Assembly: GCA_020630715.1 (NCBI GenBank)
Contig: JAHDIQ010000002.1
Coordinates: forward strand, 1 to 64,000
Source of the DNA: Nonlabens sp.
Lineage (GTDB): Bacteria; Bacteroidota; Bacteroidia; Flavobacteriales; Flavobacteriaceae
Direction: 5' to 3'
DNA length: 64,000 nucleotides
Part shown: positions 1 to 64,000 of the stretch, piece by piece
Layout: the number at the start of each line of letters is the position of its first letter
How positions within the stretch are numbered: the first letter of the stretch is position 1
Position numbers and translations under genes: made by a program
Notes under the pieces: model-generated
What the model saw: only the letters and a program-made list of their open reading frames with translations
Database searches by the model: none
What the model was told of the DNA's origin: nothing

Positions 1-55
1 ATGTGAGTATGTGAGTATGTGAGTATGTGAGTATGTGAGTATGTGAGTATGTGAG
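1..55. repeat. octanucleotide tandem repeat (ATGTGAGT)n
   Basis: Six full copies of ATGTGAGT and a seventh missing its last base run from the window edge, so the true array may be longer. The unit is not a multiple of three and no gene spans it. It is a simple-sequence repeat that could vary in copy number by replication slippage. Confidence 0.95.
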
Positions 56-59
56 GTTG

Positions 60-238
60 CCATTCTGCATTCCTGTCATTCTGAGCCTAGCGAAGAATCT
101 CATTTTCTCAGAACCACTTGCCATTCTTCGTTTCTGTTATTCTGAACCTATCGAAGAATCTCCATCGTTAATGTTTTGAGATTCCTCACAAAGTTCAAAA
201 TGATAGTGTAGTGTCATTCAGAGCGAAGCTTAGAATCT
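60..238. repeat. interspersed intergenic repeat (CATTCTGA...GAAGAATCT type)
   Basis: Two direct copies of a degenerate motif (CATTCTGAGCCTAGCGAAG then AATCT near 79-100; TATTCTGAACCTATCGAAG then AATCT near 140-161) are followed by a related copy near 215-238 (CATTCAGAGCGAAGCTTAG). Similar GTCATTCTGAGCGAAG elements are common between genes in Bacteroidota. No coding sequence or clear terminator is visible here. Confidence 0.6.
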
Positions 239-254
239 ACAAGATGCAGTAACA

Positions 255-1019
255 CTACTTATGATCAGTCGTTATCCTCAATCCACCATCAGTATATCGC
301 AACAATGGCGACGGAAACATATCTGGTAATTGATTAGAATCCATAAAGTCTTTTCTAAAATTTAACTTGATAGATCTTTTATGAATGTAAAGGACCTCAT
401 CACACAATTCTAATCCCATTTGCAATTCATGCGTGCTGTAAATAATTGTTTTGCCGGTGTCATGGCAATAATTGCGCAACGCCATTAGTATTTCTGCACG
501 ATGATTAATGTCCAGATGACTAGTAGGTTCATCCATTAAAATATAGGCAGTATCTTGTACTAAAGCTCTAGCGATAATAACGGCCTGTAATTGTCCATCA
601 CTTAGCGTACTTAAGCGTCTGTTTCTTAAAGAATCAATCCCTATAAGATCTACAATCTGATCAATAAACGCATGATCATCTGCAGATAATTTACCTAAAT
701 AATTACTATAAGGTGATCTACTTAACGCTAACATTTCCTGAACTTTAAGAAAATGGCTAAAGTGACGATCTGTTAATACTAGCGCAATGGATTTTGATTT
801 TGTAACTGGATCAACATGAGTGATCAATTGATCGTTTAAAGTAACCGTTCCATTAATGATATGACTGCCATCATTCATAGCTCTAAGTAGTGTTGATTTA
901 CCAGAGCCGTTAGGACCTATTAGGGCGATGAATTTTGCTTTGGCCATAGCGATAGCATCATCACATTGCGCTACCACGCAATGTCCATATCCTATTTGTA
1001 AATCCTTAATGTGTAGCAT
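255..1019 (-). CDS. btuD: ABC transporter ATP-binding protein, cobalamin/iron-siderophore type
   Basis: A 254-residue ATPase that would power the importer formed with the permease and binding protein encoded upstream. It has the Walker A motif GPNGSGKST (about 35-43), the ABC signature LSDGQ (about 139-143), Walker B ILMDEP with a D-loop SHLD (about 160-170) and the switch histidine in STHE (about 197). It is the last gene of a minus-strand operon and overlaps the permease stop by one base (TAATG), which suggests translational coupling. The FecE/BtuD family transports B12, haem or siderophores. B12 is inferred from the divergent receptor behind a cobalamin riboswitch, so the symbol is an inference. 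Confidence 0.85.
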   Translation of the reverse strand: MLHIKDLQIGYGHCVVAQCDDAIAMAKAKFIALIGPNGSGKSTLLRAMNDGSHIINGTVTLNDQLITHVDPVTKSKSIALVLTDRHFSHFLKVQEMLALSRSPYSNYLGKLSADDHAFIDQIVDLIGIDSLRNRRLSTLSDGQLQAVIIARALVQDTAYILMDEPTSHLDINHRAEILMALRNYCHDTGKTIIYSTHELQMGLELCDEVLYIHKRSIKLNFRKDFMDSNQLPDMFPSPLLRYTDGGLRITTDHK

Positions 1020-2017
1020 TAGAAATGTAAGTTACGTTTTTTAAGAATTAACCAGATAACTACTGGCGCACCTAGAACAGAGGTTACCGCGTTAATAGGT
1101 AGCATATAATTTGAAAATGGTAATTGTGCGATTATGTCGCATAAAACCAGCAATAAAGCTCCTAAAGCTAGCGCAACAGGAATCAGTTGTTTATGATTTA
1201 CGGTGGGCAATATTAATCTCGCAAGATGTGGTACTGCTAGACCTATAAAGGCAATAGGTCCTGCATAAGCGGTAATACTACCAGCAAGAATACTAGTGAT
1301 TGCGATGATGATCCATCGGGTACGTTTGATATTAATTCCCAGACTACGTGCATAGGATTCTCCTAATAACAAGGCATTAAGCGGTTTTAGAATGGTAATT
1401 AGTAATAGAATACTTATCAAGAATAAAGCGGTCATTATTCCTATCTCATGCCATTGTAAGTTTCCTAAACTTCCTAATGACCAGTAGACATAACGTTGTA
1501 GTTGCTGGCTACTGCTAAAATAGGCAAGGATTCCTACCACAGCACTGCTTAAGCTTCCTACCATTAAACCTACAATAAGTAATCCCATGGTGTCTTTTAT
1601 ACGTACTGACATAAGTAAAATAAGTACTAATACAGCAACGCTTCCTGTCATACTTGCCGTAACAATACCTATTCCAGAAATACTCGCAATGCCTAATAAA
1701 GAACCGCCCATAACGAGTAAGGCAACACCTAGTCCTGCACCACTAGAAATTCCTAGTACAAATGGTCCCGCCAGCGGATTCCTAAATAAGGTTTGCATGA
1801 GCAATCCAGCAAGTGATAATCCAGCACCAGCAATCACTGCCATCAATGCTCTAGGTAATCGCAATTGTGTAATAATGTAATGATCTGTAGATTCTGATGG
1901 ATTTAAGATGGCTTTAAATACTTCACTAGGACTAATGTAAACCGTACCCAGACAAACATCTAGAACAATAGCTAGCACTAATGCAATACATAAAACAATA
2001 AAAACCGTATTTCTCAC
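1019..2017 (-). CDS. btuC: FecCD-family ABC transporter permease (probable cobalamin)
   Basis: A 332-residue, strongly hydrophobic inner-membrane permease with about nine to ten predicted membrane segments, the usual size for BtuC/FecCD. Family hallmarks are the RLPRALMAVIAGAGLSLAG segment near residue 53 and the GPIAFIGLAVPHLARL loop near 254, the region that contacts the ATPase. Its start overlaps the binding-protein stop by 4 bp and its stop overlaps the ATPase start by 1 bp, so the three genes are one operon. It moves substrate from the periplasmic binding protein to the cytoplasm. Haem or siderophore transport cannot be excluded from sequence alone; B12 is inferred from context. Confidence 0.85.
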   Translation of the reverse strand: MRNTVFIVLCIALVLAIVLDVCLGTVYISPSEVFKAILNPSESTDHYIITQLRLPRALMAVIAGAGLSLAGLLMQTLFRNPLAGPFVLGISSGAGLGVALLVMGGSLLGIASISGIGIVTASMTGSVAVLVLILLMSVRIKDTMGLLIVGLMVGSLSSAVVGILAYFSSSQQLQRYVYWSLGSLGNLQWHEIGIMTALFLISILLLITILKPLNALLLGESYARSLGINIKRTRWIIIAITSILAGSITAYAGPIAFIGLAVPHLARLILPTVNHKQLIPVALALGALLLVLCDIIAQLPFSNYMLPINAVTSVLGAPVVIWLILKKRNLHF

Positions 2018-3150
2018 TCTTCTAGCGGTTTAAAAAAGTAAGGTTCATGATCTAGATCAATCGTAGGATGTAGAATTTTTACCAGATCCTTTAAAACAAT
2101 ATCTGGTCGCATGCTAGCTTCCTCATAGTACGTAATTCCACCTTTTTTGCCTACTGTTAAAGAAAAGGTATATACTTCTTTATTTTGAAAAGAAGTGAAT
2201 AGGGAATAGGTCTCGCTATCACGTCGCATATCGCTATAACTGGTATACTGTGATGGTGCGATCCAGTATTGAGCAGTTCTAGCATCTTTTAAAACACGTT
2301 CTACGGCATAAGAAAGTGATCCACTACCACTAGTGTTTTTATAAATGTAATCGCCTCCAGCATCTGCTATGATTTTACCTTGCCAGCTATCACCATAAGG
2401 TAAGTACCAGATGTCTTTCCACATGGCACCACCTATTACGGTAGGTTTTGCAACATTTTGAACTAGTTTTTGTGTTGCTAAATATTCTTTTTCGATGTCA
2501 TTAAAGATGGCTTGTGCTTCGGCAGTTTTTCCATAAATAATCCCAAAAACCTTGATCCATTCTGCCTTTCCTAGCGGATGTTCTTCTAACCAGTCACCAT
2601 TGTATAGGATAGGAATACTAGCACGTTCTATACTTTCATAAGCTGGATTTTTTCCTTCAATACTAAAACCCATTACCAGATCTGGTTGCAATGCAATCAC
2701 TTGCTCTACATTGAGCGATTGATTCTGACCTATTTCTGCTATAATTTTTTTATCAATCATAGCACGCACTTCATTAGAACTGATGTAGTCTAAACCAGGA
2801 AAAGCAACAATCGTGTTTTCTTGATTTAAAGCTGTGATAGCGGGAATGTGTGTCGTAGAAGTAGGAACGATAGCTTGAACAGGTGTTCGTATTCCTAGAA
2901 CATTATCAGGTGCATTCTGATCTATAAATTTATGACCTATAACATAATCGTGATCCTGCCAGCCTTTTGTAATGTAGAGTTGGTAACCATGATCAATTTT
3001 TTTGAGTCTAAAACCTTTAGCATACTTCACTTGTAATTCAGTTTTTGCTGTATCTGATGCTACGTCAACTGTTACGTTTTGCGCTGGCTCATTCTCTTTA
3101 CAACTTGATAAGAGAATTAAACAAAAAAATAAAAGTGTAAACTGCTTCAT
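2014..3150 (-). CDS. btuF: periplasmic substrate-binding lipoprotein of B12-type ABC importer
   Basis: A 378-residue protein whose N-terminus has a lipobox (LILLSSCKE), so it should be anchored as a lipoprotein. The core resembles the BtuF/FepB helical-backbone binding fold, with IVAFPGLDYISSNEV followed by AEIGQNQSLNVEQVIALQPD, the family pattern where residues after 'ALQPDLV' begin the cleft. I chose the methionine at 3150 (MKQFTLLFF) over an upstream one at 3159 because it opens a normal signal peptide. It is the first gene of the importer operon. No second cobalamin riboswitch is visible upstream on this strand, so its B12 control is unclear. Confidence 0.8.
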   Translation of the reverse strand: MKQFTLLFFCLILLSSCKENEPAQNVTVDVASDTAKTELQVKYAKGFRLKKIDHGYQLYITKGWQDHDYVIGHKFIDQNAPDNVLGIRTPVQAIVPTSTTHIPAITALNQENTIVAFPGLDYISSNEVRAMIDKKIIAEIGQNQSLNVEQVIALQPDLVMGFSIEGKNPAYESIERASIPILYNGDWLEEHPLGKAEWIKVFGIIYGKTAEAQAIFNDIEKEYLATQKLVQNVAKPTVIGGAMWKDIWYLPYGDSWQGKIIADAGGDYIYKNTSGSGSLSYAVERVLKDARTAQYWIAPSQYTSYSDMRRDSETYSLFTSFQNKEVYTFSLTVGKKGGITYYEEASMRPDIVLKDLVKILHPTIDLDHEPYFFKPLEE

Positions 3151-3177
3151 AAGCACCAAAAATACGCTTTAATAGGG

Positions 3178-3185
3178 TACTTTTG
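3178..3185 (+). promoter_or_regulatory. -7 promoter element TACTTTTG upstream of riboswitch
   Basis: Matches the Bacteroidota -7 consensus TAnnTTTG and sits about 80 bp before the riboswitch core. No convincing -33 TTTG is present at the expected spacing. Confidence 0.45.
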
Positions 3186-3261
3186 CAATGTGTAATGGTT
3201 ACGCTTTATTACAATAACGTCTCGACGATCGCTCGATGTAGCTTAAGTAAAGATGTTTGTT

Positions 3262-3442
3262 GTATTTCGCTTTCGCGAAAGCGTATTAAAAGGGAATCTA
3301 GTGAAAATCTAGAGCTGTTCCCGCAACTGTGAAGTTTGGGTGATTATGAAATCACTCCTCATTTTGAGAACTACATTTCTAATGCCACTGAGTTATTTTG
3401 GGAAGGCGATGTAGTTGAACCAGTCAGGAGACCTGCCAGATC
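3262..3442 (+). promoter_or_regulatory. cobalamin (B12) riboswitch
   Basis: Conserved parts appear in order: TTAAAAGGGAATCTAGTGAAA, GCTGTTCCCGCAACTGTGA, GCCACTG, GGGAAGGC and the B12 box CAGTCAGGAGACCTGCC. It lies just upstream of the TonB receptor gene, the usual target of this element. The 5' part contains a copy of the genome's palindrome (3268-3283), placed where an accessory stem before the GGGAA core would be. Cobalamin binding should lower expression of the receptor. Confidence 0.95.
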
Positions 3443-3498
3443 ACAATTAATTATAAACCTGCGGGAAACGGGTAAGTAATGAAATAGGAGTGATCTGG
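3436..3498 (+). promoter_or_regulatory. candidate riboswitch expression platform (9-bp inverted repeat)
   Basis: CCAGATCAC (3436-3444), at the 3' edge of the B12 box, is perfectly complementary to GTGATCTGG (3490-3498), 45 nt apart. Pairing would use bases next to the box that closes the riboswitch, so it could be the switching helix. No U-tract follows, which argues against a simple terminator. Confidence 0.4.
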
Positions 3499-3561
3499 GA
3501 TAGCTATATCTACAGGTTATTGTTATGGTTACTTTCTTTATCCTGCGCAAACTTTTTTAAA

Positions 3562-5550
3562 ATGAAAAAAACAATCATTACCCTATGCGGTGTAGTGGCT
3601 GCTGTGTCGGGATTTGCACAAGTAGACTCTACAGCAACAAAACTGAATGAAGTAATCGTAACGGCAACTTCAAAACATGAACTGGAACGCAAAGACAGCG
3701 GTAAGCCAGTTTTAAAAATCACTAGAGCAGACATTGAGCAACAAGCCGCTGCAAGCCTAGCAGATTTATTAAATCAATATGCAGGATTAGAGATTAATGG
3801 ATCTCGCAGTAATGCTGGTCAGAATCTAGGATATTTTATCCGTGGTGGTAACAACCGCCAGGTAAGTATTCTAATTGATGGTGCGCAGGTAAGCGATGCA
3901 AGTGGGATTTCAAACGATTTTGACCTACGATTAGTGAATCTGGATCAAGTAGAAGAAATTGAGATCTTAAAAGGTGCTGCTAGTACGCTTTACGGTGCTA
4001 ATGCAAGTACTGCAGTGATCAATATCAAATTAAAACCAGCAGCACGTGAAAAATTAAAGGTGCGTTTAAGCTCCTTTATGGGTACAAATACCAGTAGTGA
4101 ACTTGGTATCAATGGAATAGATGAATATCAAACAGATGTTTTTGCCAGTGGTAGTGCGTCAAATGGACTTACTTATGCTGTAGGTTTTTCTCATCAAAGT
4201 ACAGATGGCTTAAGTGCTGTGCAATCTACTGATGAAGAAGAAATCTACAATAGCGATCCATTTAATAGAGTGAACGTTCTAGGCAGAATAGGTTATGACA
4301 ATCGCAAGGATTTTAAACTTACTAGTTATTTAAGTTTTGATGAGTATACAGCGGCCTTTGATGATAGTTTTGGCTTTGTAGATTCACCTAATGAAACTTA
4401 TAGTCGCCAGTTGCGATGGGGAACAAATATGACCTGGAAATACAGCGATCGTGGTGAAATCGTCTACAATGACGTTTCTACACATACTAGACGTGATACA
4501 CGTAGTAGTTTCCCTAGTATTTTTAATGCAGATGGTTATAGTCTGGATCTATTTAACCGATATACCTTTGATCTTGAGAACGGTATGCAATTAAAAACCA
4601 TTTTAGGATTTAACATGCGCCTAGATCAATATGAAGATTTTAGTATACCATTTGGTAGTAACGCATTTGAACAAAACGCAGATACAGATACTGCAAATGC
4701 ACAGATTTATGATCCTTATGCAAATGTGGTGCTTGTCACAGACTTTGGATTGAACATAAATGCAGGTGCTCGATACAATTTGCACAGTAATTATGATGGT
4801 CAATTGGTGTATAATTTGAACCCATCGTTTCGATTTGATGTTTCAAAAGAAACAAGTCTTAAAATCTACGGTAGTTTAAGCACAGCTTATATCACACCAT
4901 CGTTATTTCAGCTGTATGCAGCAGGTTTTGGAAATGAGGATTTAAATCCAGAAGAAAATCAAACCCTAGAAGTAGGAGTAGAGTTAGTAAGTGATAAGAG
5001 TTCCTTAACCATCAGTGCTTTTGAACGTGATGAGCAAAATCTAGTTTTATTTACAACGATTGATCCTGTAAATTTTATTTCGCAGTATCGCAATAACGAT
5101 AAACAAACTACTGCTCGTGGTCTAGAAGTGACAGGATTAACCAGATTATTTAATGATAAATTGACCTTACAGGCTAATTACACTTTTATAGAACGCGACC
5201 TAGTAGAGACAGATGCTGGTTCTCCTATCAGTCCATTTAGACGTATACCTAGACATAAAATTAATGCTAGTGCTAGATACCAGTTTTTACCTACTGGATT
5301 TGTAACCGCTAGATATCAGTACAATGATACTAGAGAAGATGCCTTTTTTAGTGCAGATACCTTTACTACAGAGGTTGTGAATTTAGACACCTTTCAAACC
5401 GTAGACCTAGATGTAACCTATGGTTTAAAGAAGAAGCCCGTAGTGTTTTTTGCAGGTGTTTCAAATCTGTTTAATGTTGAGTTTCAAGAGCTTTTTGGCT
5501 TTCAGGCTAGAGGAAGAAACTTTAAAGTAGGAACTAGGATTACGTTGTAA
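3562..5550 (+). CDS. btuB: TonB-dependent outer-membrane receptor, probable vitamin B12 (BtuB-like)
   Basis: A 662-residue receptor that takes its ligand across the outer membrane with TonB energy. The start at 3562 gives a clean signal peptide (MKKTIITLCGVVAAVSGFAQ). An open reading frame extends to a GTG at 3490, but that lies in the riboswitch 3' region and adds no signal-peptide feature. The plug domain follows (NEVIVTATS, then ILIDGAQVSD and EILKGAASTLYGANA), and the rest is a beta-barrel with the final strand NFKVGTRITL. It lacks the SusC-type N-terminal carboxypeptidase-like domain. The riboswitch upstream and the divergent ABC importer support B12 as the ligand. Confidence 0.9.
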   Translation: MKKTIITLCGVVAAVSGFAQVDSTATKLNEVIVTATSKHELERKDSGKPVLKITRADIEQQAAASLADLLNQYAGLEINGSRSNAGQNLGYFIRGGNNRQVSILIDGAQVSDASGISNDFDLRLVNLDQVEEIEILKGAASTLYGANASTAVINIKLKPAAREKLKVRLSSFMGTNTSSELGINGIDEYQTDVFASGSASNGLTYAVGFSHQSTDGLSAVQSTDEEEIYNSDPFNRVNVLGRIGYDNRKDFKLTSYLSFDEYTAAFDDSFGFVDSPNETYSRQLRWGTNMTWKYSDRGEIVYNDVSTHTRRDTRSSFPSIFNADGYSLDLFNRYTFDLENGMQLKTILGFNMRLDQYEDFSIPFGSNAFEQNADTDTANAQIYDPYANVVLVTDFGLNINAGARYNLHSNYDGQLVYNLNPSFRFDVSKETSLKIYGSLSTAYITPSLFQLYAAGFGNEDLNPEENQTLEVGVELVSDKSSLTISAFERDEQNLVLFTTIDPVNFISQYRNNDKQTTARGLEVTGLTRLFNDKLTLQANYTFIERDLVETDAGSPISPFRRIPRHKINASARYQFLPTGFVTARYQYNDTREDAFFSADTFTTEVVNLDTFQTVDLDVTYGLKKKPVVFFAGVSNLFNVEFQELFGFQARGRNFKVGTRITL

Positions 5551-5626
5551 TTTGCCTTGAGTAACCTTTTAAATTGATCATTGATTTACTTTTTTTAAAC
5601 TATAAAAATTCTATTTAGAAAGTGCT

Positions 5627-5644
5627 ACCTTAGGTTAAGGTTTT
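5627..5644 (+). terminator. weak terminator-like hairpin after receptor gene
   Basis: ACCTTA (5627-5632) pairs with TAAGGT (5636-5641) around a 3-nt loop and runs into TTTT. The stem is short, so this is only a candidate for the end of the receptor transcript. Confidence 0.3.
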
Positions 5645-5739
5645 ACTTTATTTAATTACTATGTTGATATTAATTTAAATGGTTAAGACATTATAATCCT
5701 TTAATTATTTTATGACTTTATAAATTTGATGAATTCTAC

Positions 5740-5747
5740 TACTTTTG
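5740..5747 (+). promoter_or_regulatory. -7 promoter element TACTTTTG of leader unit 1
   Basis: Matches TAnnTTTG and lies 7 bp before the ATG of the short reading frame at 5755, so the transcript would be almost leaderless. No clear -33 TTTG. Confidence 0.5.
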
Positions 5748-5754
5748 CACCACA

Positions 5755-5871
5755 ATGAAAATGAATATCATAAATAGTATGCAATATCTGTTTCACATAG
5801 AACAGTTAGATACAGGAGCAAGACGTGCACACCTGGAATCAGGCGCCTATTTATGTATTTTTAAACCGTAA
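5755..5871 (+). CDS. 38-residue leader-peptide-like small ORF 1
   Basis: A small reading frame starting MKMNIINSMQYLFHIEQ and ending HLESGAYLCIFKP, directly behind a Bacteroidota promoter and ending 32 bp before a strong terminator stem. Bases in its last third (CAGGCG, 5840-5845; TTTATG, 5850-5855) can pair with sequence just before and within the terminator, the arrangement of an attenuator leader peptide. It has no signal peptide and I do not recognise it. There is no amino-acid run that names a regulated pathway. Internal ATGs at 5761 and 5779 are alternative starts. Confidence 0.5.
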   Translation: MKMNIINSMQYLFHIEQLDTGARRAHLESGAYLCIFKP

Positions 5872-5938
5872 AGGATGCGAATTATTCGTAGAAATCATAA
5901 ACTAAAACGCCTGTTGATCGCTCATCAGGCGTTTTTTT
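5840..5938 (+). terminator. terminator with alternative antiterminator pairing, leader unit 1
   Basis: The terminator is a 10-bp perfect stem, AAAACGCCTG (5904-5913) with CAGGCGTTTT (5926-5935), then seven Ts (5932-5938). The left arm can instead pair upstream: CAGGCG (5840-5845) with CGCCTG (5908-5913), stacked on TTTATG (5850-5855) with CATAAA (5896-5901). The two folds exclude each other. The terminator itself is strong; its regulation is an inference. Confidence 0.7.
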
Positions 5939-6122
5939 ATTAATTAATTTAATTTTTTTTCAAATCATTAATGAATAAAGATCTGAATGTACATAAAAGC
6001 TAGTCCTCACGCTAAGAATAAGTTAACTGTAAAGACGATTATCTGCCACTAGCGGACAGCCGTTCTTATGTCTAAAATATTTATTAAGTAATTGATAATC
6101 AGTAAAATAAATTTAAAATTAA

Positions 6123-6155
6123 TTTGGTAGTTTGAAAAAAGCACCATTATATTTG
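6123..6155 (+). promoter_or_regulatory. promoter of leader unit 2 (TTTG, 21 bp, TATATTTG)
   Basis: TTTG at 6123-6126 and TATATTTG at 6148-6155 are separated by 21 bp, within the range for Bacteroidota sigma-ABfr promoters. Transcription would start near 6160, about 40 nt before the small reading frame at 6202. Confidence 0.65.
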
Positions 6156-6201
6156 CACCGCATTTCACAGGAAGTGTATCACATTAAAATAACAAGAAGT
6201 A

Positions 6202-6294
6202 ATGCAATTAAGCAAGCACAATGTACTGGCATCTTTAGAAGATCCCTTTACGATGGCGATAAGCCAGGCAAGACTTCGGTATTCTAATTATTGA
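6202..6294 (+). CDS. 30-residue leader-peptide-like small ORF 2
   Basis: Begins MQLSKHNVLASLEDPF and ends ISQARLRYSNY. The codons for L-R-Y-S form the left strand of an 11-bp antiterminator hairpin, and the stop codon lies in its loop. A ribosome at the stop codon would cover that strand and favour the downstream terminator; a ribosome stalled earlier would free it. This geometry is that of a transcription-attenuation leader. The peptide is not recognised and has no signal peptide. The next gene, 85 nt past the terminator, is the TPR protein, and no TAnnTTTG box lies between them. Confidence 0.6.
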   Translation: MQLSKHNVLASLEDPFTMAISQARLRYSNY

Positions 6295-6362
6295 CTATAT
6301 CCTTTTCAATAAAAGAATCCGAAGCAAGAGAATTAAAATAAAATCATGTTTCGGGTTTTTTT
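6274..6362 (+). terminator. attenuator: antiterminator and terminator hairpins, leader unit 2
   Basis: The antiterminator pairs CTTCGGTATTCT (6274-6285, one bulged T) with AGAATCCGAAG (6314-6324). The terminator pairs AATCCGAAGCA (6316-6326) with TGTTTCGGGTT (6347-6357, two G-U pairs) and is followed by seven Ts (6356-6362). The shared strand 6316-6324 makes the two mutually exclusive. Confidence 0.7.
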
Positions 6363-6446
6363 ATGCGTTTTAATTACATATCACAAGCGTTTTAGAAATC
6401 CGTAACCCAATTTAGGGCAACATTGTTGCGCTTTAAAATTAGTGTT

Positions 6447-7010
6447 ATGGACACCTTAAATAAATACCTTTTAAAGGCGATAGAAAGTTATGATTACAAT
6501 CTAGAGGAAACTGTAGAGTCATTAAACTATGCACTTTCTTATGAACCAGAGAATGCACAAGCATTACGGTTAATGGGTAAAGTACATTTAGAATATTTAC
6601 ATGAATACGATCTAGCCGCACAATACTATGGTGAGGCGATAGCATCAAATATGGATCTGGTACAAGCTTACACAGAATATGCACGAGTACTGATTTTAAA
6701 AGAGGATTATGTACACGCTATGCGCGTTATATCTTATGCAATTACAATTAAAGGTACAGATAAAGCGGTATTGTACATGTTATATGCTGGTGTGTTAGAA
6801 GAGCTAGGAAATTATAAACTAGCCCTTAAGGTTCTAGATCAAGCTTATTTACGTACTTATAATAATGAGTTTACCTATCAACTAGATTTCACGACTAGCC
6901 GTATAAAGGAAAAGATCAAACGAATACAACCTAAAAAGCAAACAGATTCTAAGGCTAAAAAGACTAAAAATAAAACGAAGAAGTCGAGAAAAAAGTCAAA
7001 GAAAAAGTAG
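6447..7010 (+). CDS. TPR-repeat protein with lysine-rich tail
   Basis: A 187-residue soluble protein of tetratricopeptide-type helix pairs: LSYEPENAQALRLMGKVHLE and the following QYYGEAIASNMDLVQAYTEY and VLYMLYAGVLEELGNYKLAL are typical TPR spacing with the G/A-x-Y/F pattern. The last 30 residues are almost only K, T, S and R, a basic tail that could bind nucleic acid or acidic partners. I chose the ATG at 6447 (MDTLNKYLL) rather than a TTG at 6423. It may be transcribed only by read-through of the attenuator ending at 6362. TPR proteins are scaffolds, so no specific job can be given. Confidence 0.75.
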   Translation: MDTLNKYLLKAIESYDYNLEETVESLNYALSYEPENAQALRLMGKVHLEYLHEYDLAAQYYGEAIASNMDLVQAYTEYARVLILKEDYVHAMRVISYAITIKGTDKAVLYMLYAGVLEELGNYKLALKVLDQAYLRTYNNEFTYQLDFTTSRIKEKIKRIQPKKQTDSKAKKTKNKTKKSRKKSKKK

Positions 7011-7227
7011 ATGAATTTAAGGAATCGAGAATCAGGAATCATGAGATTCATCTTTATGCGTTACTGTGTTCTGAATGATAAAAGAATCTAGGTTGAATTT
7101 AAAAAGCATTTTTCAGTTTTAGAATAGGTGTTTCTGTATAGCACCGTAGTAGGAATAGCTGCATACGTGTATGGATGTTTCCTATCCTAACTGATCAATC
7201 GGTTTCTGGCTACCGTAAAGCTGGAAC

Positions 7228-7303
7228 AGGTTATGTGTTATCGGTTCGAATCCGATGCCTAAGTAAAATTAGAACTAGCTCAATAGGCAGAGCAATAACT
7301 ACC
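7228..7303 (+). ncRNA. circularly permuted tRNA-like element A (Y-RNA-like)
   Basis: A perfect T-arm, ATCGG-TTCGAAT-CCGAT (7240-7256), comes first. Then a short acceptor-like hairpin follows (CTAA 7259-7262 with TTAG 7269-7272), then TA and a D-arm, GCTC (7278-7281) with GAGC (7290-7293), its loop holding the GG that docks in T-loops. GTTAT (7230-7234) pairs with ATAAC (7295-7299) to close the element. The order T-arm, acceptor, D-arm is permuted relative to tRNA, and there is no anticodon arm. This resembles the tRNA-like domain of bacterial Y RNAs. A degenerate tRNA pseudogene is the alternative. Confidence 0.55.
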
Positions 7304-7391
7304 AAAGAGGCGCAGGTTCGAATCCTGCTAGACTTTCACGAGTCTATAGCTCAGTTGGCTAGAGCACTACACTCAGGATGTAGGATGGTAG
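7299..7391 (+). ncRNA. circularly permuted tRNA-like element B (Y-RNA-like)
   Basis: Every tRNA helix is present but in permuted order. T-arm GCAGG-TTCGAAT-CCTGC (7312-7328); acceptor strand TAGACTT (7329-7335) joined by a TCAC loop to its partner GAGTCTA (7340-7346, one G-T pair); TA; D-arm GCTC (7349-7352) with GAGC (7362-7365) and GG in the loop; then anticodon arm CTACA-CTCAGGA-TGTAG (7367-7383). The ends fall in the variable loop and are held by CTACCA (7299-7304) with TGGTAG (7386-7391). A capped acceptor cannot be charged, so this should be a tRNA mimic. The Y-RNA assignment is an inference from architecture and from the slipin neighbour. Confidence 0.7.
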
Positions 7392-7395
7392 AAGC

Positions 7396-7454
7396 ACACC
7401 ACTTCTTTAAAAAGGTGTACCGCAACTTTAATTGCGAATGGTCCAGATCAGACC
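7396..7454 (+). other. three consecutive small hairpins in non-coding block
   Basis: ACACC/GGTGT (7396-7400 with 7414-7418), CGCAA/TTGCG (7421-7425 with 7432-7436) and GGTC/GACC (7440-7443 with 7451-7454) follow element B directly. They may be the 3' part of the same RNA or spacers. None has a T-tract, so no terminator is evident here. Confidence 0.4.
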
Positions 7455-7532
7455 TCAAATGATCCCAAAAGTAAGAACCAGTGCAGCCAGACTCTGATCA
7501 TAGGATGATGATGAGTAAGAGGAATGTTGCCT

Positions 7533-7659
7533 AAGGTCAATAGGAAGTATATCGTGCTTACAGCACTACCTTGCACCATTACTAGCACGCCGCTATTAGT
7601 AGAAAAGCATGCCGCTGGTGATCTCGCAACTAGGTCCTGTAAGCACCATAGAACACCTT
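7533..7659 (+). ncRNA. candidate structured RNA with 10-bp closing stem
   Basis: GTGCTTACAG (7554-7563) pairs perfectly with CTGTAAGCAC (7637-7646). An outer AAGGT (7533-7537) pairs with ACCTT (7655-7659), and inside lie CACCA/TGGTG (7574-7578 with 7616-7620) enclosing TACTA/TAGTA (7580-7584 with 7597-7601). The nested helices suggest an RNA structure rather than chance. It lacks the TTCGAAT T-loop seen in elements A and B, so it is a different class. It ends 64 bp before the slipin ATG, so a 5' untranslated regulatory role is also possible. Confidence 0.4.
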
Positions 7660-7723
7660 GAGTCGTTGCACTTATTCTTATTACAATGTTTAACCGGTCA
7701 TAAGACCACAATTTTTAATCATC

Positions 7724-8824
7724 ATGAGAATGAAAAGAATTACCACAGGTAAAAGAGGTATCGTTCTTAAAAACGGAACGGTAACTAGAGTATTAGGTGC
7801 AGGATGGCACTTTATTTTATGGAATGAAAGATGCGTGATCGTATCGATGACACAGCCATTAACACTAGGCATAGATTTAGAAATCTTGCGCAGTAATACG
7901 GCATTGATGGAACAACTTACTATGGTAGAAGTGATGGCAAGTGAGGTATGTATCGTAACGGTTAATGGGCACTTAGATAGAGTGTTACAAGAAGGAACAT
8001 ACCTATTCTGGAAAGGATTTAGGGATTACGCTTTCGCGAAAGCGGACACCACATCCGTCTACATAGACAACGACGTACCAGTTGCTTTTTACAAGACCTT
8101 GAGAGATCTAGGGCTGATGATGGCAGTAACGGTAAACAGTGGCGAAAACGCCGTATTGATGCTAGAAGGAAAAGAAAGTGGCGTGCTAGAAGCTGGTGAT
8201 TACTGGTTCTGGAATAACGACACTAGAGTAGAGGTTGCGCGCACAGATATGAGAAAGCGTATGCTAGAAATAAGCGGTCAGGAGATTCTTACTAGCGATA
8301 AAGTAACGGTGCGTGTCACACTTACCGCTGTCTTTAAGGTAGTGAATATTGTAACTGCTATTCTAGAGAATAAAGCCTTTGAAACACAGTTGTACATCGC
8401 ATTGCAACACGCATTGCGTGTCCTAGTAGGAGCATTTACTATGGATGAATTGCTAGAGAATAAAGCAGCGTTAGGCGACTCACTACGTGAGACTGTGTCT
8501 GGTACTGCAACAGATTTAGGAATTGAATTGTACACCGTAGGTGTTAAGGATGTTATTTTAACTGGTGAAATGCGCGCTATGATGAATAAAGTGATTCTTG
8601 CACAAAAAGAAGCTCAAGCTAGCGTGATTACACGTAGAGAAGAAGCGGCTCAAACCAGATTAATGCTCAATGCTGCAAAGTTAGTGGATGAAAACGAAAC
8701 ACTCTTTAAGTTAAAAGAGATGGAATTCATCGAGCGTATTGCAGATCGAGTAGGAGAAATCTCCCTATCCAGCAATGGTAATATGGTCAGACAGTTGAAA
8801 GAGATTTTTACAGCTGCAAAATGA
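7724..8824 (+). CDS. slipin-family SPFH/band-7 domain protein
   Basis: A 366-residue SPFH protein. The N-terminal third repeats a short beta motif (RVLGAGWHFILWNE, RVLQEGTYLFWKGF, GVLEAGDYWFWNND), then the band-7 core follows (LTSDKVTVRVTLTAVFKV to GTATDLGIELYTVGVKDVIL) and an Ala/Glu-rich helix typical of SPFH oligomerisation (LAQKEAQASVITRREEAAQ). There is no strong N-terminal membrane helix, so it may be cytosolic or peripheral. It sits right after the permuted tRNA-like block. From memory, slipins of this kind occur in bacterial RNA-repair or Ro60/RtcB loci, which fits; no such partner gene is in this window. A palindrome copy encodes AFAKA near residue 103. Confidence 0.85.
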   Translation: MRMKRITTGKRGIVLKNGTVTRVLGAGWHFILWNERCVIVSMTQPLTLGIDLEILRSNTALMEQLTMVEVMASEVCIVTVNGHLDRVLQEGTYLFWKGFRDYAFAKADTTSVYIDNDVPVAFYKTLRDLGLMMAVTVNSGENAVLMLEGKESGVLEAGDYWFWNNDTRVEVARTDMRKRMLEISGQEILTSDKVTVRVTLTAVFKVVNIVTAILENKAFETQLYIALQHALRVLVGAFTMDELLENKAALGDSLRETVSGTATDLGIELYTVGVKDVILTGEMRAMMNKVILAQKEAQASVITRREEAAQTRLMLNAAKLVDENETLFKLKEMEFIERIADRVGEISLSSNGNMVRQLKEIFTAAK

Positions 8825-8825
8825 T

Positions 8826-8857
8826 AAAAAGGCGATGCGATAGCATGGCCTTTTTTG
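8826..8857 (+). terminator. intrinsic terminator after slipin gene
   Basis: AAAAAGGC (8826-8833) pairs with GCCTTTTT (8848-8855), extended inside by ATGC/GCAT, and is followed by a T-run. Confidence 0.85.
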
Positions 8858-8895
8858 TTTTGGCGGTTTTTAGTGGTGGTGGATTAAAGCGACGA

Positions 8896-8962
8896 GCCTA
8901 GAATAATTGGGTCTCAAATTAATGAACGAAATTGTTGTTTTTTTTGGTTTAGTTCTTTGTTG
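8896..8962. repeat. cassette-flank repeat, copy 1
   Basis: A 67-bp sequence lying just past the 3' end of the minus-strand gene at 8972. It matches the copy at 9751-9817 at roughly 85 percent of positions, with long identical blocks such as TCTCAAATTAATGAACGA. See the cassette finding. Confidence 0.85.
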
Positions 8963-8971
8963 CCACACGTT

Positions 8972-9595
8972 TTATTTCTCAATTACTGATGCTCTTCCCA
9001 TTGTATTTAGAATGACAATTTTATATAATCTTGGTTTCGGATGATGAAGCACTATAATATTCCGTAATTCTCTTTCATTAACTGGCTTATCCAAATGTGT
9101 CATATAAATTACCGTTTCATCGTTCTCTTTATAAATATTTTCAAAACTAATATCTGGATTATTGAGTTTTAGTAAACTCTCTAGGTTTGCTACAAATTTG
9201 TCGATATCACTTTCGTTTTCCAATGGTGTATAAATAAATTGTTCGAAAAAGCCTTCTTTAAATCCATTGCACCATAATTCTCCAATAAATTTAATTTCCT
9301 TTGTATTCGTGTTAAAAGTAAAAATACATTTCACATCATTTACGTGATATCCAAGATACCACGTCATATCAACCAAATAGGTTTTTAAACTTGGTTCTGG
9401 AAATATTTCAAGATTTACTTCTTTAATTTCGTTAAAATTTTTGTCATAAATCCATAAATCATCTCCGACTAAAGTGTCTTTTATTCCGTGATTTTTTATT
9501 AATTCAGTTTCAAATTCCGCATAATTTTGGGCAATTCCGATTAAAGAATTGGTGAAAATGATAATGTAGATTATATGTAGTAGTGTTTTTCTCAA
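8972..9595 (-). CDS. uncharacterised secreted protein
   Basis: I do not recognise this protein of about 207 residues. The reading frame is open to a GTG at 9664, but the TTG at 9595 gives a plausible signal peptide (MRKTLLHIIYIIIFTNSLIG, cut after IAQ) and the sequence before it contains a palindrome (ACGGAGCCGT) more like a recombination or regulatory site than protein. The mature part is acidic with a central DMTWYLGYHVNDVKCIFTF segment and a C-terminal HHPKPRLYKIVILNTMGRA. It is more AT-rich than its neighbours, is flanked by a repeat shared with the next gene, and is probably acquired. Confidence 0.6.
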   Translation of the reverse strand: MRKTLLHIIYIIIFTNSLIGIAQNYAEFETELIKNHGIKDTLVGDDLWIYDKNFNEIKEVNLEIFPEPSLKTYLVDMTWYLGYHVNDVKCIFTFNTNTKEIKFIGELWCNGFKEGFFEQFIYTPLENESDIDKFVANLESLLKLNNPDISFENIYKENDETVIYMTHLDKPVNERELRNIIVLHHPKPRLYKIVILNTMGRASVIEK

Positions 9596-9750
9596 AAGTG
9601 CTATAACGGCTCCGTATATGAAAAGTAGCGCTGAAAATAAGCTGTTACTTTTCGGATTAAACACGAGCCTAATCTTAATTTAAATATACGTTAGAAAAGG
9701 CAGAAAATAGATTGTCAATAAAAGGAAAGAGTAAAAAAATAGCCTTAATA

Positions 9751-9817
9751 GCCTAGAATAATAGTGTCTCAAATTAATGAACGAGATTGTTGTTTTATTA
9801 CCTCAGTTCTTTGTTAG
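9751..9817. repeat. cassette-flank repeat, copy 2
   Basis: Second copy of the 67-bp repeat, again just downstream of the stop of a minus-strand gene (9826-10530). Both copies begin GCCTAGAATAAT and end TTCTTTGTT. Confidence 0.85.
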
Positions 9818-9825
9818 CTGGCTTT

Positions 9826-10530
9826 TTACGCTTCTATTATCTTGTCAGCTATTATTAAACACTCTTCTAAAGTTCCCAACATTCCGATTTGGTTTCTTTC
9901 AATATCTAATAACTTTTTCGCGATTTCAATTCTGTCAGCTCCGTTTTTTTTGAGTCGGAATATTTCTGGAACGTAACCTTGATATTCATCTTTTGGCGCA
10001 ACGTCATTAACTCCAATTGGGTCCCAATCAATCCAAAGGATATCATCAATTTTCTTGTAAACTATTAAATCGGTCGTAGCAGTTATGCTATTTTTAAATC
10101 CTTTGTTTCGTTGGAAAATTAGAATTGTGGATTTTACTTCTTGATATAAATGTTCGTCATCAATTAAATCACAATATTGTAAAGCAAACATTGGAATAGC
10201 AAATCCGCTATTTGCGTCAAATGGTGCTGATTGTTCAGATGAATTATAAGTGACTTTTGCAACTCTTTCAGCTAATCTCAAATACAATTCAAAATCTTTG
10301 TCCGCATTCGGTAAATTCAGCATTCTTATTTTGGTAAATTGTTCGTGAGCAAGTTTCCATTTTTCTTTACCTTCAATAATATCATAAAGTTCTAAAATCT
10401 CGACAGGTATTTTTTGTAAATATCTATCAAATCTCGATAAAACCAATCCTGCCCAATTCGGACGTATAATTTCGGGAACATTTTCAAAAATCCGTTGTCC
10501 AATTTTTATGTCAGTTTTTATTTCGTTCAT
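9826..10530 (-). CDS. uncharacterised protein, DUF1871-like C-terminus
   Basis: A soluble protein of about 234 residues in two parts. Residues 1-150 are unrecognised. The C-terminal 80 residues carry ILWIDWDPIGVND, then DEYQGYVPEIFRLKKNGADR and EIAKKLLDIE, a layout like small DUF1871/YugE-type proteins often found near toxins or in immunity lists. I chose the ATG at 10530 (MNEIKTD) over a TTG at 10551. It is AT-rich, has no operon partners and shares its 3' flank with the gene at 8972, which points to a mobile gene-cassette origin. The family match is from memory and tentative. Confidence 0.6.
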   Translation of the reverse strand: MNEIKTDIKIGQRIFENVPEIIRPNWAGLVLSRFDRYLQKIPVEILELYDIIEGKEKWKLAHEQFTKIRMLNLPNADKDFELYLRLAERVAKVTYNSSEQSAPFDANSGFAIPMFALQYCDLIDDEHLYQEVKSTILIFQRNKGFKNSITATTDLIVYKKIDDILWIDWDPIGVNDVAPKDEYQGYVPEIFRLKKNGADRIEIAKKLLDIERNQIGMLGTLEECLIIADKIIEA

Positions 10531-10629
10531 CGGTTTTTTTAGCTTGCGCACAACTAGTTACATCCACAATATAACACTTTATCACCTATTATTTTTCCAG
10601 ATAAACGCATGTTTAATCTGATTAATCCA

Positions 10630-13062
10630 TTACATCCCACAACTACCTATAGGACTACCATCAGGGATTTTTGAGACTGGAATTTCTTTAATGGTTTCAG
10701 GATGCACTTGAGCCTTTTGAATCGATAGTAATAGCGATTGATCTGCTGTGTTTTTTGAGTTGTTTAAAGTTGCTCTCATACTGTTGATTTGGTCATGTAC
10801 TACAGCTTTTACGTTCACATGAATCTGGCTAGAGTTTTGAAGTACTAATAATTTATTGATATAAAGCTCTTTTAAACGGTTCTGGATCAATTGCGCATAA
10901 TCGCCTTTAGGTTTTTGATCTAAAAAACTAGCTGTCATTGCATCCATCATGTGGTCTAGGCGCAGATTTTTCCCATAAATTCCTTGCTGGGCAATGCGGT
11001 TTAATCGGGTAGGATGGAGCATGAAATCTAGTGTAAAACCGGCACTAGTAACTGCAACAGCTATCGGGTCAAAGGCAACACCAGTTTGCGATTGAAAACT
11101 CTCACGATCTCTAGAATATCCATAAGCTCGTGGCGGGAATTTTTCTAGTAGTGATTCTGGAATCATAAGCGATTCTGACTCTAGCGTTTTTAATAAGGCT
11201 TCCAAAGCCTTTTGTTGTTCCTCTTTATTTACATATTGAAAGTCGGCATCGCCTTTTATGGCATAACTGTATTTCATACCGCCCAGAAGTTTTGAAGTTG
11301 CTTCTACCTGATAACGATGTGAGAAATAAACAGGCACAAATACATCTTCTAAAACACTTAATGGCGCACCATCAGGAATGTTATTTAAGCCAAATTGATT
11401 CATTGCTACCTCGCGTACTTTCATCGTGTGTTCTAATGCCATGGTGGTATTCTTACCATCATCCCATAGATGTGCGTTTGCATGTGCGCCACTACTAGAT
11501 CTTGCATCACGATCACTTATAAATTCTAGGTTTGCGTCTGTTGCTTTTTTAAGGATGCTATTGAGGTAATCTTCTTCTGATTGCGTGCTTGCTGGTGTTC
11601 CATAAGAATATTGAACTGTGAATTGATCCCATAAACCTATATCTGTTGCATAAGCATTACTTAAATCTATGGTTCCATCCTTAAGTTCATATCTAGGATG
11701 TGGATAATCCATCACGCTAGCGCGATCTGCGGTGCTAGCCGCAAAGTTGTGTGCAAATCCTAAGGTATGTCCTATTTCATGCGCGCTTAATTGCCTGATT
11801 CGTGCTAGTGCCATTTTGAGCATTTCTGGTGATGCTGCACCATTTTTATAAGGTTCTTTAAGCATTCCTTGTGCTAGCATAAAATCCTGACGTATACGTA
11901 AACTTCCTAAACTTACATGACCTTTTAGGATTTCACCAGTACGTGGATCTGTGATAGAACCACCATAACTCCAGCCACGAGTACTGCGGTGTACCCATTG
12001 AATCATATTGTAGCGTAAATCCATAGGATCTGCGCCATCTGGTAGCATTTTTACTATAAAGGCATCTTTATATCCAGCACTTTCAAAAGCCTGATTCCAC
12101 CATCGTGCGCCTTCTAGCAAAGCACTGCGCACTGGTTCTGGTGTTCCTGGATCTAGATAATACACGATAGATTCTACCGCTTCACTCATCGCTAGGTCAG
12201 GATTCTTTTTTTCCAGTCTGTGGCGTGTGATCCATCGTTTTTCCATAGGCGTTCCTATAAGACTGCTGTAGTCATAATAGGAAGTGTAAAAAGATCCAGA
12301 TCGTGTATGAAACGCTCTAGGCTGGTAACCATCATCTGGTAATGCTACAAAACTGTGATGCTGGATCACACTAATACTGCTGGCATCTGGTGCGACACCG
12401 CGTATGTTACGACCTTTTGGCTCACCAGTAAAAGTAAGTAAGGCTTCAAATTCAACGTTTTTAGGAAACGCCTTTGTGTTTTCCATCCATAAAGCGCTAC
12501 GGCTTTTGTCTAATTTATAAGATCCTTCACCACGTGATTTAAGCCGTTGAGTAACACCATGAGCATCTTGCATTAAAAATGGTGTCAGATCTATGGTATG
12601 TGTGTTGTTTTGCGATGATTTAATGGTGAATCCATACAACACAGATCTGGCAAAGGCTTGTTCTACGCTCGCTTTTTCGGCATCATTATTTGTTACGGCG
12701 CGGTATTTTAAGTTGGGTTGAATTAGCAATAATTTGTTTCCGGCTTTCACCCATTTTACCACAACGCCATCACCTAACTGGCCACGATCCAGCCCGATGT
12801 CATTAGAACCTACACCAGTAGAAAGCGCATGAACGTATAAAAATTCCTGTTCCAGATCTTGCTCACGCACTTCTAGATGAATCGTTCCTTTTGACTCATC
12901 ATACCTAAAGTTGTAAAGACCTTTAAATTCTTGTGTGGTAGTAGTGTTTGTTCTAGTTACGCTTTCGCGAAAGCGTAATCCATCATCATCATTACCTAAT
13001 CCAGCATGGCTGTAGGATGAGCATAAAAGAATAGCAAGTATAGAAAGTGACCGAAGTTTCAT
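10630..13062 (-). CDS. secreted zinc-dependent metalloprotease (DUF5117/DUF5118 type)
   Basis: An 810-residue protein with a signal peptide (MKLRSLSILAILLCSSYSHA). The catalytic motif HEIGHTLGFAH (HExxHxxGxxH, near residue 430) is the metzincin zinc site, followed by a likely Met-turn in ADRASVMDYPHPRY. The N-terminal region (EFKGLYNFRYDESKGTIHLE, QEFLYVHAL) and the long C-terminal part match the Bacteroidota family with DUF5118, DUF5117 and DUF4953 modules, usually about 800-850 residues. It should act in the periplasm or outside the cell; substrates are unknown. It is a single gene. A palindrome copy encodes LRFRES near residue 29. Confidence 0.85.
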   Translation of the reverse strand: MKLRSLSILAILLCSSYSHAGLGNDDDGLRFRESVTRTNTTTTQEFKGLYNFRYDESKGTIHLEVREQDLEQEFLYVHALSTGVGSNDIGLDRGQLGDGVVVKWVKAGNKLLLIQPNLKYRAVTNNDAEKASVEQAFARSVLYGFTIKSSQNNTHTIDLTPFLMQDAHGVTQRLKSRGEGSYKLDKSRSALWMENTKAFPKNVEFEALLTFTGEPKGRNIRGVAPDASSISVIQHHSFVALPDDGYQPRAFHTRSGSFYTSYYDYSSLIGTPMEKRWITRHRLEKKNPDLAMSEAVESIVYYLDPGTPEPVRSALLEGARWWNQAFESAGYKDAFIVKMLPDGADPMDLRYNMIQWVHRSTRGWSYGGSITDPRTGEILKGHVSLGSLRIRQDFMLAQGMLKEPYKNGAASPEMLKMALARIRQLSAHEIGHTLGFAHNFAASTADRASVMDYPHPRYELKDGTIDLSNAYATDIGLWDQFTVQYSYGTPASTQSEEDYLNSILKKATDANLEFISDRDARSSSGAHANAHLWDDGKNTTMALEHTMKVREVAMNQFGLNNIPDGAPLSVLEDVFVPVYFSHRYQVEATSKLLGGMKYSYAIKGDADFQYVNKEEQQKALEALLKTLESESLMIPESLLEKFPPRAYGYSRDRESFQSQTGVAFDPIAVAVTSAGFTLDFMLHPTRLNRIAQQGIYGKNLRLDHMMDAMTASFLDQKPKGDYAQLIQNRLKELYINKLLVLQNSSQIHVNVKAVVHDQINSMRATLNNSKNTADQSLLLSIQKAQVHPETIKEIPVSKIPDGSPIGSCGM

Positions 13063-13296
13063 GGATCCGTTTTTAATTAAACGGTTAAAAGATAGGGAAG
13101 AAGTGGCAGAAGTTCCTCATACCTTAATAATCTATTGTTCAAGAAACTATATAGTTTATTGAAATTCATTAATGTTTGCCTATTGATTGCTGACTAGATC
13201 ACTTTTAATAATTATAAGTGAATACTTAATAGTGAACTGTGTTTTTAAATTAAAAGAGAATTTAACTATACATCGTTCCTACTGTTTTATTCCAAA

Positions 13297-13329
13297 TTAA
13301 AAACCCCAATACTTAAAAAATATTGGGGT
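13297..13329 (-). terminator. intrinsic terminator of clpB
   Basis: On the minus strand ACCCCAATA pairs with TATTGGGGT (13321-13329 with 13303-13311) and is followed by a T-run before the gene ends its transcript. Confidence 0.85.
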
Positions 13330-13351
13330 AGTGGCTCAAAAAATGGTTTAT

Positions 13352-15952
13352 TTAAACTTCTATAGTCGCAGTTTCATTTCTAAAAACCAATTGGGATTCA
13401 AATGCATCTATTAATACGACACTATTTGCATTTATCGCTCCAGACAGAATCTGTTTAGAAAGTTCATTTAGCACATTTTTCTGTATCACTCTTTTTACTG
13501 GTCTAGCACCATATTGTGGATCATAACCTTGCTGTGATAACAGTTCAATAGCCTGATCTGTAGCATCTATGGCGATACCTTGCTGTGCTAGCATCTTAGT
13601 CACAGACTTAAGCTGTAAGCGTACAATCTGTTTAATCTCATCCTTATTTAAAGGTGTGAACATTACGATATCGTCTATTCTATTAATGAATTCTGGGCGT
13701 ACATGCTGTTTCAATGCCTGAATCACTTCTAGTTTTGTCTCTTCAATTAGATTTAACTCGTCACCTTTAAAATTATCAAAACGTTCCTGTATAATTCCTG
13801 CACCCATATTTGAGGTCATGATAATTATGGTATTTTTGAAATCTGCAATACGACCTTTATTATCTGTTAGGCGTCCTTCATCAAGTACTTGTAATAAGAT
13901 ATTAAACGTATCTGGATGCGCTTTTTCTATTTCATCAAGTAGTACCACAGAATACGGTTTGCGTCTTACGGCTTCTGTCAACTGGCCACCTTCATCATAA
14001 CCTACATAACCTGGTGGTGCACCTACTAGACGACTCACGCTGTGACGTTCCTGATATTCACTCATATCAATACGTGTCATTGCGTTTTCATCATTAAATA
14101 GATAGGATGCAAGAGCTTTTGCCAGCTCTGTTTTTCCTACACCAGTAGTTCCTAAAAATAGAAATGATCCCACTGGCTTTTTCTGATCTTGTAATCCAGC
14201 TCGTGATCTTCTTACAGCATCGCTTACTGCTTCTATGGCTTCTTCTTGTCCTACAACGCGCTTATGTAATTCATCTTCAAGTCGTAGTAATTTATCGCGC
14301 TCGCTCTGTAGCATTTTAGTCACTGGAATTCCAGTCCATTTTGCAACGACTTCTGCAATGTCGTCGTAGGTTACTTCTTCTTTAATTAAAGATGCATTAG
14401 AATCATTTTGAGCAACTTGTTCTTGTAACGTTTCTAGTTGTTCTTGAGATTCTTTTATTTTTCCGTATCTTAATTCGGCCACTTTACCGTAATCACCATC
14501 ACGTTCTGCACGTTCTGCTTGTAGTTTTAGGTCTTCAATTTCTGATTTTGTGTTTTGAATCGCATCTACTAGACTTTTCTCATTCATCCATTGTGCGTTA
14601 AGCTCGTTACGTGTTTCTTTAATATTAGCTAATTCACTATTAAGGTGTTTTAACTTATCTGTATCATCCTCACGTTTAATAGCTTCAATCTCGATTTCTA
14701 GTTGCATGATTTTACGATCTAGTACGTCTAATTCTTCTGGTTTTGAATTGATTTCCATACGTAATTTAGAAGCAGCCTCATCCATTAAGTCAATCGCTTT
14801 GTCCGGTAAAAATCTATTAGTAATGTATCGTTGAGATAATTCAACGGCACCTATCACTGCATCATCTTTAATACGCACTTTATGATGACTTTCATATTTA
14901 TCCTTTATACCTCTTAATATGGAAATAGCACTTTCTGTATCAGGCTCATCTACTAACACACGCTGGAAACGTCGCTCTAGCGCTTTGTCCTTTTCAAAAT
15001 ACTTCTGGTATTCGTCTAAAGTAGTAGCACCTATAGCACGTAATTCGCCTCTTGCTAGTGCTGGTTTTAAAATATTTGCGGCATCCATAGCGCCTTCTCC
15101 ACCACCAGCGCCTACTAGTGTGTGGATTTCATCAATAAAAAGTACAACGTCGCCATCGCTAGTAGTCACTTCTTTTATTACCGCTTTTAAACGTTCTTCA
15201 AATTCACCTTTATATTTTGCGCCAGCGATTAATGCACCCATATCTAGCGAATAAATCTGCTTACTCTTTAAATTTTCTGGAACATCACCAGATACGATAC
15301 GATGGGCAAGACCTTCTGCAATTGCTGTTTTACCTACACCAGGTTCACCTACCAGCATCGGATTGTTTTTAGTACGTCTGGACAGAATCTGTAGGATACG
15401 ACGTATTTCTTCATCACGTCCTATGACTGGATCCAGTTTTCCTTGATCTGCAAGTTCATTCAGGTTTTTTGCATATTTGTTAAGGCTGTTATACGTTTCC
15501 TCTGCACTAGAACTTGTGACACGATTACCATTGCGTAGTTCAAGTATGGCTTGCTTCAAGTCTTTTGAAGTAACGCCTTGGTCTTTTAAAATACTAACAG
15601 CAGTATCTTTTCCGTCAAAAAGTGCTAGTAGTAAATGTTCAATAGAAACATACTCATCATCCATTTCTTTGGCAATTTTCATAGCTTTTGTAATGGTTTG
15701 TGAGGCATTACGTGATAACTGTATGTCACCACCAGAAACTTTTGCAATAGATTTTAAACTGCTTTCTATTAATGAAGTAACGATGGATTCATTAACCTGT
15801 AGTTTTTTCAATATAAACGGTATCACATTTTTATCTACAGCGATCATCGCACTGAGAATGTGTAGATTCTCAATGAATTGGTGTTCCAGTTCTTGCGCCG
15901 TTTGTTGTGCACGCTCTAGAACTTCTTGGGATTTTATAGTTAAATTATTCAT
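13352..15952 (-). CDS. clpB: ATP-dependent disaggregase ClpB
   Basis: An 866-residue ClpB of usual length. The N-terminal substrate domain (about 1-145) is followed by AAA+ domain 1 with Walker [10 protein letters not shown] (near 205) and [15 protein letters not shown], the coiled-coil M domain (about 405-520, rich in E and K), AAA+ domain 2 with GTTGVGKTE (near 605) and [11 protein letters not shown], and the C-terminal oligomerisation part. It extracts proteins from aggregates with the DnaK system. It is a single gene, divergent from ytxJ, with its own terminator. I see no heat-shock operator in the intergenic region, so its control is not evident. Confidence 0.97.
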
Positions 15953-16138
15953 ATTCTATGTTTTTTCTCTTTAGGTCAAATGGTATGCCTTTATAAAAAC
16001 ACGGCGTTTTGTCATTTAAAATAAGCTTTTTACCGACATTTTGTCCTGTTGTGAGACATTTTAATCATTTTACAGTACATCTTTTACCTTTGTTTTGAAA
16101 TAAAATGGCAATGATGAGCAATTGTTTAAAAAATAGTT

Positions 16139-16154
16139 CGCTTTCGCGAAAGCG
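16139..16154. repeat. palindrome CGCTTTCGCGAAAGCG, intergenic copy
   Basis: Perfect 16-bp palindromic core between clpB and ytxJ, followed by TAATCATAAACC. One of 17 copies in the window. Confidence 0.95.
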
Positions 16155-16169
16155 TAATCATAAACCATT

Positions 16170-16177
16170 TAATTTTG
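16170..16177 (+). promoter_or_regulatory. -7 promoter element TAATTTTG for ytxJ operon
   Basis: Matches TAnnTTTG, about 46 bp before ytxJ. A second match, TACCTTTG, lies at 16085-16092; the palindrome sits between the two. Confidence 0.45.
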
Positions 16178-16223
16178 TAACTTTAAAATCAAGGTTATCA
16201 TAGCCTCAAGTAATTAAAACGTA

Positions 16224-16637
16224 ATGGGATTTTTAGACAAGTTGTTTAAATCAGGAAAAGAGGAAGAAAAGTCAAGCGAACCGCAAGAAGGTATACCGTG
16301 GCAATTGCTAGATTGTGAAGATCAATTTTTTAACCTAGTTAAAAATTCAAAGCATATTCCTAAAGTTATTTTTAAGCACAGCACGCGCTGTGGAATTTCT
16401 AGAATGGCTTTAAAGAGTTTTGAGGATGGTTACACGCTAGATGAAAATGATGCGGCATTCTATTTGCTAGATTTATTAAATTATAGAGACTTGAGTAATT
16501 TAATCGCAACAGAATTAAATGTGATGCACCAGTCTCCACAAGTGATTGTCATAGATAATGAAGAAATCATACATACAGATTCTCATCACGGAATCGATAT
16601 TAAAAGAGTTCAGGAATTAATTAAAAAACATGTATAA
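16224..16637 (+). CDS. ytxJ: bacillithiol-system redox protein YtxJ
   Basis: A 137-residue thioredoxin-fold protein. FKHSTRCGISRMALKSF carries a single-cysteine TRCGIS motif, typical of monothiol YtxJ proteins tied to bacillithiol. The cis-proline loop is SPQVIVIDN. A charged N-terminal extension (about 20 residues) precedes the domain. It would reduce mixed disulfides of protein thiols in the cytoplasm. Its stop shares one base with the next gene's ATG (TAATG), so the two are co-translated with the M48 peptidase. Confidence 0.9.
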   Translation: MGFLDKLFKSGKEEEKSSEPQEGIPWQLLDCEDQFFNLVKNSKHIPKVIFKHSTRCGISRMALKSFEDGYTLDENDAAFYLLDLLNYRDLSNLIATELNVMHQSPQVIVIDNEEIIHTDSHHGIDIKRVQELIKKHV

Positions 16638-17461
16638 TGAAGTTTAATAAAACTTATTTGTTAGCATTTGCACTAGTGCTATTTTCTTGTAAAACAAATG
16701 TATTTACAGGAAAGAAGACCCTAAATTTTATGTCTAACAGTCAGTTGTTTCCTATGGCTTTTAGTCAGTACAGCCAGTTCTTAAATGAAAACAATGTAGT
16801 AACTGATACTCCAGACGCAGAAATGATCAATCGCGTAGGTAGCAAAATAAGCGTCGCTGCAGAACGATGGTTGAACGCTCTAGGCGAGGAACAATATTTA
16901 AAAGACTATGCATGGGAATACAAGCTAGTTAATGATCCTGCAGTGAATGCGTGGTGTATGCCAGGTGGTAAAATTGTATTTTACACTGGGATTTTACCTA
17001 TTTGTGCTGGTGAACGTGGTGTCGCTGTAGTTATGGGACATGAAGTAGCACATGCACTAGCAGATCATGGTGCGCAACGTATGAGTGCTGGTCAATTACA
17101 AGCTCTAGGTGCGGTAGGTGTTGCCGTAGGAGGACAAGTAGCAGGTGCAGATCAACAAACACAGCAAATTCTTAACCAAGCCTATGGAATAGGATCTCAA
17201 GTAGGAGGAATGTTACCATTCTCTCGTGCTCATGAGACCGAAGCAGATAAAATAGGATTAATACTAGCAGCAATTGCTGGCTATAATCCAGATGAAGGAG
17301 CAGAATTATGGAAACGCATGGCGGCTAATAGTGGTGGACAAGCACCGCCAGAGTTTATGAGTACGCACCCATCTAGCGAAAGCAGAATAGAATTTCTTAA
17401 GAAACTAGCTCCTACCGCAAAAGCTGAAGCTAGAAAATATGGTGTGACATCGTTCAAATAA
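16637..17461 (+). CDS. M48-family metallopeptidase lipoprotein
   Basis: A 274-residue periplasmic peptidase. A signal peptide ends in a lipobox (LFSCKTN, cysteine at about 18). The zinc motif is HEVAHALADHG (HExxH, near 135), and the third ligand is in HETEADKIGL (near 200). This is the compact BepA/LoiP-like type without extra TPR repeats, linked in other bacteria to outer-membrane protein quality control. It overlaps ytxJ and ends at a strong terminator. The substrates are unknown. Confidence 0.9.
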   Translation: MKFNKTYLLAFALVLFSCKTNVFTGKKTLNFMSNSQLFPMAFSQYSQFLNENNVVTDTPDAEMINRVGSKISVAAERWLNALGEEQYLKDYAWEYKLVNDPAVNAWCMPGGKIVFYTGILPICAGERGVAVVMGHEVAHALADHGAQRMSAGQLQALGAVGVAVGGQVAGADQQTQQILNQAYGIGSQVGGMLPFSRAHETEADKIGLILAAIAGYNPDEGAELWKRMAANSGGQAPPEFMSTHPSSESRIEFLKKLAPTAKAEARKYGVTSFK

Positions 17462-17483
17462 ACCATTCATTTTACATACTTTT

Positions 17484-17513
17484 AAAGGGTTCAAAAAATT
17501 GAACCCTTTTTTT
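17484..17513 (+). terminator. intrinsic terminator abutting the next start codon
   Basis: AAAGGGTTC (17484-17492) pairs with GAACCCTTT (17501-17509), with seven Ts to 17513. The ATG of the MFS gene begins at the next base, 17514. Confidence 0.85.
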
Positions 17514-18830
17514 ATGCAACATACTTTACCTAGAGGTCACAAAAAACTGCGTTATGCATGGGCTTTTTATGACTGGGCAAATTCCGTTTACTCACTAGTA
17601 GTAACTAGTGCTATATTTCCTATATTTTACGCAGCGGTAAGTAAAGATGCATTTGCTGTAGGAAATGTTCCAGAATCCTTAAAAGGAATTAGTGGTGAGA
17701 ATATTATTTTTATCACCACTGCAATTGCTTTTTTAATCGTAAGTATTTTATCTCCTATGCTATCTGGTATTGCAGATTATTCTGGTAAGAAAAAACGGTT
17801 CATGCAGTTTTTCTGTTATCTAGGTGGTCTTTCATGTATAGGTTTAGCCTTTTTTACATTTGATGCCTTATACTTAAGTTTATTAAGTTACTTACTCGCT
17901 TTAGTAGGGTTTTGGGGAAGTCTTGTCTTTTACAACAGCTATTTACCAGACATTGCGTTACCAGATCAACAAGATGCCACTAGTGCATTTGGTTTTTCTC
18001 TAGGTTATATAGGTAGTGTGTTATTACTGATTTTATGTCTTGCAATGCTCAAATTTGGTTTATATCCTGAAGATAACGATCTATTAGGACTACGTTCAGA
18101 TCAGATGTCTTTTGTTCTAGTAGGAATTTGGTGGATGGGATTTGCTCAAGTTACCTATTACTATCTACCACAAGGAACTAAAAAAGATACCAGTCAGGTA
18201 AAAAATATCATCACAAACGGTTTTAAAGAACTGCGAAAAATCTGGCATCAACTATCAGAAAATATTCAATTAAAACGTTATTTAGGAGCCTTTTTTATTT
18301 ACAGTATGGCGGTGCAAACAGTGATGCTGGTAGCAACATATTTTGGTGAGAAAGAAGTGAAATGGGGCGATGACGGTGCGACTACAGGACTTATTATATC
18401 TATTTTACTCATACAGTTGGTCGCTATTTTAGGTGCTTACATTGCTAGTAAGCTTTCTACTAAATACGGTAATTTACCAGTACTTATGGTGATCAATACC
18501 TTATGGGTTCTCATCTGTGTAGGCGGTTATTTTGTGGAAACACCTAACCAATTTTACATTACTGCTGGTGCTGTAGGATTAGTCATGGGTTCTATTCAAT
18601 CCTTGTCGCGCAGTACGTATTCTAAAATGATTCCAGATGGTAGCCTCGATACAGCATCCTATTTTAGTTTTTATGATGTTGCAGAAAAGATAGGTATCGT
18701 TATCGGGATGAGCATTTTTGCCGTAGTGAATCAGTTGATGGATTCCATGCGTTTCAGCATATTATTTCTGCTGGTTTTCTTTGCGATAGGAGTAGTGTTG
18801 TTGTATCGCGTGCCTAGAATAAAGCATTAG
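17514..18830 (+). CDS. MFS transporter, UMF1 (Atg22-like) family
   Basis: A 438-residue membrane protein with about twelve predicted segments in two sets of six. The opening KKLRYAWAFYDWANSVYSLV is the family hallmark, and GYIGSVLLLILCLAMLK and GSIQSLSRSTYSKMIPDG near the end of the second half match UMF1 proteins. The substrate is unknown. The TTG at 17499 would place the start inside the preceding terminator, so I use the ATG at 17514 (MQHTLPRG). Because that ATG touches the terminator's T-run, any transcript must come from read-through or from a promoter inside the upstream gene. Confidence 0.85.
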   Translation: MQHTLPRGHKKLRYAWAFYDWANSVYSLVVTSAIFPIFYAAVSKDAFAVGNVPESLKGISGENIIFITTAIAFLIVSILSPMLSGIADYSGKKKRFMQFFCYLGGLSCIGLAFFTFDALYLSLLSYLLALVGFWGSLVFYNSYLPDIALPDQQDATSAFGFSLGYIGSVLLLILCLAMLKFGLYPEDNDLLGLRSDQMSFVLVGIWWMGFAQVTYYYLPQGTKKDTSQVKNIITNGFKELRKIWHQLSENIQLKRYLGAFFIYSMAVQTVMLVATYFGEKEVKWGDDGATTGLIISILLIQLVAILGAYIASKLSTKYGNLPVLMVINTLWVLICVGGYFVETPNQFYITAGAVGLVMGSIQSLSRSTYSKMIPDGSLDTASYFSFYDVAEKIGIVIGMSIFAVVNQLMDSMRFSILFLLVFFAIGVVLLYRVPRIKH

Positions 18831-18840
18831 AATTTCAGGA

Positions 18841-18864
18841 ATTACGCTTTCGCGAAAGCGTAAT
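18841..18864. repeat. palindrome, 24-bp perfect intergenic copy
   Basis: The 16-bp core (18845-18860) is extended by ATTA and TAAT to 24 bp of perfect dyad symmetry, between two convergent genes. The next bases are CCACAAC. Confidence 0.95.
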
Positions 18865-18884
18865 CCACAACTACACTTTAATGC

Positions 18885-21800
18885 TTAATATCTAATTAAG
18901 GAGAAATGTCCTTTTAAAATATTGCCATCTACAAGTTCAATAATATACCAGTAATCGCTAGATTGTAATGGCTGATTGTTAAACAATCCATCCCAAAGGT
19001 GTGGTGCAGTATTAGATTGATACAGTAACTTCCCAAAACGATCCATAATTGAAACGCTTTTCACTTCATTAGTAGGATCATCTATGCGCCATAGATCATT
19101 AAATCCATCTTGATTAGGAGTGAAGTACTGCGGAATGATAAGTCGTAAATTAACCGTAGTAAAGGTAAAATCATTACAATCTAAAGCGTCACCTAGACCA
19201 TTATATGGTGTAATACTAACATATATGACGGTGTTTTCTGGAAATCCTATGGTGTTGCTCCATACGGTATTGTTGCCGTTATCAAAATTTGCCAAAATAT
19301 CTGTTCCGCCTGGTGTAGTACCAATGGATAACATATATCCTGTCGCGCCTGGTGAAAAATACCAATTGATATTCGAATTTAATTCCACCTCTAATTCTCC
19401 ATCTGCAGGAGCGATGATCGTCGTACATGGCGGAATCGTAGGAATAATTTCTGTGGTAAAACTAGTTTCTGCACAAGCAGTTGCGTTTCCTACAGTATTG
19501 TAAGGCGTTATGGTCACATAATATGTCGTTCCTTCTAGAAAATCAGTTGGTGGATTATAAGTCGTGTTGTTTCCATTATCAAAATTGTTCAGCACATCAG
19601 TAAGTCCAGGAGCAGTTCCTATAGAAATAAAATAACCGGTTGCACTAGCTTCTGTATTCCAAGTAATATCTGTTGTTATCACAACATCAATAGCACCATC
19701 TGCAGGAGCAACAGTCGTCGTACATGGCGGAATCGTAGGAATAATTTCTGTGGTAAAACTAGTTTCTGCACAAGCAGTTGCGTTTCCTACAGTATTGTAA
19801 GGCGTTATGGTCACATAATATGTCGTTCCTTCTAGAAAATCAGTTGGTGGATTATAAGTCGTGTTGTTTCCATTATCAAAATTGTTCAGCACATCAGTAA
19901 GTCCAGGAGCAGTTCCTATAGAAATAAAATAACCGGTTGCACTAGCTTCTGTATTCCAAGTAATATCTGTTGTTATCACAACATCAATAGCACCATCTGC
20001 AGGAGCAACAGTCGTCGTACATGGCGGAATCGTAGGAATAATTTCTGTGGTAAAACTAGTTTCTACACAAGCAGTGGCGTTTCCTACCGCATTGTATGGC
20101 GTTATGGTCACATAATAAGTTGTTCCTTCTAGAAAATCTGCTGGCGGATTATAAGTCGTGCTGTTCCCATTATCAAAATTGTTCAATACATCTGTCAATC
20201 CTGGCGCAGTTCCTATGGAGATAAAATAACCTGTTTCGCCTGCTACGCTATTCCATGATATTTCAGAATTAATACGAACATCGATACTGCCATTTGTAGG
20301 AGCGATATTACTAATACATGGCGGTGCGTTTGTCAATATCTCTGTCGTAAACGTCGTTTCTGTACAGGTTGTATCCATACCTGCCTCGTTATATGGTGCT
20401 ACTGTTACATAAAAAGTTGTATTGGCTGGTAAATCAAAAGGAATATCAAAGGTTGTAATGTTACCAACTGTGGTTCTCTATATATTATCATTTCCAGTTG
20501 CAGTACCTATGGTAATCATATAACCTAAAGCGTTAGGCACTGCTGTCTATGTAATATTGGATCCTACTATAACATCAACAGCACCATTCACAGGAAATGT
20601 TAGATTAGTACAACTAGGTCTTGCAAGAGTAAAAAAGCTCTCGTTATTACAATTAGCTGCATTTCCAGAACCATTATATGGTATAATGGTGATATAAATT
20701 CGAGAATCGTATGATAAGGCATTGGAAAGGTGATAAGTAGTGGTATTCCCTAAAGTGACATCTACAATGTCATTTGCACCAGGTGTACTTCCTATTTGAA
20801 GAATATAACCTATAGCTTCAGCAACAGGATTCCAACTTATCGCGGTAGTTACATCAACATCTGTATCTCCGTCTAGAGGCGATATTAAAGTAGTACAAGG
20901 CGGAACAGGTGGAGCTGTACAAGTAACGTTAAAAGGCTCTTGTATTTCATACGCACCTAAATCTATGGTGGTTTCAAAGATTCTAGGATTACCTTGTAAA
21001 TCGTTAGTTAAGGATGTGTAGCTATTTAATCCTGCATTAATGGTAGGTGAGCAACGTTGCATTCTAAAATCGAAGGTTGTAGGACTTACAAAAGCAGGAG
21101 CATTTGCCCCATTAGTTCCATCTATATTACCAGTTCCTGTAGGATTTTCACCTATAACAAGGGAATGATCAATAGTTAGATTTCCGGTAGCACCCGTTAA
21201 TCCACTTTGAGTAACAACACCACTTCTAGACCATATGATTGAATTGCGTAATGTTGAAGGTAGTATATCGTCAAATTCAACTTCAGCATTTGTGGGGCCA
21301 GCTGTTACAAAAGTACTATTGGTGATATTTAAAGAAGTGTCATTACGAGATTCTATCAATGTATGAGTACCTGAAAATGCTGTCGAGATCAAAATAACAT
21401 TTTCCATATCTACAGATACTTCTCTAAAAGATATGAACTCAATTCCACCACTGTTACCTATAGAATAATCGTTTGTAAAAGAGACGTTATTAGTTCTATC
21501 TAATGTTAATTCAATATTGTCACCATAAAACTGATTATCGTTAAAGGTAATGGACTCAAATCGACCTATATTTAATTCTGTATACGTATTGTTATCAAAT
21601 CTATTACCTGTCAATACGACATCACCTAGGTTATTTGTATTATACATATTCACAAAAGGTTCATCCACGGTATGATTGATAAAGGTATTATTTGTTATTT
21701 CAAACCCTAATGGATTTACAGAGGTAATACCTAAAAACGCAGCATCTGTAGTATTGCCATCAAAAACACAATTGCTTACTATTCCATAAGCTCCATAACC

Positions 21801-22911
21801 TATCTCCATAATATTAGGTATGCTACCTAATGATGTGTTGTTTATAAATCTGCAATTGTCAAAACGTACCGTAGGTCCAGTTGCATCACCTCTAAACTGC
21901 CCAATCACGTCTGGTTGTGATCCTTGTGCAAAGCTGTTCTCAAACAAACAATTAGTAATATCCGTCTCTATGTTACTTAATCCCATAACTGGTTTAGGAA
22001 AAGGACCTAAAGCACTGTTATTAATAAACTGTGAGTCTGTTAGATTAAATTGTCCAGATATATTTCCCGTAATACATATATTTCCATCACCAGAGTTATT
22101 GTCAAAAACTGAATTTGTAATCGTAACGTTACTGTCTCTAAAGTTTATTAAAGCTCCAGAAGTGGATACATTATTCACAGCTAGTAGTTCAGAAATGATA
22201 GCGGTTGTAGTGTCTAACTCTATTGCGGTTGTAGAATTATTAAGATTTCTTAAGCTAAATCTACGCATGTTTAGATTAACTAAATCATCACCAAATGAGA
22301 TTAATCTATCTAGACAATTATCAAATGTAGTGTCGCTCATATTCATTACCTGAAGGGTCATAGCAAAACCTCTTAATACTATATCATTAATATTTAAAAA
22401 GTTGCAATTATTAATATTAACCTCATTTAAAGTACCTCTAAAAAAAAATAGCGTGACTAGAGAACTGCTGGAAATTTACCTGACTCAAATTAAGATCAGA
22501 AACAGTATATATAGCGTCAATACCGTTTAGTAGATTCACACCATTAATTGTAGTTTCTGAGTTAACTGTAATATCAAAAATTTCAGGCAATAGGTTAGCA
22601 GGATCTAAATCGCCTTGTATGCTTGTGATATTTACCGAAGGATTTTGCAAACCACCACCAGCAGGATAACCACCTCTAATAGTTAAAGGGACGTTGATAT
22701 CTAAGGTGTTTACAGGTTGATAAATTCCTTGTGCGATTAGAATCGTATCATCTGCATTTGCAATGGTTAAGGCACTTTGAATATCTTGAAAAGCGGTTGC
22801 CCAGCTTAATCCATCACCACCGGCAGGAGCCGTTTGATCCACATGAATATCTACGGAGTAAGAATAAGATCCAAGTAATAATAACGATAATACGAGTAAT
22901 TTTTTAATCAT
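18885..22911 (-). pseudogene. broken giant surface protein with T9SS C-terminal domain
   Basis: Three minus-strand pieces form one reading frame of about 1,340 codons. Piece 1 (22911-22438) has a signal peptide and starts a right-handed beta-helix (DIHVDQTAPAGGDGLSWATA). Piece 2 (22361-20547) continues many N-rich beta-helix repeats and begins Ig/Fn3-like repeats. Piece 3 (20378-18885) holds more such repeats and ends with FTPNQDGFNDLWRIDD and LYQSNTAPHLWDGL, the type B T9SS sorting domain. Piece 1 meets 2 by a frameshift at a nine-A run (22440-22448); adding one base joins them. Pieces 2 and 3 are in one frame but carry two TAG codons (20547-20549 and 20478-20480); the first replaces a Trp conserved in the other repeats. 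If intact it would be a gliding- or adhesion-type exported protein. Confidence 0.8.
19431..20024 (-). repeat. two identical 297-bp tandem repeats (99-residue Ig-like unit)
   Basis: Copies 19431-19727 and 19728-20024 look identical by eye, and a more diverged third follows to about 20320. Each encodes one Ig-like domain. Identity in an inactive gene implies a recent duplication or gene conversion. Confidence 0.9.
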
Positions 22912-23032
22912 GTTCTATGATAAATAAGTCAATCGATATCGCAGTTTGTACTACAATATGGAACTATTTTTTAAAGATACGTATGATTTATGATTTTGGA
23001 TGATGTGATCAGTAATTAGGATGATGTAATTA

Positions 23033-23048
23033 CGCTTTCGCGAAAGCA
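23033..23048. repeat. palindrome, imperfect intergenic copy
   Basis: CGCTTTCGCGAAAGCA, with the last base changed, followed by TAATCACCACAAC. It lies upstream of the S1 promoter. Confidence 0.9.
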
Positions 23049-23107
23049 TAATCACCACAACATAAAATAGCACATGAAAATCAGTACATTAAATCAACTT
23101 ATAGCTC

Positions 23108-23136
23108 TTGTTTTTAAGAAAAAAAATGTAATTTTG
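23108..23136 (+). promoter_or_regulatory. promoter of rpsA (TTG, 18 bp, TAATTTTG)
   Basis: TTG at 23108-23110 and TAATTTTG at 23129-23136. The resulting leader of about 110 nt holds two mutually exclusive short hairpins (CATCT/AGATG, and AAACAT/ATGTTT at 23186-23191 with 23213-23218) and could serve autoregulation, which is known for S1 in E. coli. Confidence 0.6.
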
Positions 23137-23253
23137 CAGGCCTTAAGCAAGAGAACAGAAACTGCTTGAGAATCAAAAACTTAAAAAACATCTCTTAGAA
23201 AGATGATCTATAATGTTTCTGCATCATTTTAAGATACAAAATTTAATCAGCAC

Positions 23254-25113
23254 ATGGCTGAAGAAACTAACAAAGCTGCAGCAGTTTCAACTGAAGAAAC
23301 ACAGGCGCACACAGCACCTACTGCAACTGAACAACAATTAAACCCAACTGAATTTTTAGATACATTTGATTGGGAGCGTTACAGCGAAGGAATCGAAAAA
23401 GTTGATGAAGATCAATTAAAAGCTTTTGAAAAGCTTGTAGAAGATAACTTTGTAGATACTATCGATAACGATGTGATCACTGGTACGGTAATTAAAATTA
23501 CAGATCGTGATGCCATTATTGATATTAACGCAAAGTCTGAAGGTGTTATCTCGTTAAACGAGTTCCGTTACAACCAGAACCTTAAAGAAGGTGATAAGGT
23601 AGAGGTTCTTGTAGATGTACGTGAGGACGCAACAGGACAATTAGTATTATCACACCGTAAAGCACGTCTTATTAAGGCATGGGAGCGCGTTAACAATGCT
23701 CATGATACTGGTGAAATCGTAAACGGTTTTGTAAAGTGTCGTACTAAAGGTGGGATGATTGTAGATGTTTTTGGTATTGAAGCATTCTTACCAGGATCTC
23801 AAATTGATGTAAAGCCTATCCGTGATTATGATGCGTATGTAGAAAAAACAATGGAATTTAAAGTTGTGAAGATTAATCACGAATTTAAAAACGTTGTAGT
23901 ATCTCACAAAGCACTTATTGAAGCAGATATTGAAGAGCAGAAAAAAGAAATCATTTCTCGCCTAGAGAAAGGACAAGTATTAGAAGGTGTTGTGAAAAAC
24001 ATTACTTCTTACGGTGTATTTGTAGACTTAGGTGGAGTAGATGGACTAGTACACATTACAGATCTTTCATGGTCACGTATCAACCATCCTAATGAAATCG
24101 TTGAGTTAGATCAAACTCTTAATGTTGTAATCTTAGACTTTGATGAAGATAAATCTCGTATCCAGTTAGGTCTTAAGCAATTAGAAGCTCATCCATGGGA
24201 TGCGTTATCTGATAAGATCAAAACAGGTGATAAAGTAAAAGGAAAAGTAGTTGTAATCGCAGATTACGGTGCATTTGTTGAAATAGAAGAAGGCGTTGAA
24301 GGATTAATCCACGTATCAGAAATGTCATGGTCTACGCACTTACGCAGTGCAGGAGACTTTGTAAAAGTAGGAGACGTAGTAGATGCGCAAGTACTTACTA
24401 TTGATAGAGAAGATCGTAAGATGTCTCTAGGTATGAAGCAATTACATCCAGATCCATGGACAGATATCACTACTAAATATCCAGTAGGTTCTCGTCACAA
24501 AGGAATCGTGAGAAACTTCACAAACTTCGGTGTATTTGTAGAGCTAGAAGAAGGAGTAGATGGATTAATTTATATCTCTGACCTTTCATGGACTAAGAAA
24601 GTGAAGCATCCATCGGAATTTACTAATGTAGGTGATACTCTAGAAGTAGTGGTATTAGAACTAGATGTAAATGGACGTAAATTATCATTAGGTCACAAAC
24701 AAACTATGGATAACCCATGGGATAAGTATGAGGCTGAATTTGGTATAGGAACGACTCACGATGTGACTATTACAGATATGGTAGATAAAGGAGCTGTTGT
24801 TAACTTTAATGATGACATCACTGCATTTATTCCATCGCGTCACCTTGAAAAAGAAGACGGATCTAAATTGAAGAAAGGTGAAACTGCTCAAATCCAGATC
24901 ATCGAGTTCAATAAAGAATTCAAAAGAGTAGTTGCTTCTCACATGGTTATCCATAAAGAAGAAGAAGCTAAGATCGTTAAGCAAGCAGCTGCAAAAGCTC
25001 AAGAAAGCGCAGATAAGCCTACACTAGGTGATGCAAACTCTAAGCTTCAAGCTCTTAAAGATCGTATGGAAGGTAAAGTTGCTCCAGTAGCAGTAAGCGC
25101 TGAAGAAGAGTAA
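23254..25113 (+). CDS. rpsA: 30S ribosomal protein S1
   Basis: A 619-residue protein of repeated S1 RNA-binding domains. After an acidic N-terminus of about 60 residues, six S1 units follow with the recurring GVFVDLGGVDGLVHITDLSW, GAFVEIEEGVEGLIHVSEMSW and GVFVELEEGVDGLIYISDLSW pattern, and spacers ending in LGLKQL or LGHKQ. It binds mRNA and helps load it on the ribosome, which is important in Bacteroidota because Shine-Dalgarno signals are rare. Monocistronic with a strong terminator. Length matches the family. Confidence 0.97.
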   Translation: MAEETNKAAAVSTEETQAHTAPTATEQQLNPTEFLDTFDWERYSEGIEKVDEDQLKAFEKLVEDNFVDTIDNDVITGTVIKITDRDAIIDINAKSEGVISLNEFRYNQNLKEGDKVEVLVDVREDATGQLVLSHRKARLIKAWERVNNAHDTGEIVNGFVKCRTKGGMIVDVFGIEAFLPGSQIDVKPIRDYDAYVEKTMEFKVVKINHEFKNVVVSHKALIEADIEEQKKEIISRLEKGQVLEGVVKNITSYGVFVDLGGVDGLVHITDLSWSRINHPNEIVELDQTLNVVILDFDEDKSRIQLGLKQLEAHPWDALSDKIKTGDKVKGKVVVIADYGAFVEIEEGVEGLIHVSEMSWSTHLRSAGDFVKVGDVVDAQVLTIDREDRKMSLGMKQLHPDPWTDITTKYPVGSRHKGIVRNFTNFGVFVELEEGVDGLIYISDLSWTKKVKHPSEFTNVGDTLEVVVLELDVNGRKLSLGHKQTMDNPWDKYEAEFGIGTTHDVTITDMVDKGAVVNFNDDITAFIPSRHLEKEDGSKLKKGETAQIQIIEFNKEFKRVVASHMVIHKEEEAKIVKQAAAKAQESADKPTLGDANSKLQALKDRMEGKVAPVAVSAEEE

Positions 25114-25139
25114 TCTTCAATCATACAATCATGTATATA

Positions 25140-25170
25140 AATCCTCAATCGAAAGATTGGGGATTTTTTA
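25140..25170 (+). terminator. intrinsic terminator of rpsA
   Basis: AATCCTCAATC pairs with GATTGGGGATT (one T-G pair) around a GAAA tetraloop, followed by TTTTTTATT. Confidence 0.9.
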
Positions 25171-25387
25171 TTGGTGTTAAATTGCTGTTTGGATTACTAT
25201 AATAACTTTACGCTACAATACACCTACAACATTTTAAAAACGAAGTGTTTTACTGAGTTGAAAATAAATTGATTATTGCTTTTTATGTTGTTTGTGTTTA
25301 TCAAATTACCACATACCACATACCACGTACCAAAAACCAAAAACCTACAAATTCCAATTACAAATAGTAAAATGATACAGCAATATG

Positions 25388-25395
25388 TATCTTTG
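25388..25395 (+). promoter_or_regulatory. -7 promoter element TATCTTTG of pyr operon
   Basis: Perfect TAnnTTTG match 18 bp before the pyrR ATG. The leader would be only about 10 nt, too short for the PyrR-binding attenuator known from Bacillus. A short ACCACAT repeat lies upstream near 25308-25330. Confidence 0.65.
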
Positions 25396-25412
25396 CCTAA
25401 CCGCATAAATCA

Positions 25413-25958
25413 ATGAGTCAGAAATTACTTCTTAACGCGCAAGAGCTAGAATTAACTTTAAATAGGCTAGCGTGCCAACTTATTGAAAACCACAATGATT
25501 TTTCTAACACTGCATTAATAGGGTTACAACCTAGAGGAAGCTTTTTGTTGCAGCGACTAGAACAAATGCTATCTTCAGAATATGGGATCAAGGATTTAAA
25601 AACAGGATTACTAGATATTACTTTTTATCGCGACGATTTTAGACGTAGTGATGGGCCATTAAAAGCTAACTCTACAGATATTAACTTTATCGTAGAAGAT
25701 ATGAAAGTAGTTATTGTGGATGATGTTCTTTATACAGGTAGAAGTATAAGAGCAGCGTTAACAGCCTTGCAGTCTTTTGGAAGACCGTTAAGTATTGAGT
25801 TGCTTACCTTAATAGATCGTAGATTTTCAAGGCATTTACCCATACAACCAGATTATAATGGTAGGCAAGTAGACGCCATAGGAAATCAAAAAGTAAAAGT
25901 CAACTGGAAAGATAATGCTGGTGAAGATGCCGTATACCTTTTAAAAAATGAGAACTAA
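25413..25958 (+). CDS. pyrR: bifunctional pyrimidine regulator / uracil phosphoribosyltransferase PyrR
   Basis: A 181-residue PRT-fold protein. VVIVDDVLYTGRSIRAAL is the PRPP-binding loop and LTGLLDITFYRDDFRR-like DITFYRDDF is a PyrR hallmark. In Bacillus PyrR binds pyr mRNA leaders; here the leader is too short for that, so either it acts as an enzyme or it uses another RNA site. Its stop shares a base with the pyrB ATG (TAATG), so the genes are co-translated. Confidence 0.9.
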   Translation: MSQKLLLNAQELELTLNRLACQLIENHNDFSNTALIGLQPRGSFLLQRLEQMLSSEYGIKDLKTGLLDITFYRDDFRRSDGPLKANSTDINFIVEDMKVVIVDDVLYTGRSIRAALTALQSFGRPLSIELLTLIDRRFSRHLPIQPDYNGRQVDAIGNQKVKVNWKDNAGEDAVYLLKNEN

Positions 25959-26896
25959 TGAGTGAATTGAGTGTAGATCATTTACTAGGAATTAAAAACC
26001 TCACAAAAGAGGATATTCAGCTCATTCACACTACCGCAGATCAGTTCAAAGAAGTGATCAATAGACCTATTAAGAAAGTACCGTCTTTAAGAGACATTAC
26101 TATAGCTAACTTATTCTTTGAAAATTCAACGCGCACAAAGCTATCTTTTGAACTTGCAGAAAAACGTTTAAGTGCAGATGTGATCAACTTCAGTGCGTCT
26201 CAAAGTTCTGTAAAGAAAGGAGAAACCTTAGTAGATACCGTAAATAATATTCTAGCCATGAAAGTGGATATTGTAGTGATGCGACATCCTAATCCTGGTG
26301 CTGGTGTGTTTTTATCAAAACATGTAGACGCTAGAATCGTAAATGCTGGTGATGGTGCTCATGAACATCCTACACAAGCTTTACTGGATTCTTATTCAAT
26401 GCGAGAAGAATTAGGTGATCTTAAAGGTAAGAAAGTGGTTATCGTAGGTGATATATTACACAGTCGTGTAGCGCTATCTAATATCTACTGCTTACAAAAA
26501 CTAGGAGCAGAGGTCATGGTTTGTGGACCTGGAACTTTAATACCTAAACATATCGAAGATCTAGGTGTAAAAGTAGAGCTCAACTTAAAGAAAGCATTAG
26601 AATGGTGCGATGTAGCAAATATGTTACGCGTACAGAACGAACGAATGGATATTTCCTATTTCCCTAGTGTACGTGAATATGTACAACAGTATGGTGTTAA
26701 CATGGAATTACTCGATAGTATTAAAAAGAAGATTGTGATCATGCATCCTGGTCCTATTAATCGTGGTGTAGAAATCACTAGTGAAGTAGCAGATTCTGAT
26801 CAAGCGATAATATTAAACCAAGTAGAAAACGGTGTTGCTGTGCGTATGGCAGTACTATATTTAATAGCTTCAAAAATTCAACGCAACAATGATTAG
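25958..26896 (+). CDS. pyrB: aspartate carbamoyltransferase catalytic subunit
   Basis: A 312-residue enzyme that makes N-carbamoyl-L-aspartate in pyrimidine synthesis. The carbamoyl-phosphate motif FENSTRTKLSFELA (near 53) and the C-terminal MHPGPINRGVEI (near 263) are diagnostic. Usual length, with no fused domain. It is the middle gene of pyrR-pyrB-small protein; the following ATG at 26889 overlaps its end by 8 bp. Confidence 0.95.
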   Translation: MSELSVDHLLGIKNLTKEDIQLIHTTADQFKEVINRPIKKVPSLRDITIANLFFENSTRTKLSFELAEKRLSADVINFSASQSSVKKGETLVDTVNNILAMKVDIVVMRHPNPGAGVFLSKHVDARIVNAGDGAHEHPTQALLDSYSMREELGDLKGKKVVIVGDILHSRVALSNIYCLQKLGAEVMVCGPGTLIPKHIEDLGVKVELNLKKALEWCDVANMLRVQNERMDISYFPSVREYVQQYGVNMELLDSIKKKIVIMHPGPINRGVEITSEVADSDQAIILNQVENGVAVRMAVLYLIASKIQRNND

Positions 26897-27221
26897 TGAA
26901 ACTCACGATACCTTTATCCTATTAAGAGATAAGTATGATGACATCAATTCATTTGCTCGGTTTTTACCTACCATCTTTGATCAGTTTGAAGGCAAGAATA
27001 TTATTGTTGACTTATTGCAGTACAACAGTGCTACGTTACCTGAATTATTAGGCTTTTTAGAATTAAGCAATGTGCATCGTGCTAGTAAACAATCCTTTGT
27101 AATAATAAACGCTGCTTTATCCATAGATGAAATCCCAGAGGAATTAATGGTAGTACCTACGCTACAAGAAGCGCAGGACGTTATTGAGATGGAAGAGATA
27201 GAAAGGGATTTAGGGTTTTAG
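26889..27221 (+). CDS. small STAS-like protein of the pyr operon
   Basis: A 110-residue soluble protein with alternating strands and helices (NIIVDLLQYNS, LGFLELSNVHRASKQSFVII) in a STAS-like order. I recall similar small genes beside ribonuclease Z in Flavobacteriia, but no such gene is here. It overlaps pyrB by 8 bp, so it should be co-translated. The function is unknown. Its 3' end is partly duplicated at 27359-27413. Confidence 0.7.
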   Translation: MISETHDTFILLRDKYDDINSFARFLPTIFDQFEGKNIIVDLLQYNSATLPELLGFLELSNVHRASKQSFVIINAALSIDEIPEELMVVPTLQEAQDVIEMEEIERDLGF

Positions 27222-27279
27222 ATCTTCCACCTATATATCCTGATATCAAAACTTTTTTAGACAATGTCAACACAAATAG

Positions 27280-27344
27280 TTGGCATGTCCAATGCTTTAT
27301 TTTTCGCTATCAACATGCCAAGTTTTCGACTGGGCATGTTTTTT
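27280..27344 (+). terminator. terminator with alternative upstream pairing
   Basis: AACATGCC (27312-27319) pairs with GGCATGTT (27333-27340) and runs into six Ts. The same strand can instead pair with TTGGCATGT (27280-27288). The terminator should end the pyr transcript; the alternative fold may just be a partial duplication. Confidence 0.7.
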
Positions 27345-27358
27345 AATTTAGAGTTTAT

Positions 27359-27413
27359 AGTAATCCCAGCGCTACAAGAAGCGCAAAACTTCATTGCAAA
27401 GGAAGAGATTTAA
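27359..27413 (+). pseudogene. fragment duplicating the 3' end of the small pyr-operon gene
   Basis: The sequence reads VIPALQEAQNFIAKEEI then stop, matching VVPTLQEAQDVIEMEEI of the gene at 26889, with GCTACAAGAAGCGCA shared at DNA level. A frame running from 27264 includes it, but no whole protein is plausible. It looks like a remnant of a tandem duplication. Confidence 0.6.
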
Positions 27414-27445
27414 GGTTTTAAAGATGGTTCAATTCTTTTACTCAA

Positions 27446-29575
27446 CTATTCACCCATCATCAACTCCAATATATCAATCGCCGCATCACTAATTTTAGTT
27501 CCAGGACCAAAAACAGCAGCAACACCAGCATCAAATAAATACTGGTAATCCTTGCGTGGAATCACGCCACCTACTACGATCATAATGTCTTCACGGCCAT
27601 ATTTTTTTAGCTCTTCCATTACTTGAGGAACTAATGTTTTATGTCCTGCTGCTAAAGAACTTACACCTAGAATATGTACGTCGTTTTCAACGGCTTGTTT
27701 TGCCGCTTCGGCTGGCGTCTGGAATAGTGGCCCTATATCTACGTCAAAACCTACATCGGCATATCCGGTAGCTACTACTTTGGCGCCACGATCGTGTCCA
27801 TCTTGTCCCATCTTTGCGATCATGATTCTAGGACGTCTTCCTTCTTGCTGGGCAAATTTGTCGGCTAGTTGTTGCGCTTTCGCGAAAGCGGAATCATTCA
27901 TAATTTCTTTTTTATACACACCTTGCACACTTTTAATCTGCGCACGGTAACGGCCGTACACTTTTTCAAGCGCATCTGAAATATCTCCTAGTGTAGCGCG
28001 ATGCTTTGCTGCTTCAACGGCTAGTGCTAGAAGATTCCCTTTACCAGTATCTGCTGCTTGAGTTAATGCCGTTAATGACTGCGCCACTTTTGCATCATCA
28101 CGGTCTGCTTTAATTTGTTGTAGTTGACTTACCTGTGCATCTCTTACGGCAGCATTATCCACTTCTAGCGTATCAATGTGATCTTCGTCTGGACTAGGAT
28201 ATTTATTCACTCCTACAATTACGTCTAGACCAGAATCGATGCGTGCTTGCTTACGTGCAGCAGCTTCTTCAATACGCATTTTAGGAATTCCTGCTTCTAT
28301 AGCTTTGGTCATGCCACCTAGTTCTTCTACTTCTTCTATGAGTTCCCAGGCTTTATGGGCAATTTGATCTGTAAGCGATTCCACGTAATAAGAACCAGCC
28401 CAAGGATCTACGGTTTTAGTAATTCCAGTTTCTTCTTGTAAAAACAATTGTGTATTACGCGCAATACGCGCACTAAAGTCTGTAGGCAATGCAATAGCTT
28501 CATCTAATGCATTAGTATGTAAACTTTGTGTACCACCAAAAGCCGCAGCAGCTGCTTCAATCGTTGTACGTGCTACATTATTAAAAGGATCTTGCTCTGT
28601 AAGTGACCAGCCACTGGTCTGACAATGTGTTCTTAAGGCTAATGATTTAGGGTTTTTAGGGTTGAATTGTTTCATCAACTTTGCCCATAACATACGTGCG
28701 GCGCGCATTTTGGCAATTTCCATAAAATGATTCATTCCTATGGCCCAGAAAAATGATAATCGTGGTGCAAATGCGTCGATATCCATTCCAGCAGCTAATC
28801 CTTTACGTACGTATTCTAATCCATCTGCTAGGGTATAGGCTAGCTCAATATCACTGGTAGCACCAGCTTCATACATGTGGTAACCTGATATTGAGATACT
28901 ATTGAATTTAGGCATCTCCTTACTAGTGTATTCAAAGATGTCTGAAATAATCTTCATACTAGGCGATGGCGGATATATATAGGTGTTCCTCACCATGAAC
29001 TCCTTTAAAATATCATTCTGGATCGTACCACTTAGTTTACTCGTGTCCACGCCTTGTTCCATCGCTGCAACGATATAAAACGCCATGATAGGCAACACCG
29101 CGCCGTTCATGGTCATGGATACGCTCATTTGATCTAACGGTATACCGTCAAAAAGGACTTTCATATCCTCAACGCTATCGATTGCCACACCAGCTTTTCC
29201 TACATCACCAACTACTCGTTCATGGTCGGAATCATAACCTCTATGAGTTGCAAGGTCAAATGCTACCGAAAGACCTTTTTGTCCAGCGGCAAGATTGCGT
29301 CTGTAAAACGCATTAGATTCTGTTGCGCTAGAGAAACCTGCATACTGACGTACTGTCCATGGGCGACGCACGTACATCGTAGAATAAGGACCACGTAGGT
29401 TAGGAGCCATTCCAGCAACAAAATCTAGATGTTCTAAATTTGCGATATCATCCTTAGAATACTTCTTTTTGATATCAATTCCTTCGGCGGTTTTAAATGT
29501 ATCGTTATGGATTGCTCTTGCGCTTCCTGTAAAATTGAAATCAGCTGCTATGTTAGAGATGTCTTTTCTTTTCAT
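27446..29575 (-). CDS. mutB: methylmalonyl-CoA mutase large subunit
   Basis: A 709-residue B12-dependent enzyme interconverting succinyl-CoA and methylmalonyl-CoA. The TIM-barrel substrate domain ([19 protein letters not shown], then [18 protein letters not shown]) is followed by a C-terminal cobalamin domain with GQDGHDRG (DxHxxG, His is the cobalt ligand, near 590) and [12 protein letters not shown]. It forms a dimer with the small subunit encoded just upstream (4-bp overlap). Its B12 supply probably comes from the uptake genes at the window start. A palindrome copy encodes SAFAKA. Confidence 0.95.
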
Positions 29576-30948
29576 GATTGCACTTTGTTTGACATTTCAA
29601 TTTGCTCTAGTTCTTCAGCTAGTCTCTTAGTTACGATAGGCTGTATCAATGTTTTACGCGGTTGTTGCTTTACAAATGGATAGAGTTCATATTCTTTTTT
29701 AAGTTGCTCATTGTTATTTGCAAATTTGTTCACACCTACTAATGAGCGACTTCCATTATTAAATGCCTCGCGTTCCCTTGCATCGCTTTCTTTTATTTTA
29801 CGTTGTATGGTACCATCAAAAAGTGACTGAACAAAACCACCTGCGGTTTCAATGGTTTTAAAAATTTCTAATGCTTTATGGGTTAACTCCTCAATAAGAC
29901 TGTTGATATAATAAGCACCATCTGCGGCGTTTTGAACCTTATTGAAATAGGCTTCATCTTTAAGGATACGCAATTGATTACGAGAAATACGCTCACCAAA
30001 TTCATTGGTTTTATTAAAAAATGCATCGTAGGATAAATTGTGCACCGTATCTGCGCCTCCTAAAATGGCACTCATACATTCTGTTGTGGTGCGCAACATA
30101 TTGACATTATAATCCTTCAACGATTTGTTGCGTAGGCTAGGAGTTGCCGTAATGTACGCTTCTAACTCTAGACCGTATTCATCGCCTAATGCTGTGGTTA
30201 ACACTCGATACGCACGATATTTTGCAATCTCCATAAAGTAATTACTACCTATTGAAGAGTCTATGTTAATACGCTTTCGCGAAAGCGAAATACCAGAAGC
30301 CTCACAGTGATTTAAATATTCATTAAGATGTGCGAGATAGTAAGCTAATTCTTGTGCTACCGTAGCTCCAGATTCCTGATAAAGACTAGTAGTTACGGTA
30401 ATATTTGAAAAGAAACCATCGTAAGAATTGATGAAATGATTCCATTTTTCATGATCTGGTTGTTTGTTTTTAAACCAATTGCCATCACTAGCCAGTTGAT
30501 GAATAATGTCTACGTGAACATAGGATTTTGGTGCGATGTGATAAAGCTGATTTAAGAAATCTAAGTCTAAAAACTGCGGATGCACCTGAATACCAACTTC
30601 TGGAAAATCCTTAAAAAGTATGTTTAGATCAATTTTAGGATTAGGAATTACTAGCAATATTCCATCACTGCCACGTTGTAAAGCATCTAGTGCCTTTTTA
30701 TTTGCTAGCTTTTCATTACCAGCATAAATCGCTTGAGAAATGTACCAGTCACCATTTTGTGTTCCACGATAAGGAAACTCTTGTTGTGGAGCTGTTTCCT
30801 GATGATAAAATGGTTTGATATGAATACCAGATGGAGTAGTGGTAATCAGTGTTTCATTATAATCTGCACCTATAAGATCTACTTGTATTTTCTGTTTCCA
30901 TGCCCCAGCACTCACTGGCTGAAAATCTTCAAATAACTTCTTTTTCAT
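29572..30948 (-). CDS. mutA: methylmalonyl-CoA mutase small subunit
   Basis: A 458-residue subunit resembling the barrel domain of the large subunit ([58 protein letters not shown]) but without a cobalamin-binding domain, as normal for small subunits. It starts 4 bp after divIC ends and overlaps mutB by 4 bp, so the whole set is one operon from udk. A palindrome copy encodes SLSRKRI in the middle. Confidence 0.92.
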
Positions 30949-30952
30949 GTAT

Positions 30953-31276
30953 TCAATCTTTTATAGAATCCTCATGCTGTATGATGAATACTTCTTCATT
31001 ATCTCTTTTCATTAGGTAGCGCTCACGAGCAAACTTTTCAATACCTGCGCTATCTTTTAATATTTTGATTTTTTCTTGATCTGCTGCGATACCGCGTTTG
31101 TAAAAGGCGATGTTTTCTTTCTTTTTATTAATTTGTAGCTCCAGCTCACGTTGTGAAGTAAGCCAAGCATTAGCATCTAGAAACAATATCCAAATAGCAA
31201 AAACAATAGAAATAAGAACATACTTATTAGTAAGGATTTTCCACCACCACTTTGTTTTTAGCTCCTTTAAAGTCAT
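30953..31276 (-). CDS. septum formation initiator FtsB/DivIC-family protein
   Basis: A 107-residue bitopic membrane protein. One membrane helix (VLISIVFAIWILFL, about 15-29) is followed by a coiled coil (LTSQRELELQINKKKENIAF) and the GIEKFARERYLMKRDNEEVF motif typical of the DivIC/FtsB family, which links the division ring to septal peptidoglycan synthesis. It is placed between udk and mutA, 17 bp after udk and 4 bp before mutA. Confidence 0.85.
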   Translation of the reverse strand: MTLKELKTKWWWKILTNKYVLISIVFAIWILFLDANAWLTSQRELELQINKKKENIAFYKRGIAADQEKIKILKDSAGIEKFARERYLMKRDNEEVFIIQHEDSIKD

Positions 31277-31293
31277 ATCTAAATTTAAGGAAA

Positions 31294-31902
31294 TTAAGCT
31301 AATTTATTATCGATGATGCCGCGTAATATTTGAACACCTACGGTATTAAATCTATTTGTAGGAATGATGACATCTGCATAAGCTTTAGTAGGCTCAATAA
31401 ACTGCTGGTGCATAGGTTTTAAGGTGTCTTGATAACGTGCTAAAACTTCATCTAGATCACGACCACGATCTGCGATATCACGTTTCAAACGTCTTATCAA
31501 TCGCTCATCACTATCACAATCGATGTATACTTTAATGTCAAAAAGATCTCTAATTTGAGGCTGGGTAAGAATTAATATTCCTTCTACAATGATTACTTCA
31601 CTAGGTGAAGTTGTAACGGTTTCTTTAGTTCTATTGTGTTCCTTAAAAGAATATACCGGTTGTTCAATGGTATTTCCTTTTTTTAATTCTAACAAATGCT
31701 GCTCTAATAAATCAAAATCTATAGAGCTAGGATGGTCAAAGTTGATCATCACACGTTCTTCATAAGATAGGTGCGAAGTATCCTTGTAGTAGGAGTCTTG
31801 AGAAATCACGTTTACTTCATGATCAGGATAGGTATGCACCATCTGATCTACAACGGTTGTTTTACCACTTCCAGTACCGCCTGCAATTCCTAATATCAAC
31901 AT
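31294..31902 (-). CDS. udk: uridine kinase
   Basis: A 202-residue P-loop kinase that phosphorylates uridine and cytidine. Walker A GIAGGTGSGKTT is at 5-16; NFDHPSSIDFDLL and VIIVEGILIL and RLIRRLKRDIADRGR are family signatures. It is the first gene of the udk-divIC-mutA-mutB operon, with a -7 box 16 bp before its ATG. Confidence 0.93.
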   Translation of the reverse strand: MLILGIAGGTGSGKTTVVDQMVHTYPDHEVNVISQDSYYKDTSHLSYEERVMINFDHPSSIDFDLLEQHLLELKKGNTIEQPVYSFKEHNRTKETVTTSPSEVIIVEGILILTQPQIRDLFDIKVYIDCDSDERLIRRLKRDIADRGRDLDEVLARYQDTLKPMHQQFIEPTKAYADVIIPTNRFNTVGVQILRGIIDNKLA

Positions 31903-31917
31903 AAGATTAGTTTACTG

Positions 31918-31925
31918 CAAAAATA
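31918..31925 (-). promoter_or_regulatory. -7 promoter element TATTTTTG (minus strand) for udk operon
   Basis: Matches TAnnTTTG on the minus strand, 16 bp before the udk start. Confidence 0.55.
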
Positions 31926-32065
31926 GTTATTTGAGGCTTTAAAAAATAGAGCTTCTTAAAATCATGTTTCATGAGTCATTAAAAGATTTTATATATGTTA
32001 TAACATTTTGAAATTATCTTTTATGACATTTATGATGTTTATTTGCAAAACGAAAACGATATCGC

Positions 32066-33496
32066 ATGAAAAGAATTACTATAGCAAAAGGAGATGGAAT
32101 AGGTCCAGAGATTATGGACGCCACTCTTAAGGTATTAAAAGCTGCAAACGCACCTTTAGAATACGATGAAGTTCAAATAGGAGAACAGGTTTATTTAACA
32201 GGAAATACAACTGGTATTCCCACAGAAGCTTGGGATACCATCCGTAAGAATAAAATACTACTTAAAGCTCCTATCACAACACCACAAGGTAAAGGTTATA
32301 AGAGTTTAAATGTAACGCTAAGAAAAACCTTAGGCTTATTTGCTAACGTAAGACCTTGTAATAGTTTTGCTCCTTATGTAGAAACTAAGCATCCAGATAT
32401 GGATGTGGTAGTCATACGTGAGAACGAGGAAGATCTTTATGCTGGTATTGAGCACCGTCAGACTAATGAGGTTGTACAATGTCTTAAATTGATAACTAGA
32501 CCTGGTTGTGAAAAAATCGTACGTTATGCATTTGAATATGCAAAACTAAATAACCGTAAAAAAGTAAGTTGTTTTGTAAAGGATAACATCATGAAACTAA
32601 CTGATGGATTATTCCACACGGTATTTAAAGAAATCGCTGCAGAATATCCTGAGATCGAATCAGATAGTTGGATTATTGATATAGGTACAGCAAAGCTAGC
32701 AAACGAACCAGAACGTTTTGACGTTGTAGTCACTACAAACCTTTATGGAGATGTTATTTCTGACATCACTGCAGAGATTTCTGGTAGTGTAGGACTTGCA
32801 GGATCTTCTAATGTAGGTGAGCACGTATCAATGTTTGAGGCTATTCATGGTAGTGCTCCAGATATTGCTGGTAAAAAGATTGCTAATCCATCAGGATTAT
32901 TACGTGGTGCAATTATGATGTTAAACCACATGGGAATGCAAGAAATTGCTATGAATATCAACAACGCATGGTTATGTGCTATTGAAGAAGGTATTCATAC
33001 TGCAGACATTTATGAAGAAGGCGTGAGCAAACAACTAGTAAATACAATGGAATTTGCAGACGCTGTAATTGCACGTCTAGGTAAAATGCCACAGAATTTA
33101 AAGCCTGTTGTTTATGAATCTAAAGGAGCCATTAAATTACACAACTACATACGTGAAAACAATACGGTAAAAACACTTAATGGTGTTGATGTATTTTTAG
33201 ATTGGTCTAGTGGTAGTCCAGATGATTTAGGTGAGTATTTATCTAAAGCAAATGGTACACTAGAATTACAAATGATTACTAATCGTGGTGTTAAGGTTTA
33301 TCCTAACGGTTTTGATGAAACATTTTGTACAGATCACTGGAGATGTCGTTTTGAGAAAACTACTGATACGGTAAGTAACAGTGATATCATTAAATTACTA
33401 AGTGATATTCACGATCTAGGTCTGGATGCTATTAAAACAGAGAACTTATATGAGTTTGATGGCGTGAGAGGTTATTCTTTAGGTCAAGGTCAATAG
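32066..33496 (+). CDS. icd: NADP-dependent isocitrate dehydrogenase
   Basis: A 476-residue TCA-cycle enzyme of the isocitrate/isopropylmalate dehydrogenase family. Early motifs are IAKGDGIGPEIMD and NVTLRKTLGLFANVRPC; ENEEDLYAGIEHRQ and NLYGDVISDITAEISGSVGLAGSSN and EAIHGSAPDIAGKKIANPSG form the substrate and cofactor sites. It is longer than the E. coli enzyme, with about 130 extra C-terminal residues, as in the Rickettsia-like class. Monocistronic. A near-consensus -7 box (TTTATTTG) lies near 32038-32045. Confidence 0.92.
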   Translation: MKRITIAKGDGIGPEIMDATLKVLKAANAPLEYDEVQIGEQVYLTGNTTGIPTEAWDTIRKNKILLKAPITTPQGKGYKSLNVTLRKTLGLFANVRPCNSFAPYVETKHPDMDVVVIRENEEDLYAGIEHRQTNEVVQCLKLITRPGCEKIVRYAFEYAKLNNRKKVSCFVKDNIMKLTDGLFHTVFKEIAAEYPEIESDSWIIDIGTAKLANEPERFDVVVTTNLYGDVISDITAEISGSVGLAGSSNVGEHVSMFEAIHGSAPDIAGKKIANPSGLLRGAIMMLNHMGMQEIAMNINNAWLCAIEEGIHTADIYEEGVSKQLVNTMEFADAVIARLGKMPQNLKPVVYESKGAIKLHNYIRENNTVKTLNGVDVFLDWSSGSPDDLGEYLSKANGTLELQMITNRGVKVYPNGFDETFCTDHWRCRFEKTTDTVSNSDIIKLLSDIHDLGLDAIKTENLYEFDGVRGYSLGQGQ

Positions 33497-33519
33497 AATC
33501 TTGCTCGTATATTAAATTA

Positions 33520-33547
33520 AAAAAGCAACGCTTAGGCGTTGCTTTTT
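33520..33547. terminator. bidirectional intrinsic terminator
   Basis: AAAAAGCAACGC (33520-33531) pairs with GCGTTGCTTTTT (33536-33547) around TTAG. It ends icd on the plus strand and the convergent gene on the minus strand, whose stop codon lies in the loop. Confidence 0.9.
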
Positions 33548-34098
33548 AGTATTCTAGAATCATATAAATCCTTGGCTTGTTCTACCCAATTGTCTCGATG
33601 AATTCTACCAGAAAAAAGATTGAGCTGTTGTGAAATAGCTTCTGCATCTTCATCTGTAAGTTGAGATAGTTGCTCATAGGTATAATAACCTATATCATTC
33701 AGTTTTTCTTCTAAAGATGGACCTATACCAGTTATTTGTTGCAAATCGTCTTTTTGAATAGACGTAGATTTACGAATCGTATGTTTTTTAGACATTTCCT
33801 CTTCTAAAATTCTACTATTCCTTGAGGCTGTTGATGGTGCATCTGTTAACTCATCAGTTTTAACTACATGTACTTGATTTGAATTTTCAATATCTGCGAT
33901 TTCTACACGCTGTTGAACGGCATTCAGTTTTTGTTCTACCTCAAGAACTTTTGCAGCCATAAGCTCTACTTCTTTTGAAACATTAGAGCTTTTACTTTTA
34001 GGTTTCATAGACCCAAATAAAAAACCGATCACAAAAGAACCCAACATCATAATTCCTATGATGATATAAAACAGTAAAGGTGTGGTAGGTATCTCCAT
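33532..34098 (-). CDS. membrane-anchored helix-hairpin-helix protein
   Basis: A 188-residue protein with one N-terminal membrane helix (LLFYIIIGIMMLGSFVIGFLF) ending in GSMKPK, so the rest is likely cytoplasmic. A low-complexity, partly coiled middle leads to a C-terminal domain with IQKDDLQQITGIGPSLEEKL, a helix-hairpin-helix motif, followed by LSQLTDEDAEAISQQL. Such tails are seen in Bacteroidota membrane proteins of unknown role. It follows the OmpA-like gene at 1 bp spacing, so they form an operon. Confidence 0.75.
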   Translation of the reverse strand: MEIPTTPLLFYIIIGIMMLGSFVIGFLFGSMKPKSKSSNVSKEVELMAAKVLEVEQKLNAVQQRVEIADIENSNQVHVVKTDELTDAPSTASRNSRILEEEMSKKHTIRKSTSIQKDDLQQITGIGPSLEEKLNDIGYYTYEQLSQLTDEDAEAISQQLNLFSGRIHRDNWVEQAKDLYDSRILKSNA

Positions 34099-34099
34099 C

Positions 34100-35212
34100 T
34101 TATTTTATCGTGAGTAAGATACAATTATCATTTAATTCCTCTGTATTATCCGTACTTTCTGGTTGCATTTCGATACGATCATCGGATATTCCTAGGACTA
34201 GCATACTTGTTTTTACAAGATCTGCATTTTCATTCATTTGTTTTGTCTTACCTGTATTACCATCATTCTCGCTTAAAAATGATTGAATAACCACTTTTTT
34301 ATCAGGATGGTTTTCTAGGTAAGATTTCAACTGTTTCACATGATTTGTAAATTCATTATTGATATGAAATACATCGTTTTCAAAGCTGTTTTTAAATTTT
34401 TTGAAGCTAAGCTCTTTTTCTTGCTCAACTTTTAATACTTCCTCATAAGCGGCTACTTTCTTTTTAAGACTATAGGTAGCCGCAACAACAAATCTAACTC
34501 CACCGTAAGCGATGTTGTTCTCTTTAAAATTGATGTCCTCTTGAGTTACGATAGATAATATACGCTGTGATGAAATCCCGGCCTTGTTTAATAATTTTTC
34601 TATGTAAGAAGCTCTAGCTTCACCTGTAGTTCTAGATTCATTAGCGCCATAATAGGTAGTGACTAGAACAGATGATCTAGGATCGTTAGTGAGCATATCC
34701 CTTAATACTAGTCCATATCTCCTACAAGCGTATGGCATTTTTACTTTAGCCTCGTTCTGATAAATGACGGTATATGATTTACAAGCAACTAGTTTATTAC
34801 CTAAATCGTCAAAAATCCCAAAACGTTCTGTACGGTGTTTTTTAAGTTCTACTTTTGGTTTGAAAACCTCTTCCTGAATAGTGTCTATGGAAACGGTATC
34901 CTCAATAACTGTAGGTTCTTTGTAACTACTATCTATGGCAATCGCAGTAGAATCAACTGCAAATATCGAATCTAACACTCTTTCGTTTTTTTCAAACAAG
35001 GAATCTATAAGTAGGGTATCCACATTTTGAGTAGGAATATACTCGTCAAAACTTACGGTTTCAACAGGCGTAGTTTCTAGATTAGTAGAAGTTTCTGGAA
35101 TGGTAGATGTTGAGACATCAAGGTTAGGTGAACCTACAAAGTAATGTAGTCCATAAATACATAATAATGCATAAATGATAAAGGTCCCTAAGCCTAAAAA
35201 AAAATGTTTCAC
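34100..35212 (-). CDS. membrane-anchored protein with OmpA-like domains
   Basis: A 370-residue protein. An N-terminal membrane helix (FLGLGTFIIYALLCIYGLHY) is followed by an acidic Thr/Ser-rich linker (about 30-120) and two alpha/beta modules that resemble OmpA-type folds: SSVLVTTYYGANESRTTGEA then RASYIEKLLNKAGISSQRIL, and KKVVIQSFLSEND then QMNENADLVKTSMLVLGISD. The second-strand, helix, 'R..V...L...GI...RI' pattern is OmpA-like, so a peptidoglycan or envelope role is likely. It lies upstream of the HhH protein and downstream of a DCC-family gene. Confidence 0.6.
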   Translation of the reverse strand: MKHFFLGLGTFIIYALLCIYGLHYFVGSPNLDVSTSTIPETSTNLETTPVETVSFDEYIPTQNVDTLLIDSLFEKNERVLDSIFAVDSTAIAIDSSYKEPTVIEDTVSIDTIQEEVFKPKVELKKHRTERFGIFDDLGNKLVACKSYTVIYQNEAKVKMPYACRRYGLVLRDMLTNDPRSSVLVTTYYGANESRTTGEARASYIEKLLNKAGISSQRILSIVTQEDINFKENNIAYGGVRFVVAATYSLKKKVAAYEEVLKVEQEKELSFKKFKNSFENDVFHINNEFTNHVKQLKSYLENHPDKKVVIQSFLSENDGNTGKTKQMNENADLVKTSMLVLGISDDRIEMQPESTDNTEELNDNCILLTIK

Positions 35213-35266
35213 GATATATTTAACTTGGGTTAAAGATAGTTAAAAATCTAGGGAATAAAAATAGGT

Positions 35267-35674
35267 CTAGCTCAAGAATTTAGATCGTAATGATGGCGTA
35301 GGAATCATACAGCTTTCTTGTTTTCCAAACCACTTGTATCGATTTCTAGCAATAAAGTCATAGACTAGATTTGAAATAAATTTTGGAACAATGATAAAAC
35401 CATAGAGTAGTGGCCAGGCACCAGACATTTTCTGGGCAATACGTAGTGCGGCACTCGCTTTCGCGAAAGCGTAATCACCTCTAACTAAAATAATACTATC
35501 TGTCATTTTAGGATCAATCTGATGTTGTGCCAGCAGTTTTTTACCAATATCACTTTGTAAAGCGGCAAATTTGAAATTGTTTTTAGGATCACGTTTAATA
35601 ATAAAAGTTACCGCGCCGTTACATAGATTACAAACGCCGTCAAATAAAATGATGTCGTGATCGCCTGCTATCAT
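35267..35674 (-). CDS. DCC-family thiol-disulfide oxidoreductase-like protein
   Basis: A 135-residue DUF393 protein. The N-terminal FDGVCNLCNG gives the DxxCxxC motif that names the family, then FIIKRDPKNNFKFAALQSD and a membrane-proximal SGAWPLLYGFIIVPKFISNLVYD. Predicted to be thioredoxin-like; its partner is unknown. It overlaps mutS2 by 4 bp, so it is co-transcribed with it. A palindrome copy encodes YAFAKASAALR. Confidence 0.85.
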   Translation of the reverse strand: MIAGDHDIILFDGVCNLCNGAVTFIIKRDPKNNFKFAALQSDIGKKLLAQHQIDPKMTDSIILVRGDYAFAKASAALRIAQKMSGAWPLLYGFIIVPKFISNLVYDFIARNRYKWFGKQESCMIPTPSLRSKFLS

Positions 35675-37842
35675 CCTACTTTTTCTAATTGCTCTAGTGA
35701 TACAATCGTGGTAAACATACCGTAGTTTACTGTTGCTTTTCCTTTTTCTATCTGATCAATGCTTCCTACAGATCGTGAGTCGATAATCCGTACGCGATCA
35801 TTAAGCTTGAAGTCTATTTTAGGTTTTGGCGATTCTTTAGGTTCATTAATTTTCTGAACCTTTTTTGTCGCTCTTATTTTTGCTGCTTTTTGTAACAGCT
35901 CGTTTTCAACTTGCTTCTTTTTACCTTGTTCTTGTTTTTGCTTCTTAAGATCTTGTTTTTTCTTAGGTGGCTGTCTTTTTAGATTTTCTGTAATGACCAT
36001 TTTCATTAGATCATCCTGAAGCTGTTTTTTCTTCTTGTTTTTAGCAAAATTACTAGCGTAGTTATCAAACTTTTTACCTAGACTAATAAAACGCTGATAG
36101 GTATCATACATCTCTTGAAAATCTTGCAACTTTTGCTGGATGCGATCTTGAGTGTCTTCTAATTTATTTGCTTTTTGAGTGGCGTTAACTTCCTTCTCTC
36201 TAAGCTTATCTGTAGTTTTACGTAGGTTAGATCGCTCTTTTTGTAGAGCGGCAATAGACTTATCAAAACGTATTTTACCACGCTCTACTTTCTTTTTTGC
36301 CTTATTAATTAGTGAGTATGGAATCCCATTCTTTTGTGCCACTTCAAAGGTGAAGGAACTTCCAGCTTCACCTAACTGCAATTGATATATAGGTTCTAGT
36401 GACTGTGCATCAAAAAGCATATTTGCATTAGTCATTTCTGGCAACTCATTTGCCAGCATCTTTAAATTAGTGTAGTGCGTAGTGATAATCCCATAGGATT
36501 TACGCGCATACAACTCTTCCAGCATACTTTCTGCCAGTGCGCCACCTAATTCTGGATCTGATCCAGTACCAAATTCATCAATAAGGAATAAGGTTTTTTC
36601 ATTTGCCTTGCGCAAGAAACCGCGCATATTCTTCAGTCTATAACTATAGGTACTTAAATGATTATCAATACTTTGATTGTCACCTATATCTGTAAGTATG
36701 TGATCAAATAAACAAATCCTACTTTTCTCATGCACGGGAATTAAAAAACCAGCCTGAATCATCAATTGTAACAATCCTATGGTTTTTAAAGTGATCGATT
36801 TACCACCAGCATTAGGTCCAGAAATTACAATAATCCTGTTGTTTTGATGTAATCGTATGGTTTGTGGATAGGTTTTCTCGCCTCGCGCTTCATTGCTTAC
36901 CCATAATAATGGATGGTAGGCATCAACTAATTCTAGCTCTTGATCTCTAGAAAAAATAGGCAGTAAGCCATTGATCTGGCGTGCATATTTTGCTCTACCA
37001 GCGATAACATCTGTATGTGTGAGGTAATCGCGGTATACCTTAAATTCTTCTAGGTATGGACGCAAGAAATCTGTGAGTTCTTTAAGAATACGTTGTATTT
37101 CTTCTAGCTCTTCAGTTTCTAACTCTGCTAGCTTTCGCGAAAGCGTAAGTACACGTTCCGGCTCAATATAAGAGATGCTTCCTGTTTTTGAGCTTCCCAT
37201 GATTTTACCTTTCACTTTACGGCGATACATGGAACGTACGGCGAGTACACGCCTGTTTTCTACTACAGACTCGCGTATTTCATCCAGAAAACCTAACTGC
37301 GAATAATGCGTAAGTGCGGCGCCAAAACTTCCGTTAAGTTGTCCTTTTACACTATTCATCTCGCGACGTATATTCTTAAGATCTGGTGAGGCATTATCTT
37401 TTACCTCGCCAAAACGATCTAGAACCGCATCAACCTCTTGCGGGATGATCTTATTTTCTGGTATAGGCTGTATGCGTGTGTACAGTTTTATGAAATGCTC
37501 CTGAAGTTTTGTAAAGAACTTGATGTGCTCATTAATCGCTTTGGGCATTGCGGCTAGTCTACGGATGCTTTCTTTTTCCAGCGTACTGTTTTCAATTCCT
37601 AGAAGTTGTAATTCCTTTTCAATAGGATCAAAACCATGATTAGGAATTTGGAATTCGCTACTAAAAGACCACAAATACTCATTAGTATGCGCTAGAGCAT
37701 CTGTCACTTTACGGTTAGACTGTAGCGTTTGTGAATTACGCATCGCTTTTTTACCATCTGTGGTGGTGCAATGCGATGCTGCCTGTTCTAAAACAACGTG
37801 AAATTCTAAATCCTGAAGTGTCTTTGAGCTTATGTTTTTCAT
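35671..37842 (-). CDS. mutS2: MutS2-family ATPase without a visible Smr nuclease domain
   Basis: A 723-residue MutS2. Residues 1-280 are the core and lever, then the ATPase with Walker A GPNAGGKSITLKTIGLLQLM, DIGDNQSIDNHLSTYSYRLK and Walker B LFLIDEFGTGSDPELGGALA, and then a long coiled coil and Lys/Gln-rich stretch. The C-terminus ends in a small beta domain (FKLNDRVRIIDSRSVGSIDQ) rather than the usual C-terminal Smr endonuclease. The family acts in recombination control or ribosome rescue. I use the start at 37842 (MKNISSK), because the -7 box at 37853-37860 lies inside the longer frame that reaches a TTG at 37875. Confidence 0.88.
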   Translation of the reverse strand: MKNISSKTLQDLEFHVVLEQAASHCTTTDGKKAMRNSQTLQSNRKVTDALAHTNEYLWSFSSEFQIPNHGFDPIEKELQLLGIENSTLEKESIRRLAAMPKAINEHIKFFTKLQEHFIKLYTRIQPIPENKIIPQEVDAVLDRFGEVKDNASPDLKNIRREMNSVKGQLNGSFGAALTHYSQLGFLDEIRESVVENRRVLAVRSMYRRKVKGKIMGSSKTGSISYIEPERVLTLSRKLAELETEELEEIQRILKELTDFLRPYLEEFKVYRDYLTHTDVIAGRAKYARQINGLLPIFSRDQELELVDAYHPLLWVSNEARGEKTYPQTIRLHQNNRIIVISGPNAGGKSITLKTIGLLQLMIQAGFLIPVHEKSRICLFDHILTDIGDNQSIDNHLSTYSYRLKNMRGFLRKANEKTLFLIDEFGTGSDPELGGALAESMLEELYARKSYGIITTHYTNLKMLANELPEMTNANMLFDAQSLEPIYQLQLGEAGSSFTFEVAQKNGIPYSLINKAKKKVERGKIRFDKSIAALQKERSNLRKTTDKLREKEVNATQKANKLEDTQDRIQQKLQDFQEMYDTYQRFISLGKKFDNYASNFAKNKKKKQLQDDLMKMVITENLKRQPPKKKQDLKKQKQEQGKKKQVENELLQKAAKIRATKKVQKINEPKESPKPKIDFKLNDRVRIIDSRSVGSIDQIEKGKATVNYGMFTTIVSLEQLEKVG

Positions 37843-37852
37843 TCTGTGTAGA

Positions 37853-37860
37853 CAAAAATA
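37853..37860 (-). promoter_or_regulatory. -7 promoter element TATTTTTG (minus strand) for mutS2
   Basis: TAnnTTTG match 10 bp before the chosen mutS2 start. It supports that start over the upstream TTG, giving a near-leaderless transcript. Confidence 0.45.
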
Positions 37861-37952
37861 CATTAGTCCATACAAGTACCTATTGCTTTCACAGATTATT
37901 ATGATAGAAGATTTTAGGCACTACGCTTTATTTAGTGGGCTGTAGGCGTTAA

Positions 37953-38394
37953 GCTTTATAAAAGTGAAGCTGTTACTTTTTAAGGATTTGAATAGATGAA
38001 GATCTTTTGGTTTTCAATCAACCAACACCCATCTCCTGTCTTCTACCTCGACAAGCTCGGCACAGCGCCTCAAAGGGAAGATGATACATCAAAGTTTGTT
38101 AGAACTGTTTTCCCTCGAGGCGTTGCACTGAGCTTGCCGAAGTGGAAAATGTCCGATAGGACAAAAGGGTGTTTGCCTTGCAATAGCGGTATATCTATGC
38201 TTTATAAAAGTGAAGCTGTTACTTTTTAAGCATTTGAATAGATGAAGATCTTTTGGTTTTCAATCAACCAACACCCATCTCCTGTCTTCCCTCAAGGGAA
38301 AATGATACATCAAAGTTTGTTAGAACTATTTTCCCTCAAGGCGTTGCATTGAGCTTGCCGAAGTGGAAAATGTCCGATAGGACAAAAGGGTGTT
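37953..38394. repeat. duplicated intergenic palindromic repeat
   Basis: Copy 1 (37953-38174) and copy 2 (38199-38394) share about 190 bp, differing mainly by a 26-bp deletion in copy 2. Each has a hairpin TGTCC-GATA-GGACA and outer AACACCC/GGGTGTT arms. In copy 1 a larger fold pairs CAAGCTC...CGCCTC...AGGGAA with TTCCCT...GAGGCG...GAGCTTG. Short reading frames inside are not convincing genes. The 600-bp gap between mutS2 and ung holds nothing else I recognise. Confidence 0.85.
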
Positions 38395-38478
38395 TTCAAA
38401 ACGGTAATATCTGTATGCTGAAACTTTTTCTATTATTCATGTAAAGATTTCAATTATTTTTACGGTAGAATAAAAATC

Positions 38479-39144
38479 ATGGATATTCAAATAGCATCTA
38501 GCTGGAAACTGGCATTACAAGCAGAATTTGAAAAGGATTATTTCAGGAATTTGGTGGCATTTGTAAAGTCAGAATATCAACATCATACCTGTTATCCGCC
38601 TGGGAAAAAGATTTTTGAAGCATTCAATAGAACGCCACTAGATCATGTTAAGGTAGTGATTATAGGTCAAGATCCATATCATGGAGCTGGACAAGCTAAT
38701 GGTTTATGCTTTAGCGTGGCAGATGGAGTGAAACATCCACCATCATTAATCAATATCTTTAAAGAGTTAGAAACAGATCTAGGAAAACCGTATCCACAAT
38801 CTGGAAACCTAGAATCATGGGCAGATCAAGGTGTATTGCTTTTAAACGCAACACTTACCGTTAGAGCATCAGAAGCTGGTAGTCATCAAAAACAAGGCTG
38901 GGAACAATTTACAGATGTGGTGATAAGTACGCTTTCGCAAAAGCGTGATAACATCATCTTCCTACTTTGGGGTGGATTTGCAAAGAAAAAATCAAAACTA
39001 ATTGATGCTCAAAAACATCATATTCTCACCAGCGGTCATCCATCGCCACTAAGTGCAAATCGTGGTTACTGGTTTGGGAATCAGCATTTTTCACAAGTAA
39101 ATGAATTACTAAAATCACAAGGGAAATCACCTATTAAATGGTGA
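38479..39144 (+). CDS. ung: uracil-DNA glycosylase
   Basis: A 221-residue family-1 enzyme that removes uracil from DNA. The catalytic water-activating motif GQDPYHGAGQANGLCFSV is near 63-80, and the C-terminal HPSPLSANRGYWF carries the DNA-intercalating leucine loop. Normal length; no operon partner. It contains an imperfect palindrome copy (CGCTTTCGCAAAAGCG) at 38930-38945, encoding LSQKR. Confidence 0.95.
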   Translation: MDIQIASSWKLALQAEFEKDYFRNLVAFVKSEYQHHTCYPPGKKIFEAFNRTPLDHVKVVIIGQDPYHGAGQANGLCFSVADGVKHPPSLINIFKELETDLGKPYPQSGNLESWADQGVLLLNATLTVRASEAGSHQKQGWEQFTDVVISTLSQKRDNIIFLLWGGFAKKKSKLIDAQKHHILTSGHPSPLSANRGYWFGNQHFSQVNELLKSQGKSPIKW

Positions 39145-39744
39145 TTAAAGGATCCATCCCACTTTTTTACGCCATAGATCATAATCTAGTTGCCGTTGTT
39201 TTAATTTCATGGGTACATCCTCTTGTTCTTTTGTAACCTGTGCTCTTATGATTTTAGTTTGTTCTTCTATGGTATTCATACCTAAGGAAGATCTTCTAGC
39301 GTTAACTTTATCTAGATCATCATAAAGTTTTGGGTTCATGATTCCATTATTGTCCCAGTCAAACGCAGTTCCATACAATTGTGGTTGATCCTGAAATGAC
39401 AACACACGATCTGTAAGATAAGCGAGGTGAATCGCAGATGCTTCACCATCATTTACGGCTTCTTTTAAAAGTTCTAAATACATTTTCATTAATGATGGTA
39501 CACTAATGCTGTGCTGAGTCACTAGCCATGATGCCTCGCTAGCTTCTTTACCTACTTTTGGAATATTAGGAAAACCTATCGCATCTATAATTCTTTGTAA
39601 TTCCTTAGCGTTTTCAATATGCAATTGCTCCATTTCAGGATGGTAGCCATTGTATAACTCGTTGCGCTGGATCAATTCATCTCTTAGTTTAAGATCCGCA
39701 TCTTTAAGTGCAATGATTTGTTGAGCGATTTGAGGATGCTTCAT
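39145..39744 (-). CDS. DUF6624-like protein
   Basis: A 199-residue helical, soluble protein. YNGYHPEMEQLHIENAKELQ, the central ASWLVTQHSISVPSLMKMYL and the late YLTDRVLSFQDQPQLYGTAFDWDNNG fit the DUF6624 family, often seen near toxin or cell-wall genes. No known function. Its start overlaps the stop of the upstream DUF4345 gene by 4 bp, so the two are co-transcribed. The family assignment is from memory. Confidence 0.7.
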   Translation of the reverse strand: MKHPQIAQQIIALKDADLKLRDELIQRNELYNGYHPEMEQLHIENAKELQRIIDAIGFPNIPKVGKEASEASWLVTQHSISVPSLMKMYLELLKEAVNDGEASAIHLAYLTDRVLSFQDQPQLYGTAFDWDNNGIMNPKLYDDLDKVNARRSSLGMNTIEEQTKIIRAQVTKEQEDVPMKLKQRQLDYDLWRKKVGWIL

Positions 39745-40115
39745 TTCCTAATGTCTTTCTTTAAATTATACATACCCCAAATCATCATTACAAATTCTAG
39801 AATCATACCAATGCCGTATTGATCTGACCAGCCATCTACTATCATACTCACAAATCGACCTATTGCTAGTCCACCCATAAACAAAACGTTTGAAATGGTT
39901 GCCATTTTCCAATAGCTAGCACTTTTAATCCCATATATCCAGAAAATCCCAAAAGCGAGGTACAATCCCATCACTGCTCTAAAAATATTTTTCAACTCTA
40001 GATTTTCTACGGTAAAGTCAAAAAAGTAGGGTAGGATCACACTAGGATGTGCGCCATAGATAATTGCAACTCCTATAACGATGATTGAAGAAAGTAAGAG
40101 TTGTAGGTTTTTCAT
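39741..40115 (-). CDS. DUF4345-family membrane protein
   Basis: A 124-residue, four-helix inner-membrane protein. The conserved centre is LELKNIFRAVMGLYLAFGIFW with GRFVSMIVDGWSDQYGIGMI, typical of DUF4345. Role unknown. It is the first of a two-gene operon with the DUF6624-like gene (4-bp overlap). It lies 63 bp downstream of the large SIR2-STAND gene on the same strand, so some read-through from there is possible. Confidence 0.8.
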   Translation of the reverse strand: MKNLQLLLSSIIVIGVAIIYGAHPSVILPYFFDFTVENLELKNIFRAVMGLYLAFGIFWIYGIKSASYWKMATISNVLFMGGLAIGRFVSMIVDGWSDQYGIGMILEFVMMIWGMYNLKKDIRK

Positions 40116-40177
40116 TTAACCAAATGATTTAAATACATCATTCATCGTCTAGATCTTAAAAGCTTAATTATTTATTT

Positions 40178-43100
40178 TTAGATTTCTTTTTCAAATTCCA
40201 ATTTCCAAAATTCATTATGCTCGTAAACATATTCTTCTAATCCGTTAATAGGGTAAAATGAATATTCGAAATCATAGTCCTTTCTTTGTTCTATATTATT
40301 AAATAAATGATGGATATATTGATAATGAAATTGTTTGCTTAAAACAAAACCTTCTTTTTTCTTACTTAAATACTCCTTTTCATCATATTCCTTTAAGAAA
40401 AGAGTATAATAATATAATGCTTCTAGGTAGTAATATTTAATGTGAAAAAGATTAGTCAAAGCCTTCTTGAAATAATCTTTCTTTTTTTCAAGGTTATTTA
40501 TATTTAATGCTAACATTAACTCTTTTAACCCTTTAGTATATGGATTTGTTACGACTAATTTATTAATGGTTTTTTTGTCTAATTTTTCAATTTTGGATAA
40601 TGTATATGTACACTGCATTATTTCTAAATGCTGATCCATGTATAAGGATTCAATATATCTTTTTAATTTTTCTGCATCACAATTGTTGTGCATAAGTTCA
40701 TATTCGAAGTAATAAAAACCATCTTTCGTGCGAGAGATATTATCCGTTATCCCTAAATAGAAAAAGTGAGCATCGTAATAAGACGTTTTATCATTATTAT
40801 TATTAATGAAAGATTCTATTCGGTTAAGTGTGTAACCTTCCATACTATGGATGTTGCTAACCATATTCTTATATAATGATTCAATGAATGATTCGTTTGT
40901 AAAATCCCTGTCCTCCATTTCTTTAACAGAAAGATATTCGGATAATTTTGTGTACGAATTATCAAATTCAAAATGATAATATTCTTTATTGAGTGCAAGA
41001 ACTTCGAGTAGCCTATCAGCATCTGTTAAATCAGTAAAATATCCTCTAACATTGTTCAATCTATCTAAAAAATCATTTACTTCTTTCTTTGTTATAAATT
41101 GCTCTTCAACTTTGTAGATAAAATTTAACAGATACTTTTTTTCAGGTATTGTATTATTATCGATATCAATATCAGGAATATAAGACAAAACATTTAATAA
41201 GTTGTTTTTGAACAAACTTGATATTCTTAATGATTCTGATCTCGTCTTTTTTCTCTCAACAAATTCAATTATGTCTAAAATAAAACAATTATAAATGTAT
41301 GCATCCAAGCAGAATTTCTTCTTTTTATCATGTGGCTGTTTGGAAAATTGAAAAACGGAAAACCTTCTGATTATCGGCTGAAGCTGTAATGTTCCATTAT
41401 AGTCTTCCACTAACGATTTGTCCCGAAGAATTCTCAACTGCTTATCACTGATTTTGATTTCTGAAGTACTCTCGTTAAAACATTTCTTAAAATCAGATAG
41501 GCTAATACCATCAGGAAATAAACTTAACAATTGAAATGCAATTTTTTCTTTCTCATTTAATGTACAATAAGAATAGTTAATTGATTGATAAATTGATCTA
41601 GTTCGTTCAATGTTTAAGTCCGCATTATCCTTGAAAACTGTTGTAAAGTCCTCATTTGTAGATTCAAAAAATTGAGTCTTAAGCTGGTTTTTTAGTTGTT
41701 CAATATGTTTAAATTTAGTTCTAGATTTTGTTACTAATTTAATTGCTAAAGGATTATTGTTTAATAAATCTTCTAATATTTCGATTCTCAAAATTCTCTT
41801 TTGCTCGATGTCATCTATTACCCCATAATTTTCTTCAAAAAGAGTTAAGGCATCATCTGTTATTAAAGGTGTTAATGAATAAACATCTTCAAAGTCTTCA
41901 TTTTTATTAATCGTTTCTCTTGAAGTTATAACTATACTTGCATAATCTGTTACAAATCTTAATAGTTCATTTACTTCAGTCATTTCAATTTGATTCAAAT
42001 TGTTTTTAACTGTTTCGAAGTTATCTAGAATTATTAACAGATCTAGTTTTTTTTGGCTATAATTTTGTATTAGATATTCATTGAACTCAATAATATTGTA
42101 CAGATTAAATCCATCAATTAGTAGCTCTTTAAATCCATCATAATCTTTTACGCTCTCGCAAGACTTAAAGTTGACACCTTTTTTATAATAACCTCTGTTA
42201 TAAAGTTCATATGCGCATTTTTTTATTAATGTTGTTTTGCCTGTTCCACCCGAAGCTTTTATATTTAAAAGCTTATTAGATTTAATAATATTTATTAATC
42301 TTGATGCAATTATCGCTTGTTCTTCGATACGACCAACAATACTAGTCAAAGATTTTTTACCAATTCCTAGATCCCGATCGTTTCCATATATCGATATGAA
42401 CTCTGCTGTTCCATTTTTAAAAGTTTGGAAACTAAGAGTATCTAGTTCAACTATTATTTCACTTTCTTTATAATTTAATTCTTTATTTTTTAATGTTTTG
42501 TAAATAAATTTTTTAATTATAGCATTCTTAAAGGTGCTGATGAAAATAGAAGGATTCGTAACTTTTTCGGTAATGATCTGGTCAGTAATGAAAACTAGTG
42601 GTATTTTATCATTAGGTATGTTTTCACAAATTTCGCTTACTGACATTAACTTGCTTTGTAAGTTATTTTCCTCAACGTAAAGATTGGATTTGTAAATTTT
42701 TGAAACTATAATAATTAAATCAAAATCTTCGAGGCTTAAAAGAGTTTCAATGTTTAGAAAACCTTTGTAAATGATTGTATCTAAGGAATTAAAATTATTA
42801 ATTACCGGATTAATTTCAGCGCCGATTTTTAAATCGATCGGATCAGGAAATAAGATTGCAATTTTTTGATTAATATCATGTTGGTTTTTGCTATAGTTTG
42901 TGAGCGAATGATTTTGTTTGCTTTCAGCTTTGATTTTTAGGCATTCATCAACGTACGAGTTAATTTCATTGTAATCATTTAAACTTATGGTGTTTAAAAA
43001 CTTAAATTTTTTAAAACTTGTTGGTTCGGTAGTTAGTATAAAATGTTTATTATTATTTTCAAAGGCTTTATCTAAATTATCAAAGATCAAATTGATGTCT

Positions 43101-43693
43101 TGATCATTAAAACTAAAACCTAGAAAAAGTATTGTTTTCTCTGAAAATATTGTTTTTAATTTTTCAATTGCACCGCTACCTGAATTGTAAAGTCTGGCAT
43201 AATCTTCTTTAAAAATTATGCAATTTGAGGGTTCATTGAAACTGCCATGTAGTTTAAATATATATTGCGAATTGCCTTTACTTATTTGATTTATATTAAA
43301 TGAGTCAGTGTAAACCGAGGGAATTATAGAGTTATTAGAGGCTATCTCAAAAGCATTATCGTAATTAGTGGTAACAATTTGTCCAGTAAGTTCGATAATG
43401 TTTTTGTGCAATGCATAATCTATATTCGATTTTAAGTTATAATTATCCCTTATATAAGACTTGATTGTTGAATGTTCGGACTTAATTATTTCCAATACAT
43501 CAATAGGTTCGATAATTCCAGTATCTAAAACAGGTAAAAGGGTATTGTATTCAACCTTATTAATTTGTTTTATTACCTGACTAACAAGCTCTGACCAATC
43601 TGGGAGGCCAAACTTCTTTGATAATCCAGAACCAGCAAAAACAACTAAGTTATTACTATGTATAGCTTCTTGTATTTTACTTTCGATTTTCAT
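40178..43693 (-). CDS. SIR2-STAND NTPase, probable antiphage defence protein
   Basis: A 1,171-residue, markedly AT-rich single gene. Residues 1-250 are a SIR2-like NADase fold (GSGLSKKFGLPDW at 21-33, TTNYDN at 108-113, KLHGSF with a likely catalytic His at 149, ILFLGFSFNDQD at 188-199). Residues about 275-400 form an unrecognised alpha/beta domain (KIAILFPDPIDLK to LIIIVSKIY). An NB-ARC/STAND NTPase follows with SGGTGKTTLI (481-490) and LLIILDNFE, then ITSRE and a winged-helix region; the rest is helical, TPR-like, as expected for a sensor. The order effector-NTPase-sensor matches bacterial NLR-type systems such as Avs, where SIR2 kills the cell by NAD loss. It is most likely defence, acquired by transfer; unconfirmed. 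Confidence 0.75.
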   Translation of the reverse strand: MKIESKIQEAIHSNNLVVFAGSGLSKKFGLPDWSELVSQVIKQINKVEYNTLLPVLDTGIIEPIDVLEIIKSEHSTIKSYIRDNYNLKSNIDYALHKNIIELTGQIVTTNYDNAFEIASNNSIIPSVYTDSFNINQISKGNSQYIFKLHGSFNEPSNCIIFKEDYARLYNSGSGAIEKLKTIFSEKTILFLGFSFNDQDINLIFDNLDKAFENNNKHFILTTEPTSFKKFKFLNTISLNDYNEINSYVDECLKIKAESKQNHSLTNYSKNQHDINQKIAILFPDPIDLKIGAEINPVINNFNSLDTIIYKGFLNIETLLSLEDFDLIIIVSKIYKSNLYVEENNLQSKLMSVSEICENIPNDKIPLVFITDQIITEKVTNPSIFISTFKNAIIKKFIYKTLKNKELNYKESEIIVELDTLSFQTFKNGTAEFISIYGNDRDLGIGKKSLTSIVGRIEEQAIIASRLINIIKSNKLLNIKASGGTGKTTLIKKCAYELYNRGYYKKGVNFKSCESVKDYDGFKELLIDGFNLYNIIEFNEYLIQNYSQKKLDLLIILDNFETVKNNLNQIEMTEVNELLRFVTDYASIVITSRETINKNEDFEDVYSLTPLITDDALTLFEENYGVIDDIEQKRILRIEILEDLLNNNPLAIKLVTKSRTKFKHIEQLKNQLKTQFFESTNEDFTTVFKDNADLNIERTRSIYQSINYSYCTLNEKEKIAFQLLSLFPDGISLSDFKKCFNESTSEIKISDKQLRILRDKSLVEDYNGTLQLQPIIRRFSVFQFSKQPHDKKKKFCLDAYIYNCFILDIIEFVERKKTRSESLRISSLFKNNLLNVLSYIPDIDIDNNTIPEKKYLLNFIYKVEEQFITKKEVNDFLDRLNNVRGYFTDLTDADRLLEVLALNKEYYHFEFDNSYTKLSEYLSVKEMEDRDFTNESFIESLYKNMVSNIHSMEGYTLNRIESFINNNNDKTSYYDAHFFYLGITDNISRTKDGFYYFEYELMHNNCDAEKLKRYIESLYMDQHLEIMQCTYTLSKIEKLDKKTINKLVVTNPYTKGLKELMLALNINNLEKKKDYFKKALTNLFHIKYYYLEALYYYTLFLKEYDEKEYLSKKKEGFVLSKQFHYQYIHHLFNNIEQRKDYDFEYSFYPINGLEEYVYEHNEFWKLEFEKEI

Positions 43694-43768
43694 ATTTTCT
43701 CTTTATCGACATATTAAATTTAATTTAAGGTTTAAAACTACTAACGTAAATAAATAAAAACTAATAGA

Positions 43769-44329
43769 CTACCTCACCGTAGGATCTACATCATCACTAA
43801 TTTCACTAGTGATATCAAATACACTTTCCTTTTTCTCTCCTAAAATACTAACGCCTTTTTGAAGTAATAAGTTATTAGGATAAGTGATGATCTCGCCATC
43901 GTTAGTCTTTAATAAGGTATAAAACCCTTTAATATCTACAATAATAGCTGTTACAGGCAAATCCTTATCGTGAACGCGTATGCGATCACCTATTTTAAAG
44001 GGAAAGGTGAAGTATAAGATAAAACTAGCTGTAAGGTTACTTAGAATACTCCAGTTTGCAAACAAGGCAACACCTATCACGGCAAAGGTAGAAGCTAGTG
44101 CGGTTAAAAAACCATCATCTGCAAATCCCCAAAACAGTACAATAGCAATTACGGCAAGCGAGTATAGTATATAACCTACATAACGATTCACGTACTGCCT
44201 GCGCAGTTGTGATCTATTCATGTTTTTTGAAAATCGTAGTGCACTCCAGATGATCAAACGATGTACGATAAAAGCTACCGCAATAATGACAATGGAGGCA
44301 ATCACCTCTGTACGTTGAAATTGTTCCAT
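43769..44329 (-). CDS. MscS-type mechanosensitive channel, small
   Basis: A 186-residue MscS-family protein. It has about three to four membrane helices, then the beta-rich FPFKIGDRIRVHDKDLPVTA and KTNDGEIITYPNNLLLQKGV segments, which are the conserved pore-lining and beta-domain region. It lacks the long C-terminal domain of E. coli MscS. It shares one base with the upstream lipoprotein gene (TAATG), so they form an operon. Confidence 0.85.
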   Translation of the reverse strand: MEQFQRTEVIASIVIIAVAFIVHRLIIWSALRFSKNMNRSQLRRQYVNRYVGYILYSLAVIAIVLFWGFADDGFLTALASTFAVIGVALFANWSILSNLTASFILYFTFPFKIGDRIRVHDKDLPVTAIIVDIKGFYTLLKTNDGEIITYPNNLLLQKGVSILGEKKESVFDITSEISDDVDPTVR

Positions 44330-45249
44330 TACAATCCTAATTCCTTGCGCAATGCTTCATCTGCATTGCTGTTTTTATTCCAGTAAGCGCTTTTAATCGT
44401 TTTAATATGTGTTCCTGTAGAAACCATAGGTGAACCACCATCATTGTATCGTTCCATCCATGATAGAATTTTATAAGGGAACTCTTTTTCTGTTTTAAAA
44501 GCTATTATTCGGTTTAAATCTGCATAGCGTATGCTGTACACATAGCCATCCTCCATAGTTCTGATGCTCGCTGTTGCTGGATACGCTTTTGTCTCGATGT
44601 GTTTTAGCCTTAGATACTCTGTACTGGGAATCACTTGCATTTCACCGGTAGGCATCGCTAGTGGGTCGATGCGTAATTGCACTGGGATCTGGTTTTCTAG
44701 CATCACATTAGGTACGGTAAAATCGCGATTTCCTTCGCTTTGAAAATAGGAGTGAAGCGTCACATCATAACTATCGCCAGCCTCATTAAATTGCATATAA
44801 GTATGACCGCACCATTCTTGAATACTACTGGCTACTTTTACCGCATTATTGCGTTGATCTAATGGTACAAAAGTACTACTCATCATAGAATAAGGATAAA
44901 TTCCAGTGTTGAAATCTCTGGTAGCGTTAAGCTTCATTACGGGAATATTGTCAGGTGCGTTTTGGTCTGCTTTTACTTGTTCTGTGGCGTCAAATGGCTC
45001 GGTCACAAAGACCATTACCGCTTTACCGTTGCGCATTTCTCCGTATCTGGCTTGTGAGAGTTCGTAGCTCGATATTTCGGCCGTACCGCTATACCAGTAG
45101 TCTTTGAATTCCTGATTAAGGTTAATTGCTACGGCTTCTTTTTGTGATGTTGAGGATTCTGCTTTCGCGAAAGCGAGATCACCACCATCCTCATTGCTTT
45201 TACACGACAAAAGCATTAGTATAAACATTGCAAAAATCACATTTTTCAT
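44329..45249 (-). CDS. uncharacterised lipoprotein
   Basis: A lipoprotein of about 306 residues with lipobox LMLLSCKSNE. The mature part starts with an AFAKAES palindrome-encoded stretch, then EFKDYWYSGTAEISSYEL and AVMVFVTEPFDATEQVK, ending NADEALRKELGL. I recall this family being labelled 'septum formation inhibitor Maf' in some Flavobacteriia, but it has no Maf motif, so that name looks wrong. I use the ATG at 45249 (MKNVIFAMF), with TATCTTTA, a weak -7, about 20 bp upstream. It is co-transcribed with the MscS gene. Confidence 0.7.
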   Translation of the reverse strand: MKNVIFAMFILMLLSCKSNEDGGDLAFAKAESSTSQKEAVAINLNQEFKDYWYSGTAEISSYELSQARYGEMRNGKAVMVFVTEPFDATEQVKADQNAPDNIPVMKLNATRDFNTGIYPYSMMSSTFVPLDQRNNAVKVASSIQEWCGHTYMQFNEAGDSYDVTLHSYFQSEGNRDFTVPNVMLENQIPVQLRIDPLAMPTGEMQVIPSTEYLRLKHIETKAYPATASIRTMEDGYVYSIRYADLNRIIAFKTEKEFPYKILSWMERYNDGGSPMVSTGTHIKTIKSAYWNKNSNADEALRKELGL

Positions 45250-45386
45250 AATCTCCATATTTACAGTAAAGATAATCATACCACCGTGGAAGTTTCTATA
45301 AATGATGTGAAGTTCCTGTGATACTTTATGATTTTCCTAGCAACATATCGATTAAGAATGTGGAATTTTGTGCCAAAGAATCTTTT

Positions 45387-46430
45387 ATGAAACAAGTACA
45401 CGCTTACGCCGCAAAAGCACCAGATGCAGATTTAGAACCATTAATGATAGAACGTCGCGATGCGCTAGCAAATGATGTGGCGATTGATATTTTATATTGT
45501 GGTGTATGTCATAGTGATATTCATGCCAAATTAAACGACTGGGGAAATGCTAAATATCCTATCGTACCAGGTCATGAAATCATAGGTAGAGTGACTGCGG
45601 TAGGCGATGCTGTAACTGCTCATAAAATAGGTGATCTAGTAGGTGTAGGTTGTATGGTAGATGCCTGTTTAAGTTGTCCTACTTGTGGCGATCATCAGGA
45701 AATGTATTGCGAGAATGGTTCTACGAGTACTTATAATTCAAAGGATAAACATCTTGGTGGTCACACCTATGGCGGTTATTCTAAACATGTTGTAGTACGC
45801 GATCATTTTGTACTGCGTATTCCAGAGCATCTAGAAACTGCGGCGGTAGCTCCATTGCTATGTGCTGGAATTACTACATGGTCACCATTACAACACTGGA
45901 ACATTAAAAAAGGAGATAAAGTAGGAGTGATAGGATTAGGTGGATTAGGCCACATGGGAATTAAATTTGCCCATGCACTAGGAGCAGAAACCATCATGAT
46001 CACCACATCACCAGATAAAGCTACAGATGCTAAAAAACTAGGCGCTGACGATGTGCTGATTTCTAAAAACGCAAGCGAAATGCAAGCTCATAAAGGAAGT
46101 TTTGACTTCTTGCTGAATACTATTCCTGTAAAACATGACTTGAATCCGTATTTACAATTACTAAAACGCGACAGCACGATGGTACTGGTAGGTGCTATTG
46201 AAAATCTAGAACCTATGCACGGCGCAAATCTTATTCTAGGTCGTAAAAGCGTTGCAGGATCACTTATAGGTGGTATCAAAGAAACCCAAGAAATGCTAGA
46301 TTTTTGCGGTGAACACAATATTACTTGTGATGTTGAGATGATAGATATGCAAGACATCAACACGGCTTTTAAACGCGTACAATCTAATGATGTGAAGTAT
46401 CGTTTTGTGATTGATATGCAATCTCTTTGA
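45387..46430 (+). CDS. zinc-dependent NAD(P) alcohol dehydrogenase
   Basis: A 347-residue medium-chain dehydrogenase of the YahK/cinnamyl-alcohol type. Zinc ligands: CGVCHSDIHAKLNDWG (catalytic Cys), GHEIIGRVTAVGD, and the structural set CMVDACLSCPTCGDHQEMYC. The cofactor-binding GLGGLGHMGIKFAHALGAE motif follows near 180. I chose the ATG at 45387 (MKQVHAYAAK), because the frame opening at 45318 adds an unrelated extension. Reduces aldehydes or oxidises alcohols; substrate not defined. Its 3' end is followed by hairpin repeats that can terminate transcription. Confidence 0.9.
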   Translation: MKQVHAYAAKAPDADLEPLMIERRDALANDVAIDILYCGVCHSDIHAKLNDWGNAKYPIVPGHEIIGRVTAVGDAVTAHKIGDLVGVGCMVDACLSCPTCGDHQEMYCENGSTSTYNSKDKHLGGHTYGGYSKHVVVRDHFVLRIPEHLETAAVAPLLCAGITTWSPLQHWNIKKGDKVGVIGLGGLGHMGIKFAHALGAETIMITTSPDKATDAKKLGADDVLISKNASEMQAHKGSFDFLLNTIPVKHDLNPYLQLLKRDSTMVLVGAIENLEPMHGANLILGRKSVAGSLIGGIKETQEMLDFCGEHNITCDVEMIDMQDINTAFKRVQSNDVKYRFVIDMQSL

Positions 46431-46473
46431 GATTGAATTTGAATTAGATTTAACAGACAAAATTTAGCGTTAA

Positions 46474-46742
46474 ACATCCCTCTAAATCTCCCTTCCAAGG
46501 GAGACTTTTTAGTGTTTTATAATGAAATTATAGGTTGTTAGTTTTCTCATCTTTTAAACTTATTGCATATTGCGAGGAGCGTGCGACGAAGTAATCTGTT
46601 AATTAGAAAGTGCTTGCGATGAAATATTGCGATTAACATCCCTCTAAATCACCCTTCCAAGGGAGACTTTTTTTTAGTGTTTCATAATGAAATTATTGAT
46701 TATAAACGTTCCCTTCCTTTGAAGGAAGGGCTAGGGATGGAT
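46474..46742. repeat. cluster of intergenic hairpin repeats
   Basis: Two direct copies (46474-46533 and 46636-46696) start ACATCCCTCTAAATC. Copy 1 holds CTCCCTT-CC-AAGGGAG plus a T-run (46488-46510), a likely terminator for the alcohol dehydrogenase; copy 2 holds CCCTT-CC-AAGGG plus a long T-run. A third, inverted and diverged copy is at 46711-46742. Between them lies TTGCGAGGAGCGTGCGACG, another common Bacteroidota repeat. The 510-bp gap contains nothing else coding that I can support. Confidence 0.8.
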
Positions 46743-46913
46743 GTTTTTAGTAATTTTATACCGGTTTTAATTTAGTTTCCGCACTCTTTTCAAGATGTGC
46801 TGAGTTTATCGAAGTAGTTAGGAAACGGAAACTAAGGAATTCCACTCTAACAGATTCGATCACTACGCAAGCTTCGTTAGGGATTGCGGTAGACTATTTA
46901 AAGTAACATACAT

Positions 46914-46921
46914 TACTTTTG
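46914..46921 (+). promoter_or_regulatory. -7 promoter element TACTTTTG for glycosyltransferase gene
   Basis: Exact TAnnTTTG match 20 bp before the ATG at 46942, which supports that start over a TTG at 46930. Confidence 0.6.
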
Positions 46922-46941
46922 CAATCCATTTGAATAACAGC

Positions 46942-47991
46942 ATGTCGCAAAAAGTTAAGATCAACCGTTATCGCCGTAGAATCACAAAATCCTTAACTAA
47001 AGGAATAGGCAAAACCAAAACGCCTAAAAAAGGTGATCTAAAAAGTGTGGAAGATGTAAAAAGGGTTTTGATCGTGCGCACTAATCATAGACTGGGAAAT
47101 TTATTATTAGTAACTCCATTACTACAGGAAGTACTAGATACTTTTCCTAATGCGCAAGTGGATCTCATGGTTCAAGGTTTTTTAGGTCCTGTATTGTTTG
47201 AATCTTATGATCGTGTGGATCATATCATACGCTTACCACGTAAACCATTCAAGGAATTAGGGAAATATATTAAGAACGCGAGTAGTGTACGCAAGCATAA
47301 ATATGATTTTGCTATTAATGCGGTAAAAGGAAGCTCATCAGGGAAAATCTATACGCAATTATCGCGAGCCAAATTCAAAATCTACGGTGGCGATGAAGTC
47401 GACTATTCTAAAAATCATCCAGATGCGGTTCATATTGCAAAACAACAAGTCTACGCATTCAGAGATTTCATGAATCACTTAGGATTTTCTAGAGATCAAT
47501 TTCCTATCAAACCTTTAAACATCAATCTCACACCAGATGAGCTTGTTCAAGGTAAAAAAAGACTGCTGGAAATAGTAGATGATTCTAAACCAGTAATATC
47601 CATTTTTACATTTGCTACTGGTGCAAAATGCTACAAACCAGACTGGTGGATTCCATTTTATAATAGGCTATTAGAAGAATATCCTGATTATCATATTGTA
47701 GAGATTTTACCTTATGAAAACGTATCGCAAATAGAATTTGCTGCACCTTCATATTATAGTAAAGACATCCGAGAGATCGCGGCATTTACCTCACATACAC
47801 AGGTATGGATAGGCGCAGATTGTGGAATTATGCATCTTGCTAGTGCAAGTGGCGTACCAGTTGTAGGGTTGTTCTCGCGAGCAAATCGGCATGTTTATGA
47901 GCCGTTTAATGATGGTAGTTTTTCACTGTTTACAGGCGATCTAGCTTATGATGATATTATTGAAGCCGTAAACAGTGTTTTAAATTCTTAA
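46942..47991 (+). CDS. glycosyltransferase family 9 (heptosyltransferase-like)
   Basis: A protein of about 349 residues. VKRVLIVRTNHRLGNLLLVTPLLQ near the start and VWIGADCGIMHLASASGVPVVGLFS near the end are the two hallmark motifs of ADP-heptose type transferases (WaaC/RfaF fold). It should add a sugar to the lipooligosaccharide core or another surface glycan. A basic N-terminus (KINRYRRRITKSLTKGIGK) may bind the membrane. It is monocistronic. Confidence 0.85.
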   Translation: MSQKVKINRYRRRITKSLTKGIGKTKTPKKGDLKSVEDVKRVLIVRTNHRLGNLLLVTPLLQEVLDTFPNAQVDLMVQGFLGPVLFESYDRVDHIIRLPRKPFKELGKYIKNASSVRKHKYDFAINAVKGSSSGKIYTQLSRAKFKIYGGDEVDYSKNHPDAVHIAKQQVYAFRDFMNHLGFSRDQFPIKPLNINLTPDELVQGKKRLLEIVDDSKPVISIFTFATGAKCYKPDWWIPFYNRLLEEYPDYHIVEILPYENVSQIEFAAPSYYSKDIREIAAFTSHTQVWIGADCGIMHLASASGVPVVGLFSRANRHVYEPFNDGSFSLFTGDLAYDDIIEAVNSVLNS

Positions 47992-48007
47992 GTATCATAC
48001 GTTCCAT

Positions 48008-48106
48008 TATTTTATTGAAATAAAGACTAGGAAAATAGGTGAGTGGATTCCTGTTTTAAAACCCAGCACTTCTGATTATTCAGAATGGTGGAAAGAAGTG
48101 GAATAA
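48008..48106 (+). pseudogene. possible gene fragment after glycosyltransferase gene
   Basis: An open frame without a start codon reads IEIKTRKIGEWIPVLKPSTS then DYSEWWKEVE and stop. The composition looks protein-like, so this may be the 3' remnant of a lost gene, but it is short and not recognised. Confidence 0.25.
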
Positions 48107-48337
48107 CTATCTTTTTTTCAGATTGTTATAGATAAAAAACTTAAGCCGTTCACTTATCCAGTCAACGATAAAAAACAACACGGTAAAGTAACCGGTATAT
48201 AAGCTCGTTTGTTTTAGATTGAAATCAGCAGAAGCGACAAAGTAATCGTACGCTGTATATAATCCCATAACGATTATAGCCACAATAACAGCACCGACTA
48301 GTCGCTGGAAGTGAGGAGTCTTTTGTGGTTGTTTCAT
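48107..48337 (-). CDS. small membrane protein
   Basis: A protein of about 76 residues with two predicted membrane helices (LVGAVIVAIIVMGLYTAYDYF and YTGYFTVLFFIVDWI) and a basic tail. The frame is open to 48412, but the Met at 48337 (MKQPQKTPHFQRL) is the sensible start because the upstream part overlaps the gene before it. I recognise no family. It follows another small membrane gene by 4 bp and may be co-transcribed with it. Confidence 0.55.
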   Translation of the reverse strand: MKQPQKTPHFQRLVGAVIVAIIVMGLYTAYDYFVASADFNLKQTSLYTGYFTVLFFIVDWISERLKFFIYNNLKKR

Positions 48338-48341
48338 GAGT

Positions 48342-48539
48342 TTACGATTTGTTATGATGTCTATTTGCTTGCCCACGCAACACAAAATAAATGACTGTGT
48401 TTGAGAACGCAAAAAACGCTATGCTTTTAAGCCATGGTTTCCAATATAATTTATCCATTTGAAATGAAATATCAGAAAAATAGAACAACGTGCCAAATGC
48501 TAAGGTGAGTATTATTAAAGAGACTAATATTTTTTTCAT
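48342..48539 (-). CDS. small membrane protein
   Basis: A 65-residue protein with two hydrophobic helices (KKILVSLIILTLAFGTLFYF and SIAFFAFSNTVIYFVLRG) and a basic C-terminus (QANRHHNKS). Unrecognised, but the hydrophobic pattern and the adjacent partner gene support it as real. Confidence 0.6.
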   Translation of the reverse strand: MKKILVSLIILTLAFGTLFYFSDISFQMDKLYWKPWLKSIAFFAFSNTVIYFVLRGQANRHHNKS

Positions 48540-48564
48540 ATCTTGATAACTATTAGAAATTAAG

Positions 48565-48747
48565 ATGGATCATAAACAAAATTGGTATAATGATGAAGCA
48601 TTACTAGGTGCATTATTACTTTTTGTACCACCACTAGGACTTTATGCTTTGTACAAAAATGACAACGTAAAACAGTCGTTTAAAAATATCATTTATACCG
48701 CATTTATTGTAATTGCCATAATCTTTGTGGTTCGATTTGTTTTTTAA
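48565..48747 (+). CDS. small membrane protein
   Basis: A 60-residue protein with a polar start (MDHKQNWYNDEALLGA), a central helix (LLLFVPPLGLYALYK) and a second helix (NIIYTAFIVIAIIFVVRFVF). It resembles many short two-helix proteins in Flavobacteriia. Its stop lies 2 bp from the convergent maf gene. Function unknown. Confidence 0.6.
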   Translation: MDHKQNWYNDEALLGALLLFVPPLGLYALYKNDNVKQSFKNIIYTAFIVIAIIFVVRFVF

Positions 48748-48748
48748 G

Positions 48749-49330
48749 TTACTTCAACTCTCGCAACACTTGATAGACTTTAGCAAGTGGTAATCCCATC
48801 ACGTTGTAATAACAACCTTCTAACTTTATTACCGCTGCATATCCTAACCAGTCTTGAATTCCATAAGCACCAGCCTTATCCATAGGTTTATAGGTGTTTA
48901 CATAATACTCGATTTCTTCTTGTGATAAGCTTGAAAAGGTCACCTTAGTGCAATCGTTAATTACGATCTGATCAGTGATCGTTGTAAAACAAACTGATGT
49001 AAAAACTTCATGTGTTTCACCGCTCATACTTTTTAGCATTTGATACGCATCTGCGGCAGATTTAGGTTTTTCCAGTGGTTGATCTTTAAACCACACAATC
49101 GTATCGCTAGTAATAATGAGTTGGTTATCTGTAATGGTTTCTTTAAAAGCACTGGCCTTAAGAACGGCTAGGTAATCTGTGATTTCAACTCCTTTTAAAC
49201 TATTGCTGTAGACTTCATCAATAGGTCTAGTTTCTATGCTAAAATCGATATCAAGACCTTTTAATAATTCTTGTCGTCTAGGAGATTGAGACGCCAGTAT
49301 GATATCGTATTTCTTTAAATGTTCTAGCAT
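48749..49330 (-). CDS. maf: Maf-family nucleotide pyrophosphatase
   Basis: A 193-residue protein that hydrolyses modified nucleoside triphosphates to prevent misincorporation. ILASQSPRRQELLKGL at 11-26, SDTIVWFKDQPLEKP and KAGAYGIQDW are the signature motifs. It is the last gene of a five-gene minus-strand operon whose order (DUF2520, kdsC-type, small protein, ubiA, maf) I recall from other Flavobacteriia. Confidence 0.93.
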   Translation of the reverse strand: MLEHLKKYDIILASQSPRRQELLKGLDIDFSIETRPIDEVYSNSLKGVEITDYLAVLKASAFKETITDNQLIITSDTIVWFKDQPLEKPKSAADAYQMLKSMSGETHEVFTSVCFTTITDQIVINDCTKVTFSSLSQEEIEYYVNTYKPMDKAGAYGIQDWLGYAAVIKLEGCYYNVMGLPLAKVYQVLRELK

Positions 49331-49332
49331 AG

Positions 49333-50238
49333 TTATAGGAGATAAAAAACAGTCATGGATAAAATTCCTGTAAGCAAGACTAATTTTAGAATCATTGATA
49401 ACCTTTTAAATTGGGAAACTTTATCTGCTATCCATAGTTGCGTGATCACGTAGAGTAGTGGAGCTACTATTAAAAAAGTAAAGTAGTATACAGCGATTTG
49501 ATTCTTATACAAAAAAGTATATATATACCATCCCAAAGCGATCACTAAACCTAGACCACACACCGCTGCAATTCTTGCCGTGCGTGTTCTACCTATGACT
49601 AGCGGTAAGGTTTTCCTGCCACCAGCATGATCGCCATCCATATCCTGACAATCTTTTACCCATTCACGTAAGAGATTCACCACAAATGCAAACAGTGAGA
49701 ATTCCAGCATGATGATAAAAAAGGTTTTTTGAACTTCTTTATTCTCTGGCGTAATGACAGGATATAGTTCAAATACCACCGTAATGATGACCACTAATCC
49801 TACAAGTAGCGATATTACGATATTACCTATTAACAGCATACTTTTTAACGTCGTAGCATATAAGTACAATAAAAAAGCAACCAGAATAAAAACCACCGCC
49901 ATAAAAGGTTGGTCGATGCTATTTGATAATAAAAAGCCACAAACCACGGCTAACGTCGTTAAAATGATATAAAGCGTAAAAGCATTATTTTCTGAAATAT
50001 GTTTTCCTACAATAATCTTTGACGGCTTATTTACTTCATCTATGATGACATCATTAATATCATTAATCACATTACCACTTGCGGTGATTAGAGCAGTAGA
50101 AATGATTAATAAAGCAAGTTGCCAATTATTTAGTGCCATATCAATGCCACTAGGTTGTAAGAAAGCAAAAACAATGACCAGTTGGGTAAGAACAGTCATT
50201 AAAACGTTAGGCCAGCGTATGAGATTGAGATAATGCAC
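49333..50238 (-). CDS. UbiA-family prenyltransferase (geranylgeranylglycerol-phosphate type)
   Basis: A 301-residue integral membrane enzyme with about nine helices. The first Asp-rich motif is NVINDINDVIIDEVNKPSK and the second is DCQDMDGDHAGGRKTLPLVIG, which bind the prenyl diphosphate through magnesium. In Bacteroidota this position in the operon is usually annotated as geranylgeranylglycerol-phosphate geranylgeranyltransferase. The true substrate is not shown by sequence. It is 2 bp from maf. Confidence 0.85.
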   Translation of the reverse strand: MHYLNLIRWPNVLMTVLTQLVIVFAFLQPSGIDMALNNWQLALLIISTALITASGNVINDINDVIIDEVNKPSKIIVGKHISENNAFTLYIILTTLAVVCGFLLSNSIDQPFMAVVFILVAFLLYLYATTLKSMLLIGNIVISLLVGLVVIITVVFELYPVITPENKEVQKTFFIIMLEFSLFAFVVNLLREWVKDCQDMDGDHAGGRKTLPLVIGRTRTARIAAVCGLGLVIALGWYIYTFLYKNQIAVYYFTFLIVAPLLYVITQLWIADKVSQFKRLSMILKLVLLTGILSMTVFYLL

Positions 50239-50242
50239 TATA

Positions 50243-50791
50243 TTAATTGTTTATATAAATAGGTCCTTGATCGTAATACTCGATTTCCAAAGCATCAGAA
50301 TCATTTATGTGATATAAATTGCTCAAGATTTCTGAAAGATCCGTTAGTAATATTTCGGAGTCAAATTTATAGTTCTTACTATAATACGGTTCATCTTTAA
50401 CAATGTCTTTCCTAAAGCTATTTTTAGCTTCCATAGCTTGAAACAGTTGATCCTTTTCTGTATGATCTTTCAAATTTAGAAAAACCGTAACATCATTTTC
50501 TAGATCTGGATCTAATCCTAAAGGATCTTGTAAAGCATGTACACACTGGAAAAGAATCTCTTTATCCTTAATAAAATTAACCAAAAACAATCTTTTAGGA
50601 ACCACAAACTCTTCTTTTAGCAAATTAGAGAATCGCGCTAATAGTTCATCCTTAGTGCCTTTTTTAAAGAACGGTTCTTTAATCTCAATATTTGAAAGTT
50701 GTTTGATTTGTTTTTTCTGGTACCTCTGATTATTCACCACGATCAACGTTGAAACTAGTACTAGGACAACTACTATAATAATTCCTATCAT
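50243..50791 (-). CDS. uncharacterised membrane-anchored protein
   Basis: A protein of about 182 residues: one N-terminal helix (GIIIVVVLVLVSTLIVVNN), then a soluble domain with EFVVPKRLFLVNFIKDKEIL and a C-terminal ALEIEYYDQGPIYI. I do not recognise it. The frame is also open to an ATG at 50815, which would overlap the kdsC-type gene by 23 bp; the ATG at 50791 avoids this. It is translated with its neighbours in the same operon. Confidence 0.7.
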   Translation of the reverse strand: MIGIIIVVVLVLVSTLIVVNNQRYQKKQIKQLSNIEIKEPFFKKGTKDELLARFSNLLKEEFVVPKRLFLVNFIKDKEILFQCVHALQDPLGLDPDLENDVTVFLNLKDHTEKDQLFQAMEAKNSFRKDIVKDEPYYSKNYKFDSEILLTDLSEILSNLYHINDSDALEIEYYDQGPIYINN

Positions 50792-50792
50792 T

Positions 50793-51320
50793 CTAACTGC
50801 TTTTAACCGTTGCATCTACGGTCCATTTTCCGTGCACTTTCATCACTTGTTCTATAACATCGCGCACACAGCAATCACCACCATGACGGTGACTTATGTA
50901 ATCACTTACCGCTTTTATTTCTGGAATTGCGTCTTGTGGGCACGCACCTAGTCCTGCAAATTCTACTGCAGGTACATCTGGCATATCATCGCCCATGTAA
51001 AGTATTTCAGAAGATTGAAGTTGATGTGTATCCATGTATTCTTTCAGGACCTGCATTTTGTCGTGAGCATTCATAAAAACATCTGCAACGCCTAGACCTT
51101 GTAGTCTTGATTTAACACCTAAATTACGACCACCAGTAATGATACACACTCGATAACCTTGCACCAGCGCTGCTTTAATGGCATAACCGTCTTTTGCATT
51201 CATCGTTCGCAGTAACTCACCACTTTCAGAAATAAGTAGCCTACCATCTGTAAGAACGCCATCTACATCTAGTACAATAGTAGTAATGTTATGCAATAAT
51301 TCTTTATAACTAGTTGCCAT
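50793..51320 (-). CDS. kdsC: KdsC-type HAD phosphatase (KDO 8-phosphate phosphatase)
   Basis: A 175-residue HAD-superfamily hydrolase of the small capless C0 type. The nucleophile motif is VLDVDGVLTDG (DxDGVxTDG), later motifs are CIITGGRNLGVKSRL and YMGDDMPDVPAV. It should release phosphate from 3-deoxy-D-manno-octulosonate 8-phosphate for lipopolysaccharide core synthesis. It overlaps the DUF2520 gene by 11 bp. Confidence 0.88.
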   Translation of the reverse strand: MATSYKELLHNITTIVLDVDGVLTDGRLLISESGELLRTMNAKDGYAIKAALVQGYRVCIITGGRNLGVKSRLQGLGVADVFMNAHDKMQVLKEYMDTHQLQSSEILYMGDDMPDVPAVEFAGLGACPQDAIPEIKAVSDYISHRHGGDCCVRDVIEQVMKVHGKWTVDATVKSS

Positions 51321-52104
51321 AAGTATTTAAAATAGATTGTGTTATAGATTTATAAACTTCCTTTTGAGTGCTGTTCAACAACTCTAAATGTGCGGTAATC
51401 GTTTGATGATCTCCACGTCGTGCAGGACCAGTTTGCGCATCTACAGGTGATAAATCAATCGCCTTGCGCAAAGTTTCTTTCATTAGCGGTTCTAGTAAGG
51501 TAGCATCTAATTGCTGTTCATTCAGTAATTGCTGTGCTATTGTGTAACAATGATTTACAAAGTTATTTGTAAAAACCGCTGCTAGGTGTAATTGCTTACG
51601 TTGATTAGAATCTAGATAATGACGCTTTTGCGAAAGCGTATTAGCCACAGCCTCAATACGTTCTTGAGCAATTGTGGTGGCATATTCTATACAAATAGGA
51701 ATCTCGCTAAAATCAACATCACGAGTTTTGCTAAAACTTTGAGGGAAATACAATACACCGTGATTACTGTGAATGGAAAGTACATCCATAGGAACACTAC
51801 CACTAGTGTGTACCACAACAGCATTTGTTTGAATTGAATTACTTATCGTTGCTATCAAATCATCTGGTGTTGCAATGATCACAAGATCATATTCTGGTAG
51901 CAGCGCTAAATCATCAATTCTAGTTGCTTTTAAATCCTCTAGATCATAGCCAGAATGGTTGTAATAACCTTTAAGAAATATTTGTGACTGCGGTTGTTTA
52001 AGTTTCGCTTTCGCAAAAGCGACATCCACAACCCTAGATACAGCCTCAATCGCCCGACATAAGTGCGATCCTAGATTACCAGTTCCTATTACAAATACTT
52101 TCAT
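51310..52104 (-). CDS. DUF2520 Rossmann-fold protein (pyrroline-reductase-like)
   Basis: A 264-residue protein whose N-terminus MKVFVIGTGNLGSHLCRAIE is a NAD(P)-binding glycine motif, followed by DLVIIATPDDLIATI and a helical C-terminal domain (AVFTNNFVNHCYTIAQQLL). It resembles ProC-like reductases, but the substrate is unknown. It is the first gene of the operon. Two imperfect palindrome copies (51623-51638 and 52006-52021) encode LSQKR and AFAKA. Confidence 0.8.
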   Translation of the reverse strand: MKVFVIGTGNLGSHLCRAIEAVSRVVDVAFAKAKLKQPQSQIFLKGYYNHSGYDLEDLKATRIDDLALLPEYDLVIIATPDDLIATISNSIQTNAVVVHTSGSVPMDVLSIHSNHGVLYFPQSFSKTRDVDFSEIPICIEYATTIAQERIEAVANTLSQKRHYLDSNQRKQLHLAAVFTNNFVNHCYTIAQQLLNEQQLDATLLEPLMKETLRKAIDLSPVDAQTGPARRGDHQTITAHLELLNSTQKEVYKSITQSILNTYGN

Positions 52105-52167
52105 TTGAGTGTAAAAATAAGCATTGCTGTACGACTATCAAGCTAGGTGAAACGAGTTTTGTAAAGT

Positions 52168-52175
52168 ATCTTTGC
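52168..52175 (+). promoter_or_regulatory. -7 promoter element TATCTTTG for ccsBA
   Basis: Exact TAnnTTTG match 17 bp before the ATG at 52193. The gene would have a very short leader. Confidence 0.6.
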
Positions 52176-52192
52176 AAACCGAATTCTGAGCT

Positions 52193-55100
52193 ATGGAAGA
52201 CCACTGGATTGTCAAACTATTATTCTCTACTAAATCAATGACTTTTTTATTACTAGCATTTGCAGCATCCATGGCGGCAGGTACGATTATAGAGAGTTAT
52301 TATGACACGCCTACTTCAAAAATTTGGGTATACAACGCATGGTGGTTTAGCCTTATAATGTTTCTTTTAATGCTCAATTTTATTGGAAATATTAAACGAT
52401 ATAATCTACTACAGTGGAAAAAATGGGCTACGCTAACCTTACACTTATCATGGATCATCATTATCATAGGCGCAGGAATTACTAGATATATCTCTTTTGA
52501 AGGGATCATGTTAATACGTGAAGGGAAAACAGAGAACACCTTTTACAGTGAAGAGACCTATGTAGACATGATTATTCAGGGAATAAGTCCAGATGGTCAG
52601 GAAATGCAACGCGAGGTAAGAGATAAAATGCTGATCTCTCCTTATGATTATGATTATTCTAATACAGAACCTTTCTATGATAAAAACATCACGGTACGTA
52701 TAGATTCTATGATCTATGATGCAGTAGAAGGTTTAATACCAGATGAAAATTCTACAGATCGATATTTAAAAATTGTAGAGGCTGGTGAAGGAACTCGTCA
52801 TGATCACTTGCTTAAAGATGGTGAAAAGGCATTGATTCACAACACACTTTTTGGTGTGAATTTAGATCCAGAGCTGGCTGCCAAAGAAGACATCATCAAC
52901 TTTGTAGAAAACTGGAACGGTTATACCATACAAACTCCATTTGAAGGGAACTTCTTGCGTATGGCAGATCAGATGGAAGGCGAAGTAATTAAAGATTCCA
53001 TCCAGCCTTTAAATCTAAGATCATTGTATACCATAGGTACGATGCAGTTTGTAATTCCAGAACCTATTCAGGCTGGTAAAGTAGGAATTGTAAAAGCACC
53101 AGAACCTACACCACAAAAAGCTTATGGTCTTTATACTACCGTTACTAGTGGTGATGAATCACAGCAAATAGAATTACTAGGTGGAAAAGGTATTATATCT
53201 GATTATGTAGATGTTAAGTTAAATGATCTACAGCTTTACCTTAGGTACGGATCTATTGAAAGAGAATTACCATTTGCTATAAAATTAAATGATTTCATTG
53301 CAGAAAAGAATCCAGGAACAGAGAAGTCCTATGCCACTTTTGAAAGTAAAGTAACGGTAATCGATAGTGCTGGTACTAGTGATGAACATATTTATATGAA
53401 CAACGTATTAGATAAAGAAGGTTATCGTTTTTTTCAAGCAGGATTTGATCCTGATGAGTTAGGTACACACTTATCTGTAAATCATGATTTCTGGGGAAAA
53501 ACCTTTACTTACATAGGATATTATTTATTGTATTTAGGATTACTAGCACTGTTATTTGATCCTAACACTCGTTTTGCAGAGCTACGTAAACGTATTAATA
53601 AACTAAATGCTAAGAAAAATAAAGGAATAGCCACTGTTTTATTGTTGTTAATAACAAGTATAGGTTACGCACAAGAAGATCATAGTGATCATGACCATGC
53701 GCCAGGTGAACATCCAGAGCAAACAGTAACACCTACAAAAATGAAGCTGAATCCTAAAGAGGTTTTAGACAGCATTTTTGTAGCTAATATCATTCCGCAA
53801 GAGCAAGCAGCAAAGTTTGGTCGTGTGGTGATTCAAGACAATGGTAGGATGAAGCCGGCAAATACCTTAGCTAGCGAATTACTACGTAAGCTATCACAAC
53901 GTGAGTATTATGAAGCTAAAGTAGGAGACAGCATCGTTAAAATGACGCCAGATCAGACCTTGTTGAGTATGATGCAATTTGGTCGTTTATGGTATGAAGC
54001 GCCTATCATTAAACTAGACTGGAAAAATGATTCAATTAAAGACGTTTTAGAAATAGACAGATCACGCCGTTTTGCTACTGGATTGGACTTTTTTAGAGCA
54101 AAAGATGGAAGTTTTAGTGGTTTTAAACTAGCGCCTTATCTGGATAAAGCAAACACTGCCGAAGTTAAAAATGCTTACGATAAAGATATCATAGAGTTGA
54201 ATCAGCGATTAGGTTTACTAGATCAAGTGATTTCTAGCGCGATGATCAGAGTATTTCCTAAACCTAATGATGAGAATAATAAATGGGCTTCATTTCCAGA
54301 ATTAAGTGATGCTGGTTTTAGAGGAACAGATTCTGTACTTACTAGACAGTTATTACCAGCCTATTTACAAACATTACGTTATGGTAGAGAAACCGGTAGT
54401 TATGAAGAAGCAGATAAAGTTCTTGCGAGTTTAGAACGTTTCCAGCGTGCTTATGGAAGTGAAGTAATGCCTAGTGCAGATAAGATCGATGCAGAGATTT
54501 TTTACAACAAGTATGACATCTTTAAGAAGTTGTACATGTGGTATGCTTGGTTCGGAGTTATGATGTTACTCTTGTTGATTGTAGAAATCATAAAACCTAT
54601 GAAAGAAATACGATGGGCGATTGTTTTTCATAAATGGGTTATTGTAGCATTATTTGTCGCTCATGTAATAGGATTAGGAGTAAGATGGTACATCAGTGGC
54701 TATGCGCCATGGTCTAATGCTTATGAATCCTTGATTTATGTGGCATGGGCAATGATGTTATTTGGGCTGTTATTTGGTCGTAAAAGTGAGATGACTATTG
54801 CTGGTGCTGCTTTTGTAGTTGCAATTACGTTATGGGTAGCACAATTGAATTGGGTAGATCCTGCCATAGGAAATATACAGCCAGTTCTAGATAGCTACTG
54901 GTTAATGATTCACGTATCTGTTATTGTAGGTAGTTATGGTCCATTTGCCTTAGGTGCGATATTAGGACTGATCACTTTTGTTTTAATGATCATGGCAAAA
55001 GATTCTAACAAAAAACTAATAGACGATAAAATTAAAGAGTTGACTTACATCAATGAAATTTCCTTAACCGTAGGATTGATCATGTTAACCATAGGAAACT

Positions 55101-55447
55101 TCCTAGGCGGCATGTGGGCAAATGAAAGTTGGGGACGTTATTGGGGTTGGGATCCTAAAGAAACTTGGGCTCTAATCACCATATTTATTTACGCGTTTGT
55201 ATTACACTTACGACTAGTTCCTGCCTTAAAAGCCCGATGGACATTTGCATTGTGGTCTGTAATTAGTTTCTTTAGCGTCTTAATGACCTATTTCGGTGTG
55301 AATTTCTACTTAACAGGTTTACACAGTTACGCCAGTGGTGAACGCGTGGTTACTTATCAAGGCGCCGCAGCAGCATTAGTCCTGATTCTAATCATTGCTT
55401 ATATCGCTAGATATAGAGAAAAGAAAGTGTACAAGCGGTTGAAGTAA
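52193..55447 (+). CDS. ccsBA: fused cytochrome c biogenesis protein CcsBA
   Basis: A 1,084-residue fusion that carries haem across the inner membrane and attaches it to cytochromes c (system II). The N-terminal ResB-like part has two helices then a large periplasmic domain (about 90-440), one helix (YIGYYLLYLGLLALLF) and a His-rich loop (DHSDHDHAPGEH, near 500). The C-terminal part holds CcsA, with eight or so helices and the haem-binding WWD motif ESWGRYWGWDPKETWAL near 980. The fused order and size match Bacteroidota CcsBA. Confidence 0.92.
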   Translation: MEDHWIVKLLFSTKSMTFLLLAFAASMAAGTIIESYYDTPTSKIWVYNAWWFSLIMFLLMLNFIGNIKRYNLLQWKKWATLTLHLSWIIIIIGAGITRYISFEGIMLIREGKTENTFYSEETYVDMIIQGISPDGQEMQREVRDKMLISPYDYDYSNTEPFYDKNITVRIDSMIYDAVEGLIPDENSTDRYLKIVEAGEGTRHDHLLKDGEKALIHNTLFGVNLDPELAAKEDIINFVENWNGYTIQTPFEGNFLRMADQMEGEVIKDSIQPLNLRSLYTIGTMQFVIPEPIQAGKVGIVKAPEPTPQKAYGLYTTVTSGDESQQIELLGGKGIISDYVDVKLNDLQLYLRYGSIERELPFAIKLNDFIAEKNPGTEKSYATFESKVTVIDSAGTSDEHIYMNNVLDKEGYRFFQAGFDPDELGTHLSVNHDFWGKTFTYIGYYLLYLGLLALLFDPNTRFAELRKRINKLNAKKNKGIATVLLLLITSIGYAQEDHSDHDHAPGEHPEQTVTPTKMKLNPKEVLDSIFVANIIPQEQAAKFGRVVIQDNGRMKPANTLASELLRKLSQREYYEAKVGDSIVKMTPDQTLLSMMQFGRLWYEAPIIKLDWKNDSIKDVLEIDRSRRFATGLDFFRAKDGSFSGFKLAPYLDKANTAEVKNAYDKDIIELNQRLGLLDQVISSAMIRVFPKPNDENNKWASFPELSDAGFRGTDSVLTRQLLPAYLQTLRYGRETGSYEEADKVLASLERFQRAYGSEVMPSADKIDAEIFYNKYDIFKKLYMWYAWFGVMMLLLLIVEIIKPMKEIRWAIVFHKWVIVALFVAHVIGLGVRWYISGYAPWSNAYESLIYVAWAMMLFGLLFGRKSEMTIAGAAFVVAITLWVAQLNWVDPAIGNIQPVLDSYWLMIHVSVIVGSYGPFALGAILGLITFVLMIMAKDSNKKLIDDKIKELTYINEISLTVGLIMLTIGNFLGGMWANESWGRYWGWDPKETWALITIFIYAFVLHLRLVPALKARWTFALWSVISFFSVLMTYFGVNFYLTGLHSYASGERVVTYQGAAAALVLILIIAYIARYREKKVYKRLK

Positions 55448-55526
55448 GGATGAGTCAGCAGTTTACAGTCGCAATTCAAAGTATTAAATCTCATTCTAAA
55501 AGGTATAAGCCTTGCGCCATAAATAC

Positions 55527-55565
55527 AAAAAGCATCTCAATCATAGATCGAGATGCTTTTTTTTG
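55527..55565. terminator. bidirectional intrinsic terminator
   Basis: AAAAAGCATCTC (55527-55538) pairs with GAGATGCTTTTT (55550-55561), with T-runs on both strands. It ends ccsBA and convergent fumC. Confidence 0.9.
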
Positions 55566-55627
55566 ATTTTGAACAAGACAGTATATCCCAATCACTAAAG
55601 ACTGTAGAATAAATAACTCAAGACTGC

Positions 55628-57022
55628 TTAACGATGTCCTACCATATTTTCAGGTCGTACCCATTGATCAAATTCTTCACTAGTAAGATATCCTAATGAC
55701 AAGGCTGCTTCCTTAAGCGTTGTACCTTCATCATGTGCTTTATTTGCAATTTCTGCTGCTTTGTAGTAACCTATTTTAGTATTTAAAGCTGTAACTAGCA
55801 TTAAGGAGTTGTCTAATAGTGATTTGATTTTCTCATGATTAGGTTCAATTCCAGCAGCACAATTCTCGTCAAAACTTCTACAGGCGTCACCTATTAACTG
55901 TGCACTTTCTAAAACAGCGGCTGCCATGACAGGTTTGAATACGTTGAGTTCAAAATGTCCTTGCATTCCACCTACAGTAACCGTAGTGTCATTACCCATA
56001 ACTCTTGCACATACCATCGTAATTGCCTCAGCTTGTGTAGGGTTTACTTTTCCGGGCATGATAGAACTTCCAGGCTCATTTGCAGGAATGATTAATTCGC
56101 CTATTCCACTACGTGGACCACTTGCAAGCATGCGAATGTCATGAGCAATTTTATTTAAAGAAACCGCTATTTGTTTTAACGCTCCGTGTGTTTCTACTAG
56201 TGCATCGTGTGCTGCTAGCGCTTCAAATTTATTATGAGCAGTTATAAAAGGTAATCCTGTGAATTCTGCTATATATTGTGCGACTTTTACATCATAACCT
56301 TTAGGTGTATTTAATCCAGTTCCCACCGCAGTTCCTCCTAAAGCGAGTTCACTTAAATGTTCTAGTGTATTTTCTAATGCTTTGATACCATGATCTAATT
56401 GTGATACATATCCAGAGAATTCTTGACCTATAGTTAATGGAGTCGCATCCATTAAATGAGTGCGTCCTATTTTAACCACATTGTCAAATGCCTTGCTTTT
56501 TGCATCTAGTGTATCGCGCAATTGCTGTACTCCAGGAATGGTGTTTTCTACGATTTTCTTATAGCATGCAATATGCATTCCCGTAGGAAAAGTATCATTA
56601 GATGATTGTGATTTATTCACATCATCATTAGGCTGTATGGTTTTATCGCCTTCACCTATAACTTTACCAGCCAGTTGATGTGCGCGATTTGCGATCACCT
56701 CATTTACATTCATATTAGATTGTGTTCCAGAACCTGTTTGCCAGATCACTAACGGAAACTGATCATCATGTTTTCCTTCCAGAATTTCATTACAAACCTG
56801 AGCAATAAGATCTCTTTTTGAAGCATCTAAAGCTCCTAAATCACAATTAGTATAAGCAGCGGCTTTCTTTAAATAAGCAAATCCATAAACCACTTCTAGT
56901 GGCATACTACCTGTTGGTCCTATTTTAAAATTGTTGCGAGAACGTTGTGTTTGCGCGCCCCATAATTTATCTGCAGGAACTTCCACAGGTCCCATGGTGT
57001 CTTTTTCTATACGGTAACTCAT
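55628..57022 (-). CDS. fumC: class II fumarate hydratase
   Basis: A 464-residue TCA enzyme interconverting fumarate and malate. The superfamily signature [15 protein letters not shown] (near 318) is complete, with [17 protein letters not shown] and [17 protein letters not shown] supplying the other active-site loops. Usual length and monocistronic, with a -7 box just upstream. Confidence 0.96.
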
Positions 57023-57038
57023 GATTTTTGATTTTGCG

Positions 57039-57046
57039 CAAAGATA
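57039..57046 (-). promoter_or_regulatory. -7 promoter element TATCTTTG (minus strand) for fumC
   Basis: Exact TAnnTTTG on the minus strand, 17 bp before the fumC ATG. Confidence 0.6.
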
Positions 57047-57100
57047 ATCAGCATCAGTTGAATAGAATAGGGCAGTAGTGGTGTTTATGATGCTTTTATA

Positions 57101-57124
57101 ATTACGCTTTCGCGAAAGCGTAAT
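57101..57124. repeat. palindrome, 24-bp perfect intergenic copy
   Basis: The core at 57105-57120 is extended by ATTA and TAAT to perfect 24-bp symmetry between two divergent promoters. Confidence 0.95.
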
Positions 57125-57218
57125 ACAAAGAGAACTATGATTACAAAAAGAAACAGGTTGCTAACAATAACTTGTTAATAAAATAGAGTAGAGGCTTTAT
57201 TATTTTATCCAAAGCCAC

Positions 57219-57226
57219 TATCTTTG
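57219..57226 (+). promoter_or_regulatory. -7 promoter element TATCTTTG
   Basis: Exact TAnnTTTG 19 bp before the ATG at 57245, which favours that start over an in-frame one at 57224. Confidence 0.6.
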
Positions 57227-57244
57227 CAACAAATACGAGATACG

Positions 57245-57427
57245 ATGTTTGAATTTGATCAATATTTAGGTTTTTTAGCATTTTTAGCCATTCTTACGAT
57301 AGGATTTTGGTTAATGATTTTCTTAACTGCTTTTGTAATTCCTTACTGGATTGCAGGTAGCACGATGGAACGTATGAAAATGAAAAAAGAAGCAAAGAAG
57401 AAAGCATTAGAAGAAGGTAACGCTTAA
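57245..57427 (+). CDS. small membrane protein with charged tail
   Basis: A 60-residue protein (start MFEFDQYLGF) with one long hydrophobic helix (LAFLAILTIGFWLMIFLTAFV) and a basic tail (MERMKMKKEAKKKALEEGNA). It has its own promoter and terminator, so it is likely expressed. Function not known. Tail and helix match many short Flavobacteriia proteins of unknown role. Confidence 0.65.
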   Translation: MFEFDQYLGFLAFLAILTIGFWLMIFLTAFVIPYWIAGSTMERMKMKKEAKKKALEEGNA

Positions 57428-57451
57428 TTACCTTGATTTATAAAGTATTAT

Positions 57452-57485
57452 AAAACCGTTTAGGAAATCCTAAGCGGTTTTTTTG
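57452..57485 (+). terminator. intrinsic terminator
   Basis: AAAACCGTTTAGG pairs with CCTAAGCGGTTTT (one G-T pair) around AAAT, followed by Ts. Confidence 0.9.
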
Positions 57486-57511
57486 TGGATATAAATTAGA
57501 TAAAATAGATA

Positions 57512-57892
57512 TTAAAAATTGTTTCCACATTCATTACAAATACTTTGGTTAAAACCATGTTTACCATTACCAGTGATAAAAACTTTAATCAACCCTAGAA
57601 AAGTATTTTTAATATTTACCTTGTTATTGAGTCTGATATCTGTTGATGAACATTTAGGACATTTTACAAAGTAGTCATGATCACTTCTGATCAATTGATT
57701 TGCTCTATCATATTCTTTAGATGATACCCAAATCGTAAGATATTCCAGTGAGGAATCATCTATTCCTAAGCCAGTAAGTTGATAAGAAATATCGTGAGTT
57801 TCTAAAGTCTCTATGTAATCATTCACGTCTAACGAATAACTAAGCCTTGCAAGAACAATGTATGGTGCTTTATTATTTTCAAGATTATCCAC
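57512..57892 (-). CDS. DUF2007-like protein with zinc ribbon
   Basis: A 126-residue protein. The first part (KAPYIVLARLSYSLDVNDYI, later EYLTIWVSSKEYDRANQLI) fits the DUF2007 or signal-transduction-inhibitor-like fold; the C-terminal part has CPKC and a later CNEC, a zinc ribbon, with a hydrophobic stretch between. Function unknown. It overlaps the SUI1-type gene by 8 bp and follows it in the operon. Confidence 0.7.
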   Translation of the reverse strand: MDNLENNKAPYIVLARLSYSLDVNDYIETLETHDISYQLTGLGIDDSSLEYLTIWVSSKEYDRANQLIRSDHDYFVKCPKCSSTDIRLNNKVNIKNTFLGLIKVFITGNGKHGFNQSICNECGNNF

Positions 57893-58208
57893 CTACACGT
57901 TTTACTTTAAAACCTTTATCCTTTAAAAATTCCATAATACGGTCGCGATAATCACCTTGTATGATGATTTCGTCTTTTTTAAAACTACCACCTACACCTA
58001 GCATGGTTTTTAGTTCTTTGGCAAGGATTTTAAAATCACTTGTAGCGCCACTATAGCCAGCAATTACCGTATTCACTTTCCCTTTACGTTTTTCAAACTT
58101 GCATAATAAAGGATCGTCTTGTAACCAGACGTTGCTTTCTTCTTGCTCTGGTACTGCAGACTCCTCATGATCTGGGAATAGGTTTTTTAATTGATCGCTT
58201 AAATCCAT
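57885..58208 (-). CDS. yciH: SUI1/YciH-family translation factor
   Basis: A 107-residue protein. The C-terminal domain (KGKVNTVIAGYSG, then LAKELKTMLGVGGSFKKDEI and IQGDYRDRIMEFLKDKGF) is the SUI1/eIF1 fold, typical of bacterial YciH proteins thought to influence start-site selection. An acidic N-terminus (FPDHEESAVPEQEESNVWLQ) precedes it. It is the first gene of a two-gene unit. Confidence 0.88.
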   Translation of the reverse strand: MDLSDQLKNLFPDHEESAVPEQEESNVWLQDDPLLCKFEKRKGKVNTVIAGYSGATSDFKILAKELKTMLGVGGSFKKDEIIIQGDYRDRIMEFLKDKGFKVKRVGG

Positions 58209-58302
58209 AATATGGTTTAAAGTTTAATGTTCAAGGTTTAATCAAGTATGTATTGATAACTGAAAACTGACAACTGTGACTACTATCTGTATACTCAAAA
58301 CT

Positions 58303-59253
58303 TTATTTCTTAATCAACCCAATCTCCACAAGACGCTGATGTAAAAAGTCACCAGCCGTGATATCATCGTGCTGTTTTGGGTGATCTTCATCAATACATT
58401 CTGGTAAACAGTCCAGTTTCATATCACTACGTGGATGTAAAAAGAATGGAATAGAGTAGCGGTGCGTATGCCATAAATCCCGTGGCGGATTCACCACACG
58501 ATGAATCGTAGAACGTAGTTTGTTATTTGTATGACGTTCTAACATATCACCTACATTAATTACTAACTCATCTGGTTGAGCGATGGCGTCTATCCATCTA
58601 CCATCGCGATGTTGCACTTGCAGTCCTGGCGCACTTGCACCCATAAGTAAGGTGATCAAATTAATATCACCGTGAGCACCAGCGCGTACCGCATTATCAG
58701 GCTCGCTGGTAATAGGTGGATAGTGAATAGGTCTTAAAATAGAATTCCCATTACTAGCCCAGTGGTCAAAATAAGTTTCTTCTTTACCTATAAATAACGC
58801 CAAAGCTCTCAACACATAAATCCCAGTTTTTTCAAGCATTCTATAGGCTTCCATTCCTGTTTCATTGAAATCTGGTAATTCTGTAACAGTTACATTTTCT
58901 GGATAGACTTCTGTAAGATTTGCATCTTCACTAGCTTCCTGTCCAAAATGCCAGAACTCCTTCAAATCACCTTCTTTTTTACCCTTTGCATGTTCTTTAC
59001 CAAAACTTACATAACCGCGCTGTCCGCCTATTTCCGGTCGTTCATATCTATGCTTAACATCTAGTGGTAGTTCAAAAAATTGTTTGACTTGGTCATACAA
59101 TCGTTCTTCTAGATCATCACTCAAGAAGTGATTTCTTAAAGAAACAAAACCTATTTCTTGGTATGCAGTTCCTATTTCATCTATGAATTTTTGTTTTCTC
59201 TTAGGATCTTCGCTTAGGAAATCTGCTAGATCAACGCTAGGGATATTAGTCAT
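58303..59253 (-). CDS. isopenicillin N synthase-like 2OG-Fe(II) oxygenase
   Basis: A 316-residue non-haem iron enzyme. The metal triad appears as AGAHGDINLITLLM (His and Asp) and STIHRVVNPP (His), with the HRYSIPFFLHP segment giving the Arg/Ser pair that binds 2-oxoglutarate. The N-terminal SVDLADFLSEDP is family-typical. It is near many plant-like and bacterial oxygenases of varied substrates, so the reaction is not defined. A promoter box lies 23 bp upstream. Confidence 0.88.
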   Translation of the reverse strand: MTNIPSVDLADFLSEDPKRKQKFIDEIGTAYQEIGFVSLRNHFLSDDLEERLYDQVKQFFELPLDVKHRYERPEIGGQRGYVSFGKEHAKGKKEGDLKEFWHFGQEASEDANLTEVYPENVTVTELPDFNETGMEAYRMLEKTGIYVLRALALFIGKEETYFDHWASNGNSILRPIHYPPITSEPDNAVRAGAHGDINLITLLMGASAPGLQVQHRDGRWIDAIAQPDELVINVGDMLERHTNNKLRSTIHRVVNPPRDLWHTHRYSIPFFLHPRSDMKLDCLPECIDEDHPKQHDDITAGDFLHQRLVEIGLIKK

Positions 59254-59275
59254 GGTAATTTGTATATGTTGATAA

Positions 59276-59283
59276 CAAAGTTA
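59276..59283 (-). promoter_or_regulatory. -7 promoter element TAACTTTG (minus strand) for oxygenase gene
   Basis: Exact TAnnTTTG on the minus strand, 23 bp before the start. Confidence 0.55.
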
Positions 59284-59338
59284 GTAAATGCTACTGATAA
59301 TACGTAAACCACATTCATAGAATACCATTTAGATATGC

Positions 59339-59346
59339 TACATTTG
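59339..59346 (+). promoter_or_regulatory. -7 promoter element TACATTTG for E1 gene
   Basis: Exact TAnnTTTG 19 bp before the ATG at 59365. It lies inside the longer reading frame that opens at 59335, so it favours the downstream start. Confidence 0.5.
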
Positions 59347-59364
59347 AAATATAGCTTGAATTCT

Positions 59365-61365
59365 ATGACACCTACACAACAACCTAAATTAGAAGATTTA
59401 TATCAAAATAGCCTAGATAATCGCACACTACAGGATTTATACCGGCGTATGTTGTTACCACGCATGATAGAAGAGAAGATGCTCATTCTTTTACGTCAGG
59501 GACGTATTTCTAAATGGTTTAGTGGTATAGGTCAGGAAGCAATTTCTGTAGGAGTTACCGCAGCTATGCAAGCAGATGAATATATTCTACCTATGCATCG
59601 TAATCTAGGTGTATTTACGAGTCGTGACATTCCATTATGGAAATTATTTGCACAATGGCAAGGAAAAGAAGACGGATTTACAAAAGGTCGCGATCGTAGT
59701 TTTCATTTTGGAACTCAGGAATATAATATTGTTGGGATGATATCGCATCTAGGACCGCAATTAGGTGTCGCAGATGGAATCGCACTAGCTCAAAAATTAA
59801 AAAACACAGGAAAAGCCACTGCCGTTTTTACTGGTGAAGGTGGAACTAGTGAAGGCGATTTTCACGAAGCCCTAAACGTCGCAAGCGTATGGCAATTACC
59901 GGTTTTATTCTGTATTGAAAATAATGGTTATGGCTTAAGCACACCTACTAGTGAACAGTATAACTGTGAACACCTAGCAGATCGTGGCGCTGGTTACGGC
60001 ATGGAATCTCACATCATAGATGGGAATAATATTGTAGAAGTTTATACTAAAATATCTGCGATATTGAATGATATGCGCGAGAATCCTAAACCAGTTCTTG
60101 TGGAATTTAAAACCTTCCGTAGGCGTGGTCATGAAGAGGCGAGTGGTACTAAATATGTACCAGATGACTTAATGAATTACTGGGAAGAGCGTGATCCATT
60201 GACTCGTTTTGAGCAGTATTTGGTGAATGAAAACATACTTTCAGAAACCGCAATAGAAGATTTAAAAACTCAGTTTAAGCAGGATATTAATGATGGATTA
60301 GATACCGCTTTCGCGAAAGCGTTACCACAACCATCCACACATACAGAACTAGCAGATGTATTTGCACCACACGAGCCAGTAGCAGTAACAGCAGGAACTA
60401 CCAGCCGAAACATACGTTTAATAGACGCCATAAAAGATGGCCTAGAGGAAAGTATGGATCGATATGACGATCTAGTCATCATGGGACAAGACATTGCTGA
60501 ATATGGTGGCGTTTTCAAAATCACCGATGGTTTTGTAGAAAAATATGGCAATGGCCGAGTAAGAAACACGCCTATTTGTGAAAGTGCGATTGTAGAAGCC
60601 GCCATGGGATTGAGCATCGCAGGAATGAAAGCTGTAGTAGAAATGCAGTTTGCAGATTTTGTGAGTAGTGGTTTTAATCCTATCGTAAATTATCTGGCAA
60701 AGTCCCACTACCGCTGGAATCAACAAGCAGATGTTGTCGTGCGCATGCCATGTGGTGCTGGAGTGGCAGCAGGACCATTTCATTCACAAAGTAATGAAGC
60801 ATGGTTTTATACCACACCAGGTTTAAAAATCATCTATCCAGCTTACCCAGCAGATGCTAAAGGATTACTAATTAGTGCTATAGAAGATCCTAATCCGGTA
60901 TTATTTTTTGAACATAAGGCCTTATACCGCAGTGTTTATCAAGACGTACCTGACGGATATTATAATACACCATTAGGAAAAGCTGCTACGGTTCATACAG
61001 GAGAAGGAATTAGTGTCATCACTTATGGCGCTGGTGTGCACTGGACTAAGGAATTAATCGATGAAAAGCAATACGATATTGATTTAATTGATTTAAGATG
61101 TTTAGCACCTTTAGATAAGGAAAGCATCATAGCTTCTGTAAAGAAAACTAATAAGGTTTTAGTACTCACAGAAGATAGCGTCACTGGTAGTGTAGCTAGT
61201 GATATTGCTAGTTTTATTAACGAAGAATGTTTTGAATTTTTAGATGCACCTGTAAAACGTTTGGGAAGTTTAGACACGCCGATACCTTTTGAAAAAGGCC
61301 TCGAGGATAATTACCTGGCAAAAAAAGAATTAGAAAAAATGATTAAACAATTGTTCAATTATTAA
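59365..61365 (+). CDS. fused alpha-beta E1 component of 2-oxoacid dehydrogenase
   Basis: A 666-residue fusion of the two E1 subunits. The alpha half (about 1-330) has IGQEAISVGVTAAM and the thiamine motif GEGGTSEGDFHEALN to IENNGYGLST; the beta half (about 350-666) has MGQDIAEYGGVFKITDGF and ICESAIVEAAMGLSIAGMKA and MQFADFVSSGFNP. It decarboxylates branched-chain or pyruvate-like oxoacids for a lipoyl complex. Fused E1 genes are usual in Bacteroidota. A palindrome copy encodes TAFAKALPQ exactly in the alpha-beta linker. The start MTPTQQPKLED is chosen from the promoter position. Confidence 0.9.
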   Translation: MTPTQQPKLEDLYQNSLDNRTLQDLYRRMLLPRMIEEKMLILLRQGRISKWFSGIGQEAISVGVTAAMQADEYILPMHRNLGVFTSRDIPLWKLFAQWQGKEDGFTKGRDRSFHFGTQEYNIVGMISHLGPQLGVADGIALAQKLKNTGKATAVFTGEGGTSEGDFHEALNVASVWQLPVLFCIENNGYGLSTPTSEQYNCEHLADRGAGYGMESHIIDGNNIVEVYTKISAILNDMRENPKPVLVEFKTFRRRGHEEASGTKYVPDDLMNYWEERDPLTRFEQYLVNENILSETAIEDLKTQFKQDINDGLDTAFAKALPQPSTHTELADVFAPHEPVAVTAGTTSRNIRLIDAIKDGLEESMDRYDDLVIMGQDIAEYGGVFKITDGFVEKYGNGRVRNTPICESAIVEAAMGLSIAGMKAVVEMQFADFVSSGFNPIVNYLAKSHYRWNQQADVVVRMPCGAGVAAGPFHSQSNEAWFYTTPGLKIIYPAYPADAKGLLISAIEDPNPVLFFEHKALYRSVYQDVPDGYYNTPLGKAATVHTGEGISVITYGAGVHWTKELIDEKQYDIDLIDLRCLAPLDKESIIASVKKTNKVLVLTEDSVTGSVASDIASFINEECFEFLDAPVKRLGSLDTPIPFEKGLEDNYLAKKELEKMIKQLFNY

Positions 61366-61431
61366 AGTCGTTTAGTTTTTTTTAATACTTTCGCAGTGCC
61401 CCTTATGAAATGAGTAGATAATAATTAAATA

Positions 61432-61632
61432 ATGAGACTTTTAAACGAATTACATAATTATAGATATGTGCTTTGGATATTGAGTGCCTTCTTTCTTGTT
61501 GCTCTTTTCTTTGGTCCTAGAGATGGCTCTTTAGGAATTACTACTAACATTTTATGCGCTCTATGTGTAAGCTTACTTATTGTTTATTTGGTATTAAAAT
61601 ACCTTTATAAGCGCAAACATAGCCAAGAATAG
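61432..61632 (+). CDS. small membrane protein
   Basis: A 66-residue protein with two hydrophobic helices (YVLWILSAFFLVALFFG and ILCALCVSLLIVYLVLKYLY) and basic ends. Preceded by TACTTTCG, a near-consensus -7 box. Unrecognised function. Confidence 0.6.
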   Translation: MRLLNELHNYRYVLWILSAFFLVALFFGPRDGSLGITTNILCALCVSLLIVYLVLKYLYKRKHSQE

Positions 61633-61691
61633 CTTCGTTTTTAATTTGTAAGAATTAACTTAAAGGCTTTTGTATTGACTATATTTGGTCA

Positions 61692-62810
61692 ATGCCTAAA
61701 TTCTATGATATTATTGTTGCCGGTGGTGGACTTGCTGGATTAACTGCATCCATCATTCTCAGTAAAAAGTTCAAGACTTTATTAATTGATCCTGATGATT
61801 ATCCGCGACATAAGTTGTGTGGTGAATACTTAAGTAATGAGGTTATTGAAGTGTTATCAGATTTAGGAATTTCATTTTCACGGTTAGGCGCTGTTTCAAT
61901 CGATCGGTTAGAGTATACATTTCATAAAAAGGAATTATCAAGTCTTTTGCCTTTAGGTGGCACTGGAATTTCAAGATATACTTTAGATCAGGCTCTTTTT
62001 AACCAATTTCAAAACGAAGAAAACGCTACGTTTTTGCAAGGTAAAGTTACCGCAGTTACTCAATACAATGATCAATTTACCATTACTTGTGGTGATGACA
62101 CTTTTACAAGCAAGCAATTCATTATGGCGACGGGTAAGCGCAGTTTACTCGATAAAAAACTAGAACGACCTTTTATCAAAACTAAATCTCCGTGGCTAGC
62201 GGTAAAAATGCATTACGATTATGATATGCCAGATGATCTGGTAGGATTACATGCCTTTGATGGTGGTTATGCTGGTATTTCTAAAGTAGAAGGTAACAAA
62301 GTAAACTTATGTTATCTAGCGACTTATGAGTCGTTTAAAACACATAAAGATGTAGATACATTTAATAACAAGGTGCTTTCAAAAAATGTGAAACTCCATC
62401 ACTTTTTTAAAAATGCTACAGCTTGCTGGGATAAACCCATTACTATATCCCAAATTTCATTTGACAAAAAGCGACCAGTAGAAAATGATATTTTAATGAT
62501 AGGTGACACCGCAGGATTAATCCATCCACTGTGTGGTAATGGAATGGCGATGGCAATTCACAGTGCTGTGCTGGCTTCAAAAGCGATTATACCTTATTTA
62601 GAAAACAAAACAGATAGACATAGCGCGCTGATGAACTATTCAAAACAGTGGAATCATCATTTTAAATCACGCTTAAAAATGGGACGCTGGTTGCAAACCA
62701 TACTGCTTAATCCTAGCTATACTAGAATCGCTTACAGGCTTTTAGGCTGGTTCCCATGGATGCTACCTATTATTATCAAACGCACACACGGTAAACGGGT
62801 AAGGCTATGA
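61692..62810 (+). CDS. FAD-dependent oxidoreductase of a type III PKS cluster
   Basis: A 372-residue flavoprotein of the geranylgeranyl reductase/aromatic hydroxylase group. FDIIVAGGGLAGLTASIIL-like DIIVAGGGLAGLTASIIL binds FAD, DDYPRHKLCGEYLSNE follows, and the late ILMIGDTAGLIHPLCGNGMA is the second flavin motif. It probably oxidises or hydroxylates an intermediate of the neighbouring type III polyketide synthase. The methyltransferase ATG overlaps its stop by 4 bp (ATGA), so the cluster is one operon. Confidence 0.85.
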   Translation: MPKFYDIIVAGGGLAGLTASIILSKKFKTLLIDPDDYPRHKLCGEYLSNEVIEVLSDLGISFSRLGAVSIDRLEYTFHKKELSSLLPLGGTGISRYTLDQALFNQFQNEENATFLQGKVTAVTQYNDQFTITCGDDTFTSKQFIMATGKRSLLDKKLERPFIKTKSPWLAVKMHYDYDMPDDLVGLHAFDGGYAGISKVEGNKVNLCYLATYESFKTHKDVDTFNNKVLSKNVKLHHFFKNATACWDKPITISQISFDKKRPVENDILMIGDTAGLIHPLCGNGMAMAIHSAVLASKAIIPYLENKTDRHSALMNYSKQWNHHFKSRLKMGRWLQTILLNPSYTRIAYRLLGWFPWMLPIIIKRTHGKRVRL

Positions 62811-63505
62811 TTTACAAGGATCAACATAGAAATACAGATCCAGAATTAATGGACGATCCTACAATTGATCCATTAATTTTAGATCAGGCTGTTGCAGATA
62901 TTAATAAGGTGAATACACTTTTAGGTGGCTTTAAATTCACCTTAAATGAAGTTAAACAATACATCCACGGCGATGATCCGTTGCGTATTGTGGATTTTGG
63001 TTGCGGTGATGGCGCGATGTTGCGTTATCTGGCTTGTCATTTACCACAATCTAATTTAGAATTTATAGGCATTGATCTGTCGCCTCGTTCTATTGCACAA
63101 GCGAGAGAGAAAAGTAAGGATGATGAACGATTACGCTTTCGCGAAAGCGATATCACCACCATCCATCCAGATGATCTACAAGCAGATGTGTTGATTACCA
63201 CCTTAACGCTACATCACTTTTCTGACGATCAGATTGTTGATTTACTCAAAACCTTTAAGAAATTAACCAGTACTGCGATTATTATAAATGATCTACATAG
63301 AAATAGGCTGGCTTTCCAGTTTTTTAAATGGTTTAGTCCTATTTTTAGGTTGCATGAAATTTCCATTCACGATGGACTAATTTCCATTGCCAGTGGCTTT
63401 AAACCGGCCGATTTTAAACACTATGCGCAAGAAGCAGGAATAACTTCCGACAGATTGAAATGGAAGTGGAGCTTCCGTTATATATGGACAATAACGATTA
63501 AATGA
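62807..63505 (+). CDS. SAM-dependent methyltransferase of a type III PKS cluster
   Basis: A 232-residue class I methyltransferase. VDFGCGDGAMLRYLA is the SAM-binding loop, EFIGIDLSPRSIAQA gives the acidic ribose contact and VLITTLTLHHFSDDQIVDLL follows. It overlaps both the oxidoreductase and the polyketide synthase by 4 bp (ATGA), so all three should be made together. Likely O- or C-methylation of the polyketide; the product is unknown. A palindrome copy encodes LRFRESD. Confidence 0.88.
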   Translation: MIYKDQHRNTDPELMDDPTIDPLILDQAVADINKVNTLLGGFKFTLNEVKQYIHGDDPLRIVDFGCGDGAMLRYLACHLPQSNLEFIGIDLSPRSIAQAREKSKDDERLRFRESDITTIHPDDLQADVLITTLTLHHFSDDQIVDLLKTFKKLTSTAIIINDLHRNRLAFQFFKWFSPIFRLHEISIHDGLISIASGFKPADFKHYAQEAGITSDRLKWKWSFRYIWTITIK

Positions 63506-64000
63506 ACGTAAAAATTACTAGTGTCGCGACTCAAACGCCTCAATTTTATAAAGAAACTGCAGACATCTTACCATTTGTAGAGCAATGGCTAGCAGACCAA
63601 GATGAACGCTTGCGACGTAAGACGCTCAAGATTTTTGAAGGTGCTGGCGTGGATAAACGCTACAGCATCATGGATCCTATAGAAGTATTTACTAACACCA
63701 GTTTTCAGGATCGTAATGATATCTATAAACGTGAAGTCGTACCACTAGCAGAAAAGGCATTAAAAAAAGCATTACATAATTGTAACTGGAATGCACAAGA
63801 TCTGGATTATATCATTACCGTAAGTTGTACGGGAATTATGATACCATCCATAGACGCCTTTTTAATTAATAGCATGAAGATGCGACAGGATATCGTACGA
63901 TTACCGGTGACAGAAATGGGTTGCGTTGCTGGAATATCAGGATTGATCTATGCTGAGAATTTCTTACGTGCAAATCCTGGGAAACGTGCTGCGGTAGTTG
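63502..64000 (+). CDS. type III polyketide synthase (partial, runs off window)
   Basis: The first 166 codons of a chalcone-synthase-like enzyme; the 3' end lies outside the window. The start MNVKITSVATQTPQF is followed by KRYSIMDPIEVF, TVSCTGIMIPSIDAFLIN and EMGCVAGISGLIYAENF, whose Cys is the catalytic nucleophile. It builds a polyketide from acyl-CoA and malonyl-CoA. With the FAD enzyme and methyltransferase it forms a cluster of the alkylresorcinol or quinone kind; the product is not defined. The His and Asn of the triad are beyond the window. Confidence 0.92.
   Translation, partial: MNVKITSVATQTPQFYKETADILPFVEQWLADQDERLRRKTLKIFEGAGVDKRYSIMDPIEVFTNTSFQDRNDIYKREVVPLAEKALKKALHNCNWNAQDLDYIITVSCTGIMIPSIDAFLINSMKMRQDIVRLPVTEMGCVAGISGLIYAENFLRANPGKRAAVV

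Follow-up and report, generated by a model that had tools for sequence, protein, structure and literature searches.

A predicted RNA with two tandem circularly permuted tRNA-like units upstream of an SPFH/Band-7 gene in Nonlabens and its relatives

To our knowledge, tRNA folds in permuted order are known in few natural RNAs. In 2016 Burroughs and Aravind (NAR 44:8525) reportedly paired Band-7 modules in RNA repair with a novel tRNA-like molecule. The RNA presented here resembles that molecule, as reported, in being noncoding, placed beside a Band-7 gene and found in RNA-repair neighbourhoods, and because a tRNA-like Band-7 partner RNA had reportedly already been proposed, the class is not new. 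Apart from that proposal, the literature searched, in the text available, yielded no description of an SPFH-associated tRNA-like RNA. Both the window and its relatives carry a tRNA-like RNA adjoining an SPFH/Band-7 gene, which we file as a variant of this kind, one with permuted units in tandem, a pair of pseudoknots, anticodon loops that vary and a locus lacking any known ligase. Two described regulatory systems are also pertinent, each as given in the available part of its source: RtcR binds tRNA 5' fragments with a terminal cyclic phosphate (PMC7790460), and a single repressor, relieved by translational stress, controls a tRNA operon together with rtcB and a slipin gene in Anabaena (PMC10272220).

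Architecture of the RNA and pairing in permuted order

The window, a 64,000-nt stretch of a Nonlabens sp. contig, encodes a predicted conserved structured RNA of at least about 7128-7418. Its 5' domain contains a pseudoknot; next come two circularly permuted tRNA-like units in tandem, each with its acceptor end closed off by a short loop, and a 3' pseudoknot follows (Table 1). The original prediction had described a complete permuted tRNA fold at 7299-7391, and each of its helices and loops, together with the single G-T pair, is present at its position. Completeness stood only in part: unit B is real, but it belongs to a longer RNA with a second permuted unit upstream.

Table 1. Coordinates of the RNA, its parts and the adjoining genes in the window
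Feature	Coordinates	Strand	Basis or remark
TPR-repeat gene	6423..7010	+	directly 5' of the RNA; start codon (TTG as listed) uncertain; Pfam TPR, blastp to relatives
RNA 5' domain	7128..7225	+	28-locus alignment
5' domain, first hairpin	7128-7132/7140-7144	+	
5' domain, helix	7147-7155/7179-7189	+	bulge 7185-7186
5' domain, further hairpin	7160-7163/7168-7171	+	
5' domain, H-type pseudoknot	S1 7200-7203/7212-7215, S2 7205-7211/7219-7225	+	
Permuted tRNA-like unit A	7230..7299 (about)	+	sequence, 35-locus pair counts; opens inside the anticodon loop in most loci
Unit A anticodon-stem strands	7230-7234/7295-7299	+	variable loop 7235-7239
Unit A T-arm	7240-7256	+	
Unit A sealed acceptor hairpin	7259-7262/7269-7272	+	4 bp only in the window; register differs from the common register of other loci
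Unit A D-arm	7278-7281/7290-7293	+	
Permuted tRNA-like unit B	7312..7383	+	helix check, folding, pair counts; opens in the variable loop
Unit B terminal stem, 5' strand	7299..7304	+	partner 7386-7391; C7299 common to unit A anticodon stem
Unit B T-arm	7312-7316/7324-7328 (arm 7312-7328)	+	loop TTCGAAT
Unit B sealed acceptor hairpin	7329-7335/7340-7346	+	loop TCAC, one G-T
Unit B D-arm	7349-7352/7362-7365 (arm 7349-7365)	+	
Unit B anticodon arm, complete	7367-7371/7379-7383	+	loop CTCAGGA; triplet CAG 7374-7376
Unit B terminal stem, 3' strand	7386..7391	+	perfect pairing in the window
3' H-type pseudoknot	7390..7418	+	S1 7390-7394/7402-7406, S2 7396-7400/7414-7418; A-rich loop TTAAAAA; ACC comes next
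SPFH/Band-7 (stomatin-like) gene	7724..8824	+	366 aa; 3' of the RNA

The minimum-energy fold of 7299-7391 (-29.9 kcal/mol) includes every named helix and closes the D- and anticodon loops further than these helices do. Its z score of -2.05, with 4 of 200 shuffles equally good, is modest if taken alone, and both units together (7226-7391) gave z -1.35; comparison among relatives provides much stronger evidence. A permuted-unit pattern, drawn up post hoc from unit B itself, matched both strands of the window only at 7312, and matched once in 150 random 64-kb first-order Markov sequences scanned on one strand each. A 95-aa open frame at 7175-7462 crosses both units and is probably an accident of tRNA-like sequence.

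Loci were gathered through SPFH homologues from 6 named contigs, 29 of 299 genomes of the family and 20 of 395 genomes of the phylum, 2 of the latter being already counted among the 29. The two-unit alignment comprises 35 of the 53 loci. It omits the near-duplicates L002, L025 and L027 (L001 and L002 are near-identical, and L005 and L025 are apparently one contig), loci in which the spacing or the number of units differs (L012-L014, L019, L023, L029, L031, L032, L036, L037, L047), those with a single T-arm (L049, L051, L053), and L035, where the SPFH gene is broken. Standard pairs fill 91.0% of its 1398 cells, as against 35.0-44.7% with the 3' strands slid by 1-3 columns and 65.3% with letters shuffled. 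Compensatory changes in relatives had been suggested as a check on the fold, and 36 of the 40 pairs have indeed changed on both sides, in 390 cells versus 119.5 when shuffled. By helix, pairing is 76.0, 100, 96.6 and 98.6% in unit A (helices 1-4) and 100, 83.7, 81.9 and 93.7% in unit B (helices 5-8); the weakest is the split anticodon stem of unit A, where the alignment is one base off in some rows.

Since one unit follows the other, the D-arm of A together with B's T-arm mimics a piece of ordinary tRNA, and the locus could be read as ordinary tRNAs with these arms in normal order, or as decaying tandem tRNA genes. It is the pairing of the acceptor that tells permuted from ordinary order. The permuted acceptor of unit A is paired in 169 of 175 cells (96.6%; fully in 32 of 35 rows) and the first five pairs of that of unit B in 153 of 175 (87.4%; fully in 24 of 35 rows), whereas an acceptor in ordinary order, which would need a 5' strand ahead of the D-arm and a 3' strand beyond the following T-arm, shows pairing in 72 of 175 (41.1%; fully in one row of 35). 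Acceptor loops measure 3-9 nt in 61 of 70 units. In favour of ordinary tRNAs, the Rfam tRNA model exceeds its 29-bit cut-off over the units, in ordinary order, in 7 of 8 relatives (the exception is L017), ARAGORN calls such tRNAs over the units in L005/L025, L012, L014, L029, L031 and L047, and tRNA arrays lie upstream in many. In the window, however, that model reaches 27.1 and 25.9 bits, ARAGORN calls no tRNA, and the conserved 5' domain also speaks against this reading. A tRNA or pseudogene in the usual 5'-to-3' arrangement, which the original prediction had named as the outcome that would undo it, was accordingly rejected for the window; pair counts and the acceptor test largely refute this explanation, to which we give hardly any credence. 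No known Rfam class reached its gathering score across the RNA region.

One element of the predicted fold did not carry over to relatives. The 6-bp stem said to hold the ends together pairs perfectly in the window, but a stem of weight at least 5 occurs in 5 of 35 loci; with swapped partners the mean was 3.03 loci, and 5 was reached in 50 of 300 swaps. Conservation of the terminal stem across relatives is thus not supported.

Conservation of the RNA extends over several families within the phylum. Two or more T-arm motifs lie close together 5' of the SPFH start in 33 of the first 35 loci, where 5 of 5 stem pairs were demanded, and in 15 of the next 18, where 4 of 5 were; the exceptions among the first 35 are L023, with an interrupted unit A T-arm, and L035. 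T-arms number from one to four per locus. Four motifs stand 5' of SPFH in L036 and L037, so the number of units varies.

Both flanking domains were compared across relatives. The 5'-domain alignment (28 of 53 loci, a pseudoknot strand being shifted in some rows) is paired in 88.9% of cells versus 34.8-51.3% when slid. Its first hairpin is nearly invariant and its second and third helices covary, while the two pseudoknot stems are paired at 71.4% and 80.1%, with the inner S1 pair open in 17 of 28. For the 3' pseudoknot the best score averaged 18.1 over 49 loci versus 12.4 over 245 base shuffles, and at least 18 was reached in 32 of 49 versus 40 of 245, on a score devised after the motif was known and with simple base shuffling as the control; some loci score best with a different structure.

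Model searches and the SPFH gene

For a held-out covariance model, R2, four loci were withheld: the window, L008 of the same genus, L034 and L038 (the alignment omits L007, L008, L034 and L038; structure by RNAalifold). This model recovered the window with 110.0 bits (E 5.9e-31), while L008 scored 114.1, L038 107.9 and L034 75.7 bits; other matches in the same six sources scored at most 64.8 bits, the top one lying over tRNA genes. The permuted fold with T-, D- and anticodon arms and sealed acceptor is thus borne out by covariation over 35 loci, the held-out model and the acceptor test alike, and the percentage of standard pairs, the held-out score and the permuted acceptors agree with the original view of a selected mimic and not a chance or decaying tRNA.

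The first model, R1, matches all 299 family genomes at E<=0.001, including ordinary tandem tRNAs at up to 95 bits, so only its high scores are informative. At 101 bits or more it matched 25 of the 299, many of these loci having been in its training set; all 25 are among the 29 genomes with SPFH, all matches lie 5' of SPFH, and the best match away from SPFH scored 95.1 bits. Three further SPFH-bearing genomes (G033, G096, G156) have adjacent hits of 72-89 bits, overlapping the range seen elsewhere, and G200, with a broken SPFH gene, has no adjacent hit listed. Outside the training set, L027, L031, L037, L036, L023, L019, L013 and L032 scored 112-134 bits, the near-duplicates L002 and L025 109 and 130, and L012, L029, L047 and L014 72-98; the one-T-arm loci L051, L053 and L049 scored 50.4, 30.3 and 16.5 bits, and L035 had no model match. 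The window's genome holds one copy (119.1 bits); a second was rejected, the next-best match scoring only 45.5 bits. Phage origin was likewise rejected: phages gave no match, and of 11 pattern stretches in viral contigs none was confirmed.

Gene order suggests that the RNA may be a partner of the SPFH protein. This protein has three N-terminal beta repeats, an SPFH domain that places it in the SPFH/Band-7 superfamily, and a long C-terminal helix. A full-length structure search had MVP chains among its matches, and the N-terminal repeats alone had no MVP chain among the matches listed; with a stomatin-like SPFH part, a vault relationship is not favoured.

Several side observations concern individual loci. 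L035 and L042 have an internal stop in the SPFH frame; L035 (a fragment) lacks an upstream T-arm motif and L042 retains the RNA. In one relative, L020, a Flavo-1 RNA (RF01705) lies at 1284-1359 between the RNA and SPFH. The Photobacterium slipin leader (L058, 4653-4794) has two tRNA-like units, apparently non-permuted, one of them called tRNA-Met.

RNA-repair neighbourhood and possible role

RtcB was found in 22 of 28 genomes with SPFH versus 5 of 28 without (Fisher p 1.1e-5, uncorrected for kinship), the former being 28 of the 29 (G200 was omitted for its broken SPFH) and the latter a non-random 28 of 270, drawn from the head of the listing after four genomes of lower completeness had been passed over. 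In 17 of the 22, no more than 15 kb separate RtcB from SPFH, and 6 of the 28 genomes with SPFH are without it. Gene content was read in five regions of relatives. L090 has two RtcB, two RlaP, a DUF434/DUF5616 protein, an RF-1-domain (PrfH-like) protein, TPR and an RNase_T exonuclease; L093 has RtcB, RF-1 and TPR, L091 and L094 RtcB and TPR, and L092, of the window's genus, TPR and no RtcB. The TPR gene of the window is 34-52% identical to the TPR genes in the same position in all five (blastp), and such a gene is a described accessory of PrfH-RtcB systems in the available text of PMC6514570. ARAGORN tRNAs number 7 in L090, 10 in L091, 0 in L092, 15 in L093 and 1 in L094. The 7-15 tRNA genes that precede the RNA in L090, L091 and L093 include none for Ala, Gly, Val, Thr, Ile or Met, some of which do occur in the arrays of L004 and L029. 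The choice of tRNAs in the arrays may mirror the nucleases faced.

The window's genome gave no match to the RtcB, RlaP or PF09414 models and, at 99.97% completeness, none to TROVE/Ro60 (PF05731), for which the control was positive in 1 of 14 genomes; for the RNA ligase family PF09511 the control matched nowhere, so absence carries no meaning. With no such matches, a cleaved bait would not be repairable here by RtcB, RlaP, TROVE or PF09414 proteins, and this genome appears to retain a minimal TPR-RNA-SPFH form. The earlier argument that an RNA without Ro60 would be a new partner RNA keeps its premise, there being no TROVE match, but its constant neighbour is SPFH/Band-7, for which a tRNA-like partner RNA had reportedly been proposed before. 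Elsewhere in the window, at 3251-3454, lies a cobalamin riboswitch (84 bits, Rfam), the only match there at gathering score; it is 5' of a large outer-membrane-receptor-like ORF and opposite ABC-transporter-like ORFs, apparently an ordinary B12 uptake locus.

Related gene arrangements extend beyond this phylum. In both Citrobacter and E. coli, SPFH homologues of ~32% identity are neighbours of RlaP, and in Citrobacter RtcR flanks them opposite RlaP. In the slipin leader of Citrobacter a T-arm followed by a sealed hairpin lies behind a sigma-54-like motif; as this leader scores only 14.7 bits with the model, its kinship is a lead only. Among 5426 complete genomes of E. coli, 1624 have DNA like this leader, and at the sole place inspected it precedes a slipin gene. 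An unannotated E. coli leader before slipin-RlaP (L059, 4001-4242) resembles it. This E. coli leader may be distantly related to the window's RNA. A 2026 paper places PaFlo8, an SPFH gene, in a Pseudomonas rtc locus, and its main text does not use the word tRNA.

The anticodon-like loop of unit B is 7 nt long in 31 of 35 loci, and of these 31 loops 29 have U33 and 29 a purine at 37, with 15 different triplets among them. Ten loci share the identical stem CTACA/TGTAG and have six triplets; constant stems with varied triplets would fit loops that face changing nucleases. We propose, at a probability of roughly 0.45, that the RNA is a held tRNA mimic scaffolded by SPFH and acting as a decoy and/or sensor for tRNA-cleaving nucleases. 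The SPFH protein, as an oligomeric scaffold, would hold the RNA as its partner. The sealed acceptor ends would bar maturation by RNase P and RNase Z, aminoacylation and use by the ribosome, and the RNA would still present its T-, D- and anticodon arms, so that tRNA-cleaving nucleases could mistake it for tRNA. As a decoy it would spare real tRNAs, and/or as a sensor its cleavage would alter the scaffold complex; where RtcB is present, the cleaved RNA could be re-ligated. RtcR binding, the co-regulation in Anabaena and the loop pattern together favour a response to tRNA damage. The RNA offers a direct way of testing what SPFH proteins do in RNA repair, and it hints at a means by which cells might bait tRNA-cleaving weapons. 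Counting against bait are that unit A mostly has no anticodon loop of its own, the 4-bp acceptor in the window, and a published test in which, according to the text available, RtcB2-PrfH gave no protection from tRNA-targeting toxins. A more specific form, an anticodon display device, is doubtful: the SPFH scaffold would bear an RNA with several unchargeable mimics and loops that differ by lineage, baiting the anticodon nucleases of phages or rivals, and a cut bait would protect real tRNAs or set off a scaffold-based alarm. If true, this would be an RNA-guarded immune sensor, functional also in minimal forms, like the window's, that have no known ligase.

We prefer the decoy or sensor, with a tether of the Y-RNA kind as its main rival. 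Here the mimic would dock an exonuclease or other RNA enzyme on the SPFH scaffold, much as Rsr and PNPase are linked through YrlA, and the tRNA look would serve recognition by modification or decay enzymes, not baiting. The order of the module is that of YrlA in Rfam, the available text of PMC8394870 has YrlA tethering Rsr and binding PNPase through its tRNA-like domain, and the RNase_T exonuclease stands in L090, the sole island whose neighbours were fully scanned. Yet the YrlA literature, in the text available, names D, T and acceptor arms only, whereas here U33 is kept in almost all seven-nucleotide loops while triplets vary, there are two units per RNA, and TROVE gave no match; we hold the tether to be unlikely. 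A cis-regulatory leader of the SPFH mRNA, sensing the state of tRNA or tRNA-binding proteins and setting SPFH expression, would account for an RNA that lies 5' of SPFH on the same strand, with two or more close T-arms in the 33 of 35 and 15 of 18 loci above and pseudoknots on both sides of the units. The gap between the SPFH start and the nearest T-arm is variable, however (316 to 737 nt), as is the T-arm count, and the 3' pseudoknot is not close to the start codon, which leaves such a leader quite improbable.

Much the same order of halves would be seen in a permuted tRNA gene, as in some algae and an archaeon, with a transcript that is circularised and trimmed to a working tRNA; the 3' half does precede the 5' half, and in permuted pre-tRNAs described so far the intervening sequence measures 1-74 nt, in the available text. 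Such genes are, on the same footing, known in six algae and one archaeon and require a splicing endonuclease and a ligase, but neither RtcB nor PF09414 was matched in the window's genome, triplets vary on a fixed stem, and ARAGORN called no tRNA in the window. This origin has only a very slight chance.

Comparison with known systems

Bacterial Y RNAs had been named as the closest known class, and a search with their covariance models gave a partial answer. With relaxed thresholds, Rfam YrlA (RF02553) scores 36 bits over 7311-7365 (E 4.2e-6), covering positions 30-81 of the 114 in the model and staying below its gathering score of 69. What the two share is a permuted succession of T-arm, sealed acceptor hairpin and D-arm, and YrlA too is linked to RtcB operons. 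In contrast, the neighbour here is SPFH and not Ro60/Rsr, there are two units, a full anticodon arm and pseudoknots, and no conserved basal stem was found. The comparison with Y RNAs therefore holds for the tRNA-mimic module only.

With the permuted tRNA genes of algae and Thermofilum the RNA shares a 3' half encoded ahead of the 5' half; those genes yield working tRNAs via splicing enzymes, whereas in the present case a short loop seals the acceptor, and the window's genome gave neither an RtcB nor a PF09414 ligase match. The eukaryotic vault, with its MVP cage and vault RNA, offers an SPFH-type domain preceded by beta repeats, but the repeats of the window's protein had by themselves no MVP match among the matches listed. 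The long Anabaena trn operon under TrcR (PMC10272220) combines a gene termed slipin, rtcB, a tRNA array and one repressor, and the available text names no tRNA-like RNA. The RNA of the window is related to the tRNA-mimic RNAs of bacterial RNA-repair clusters.
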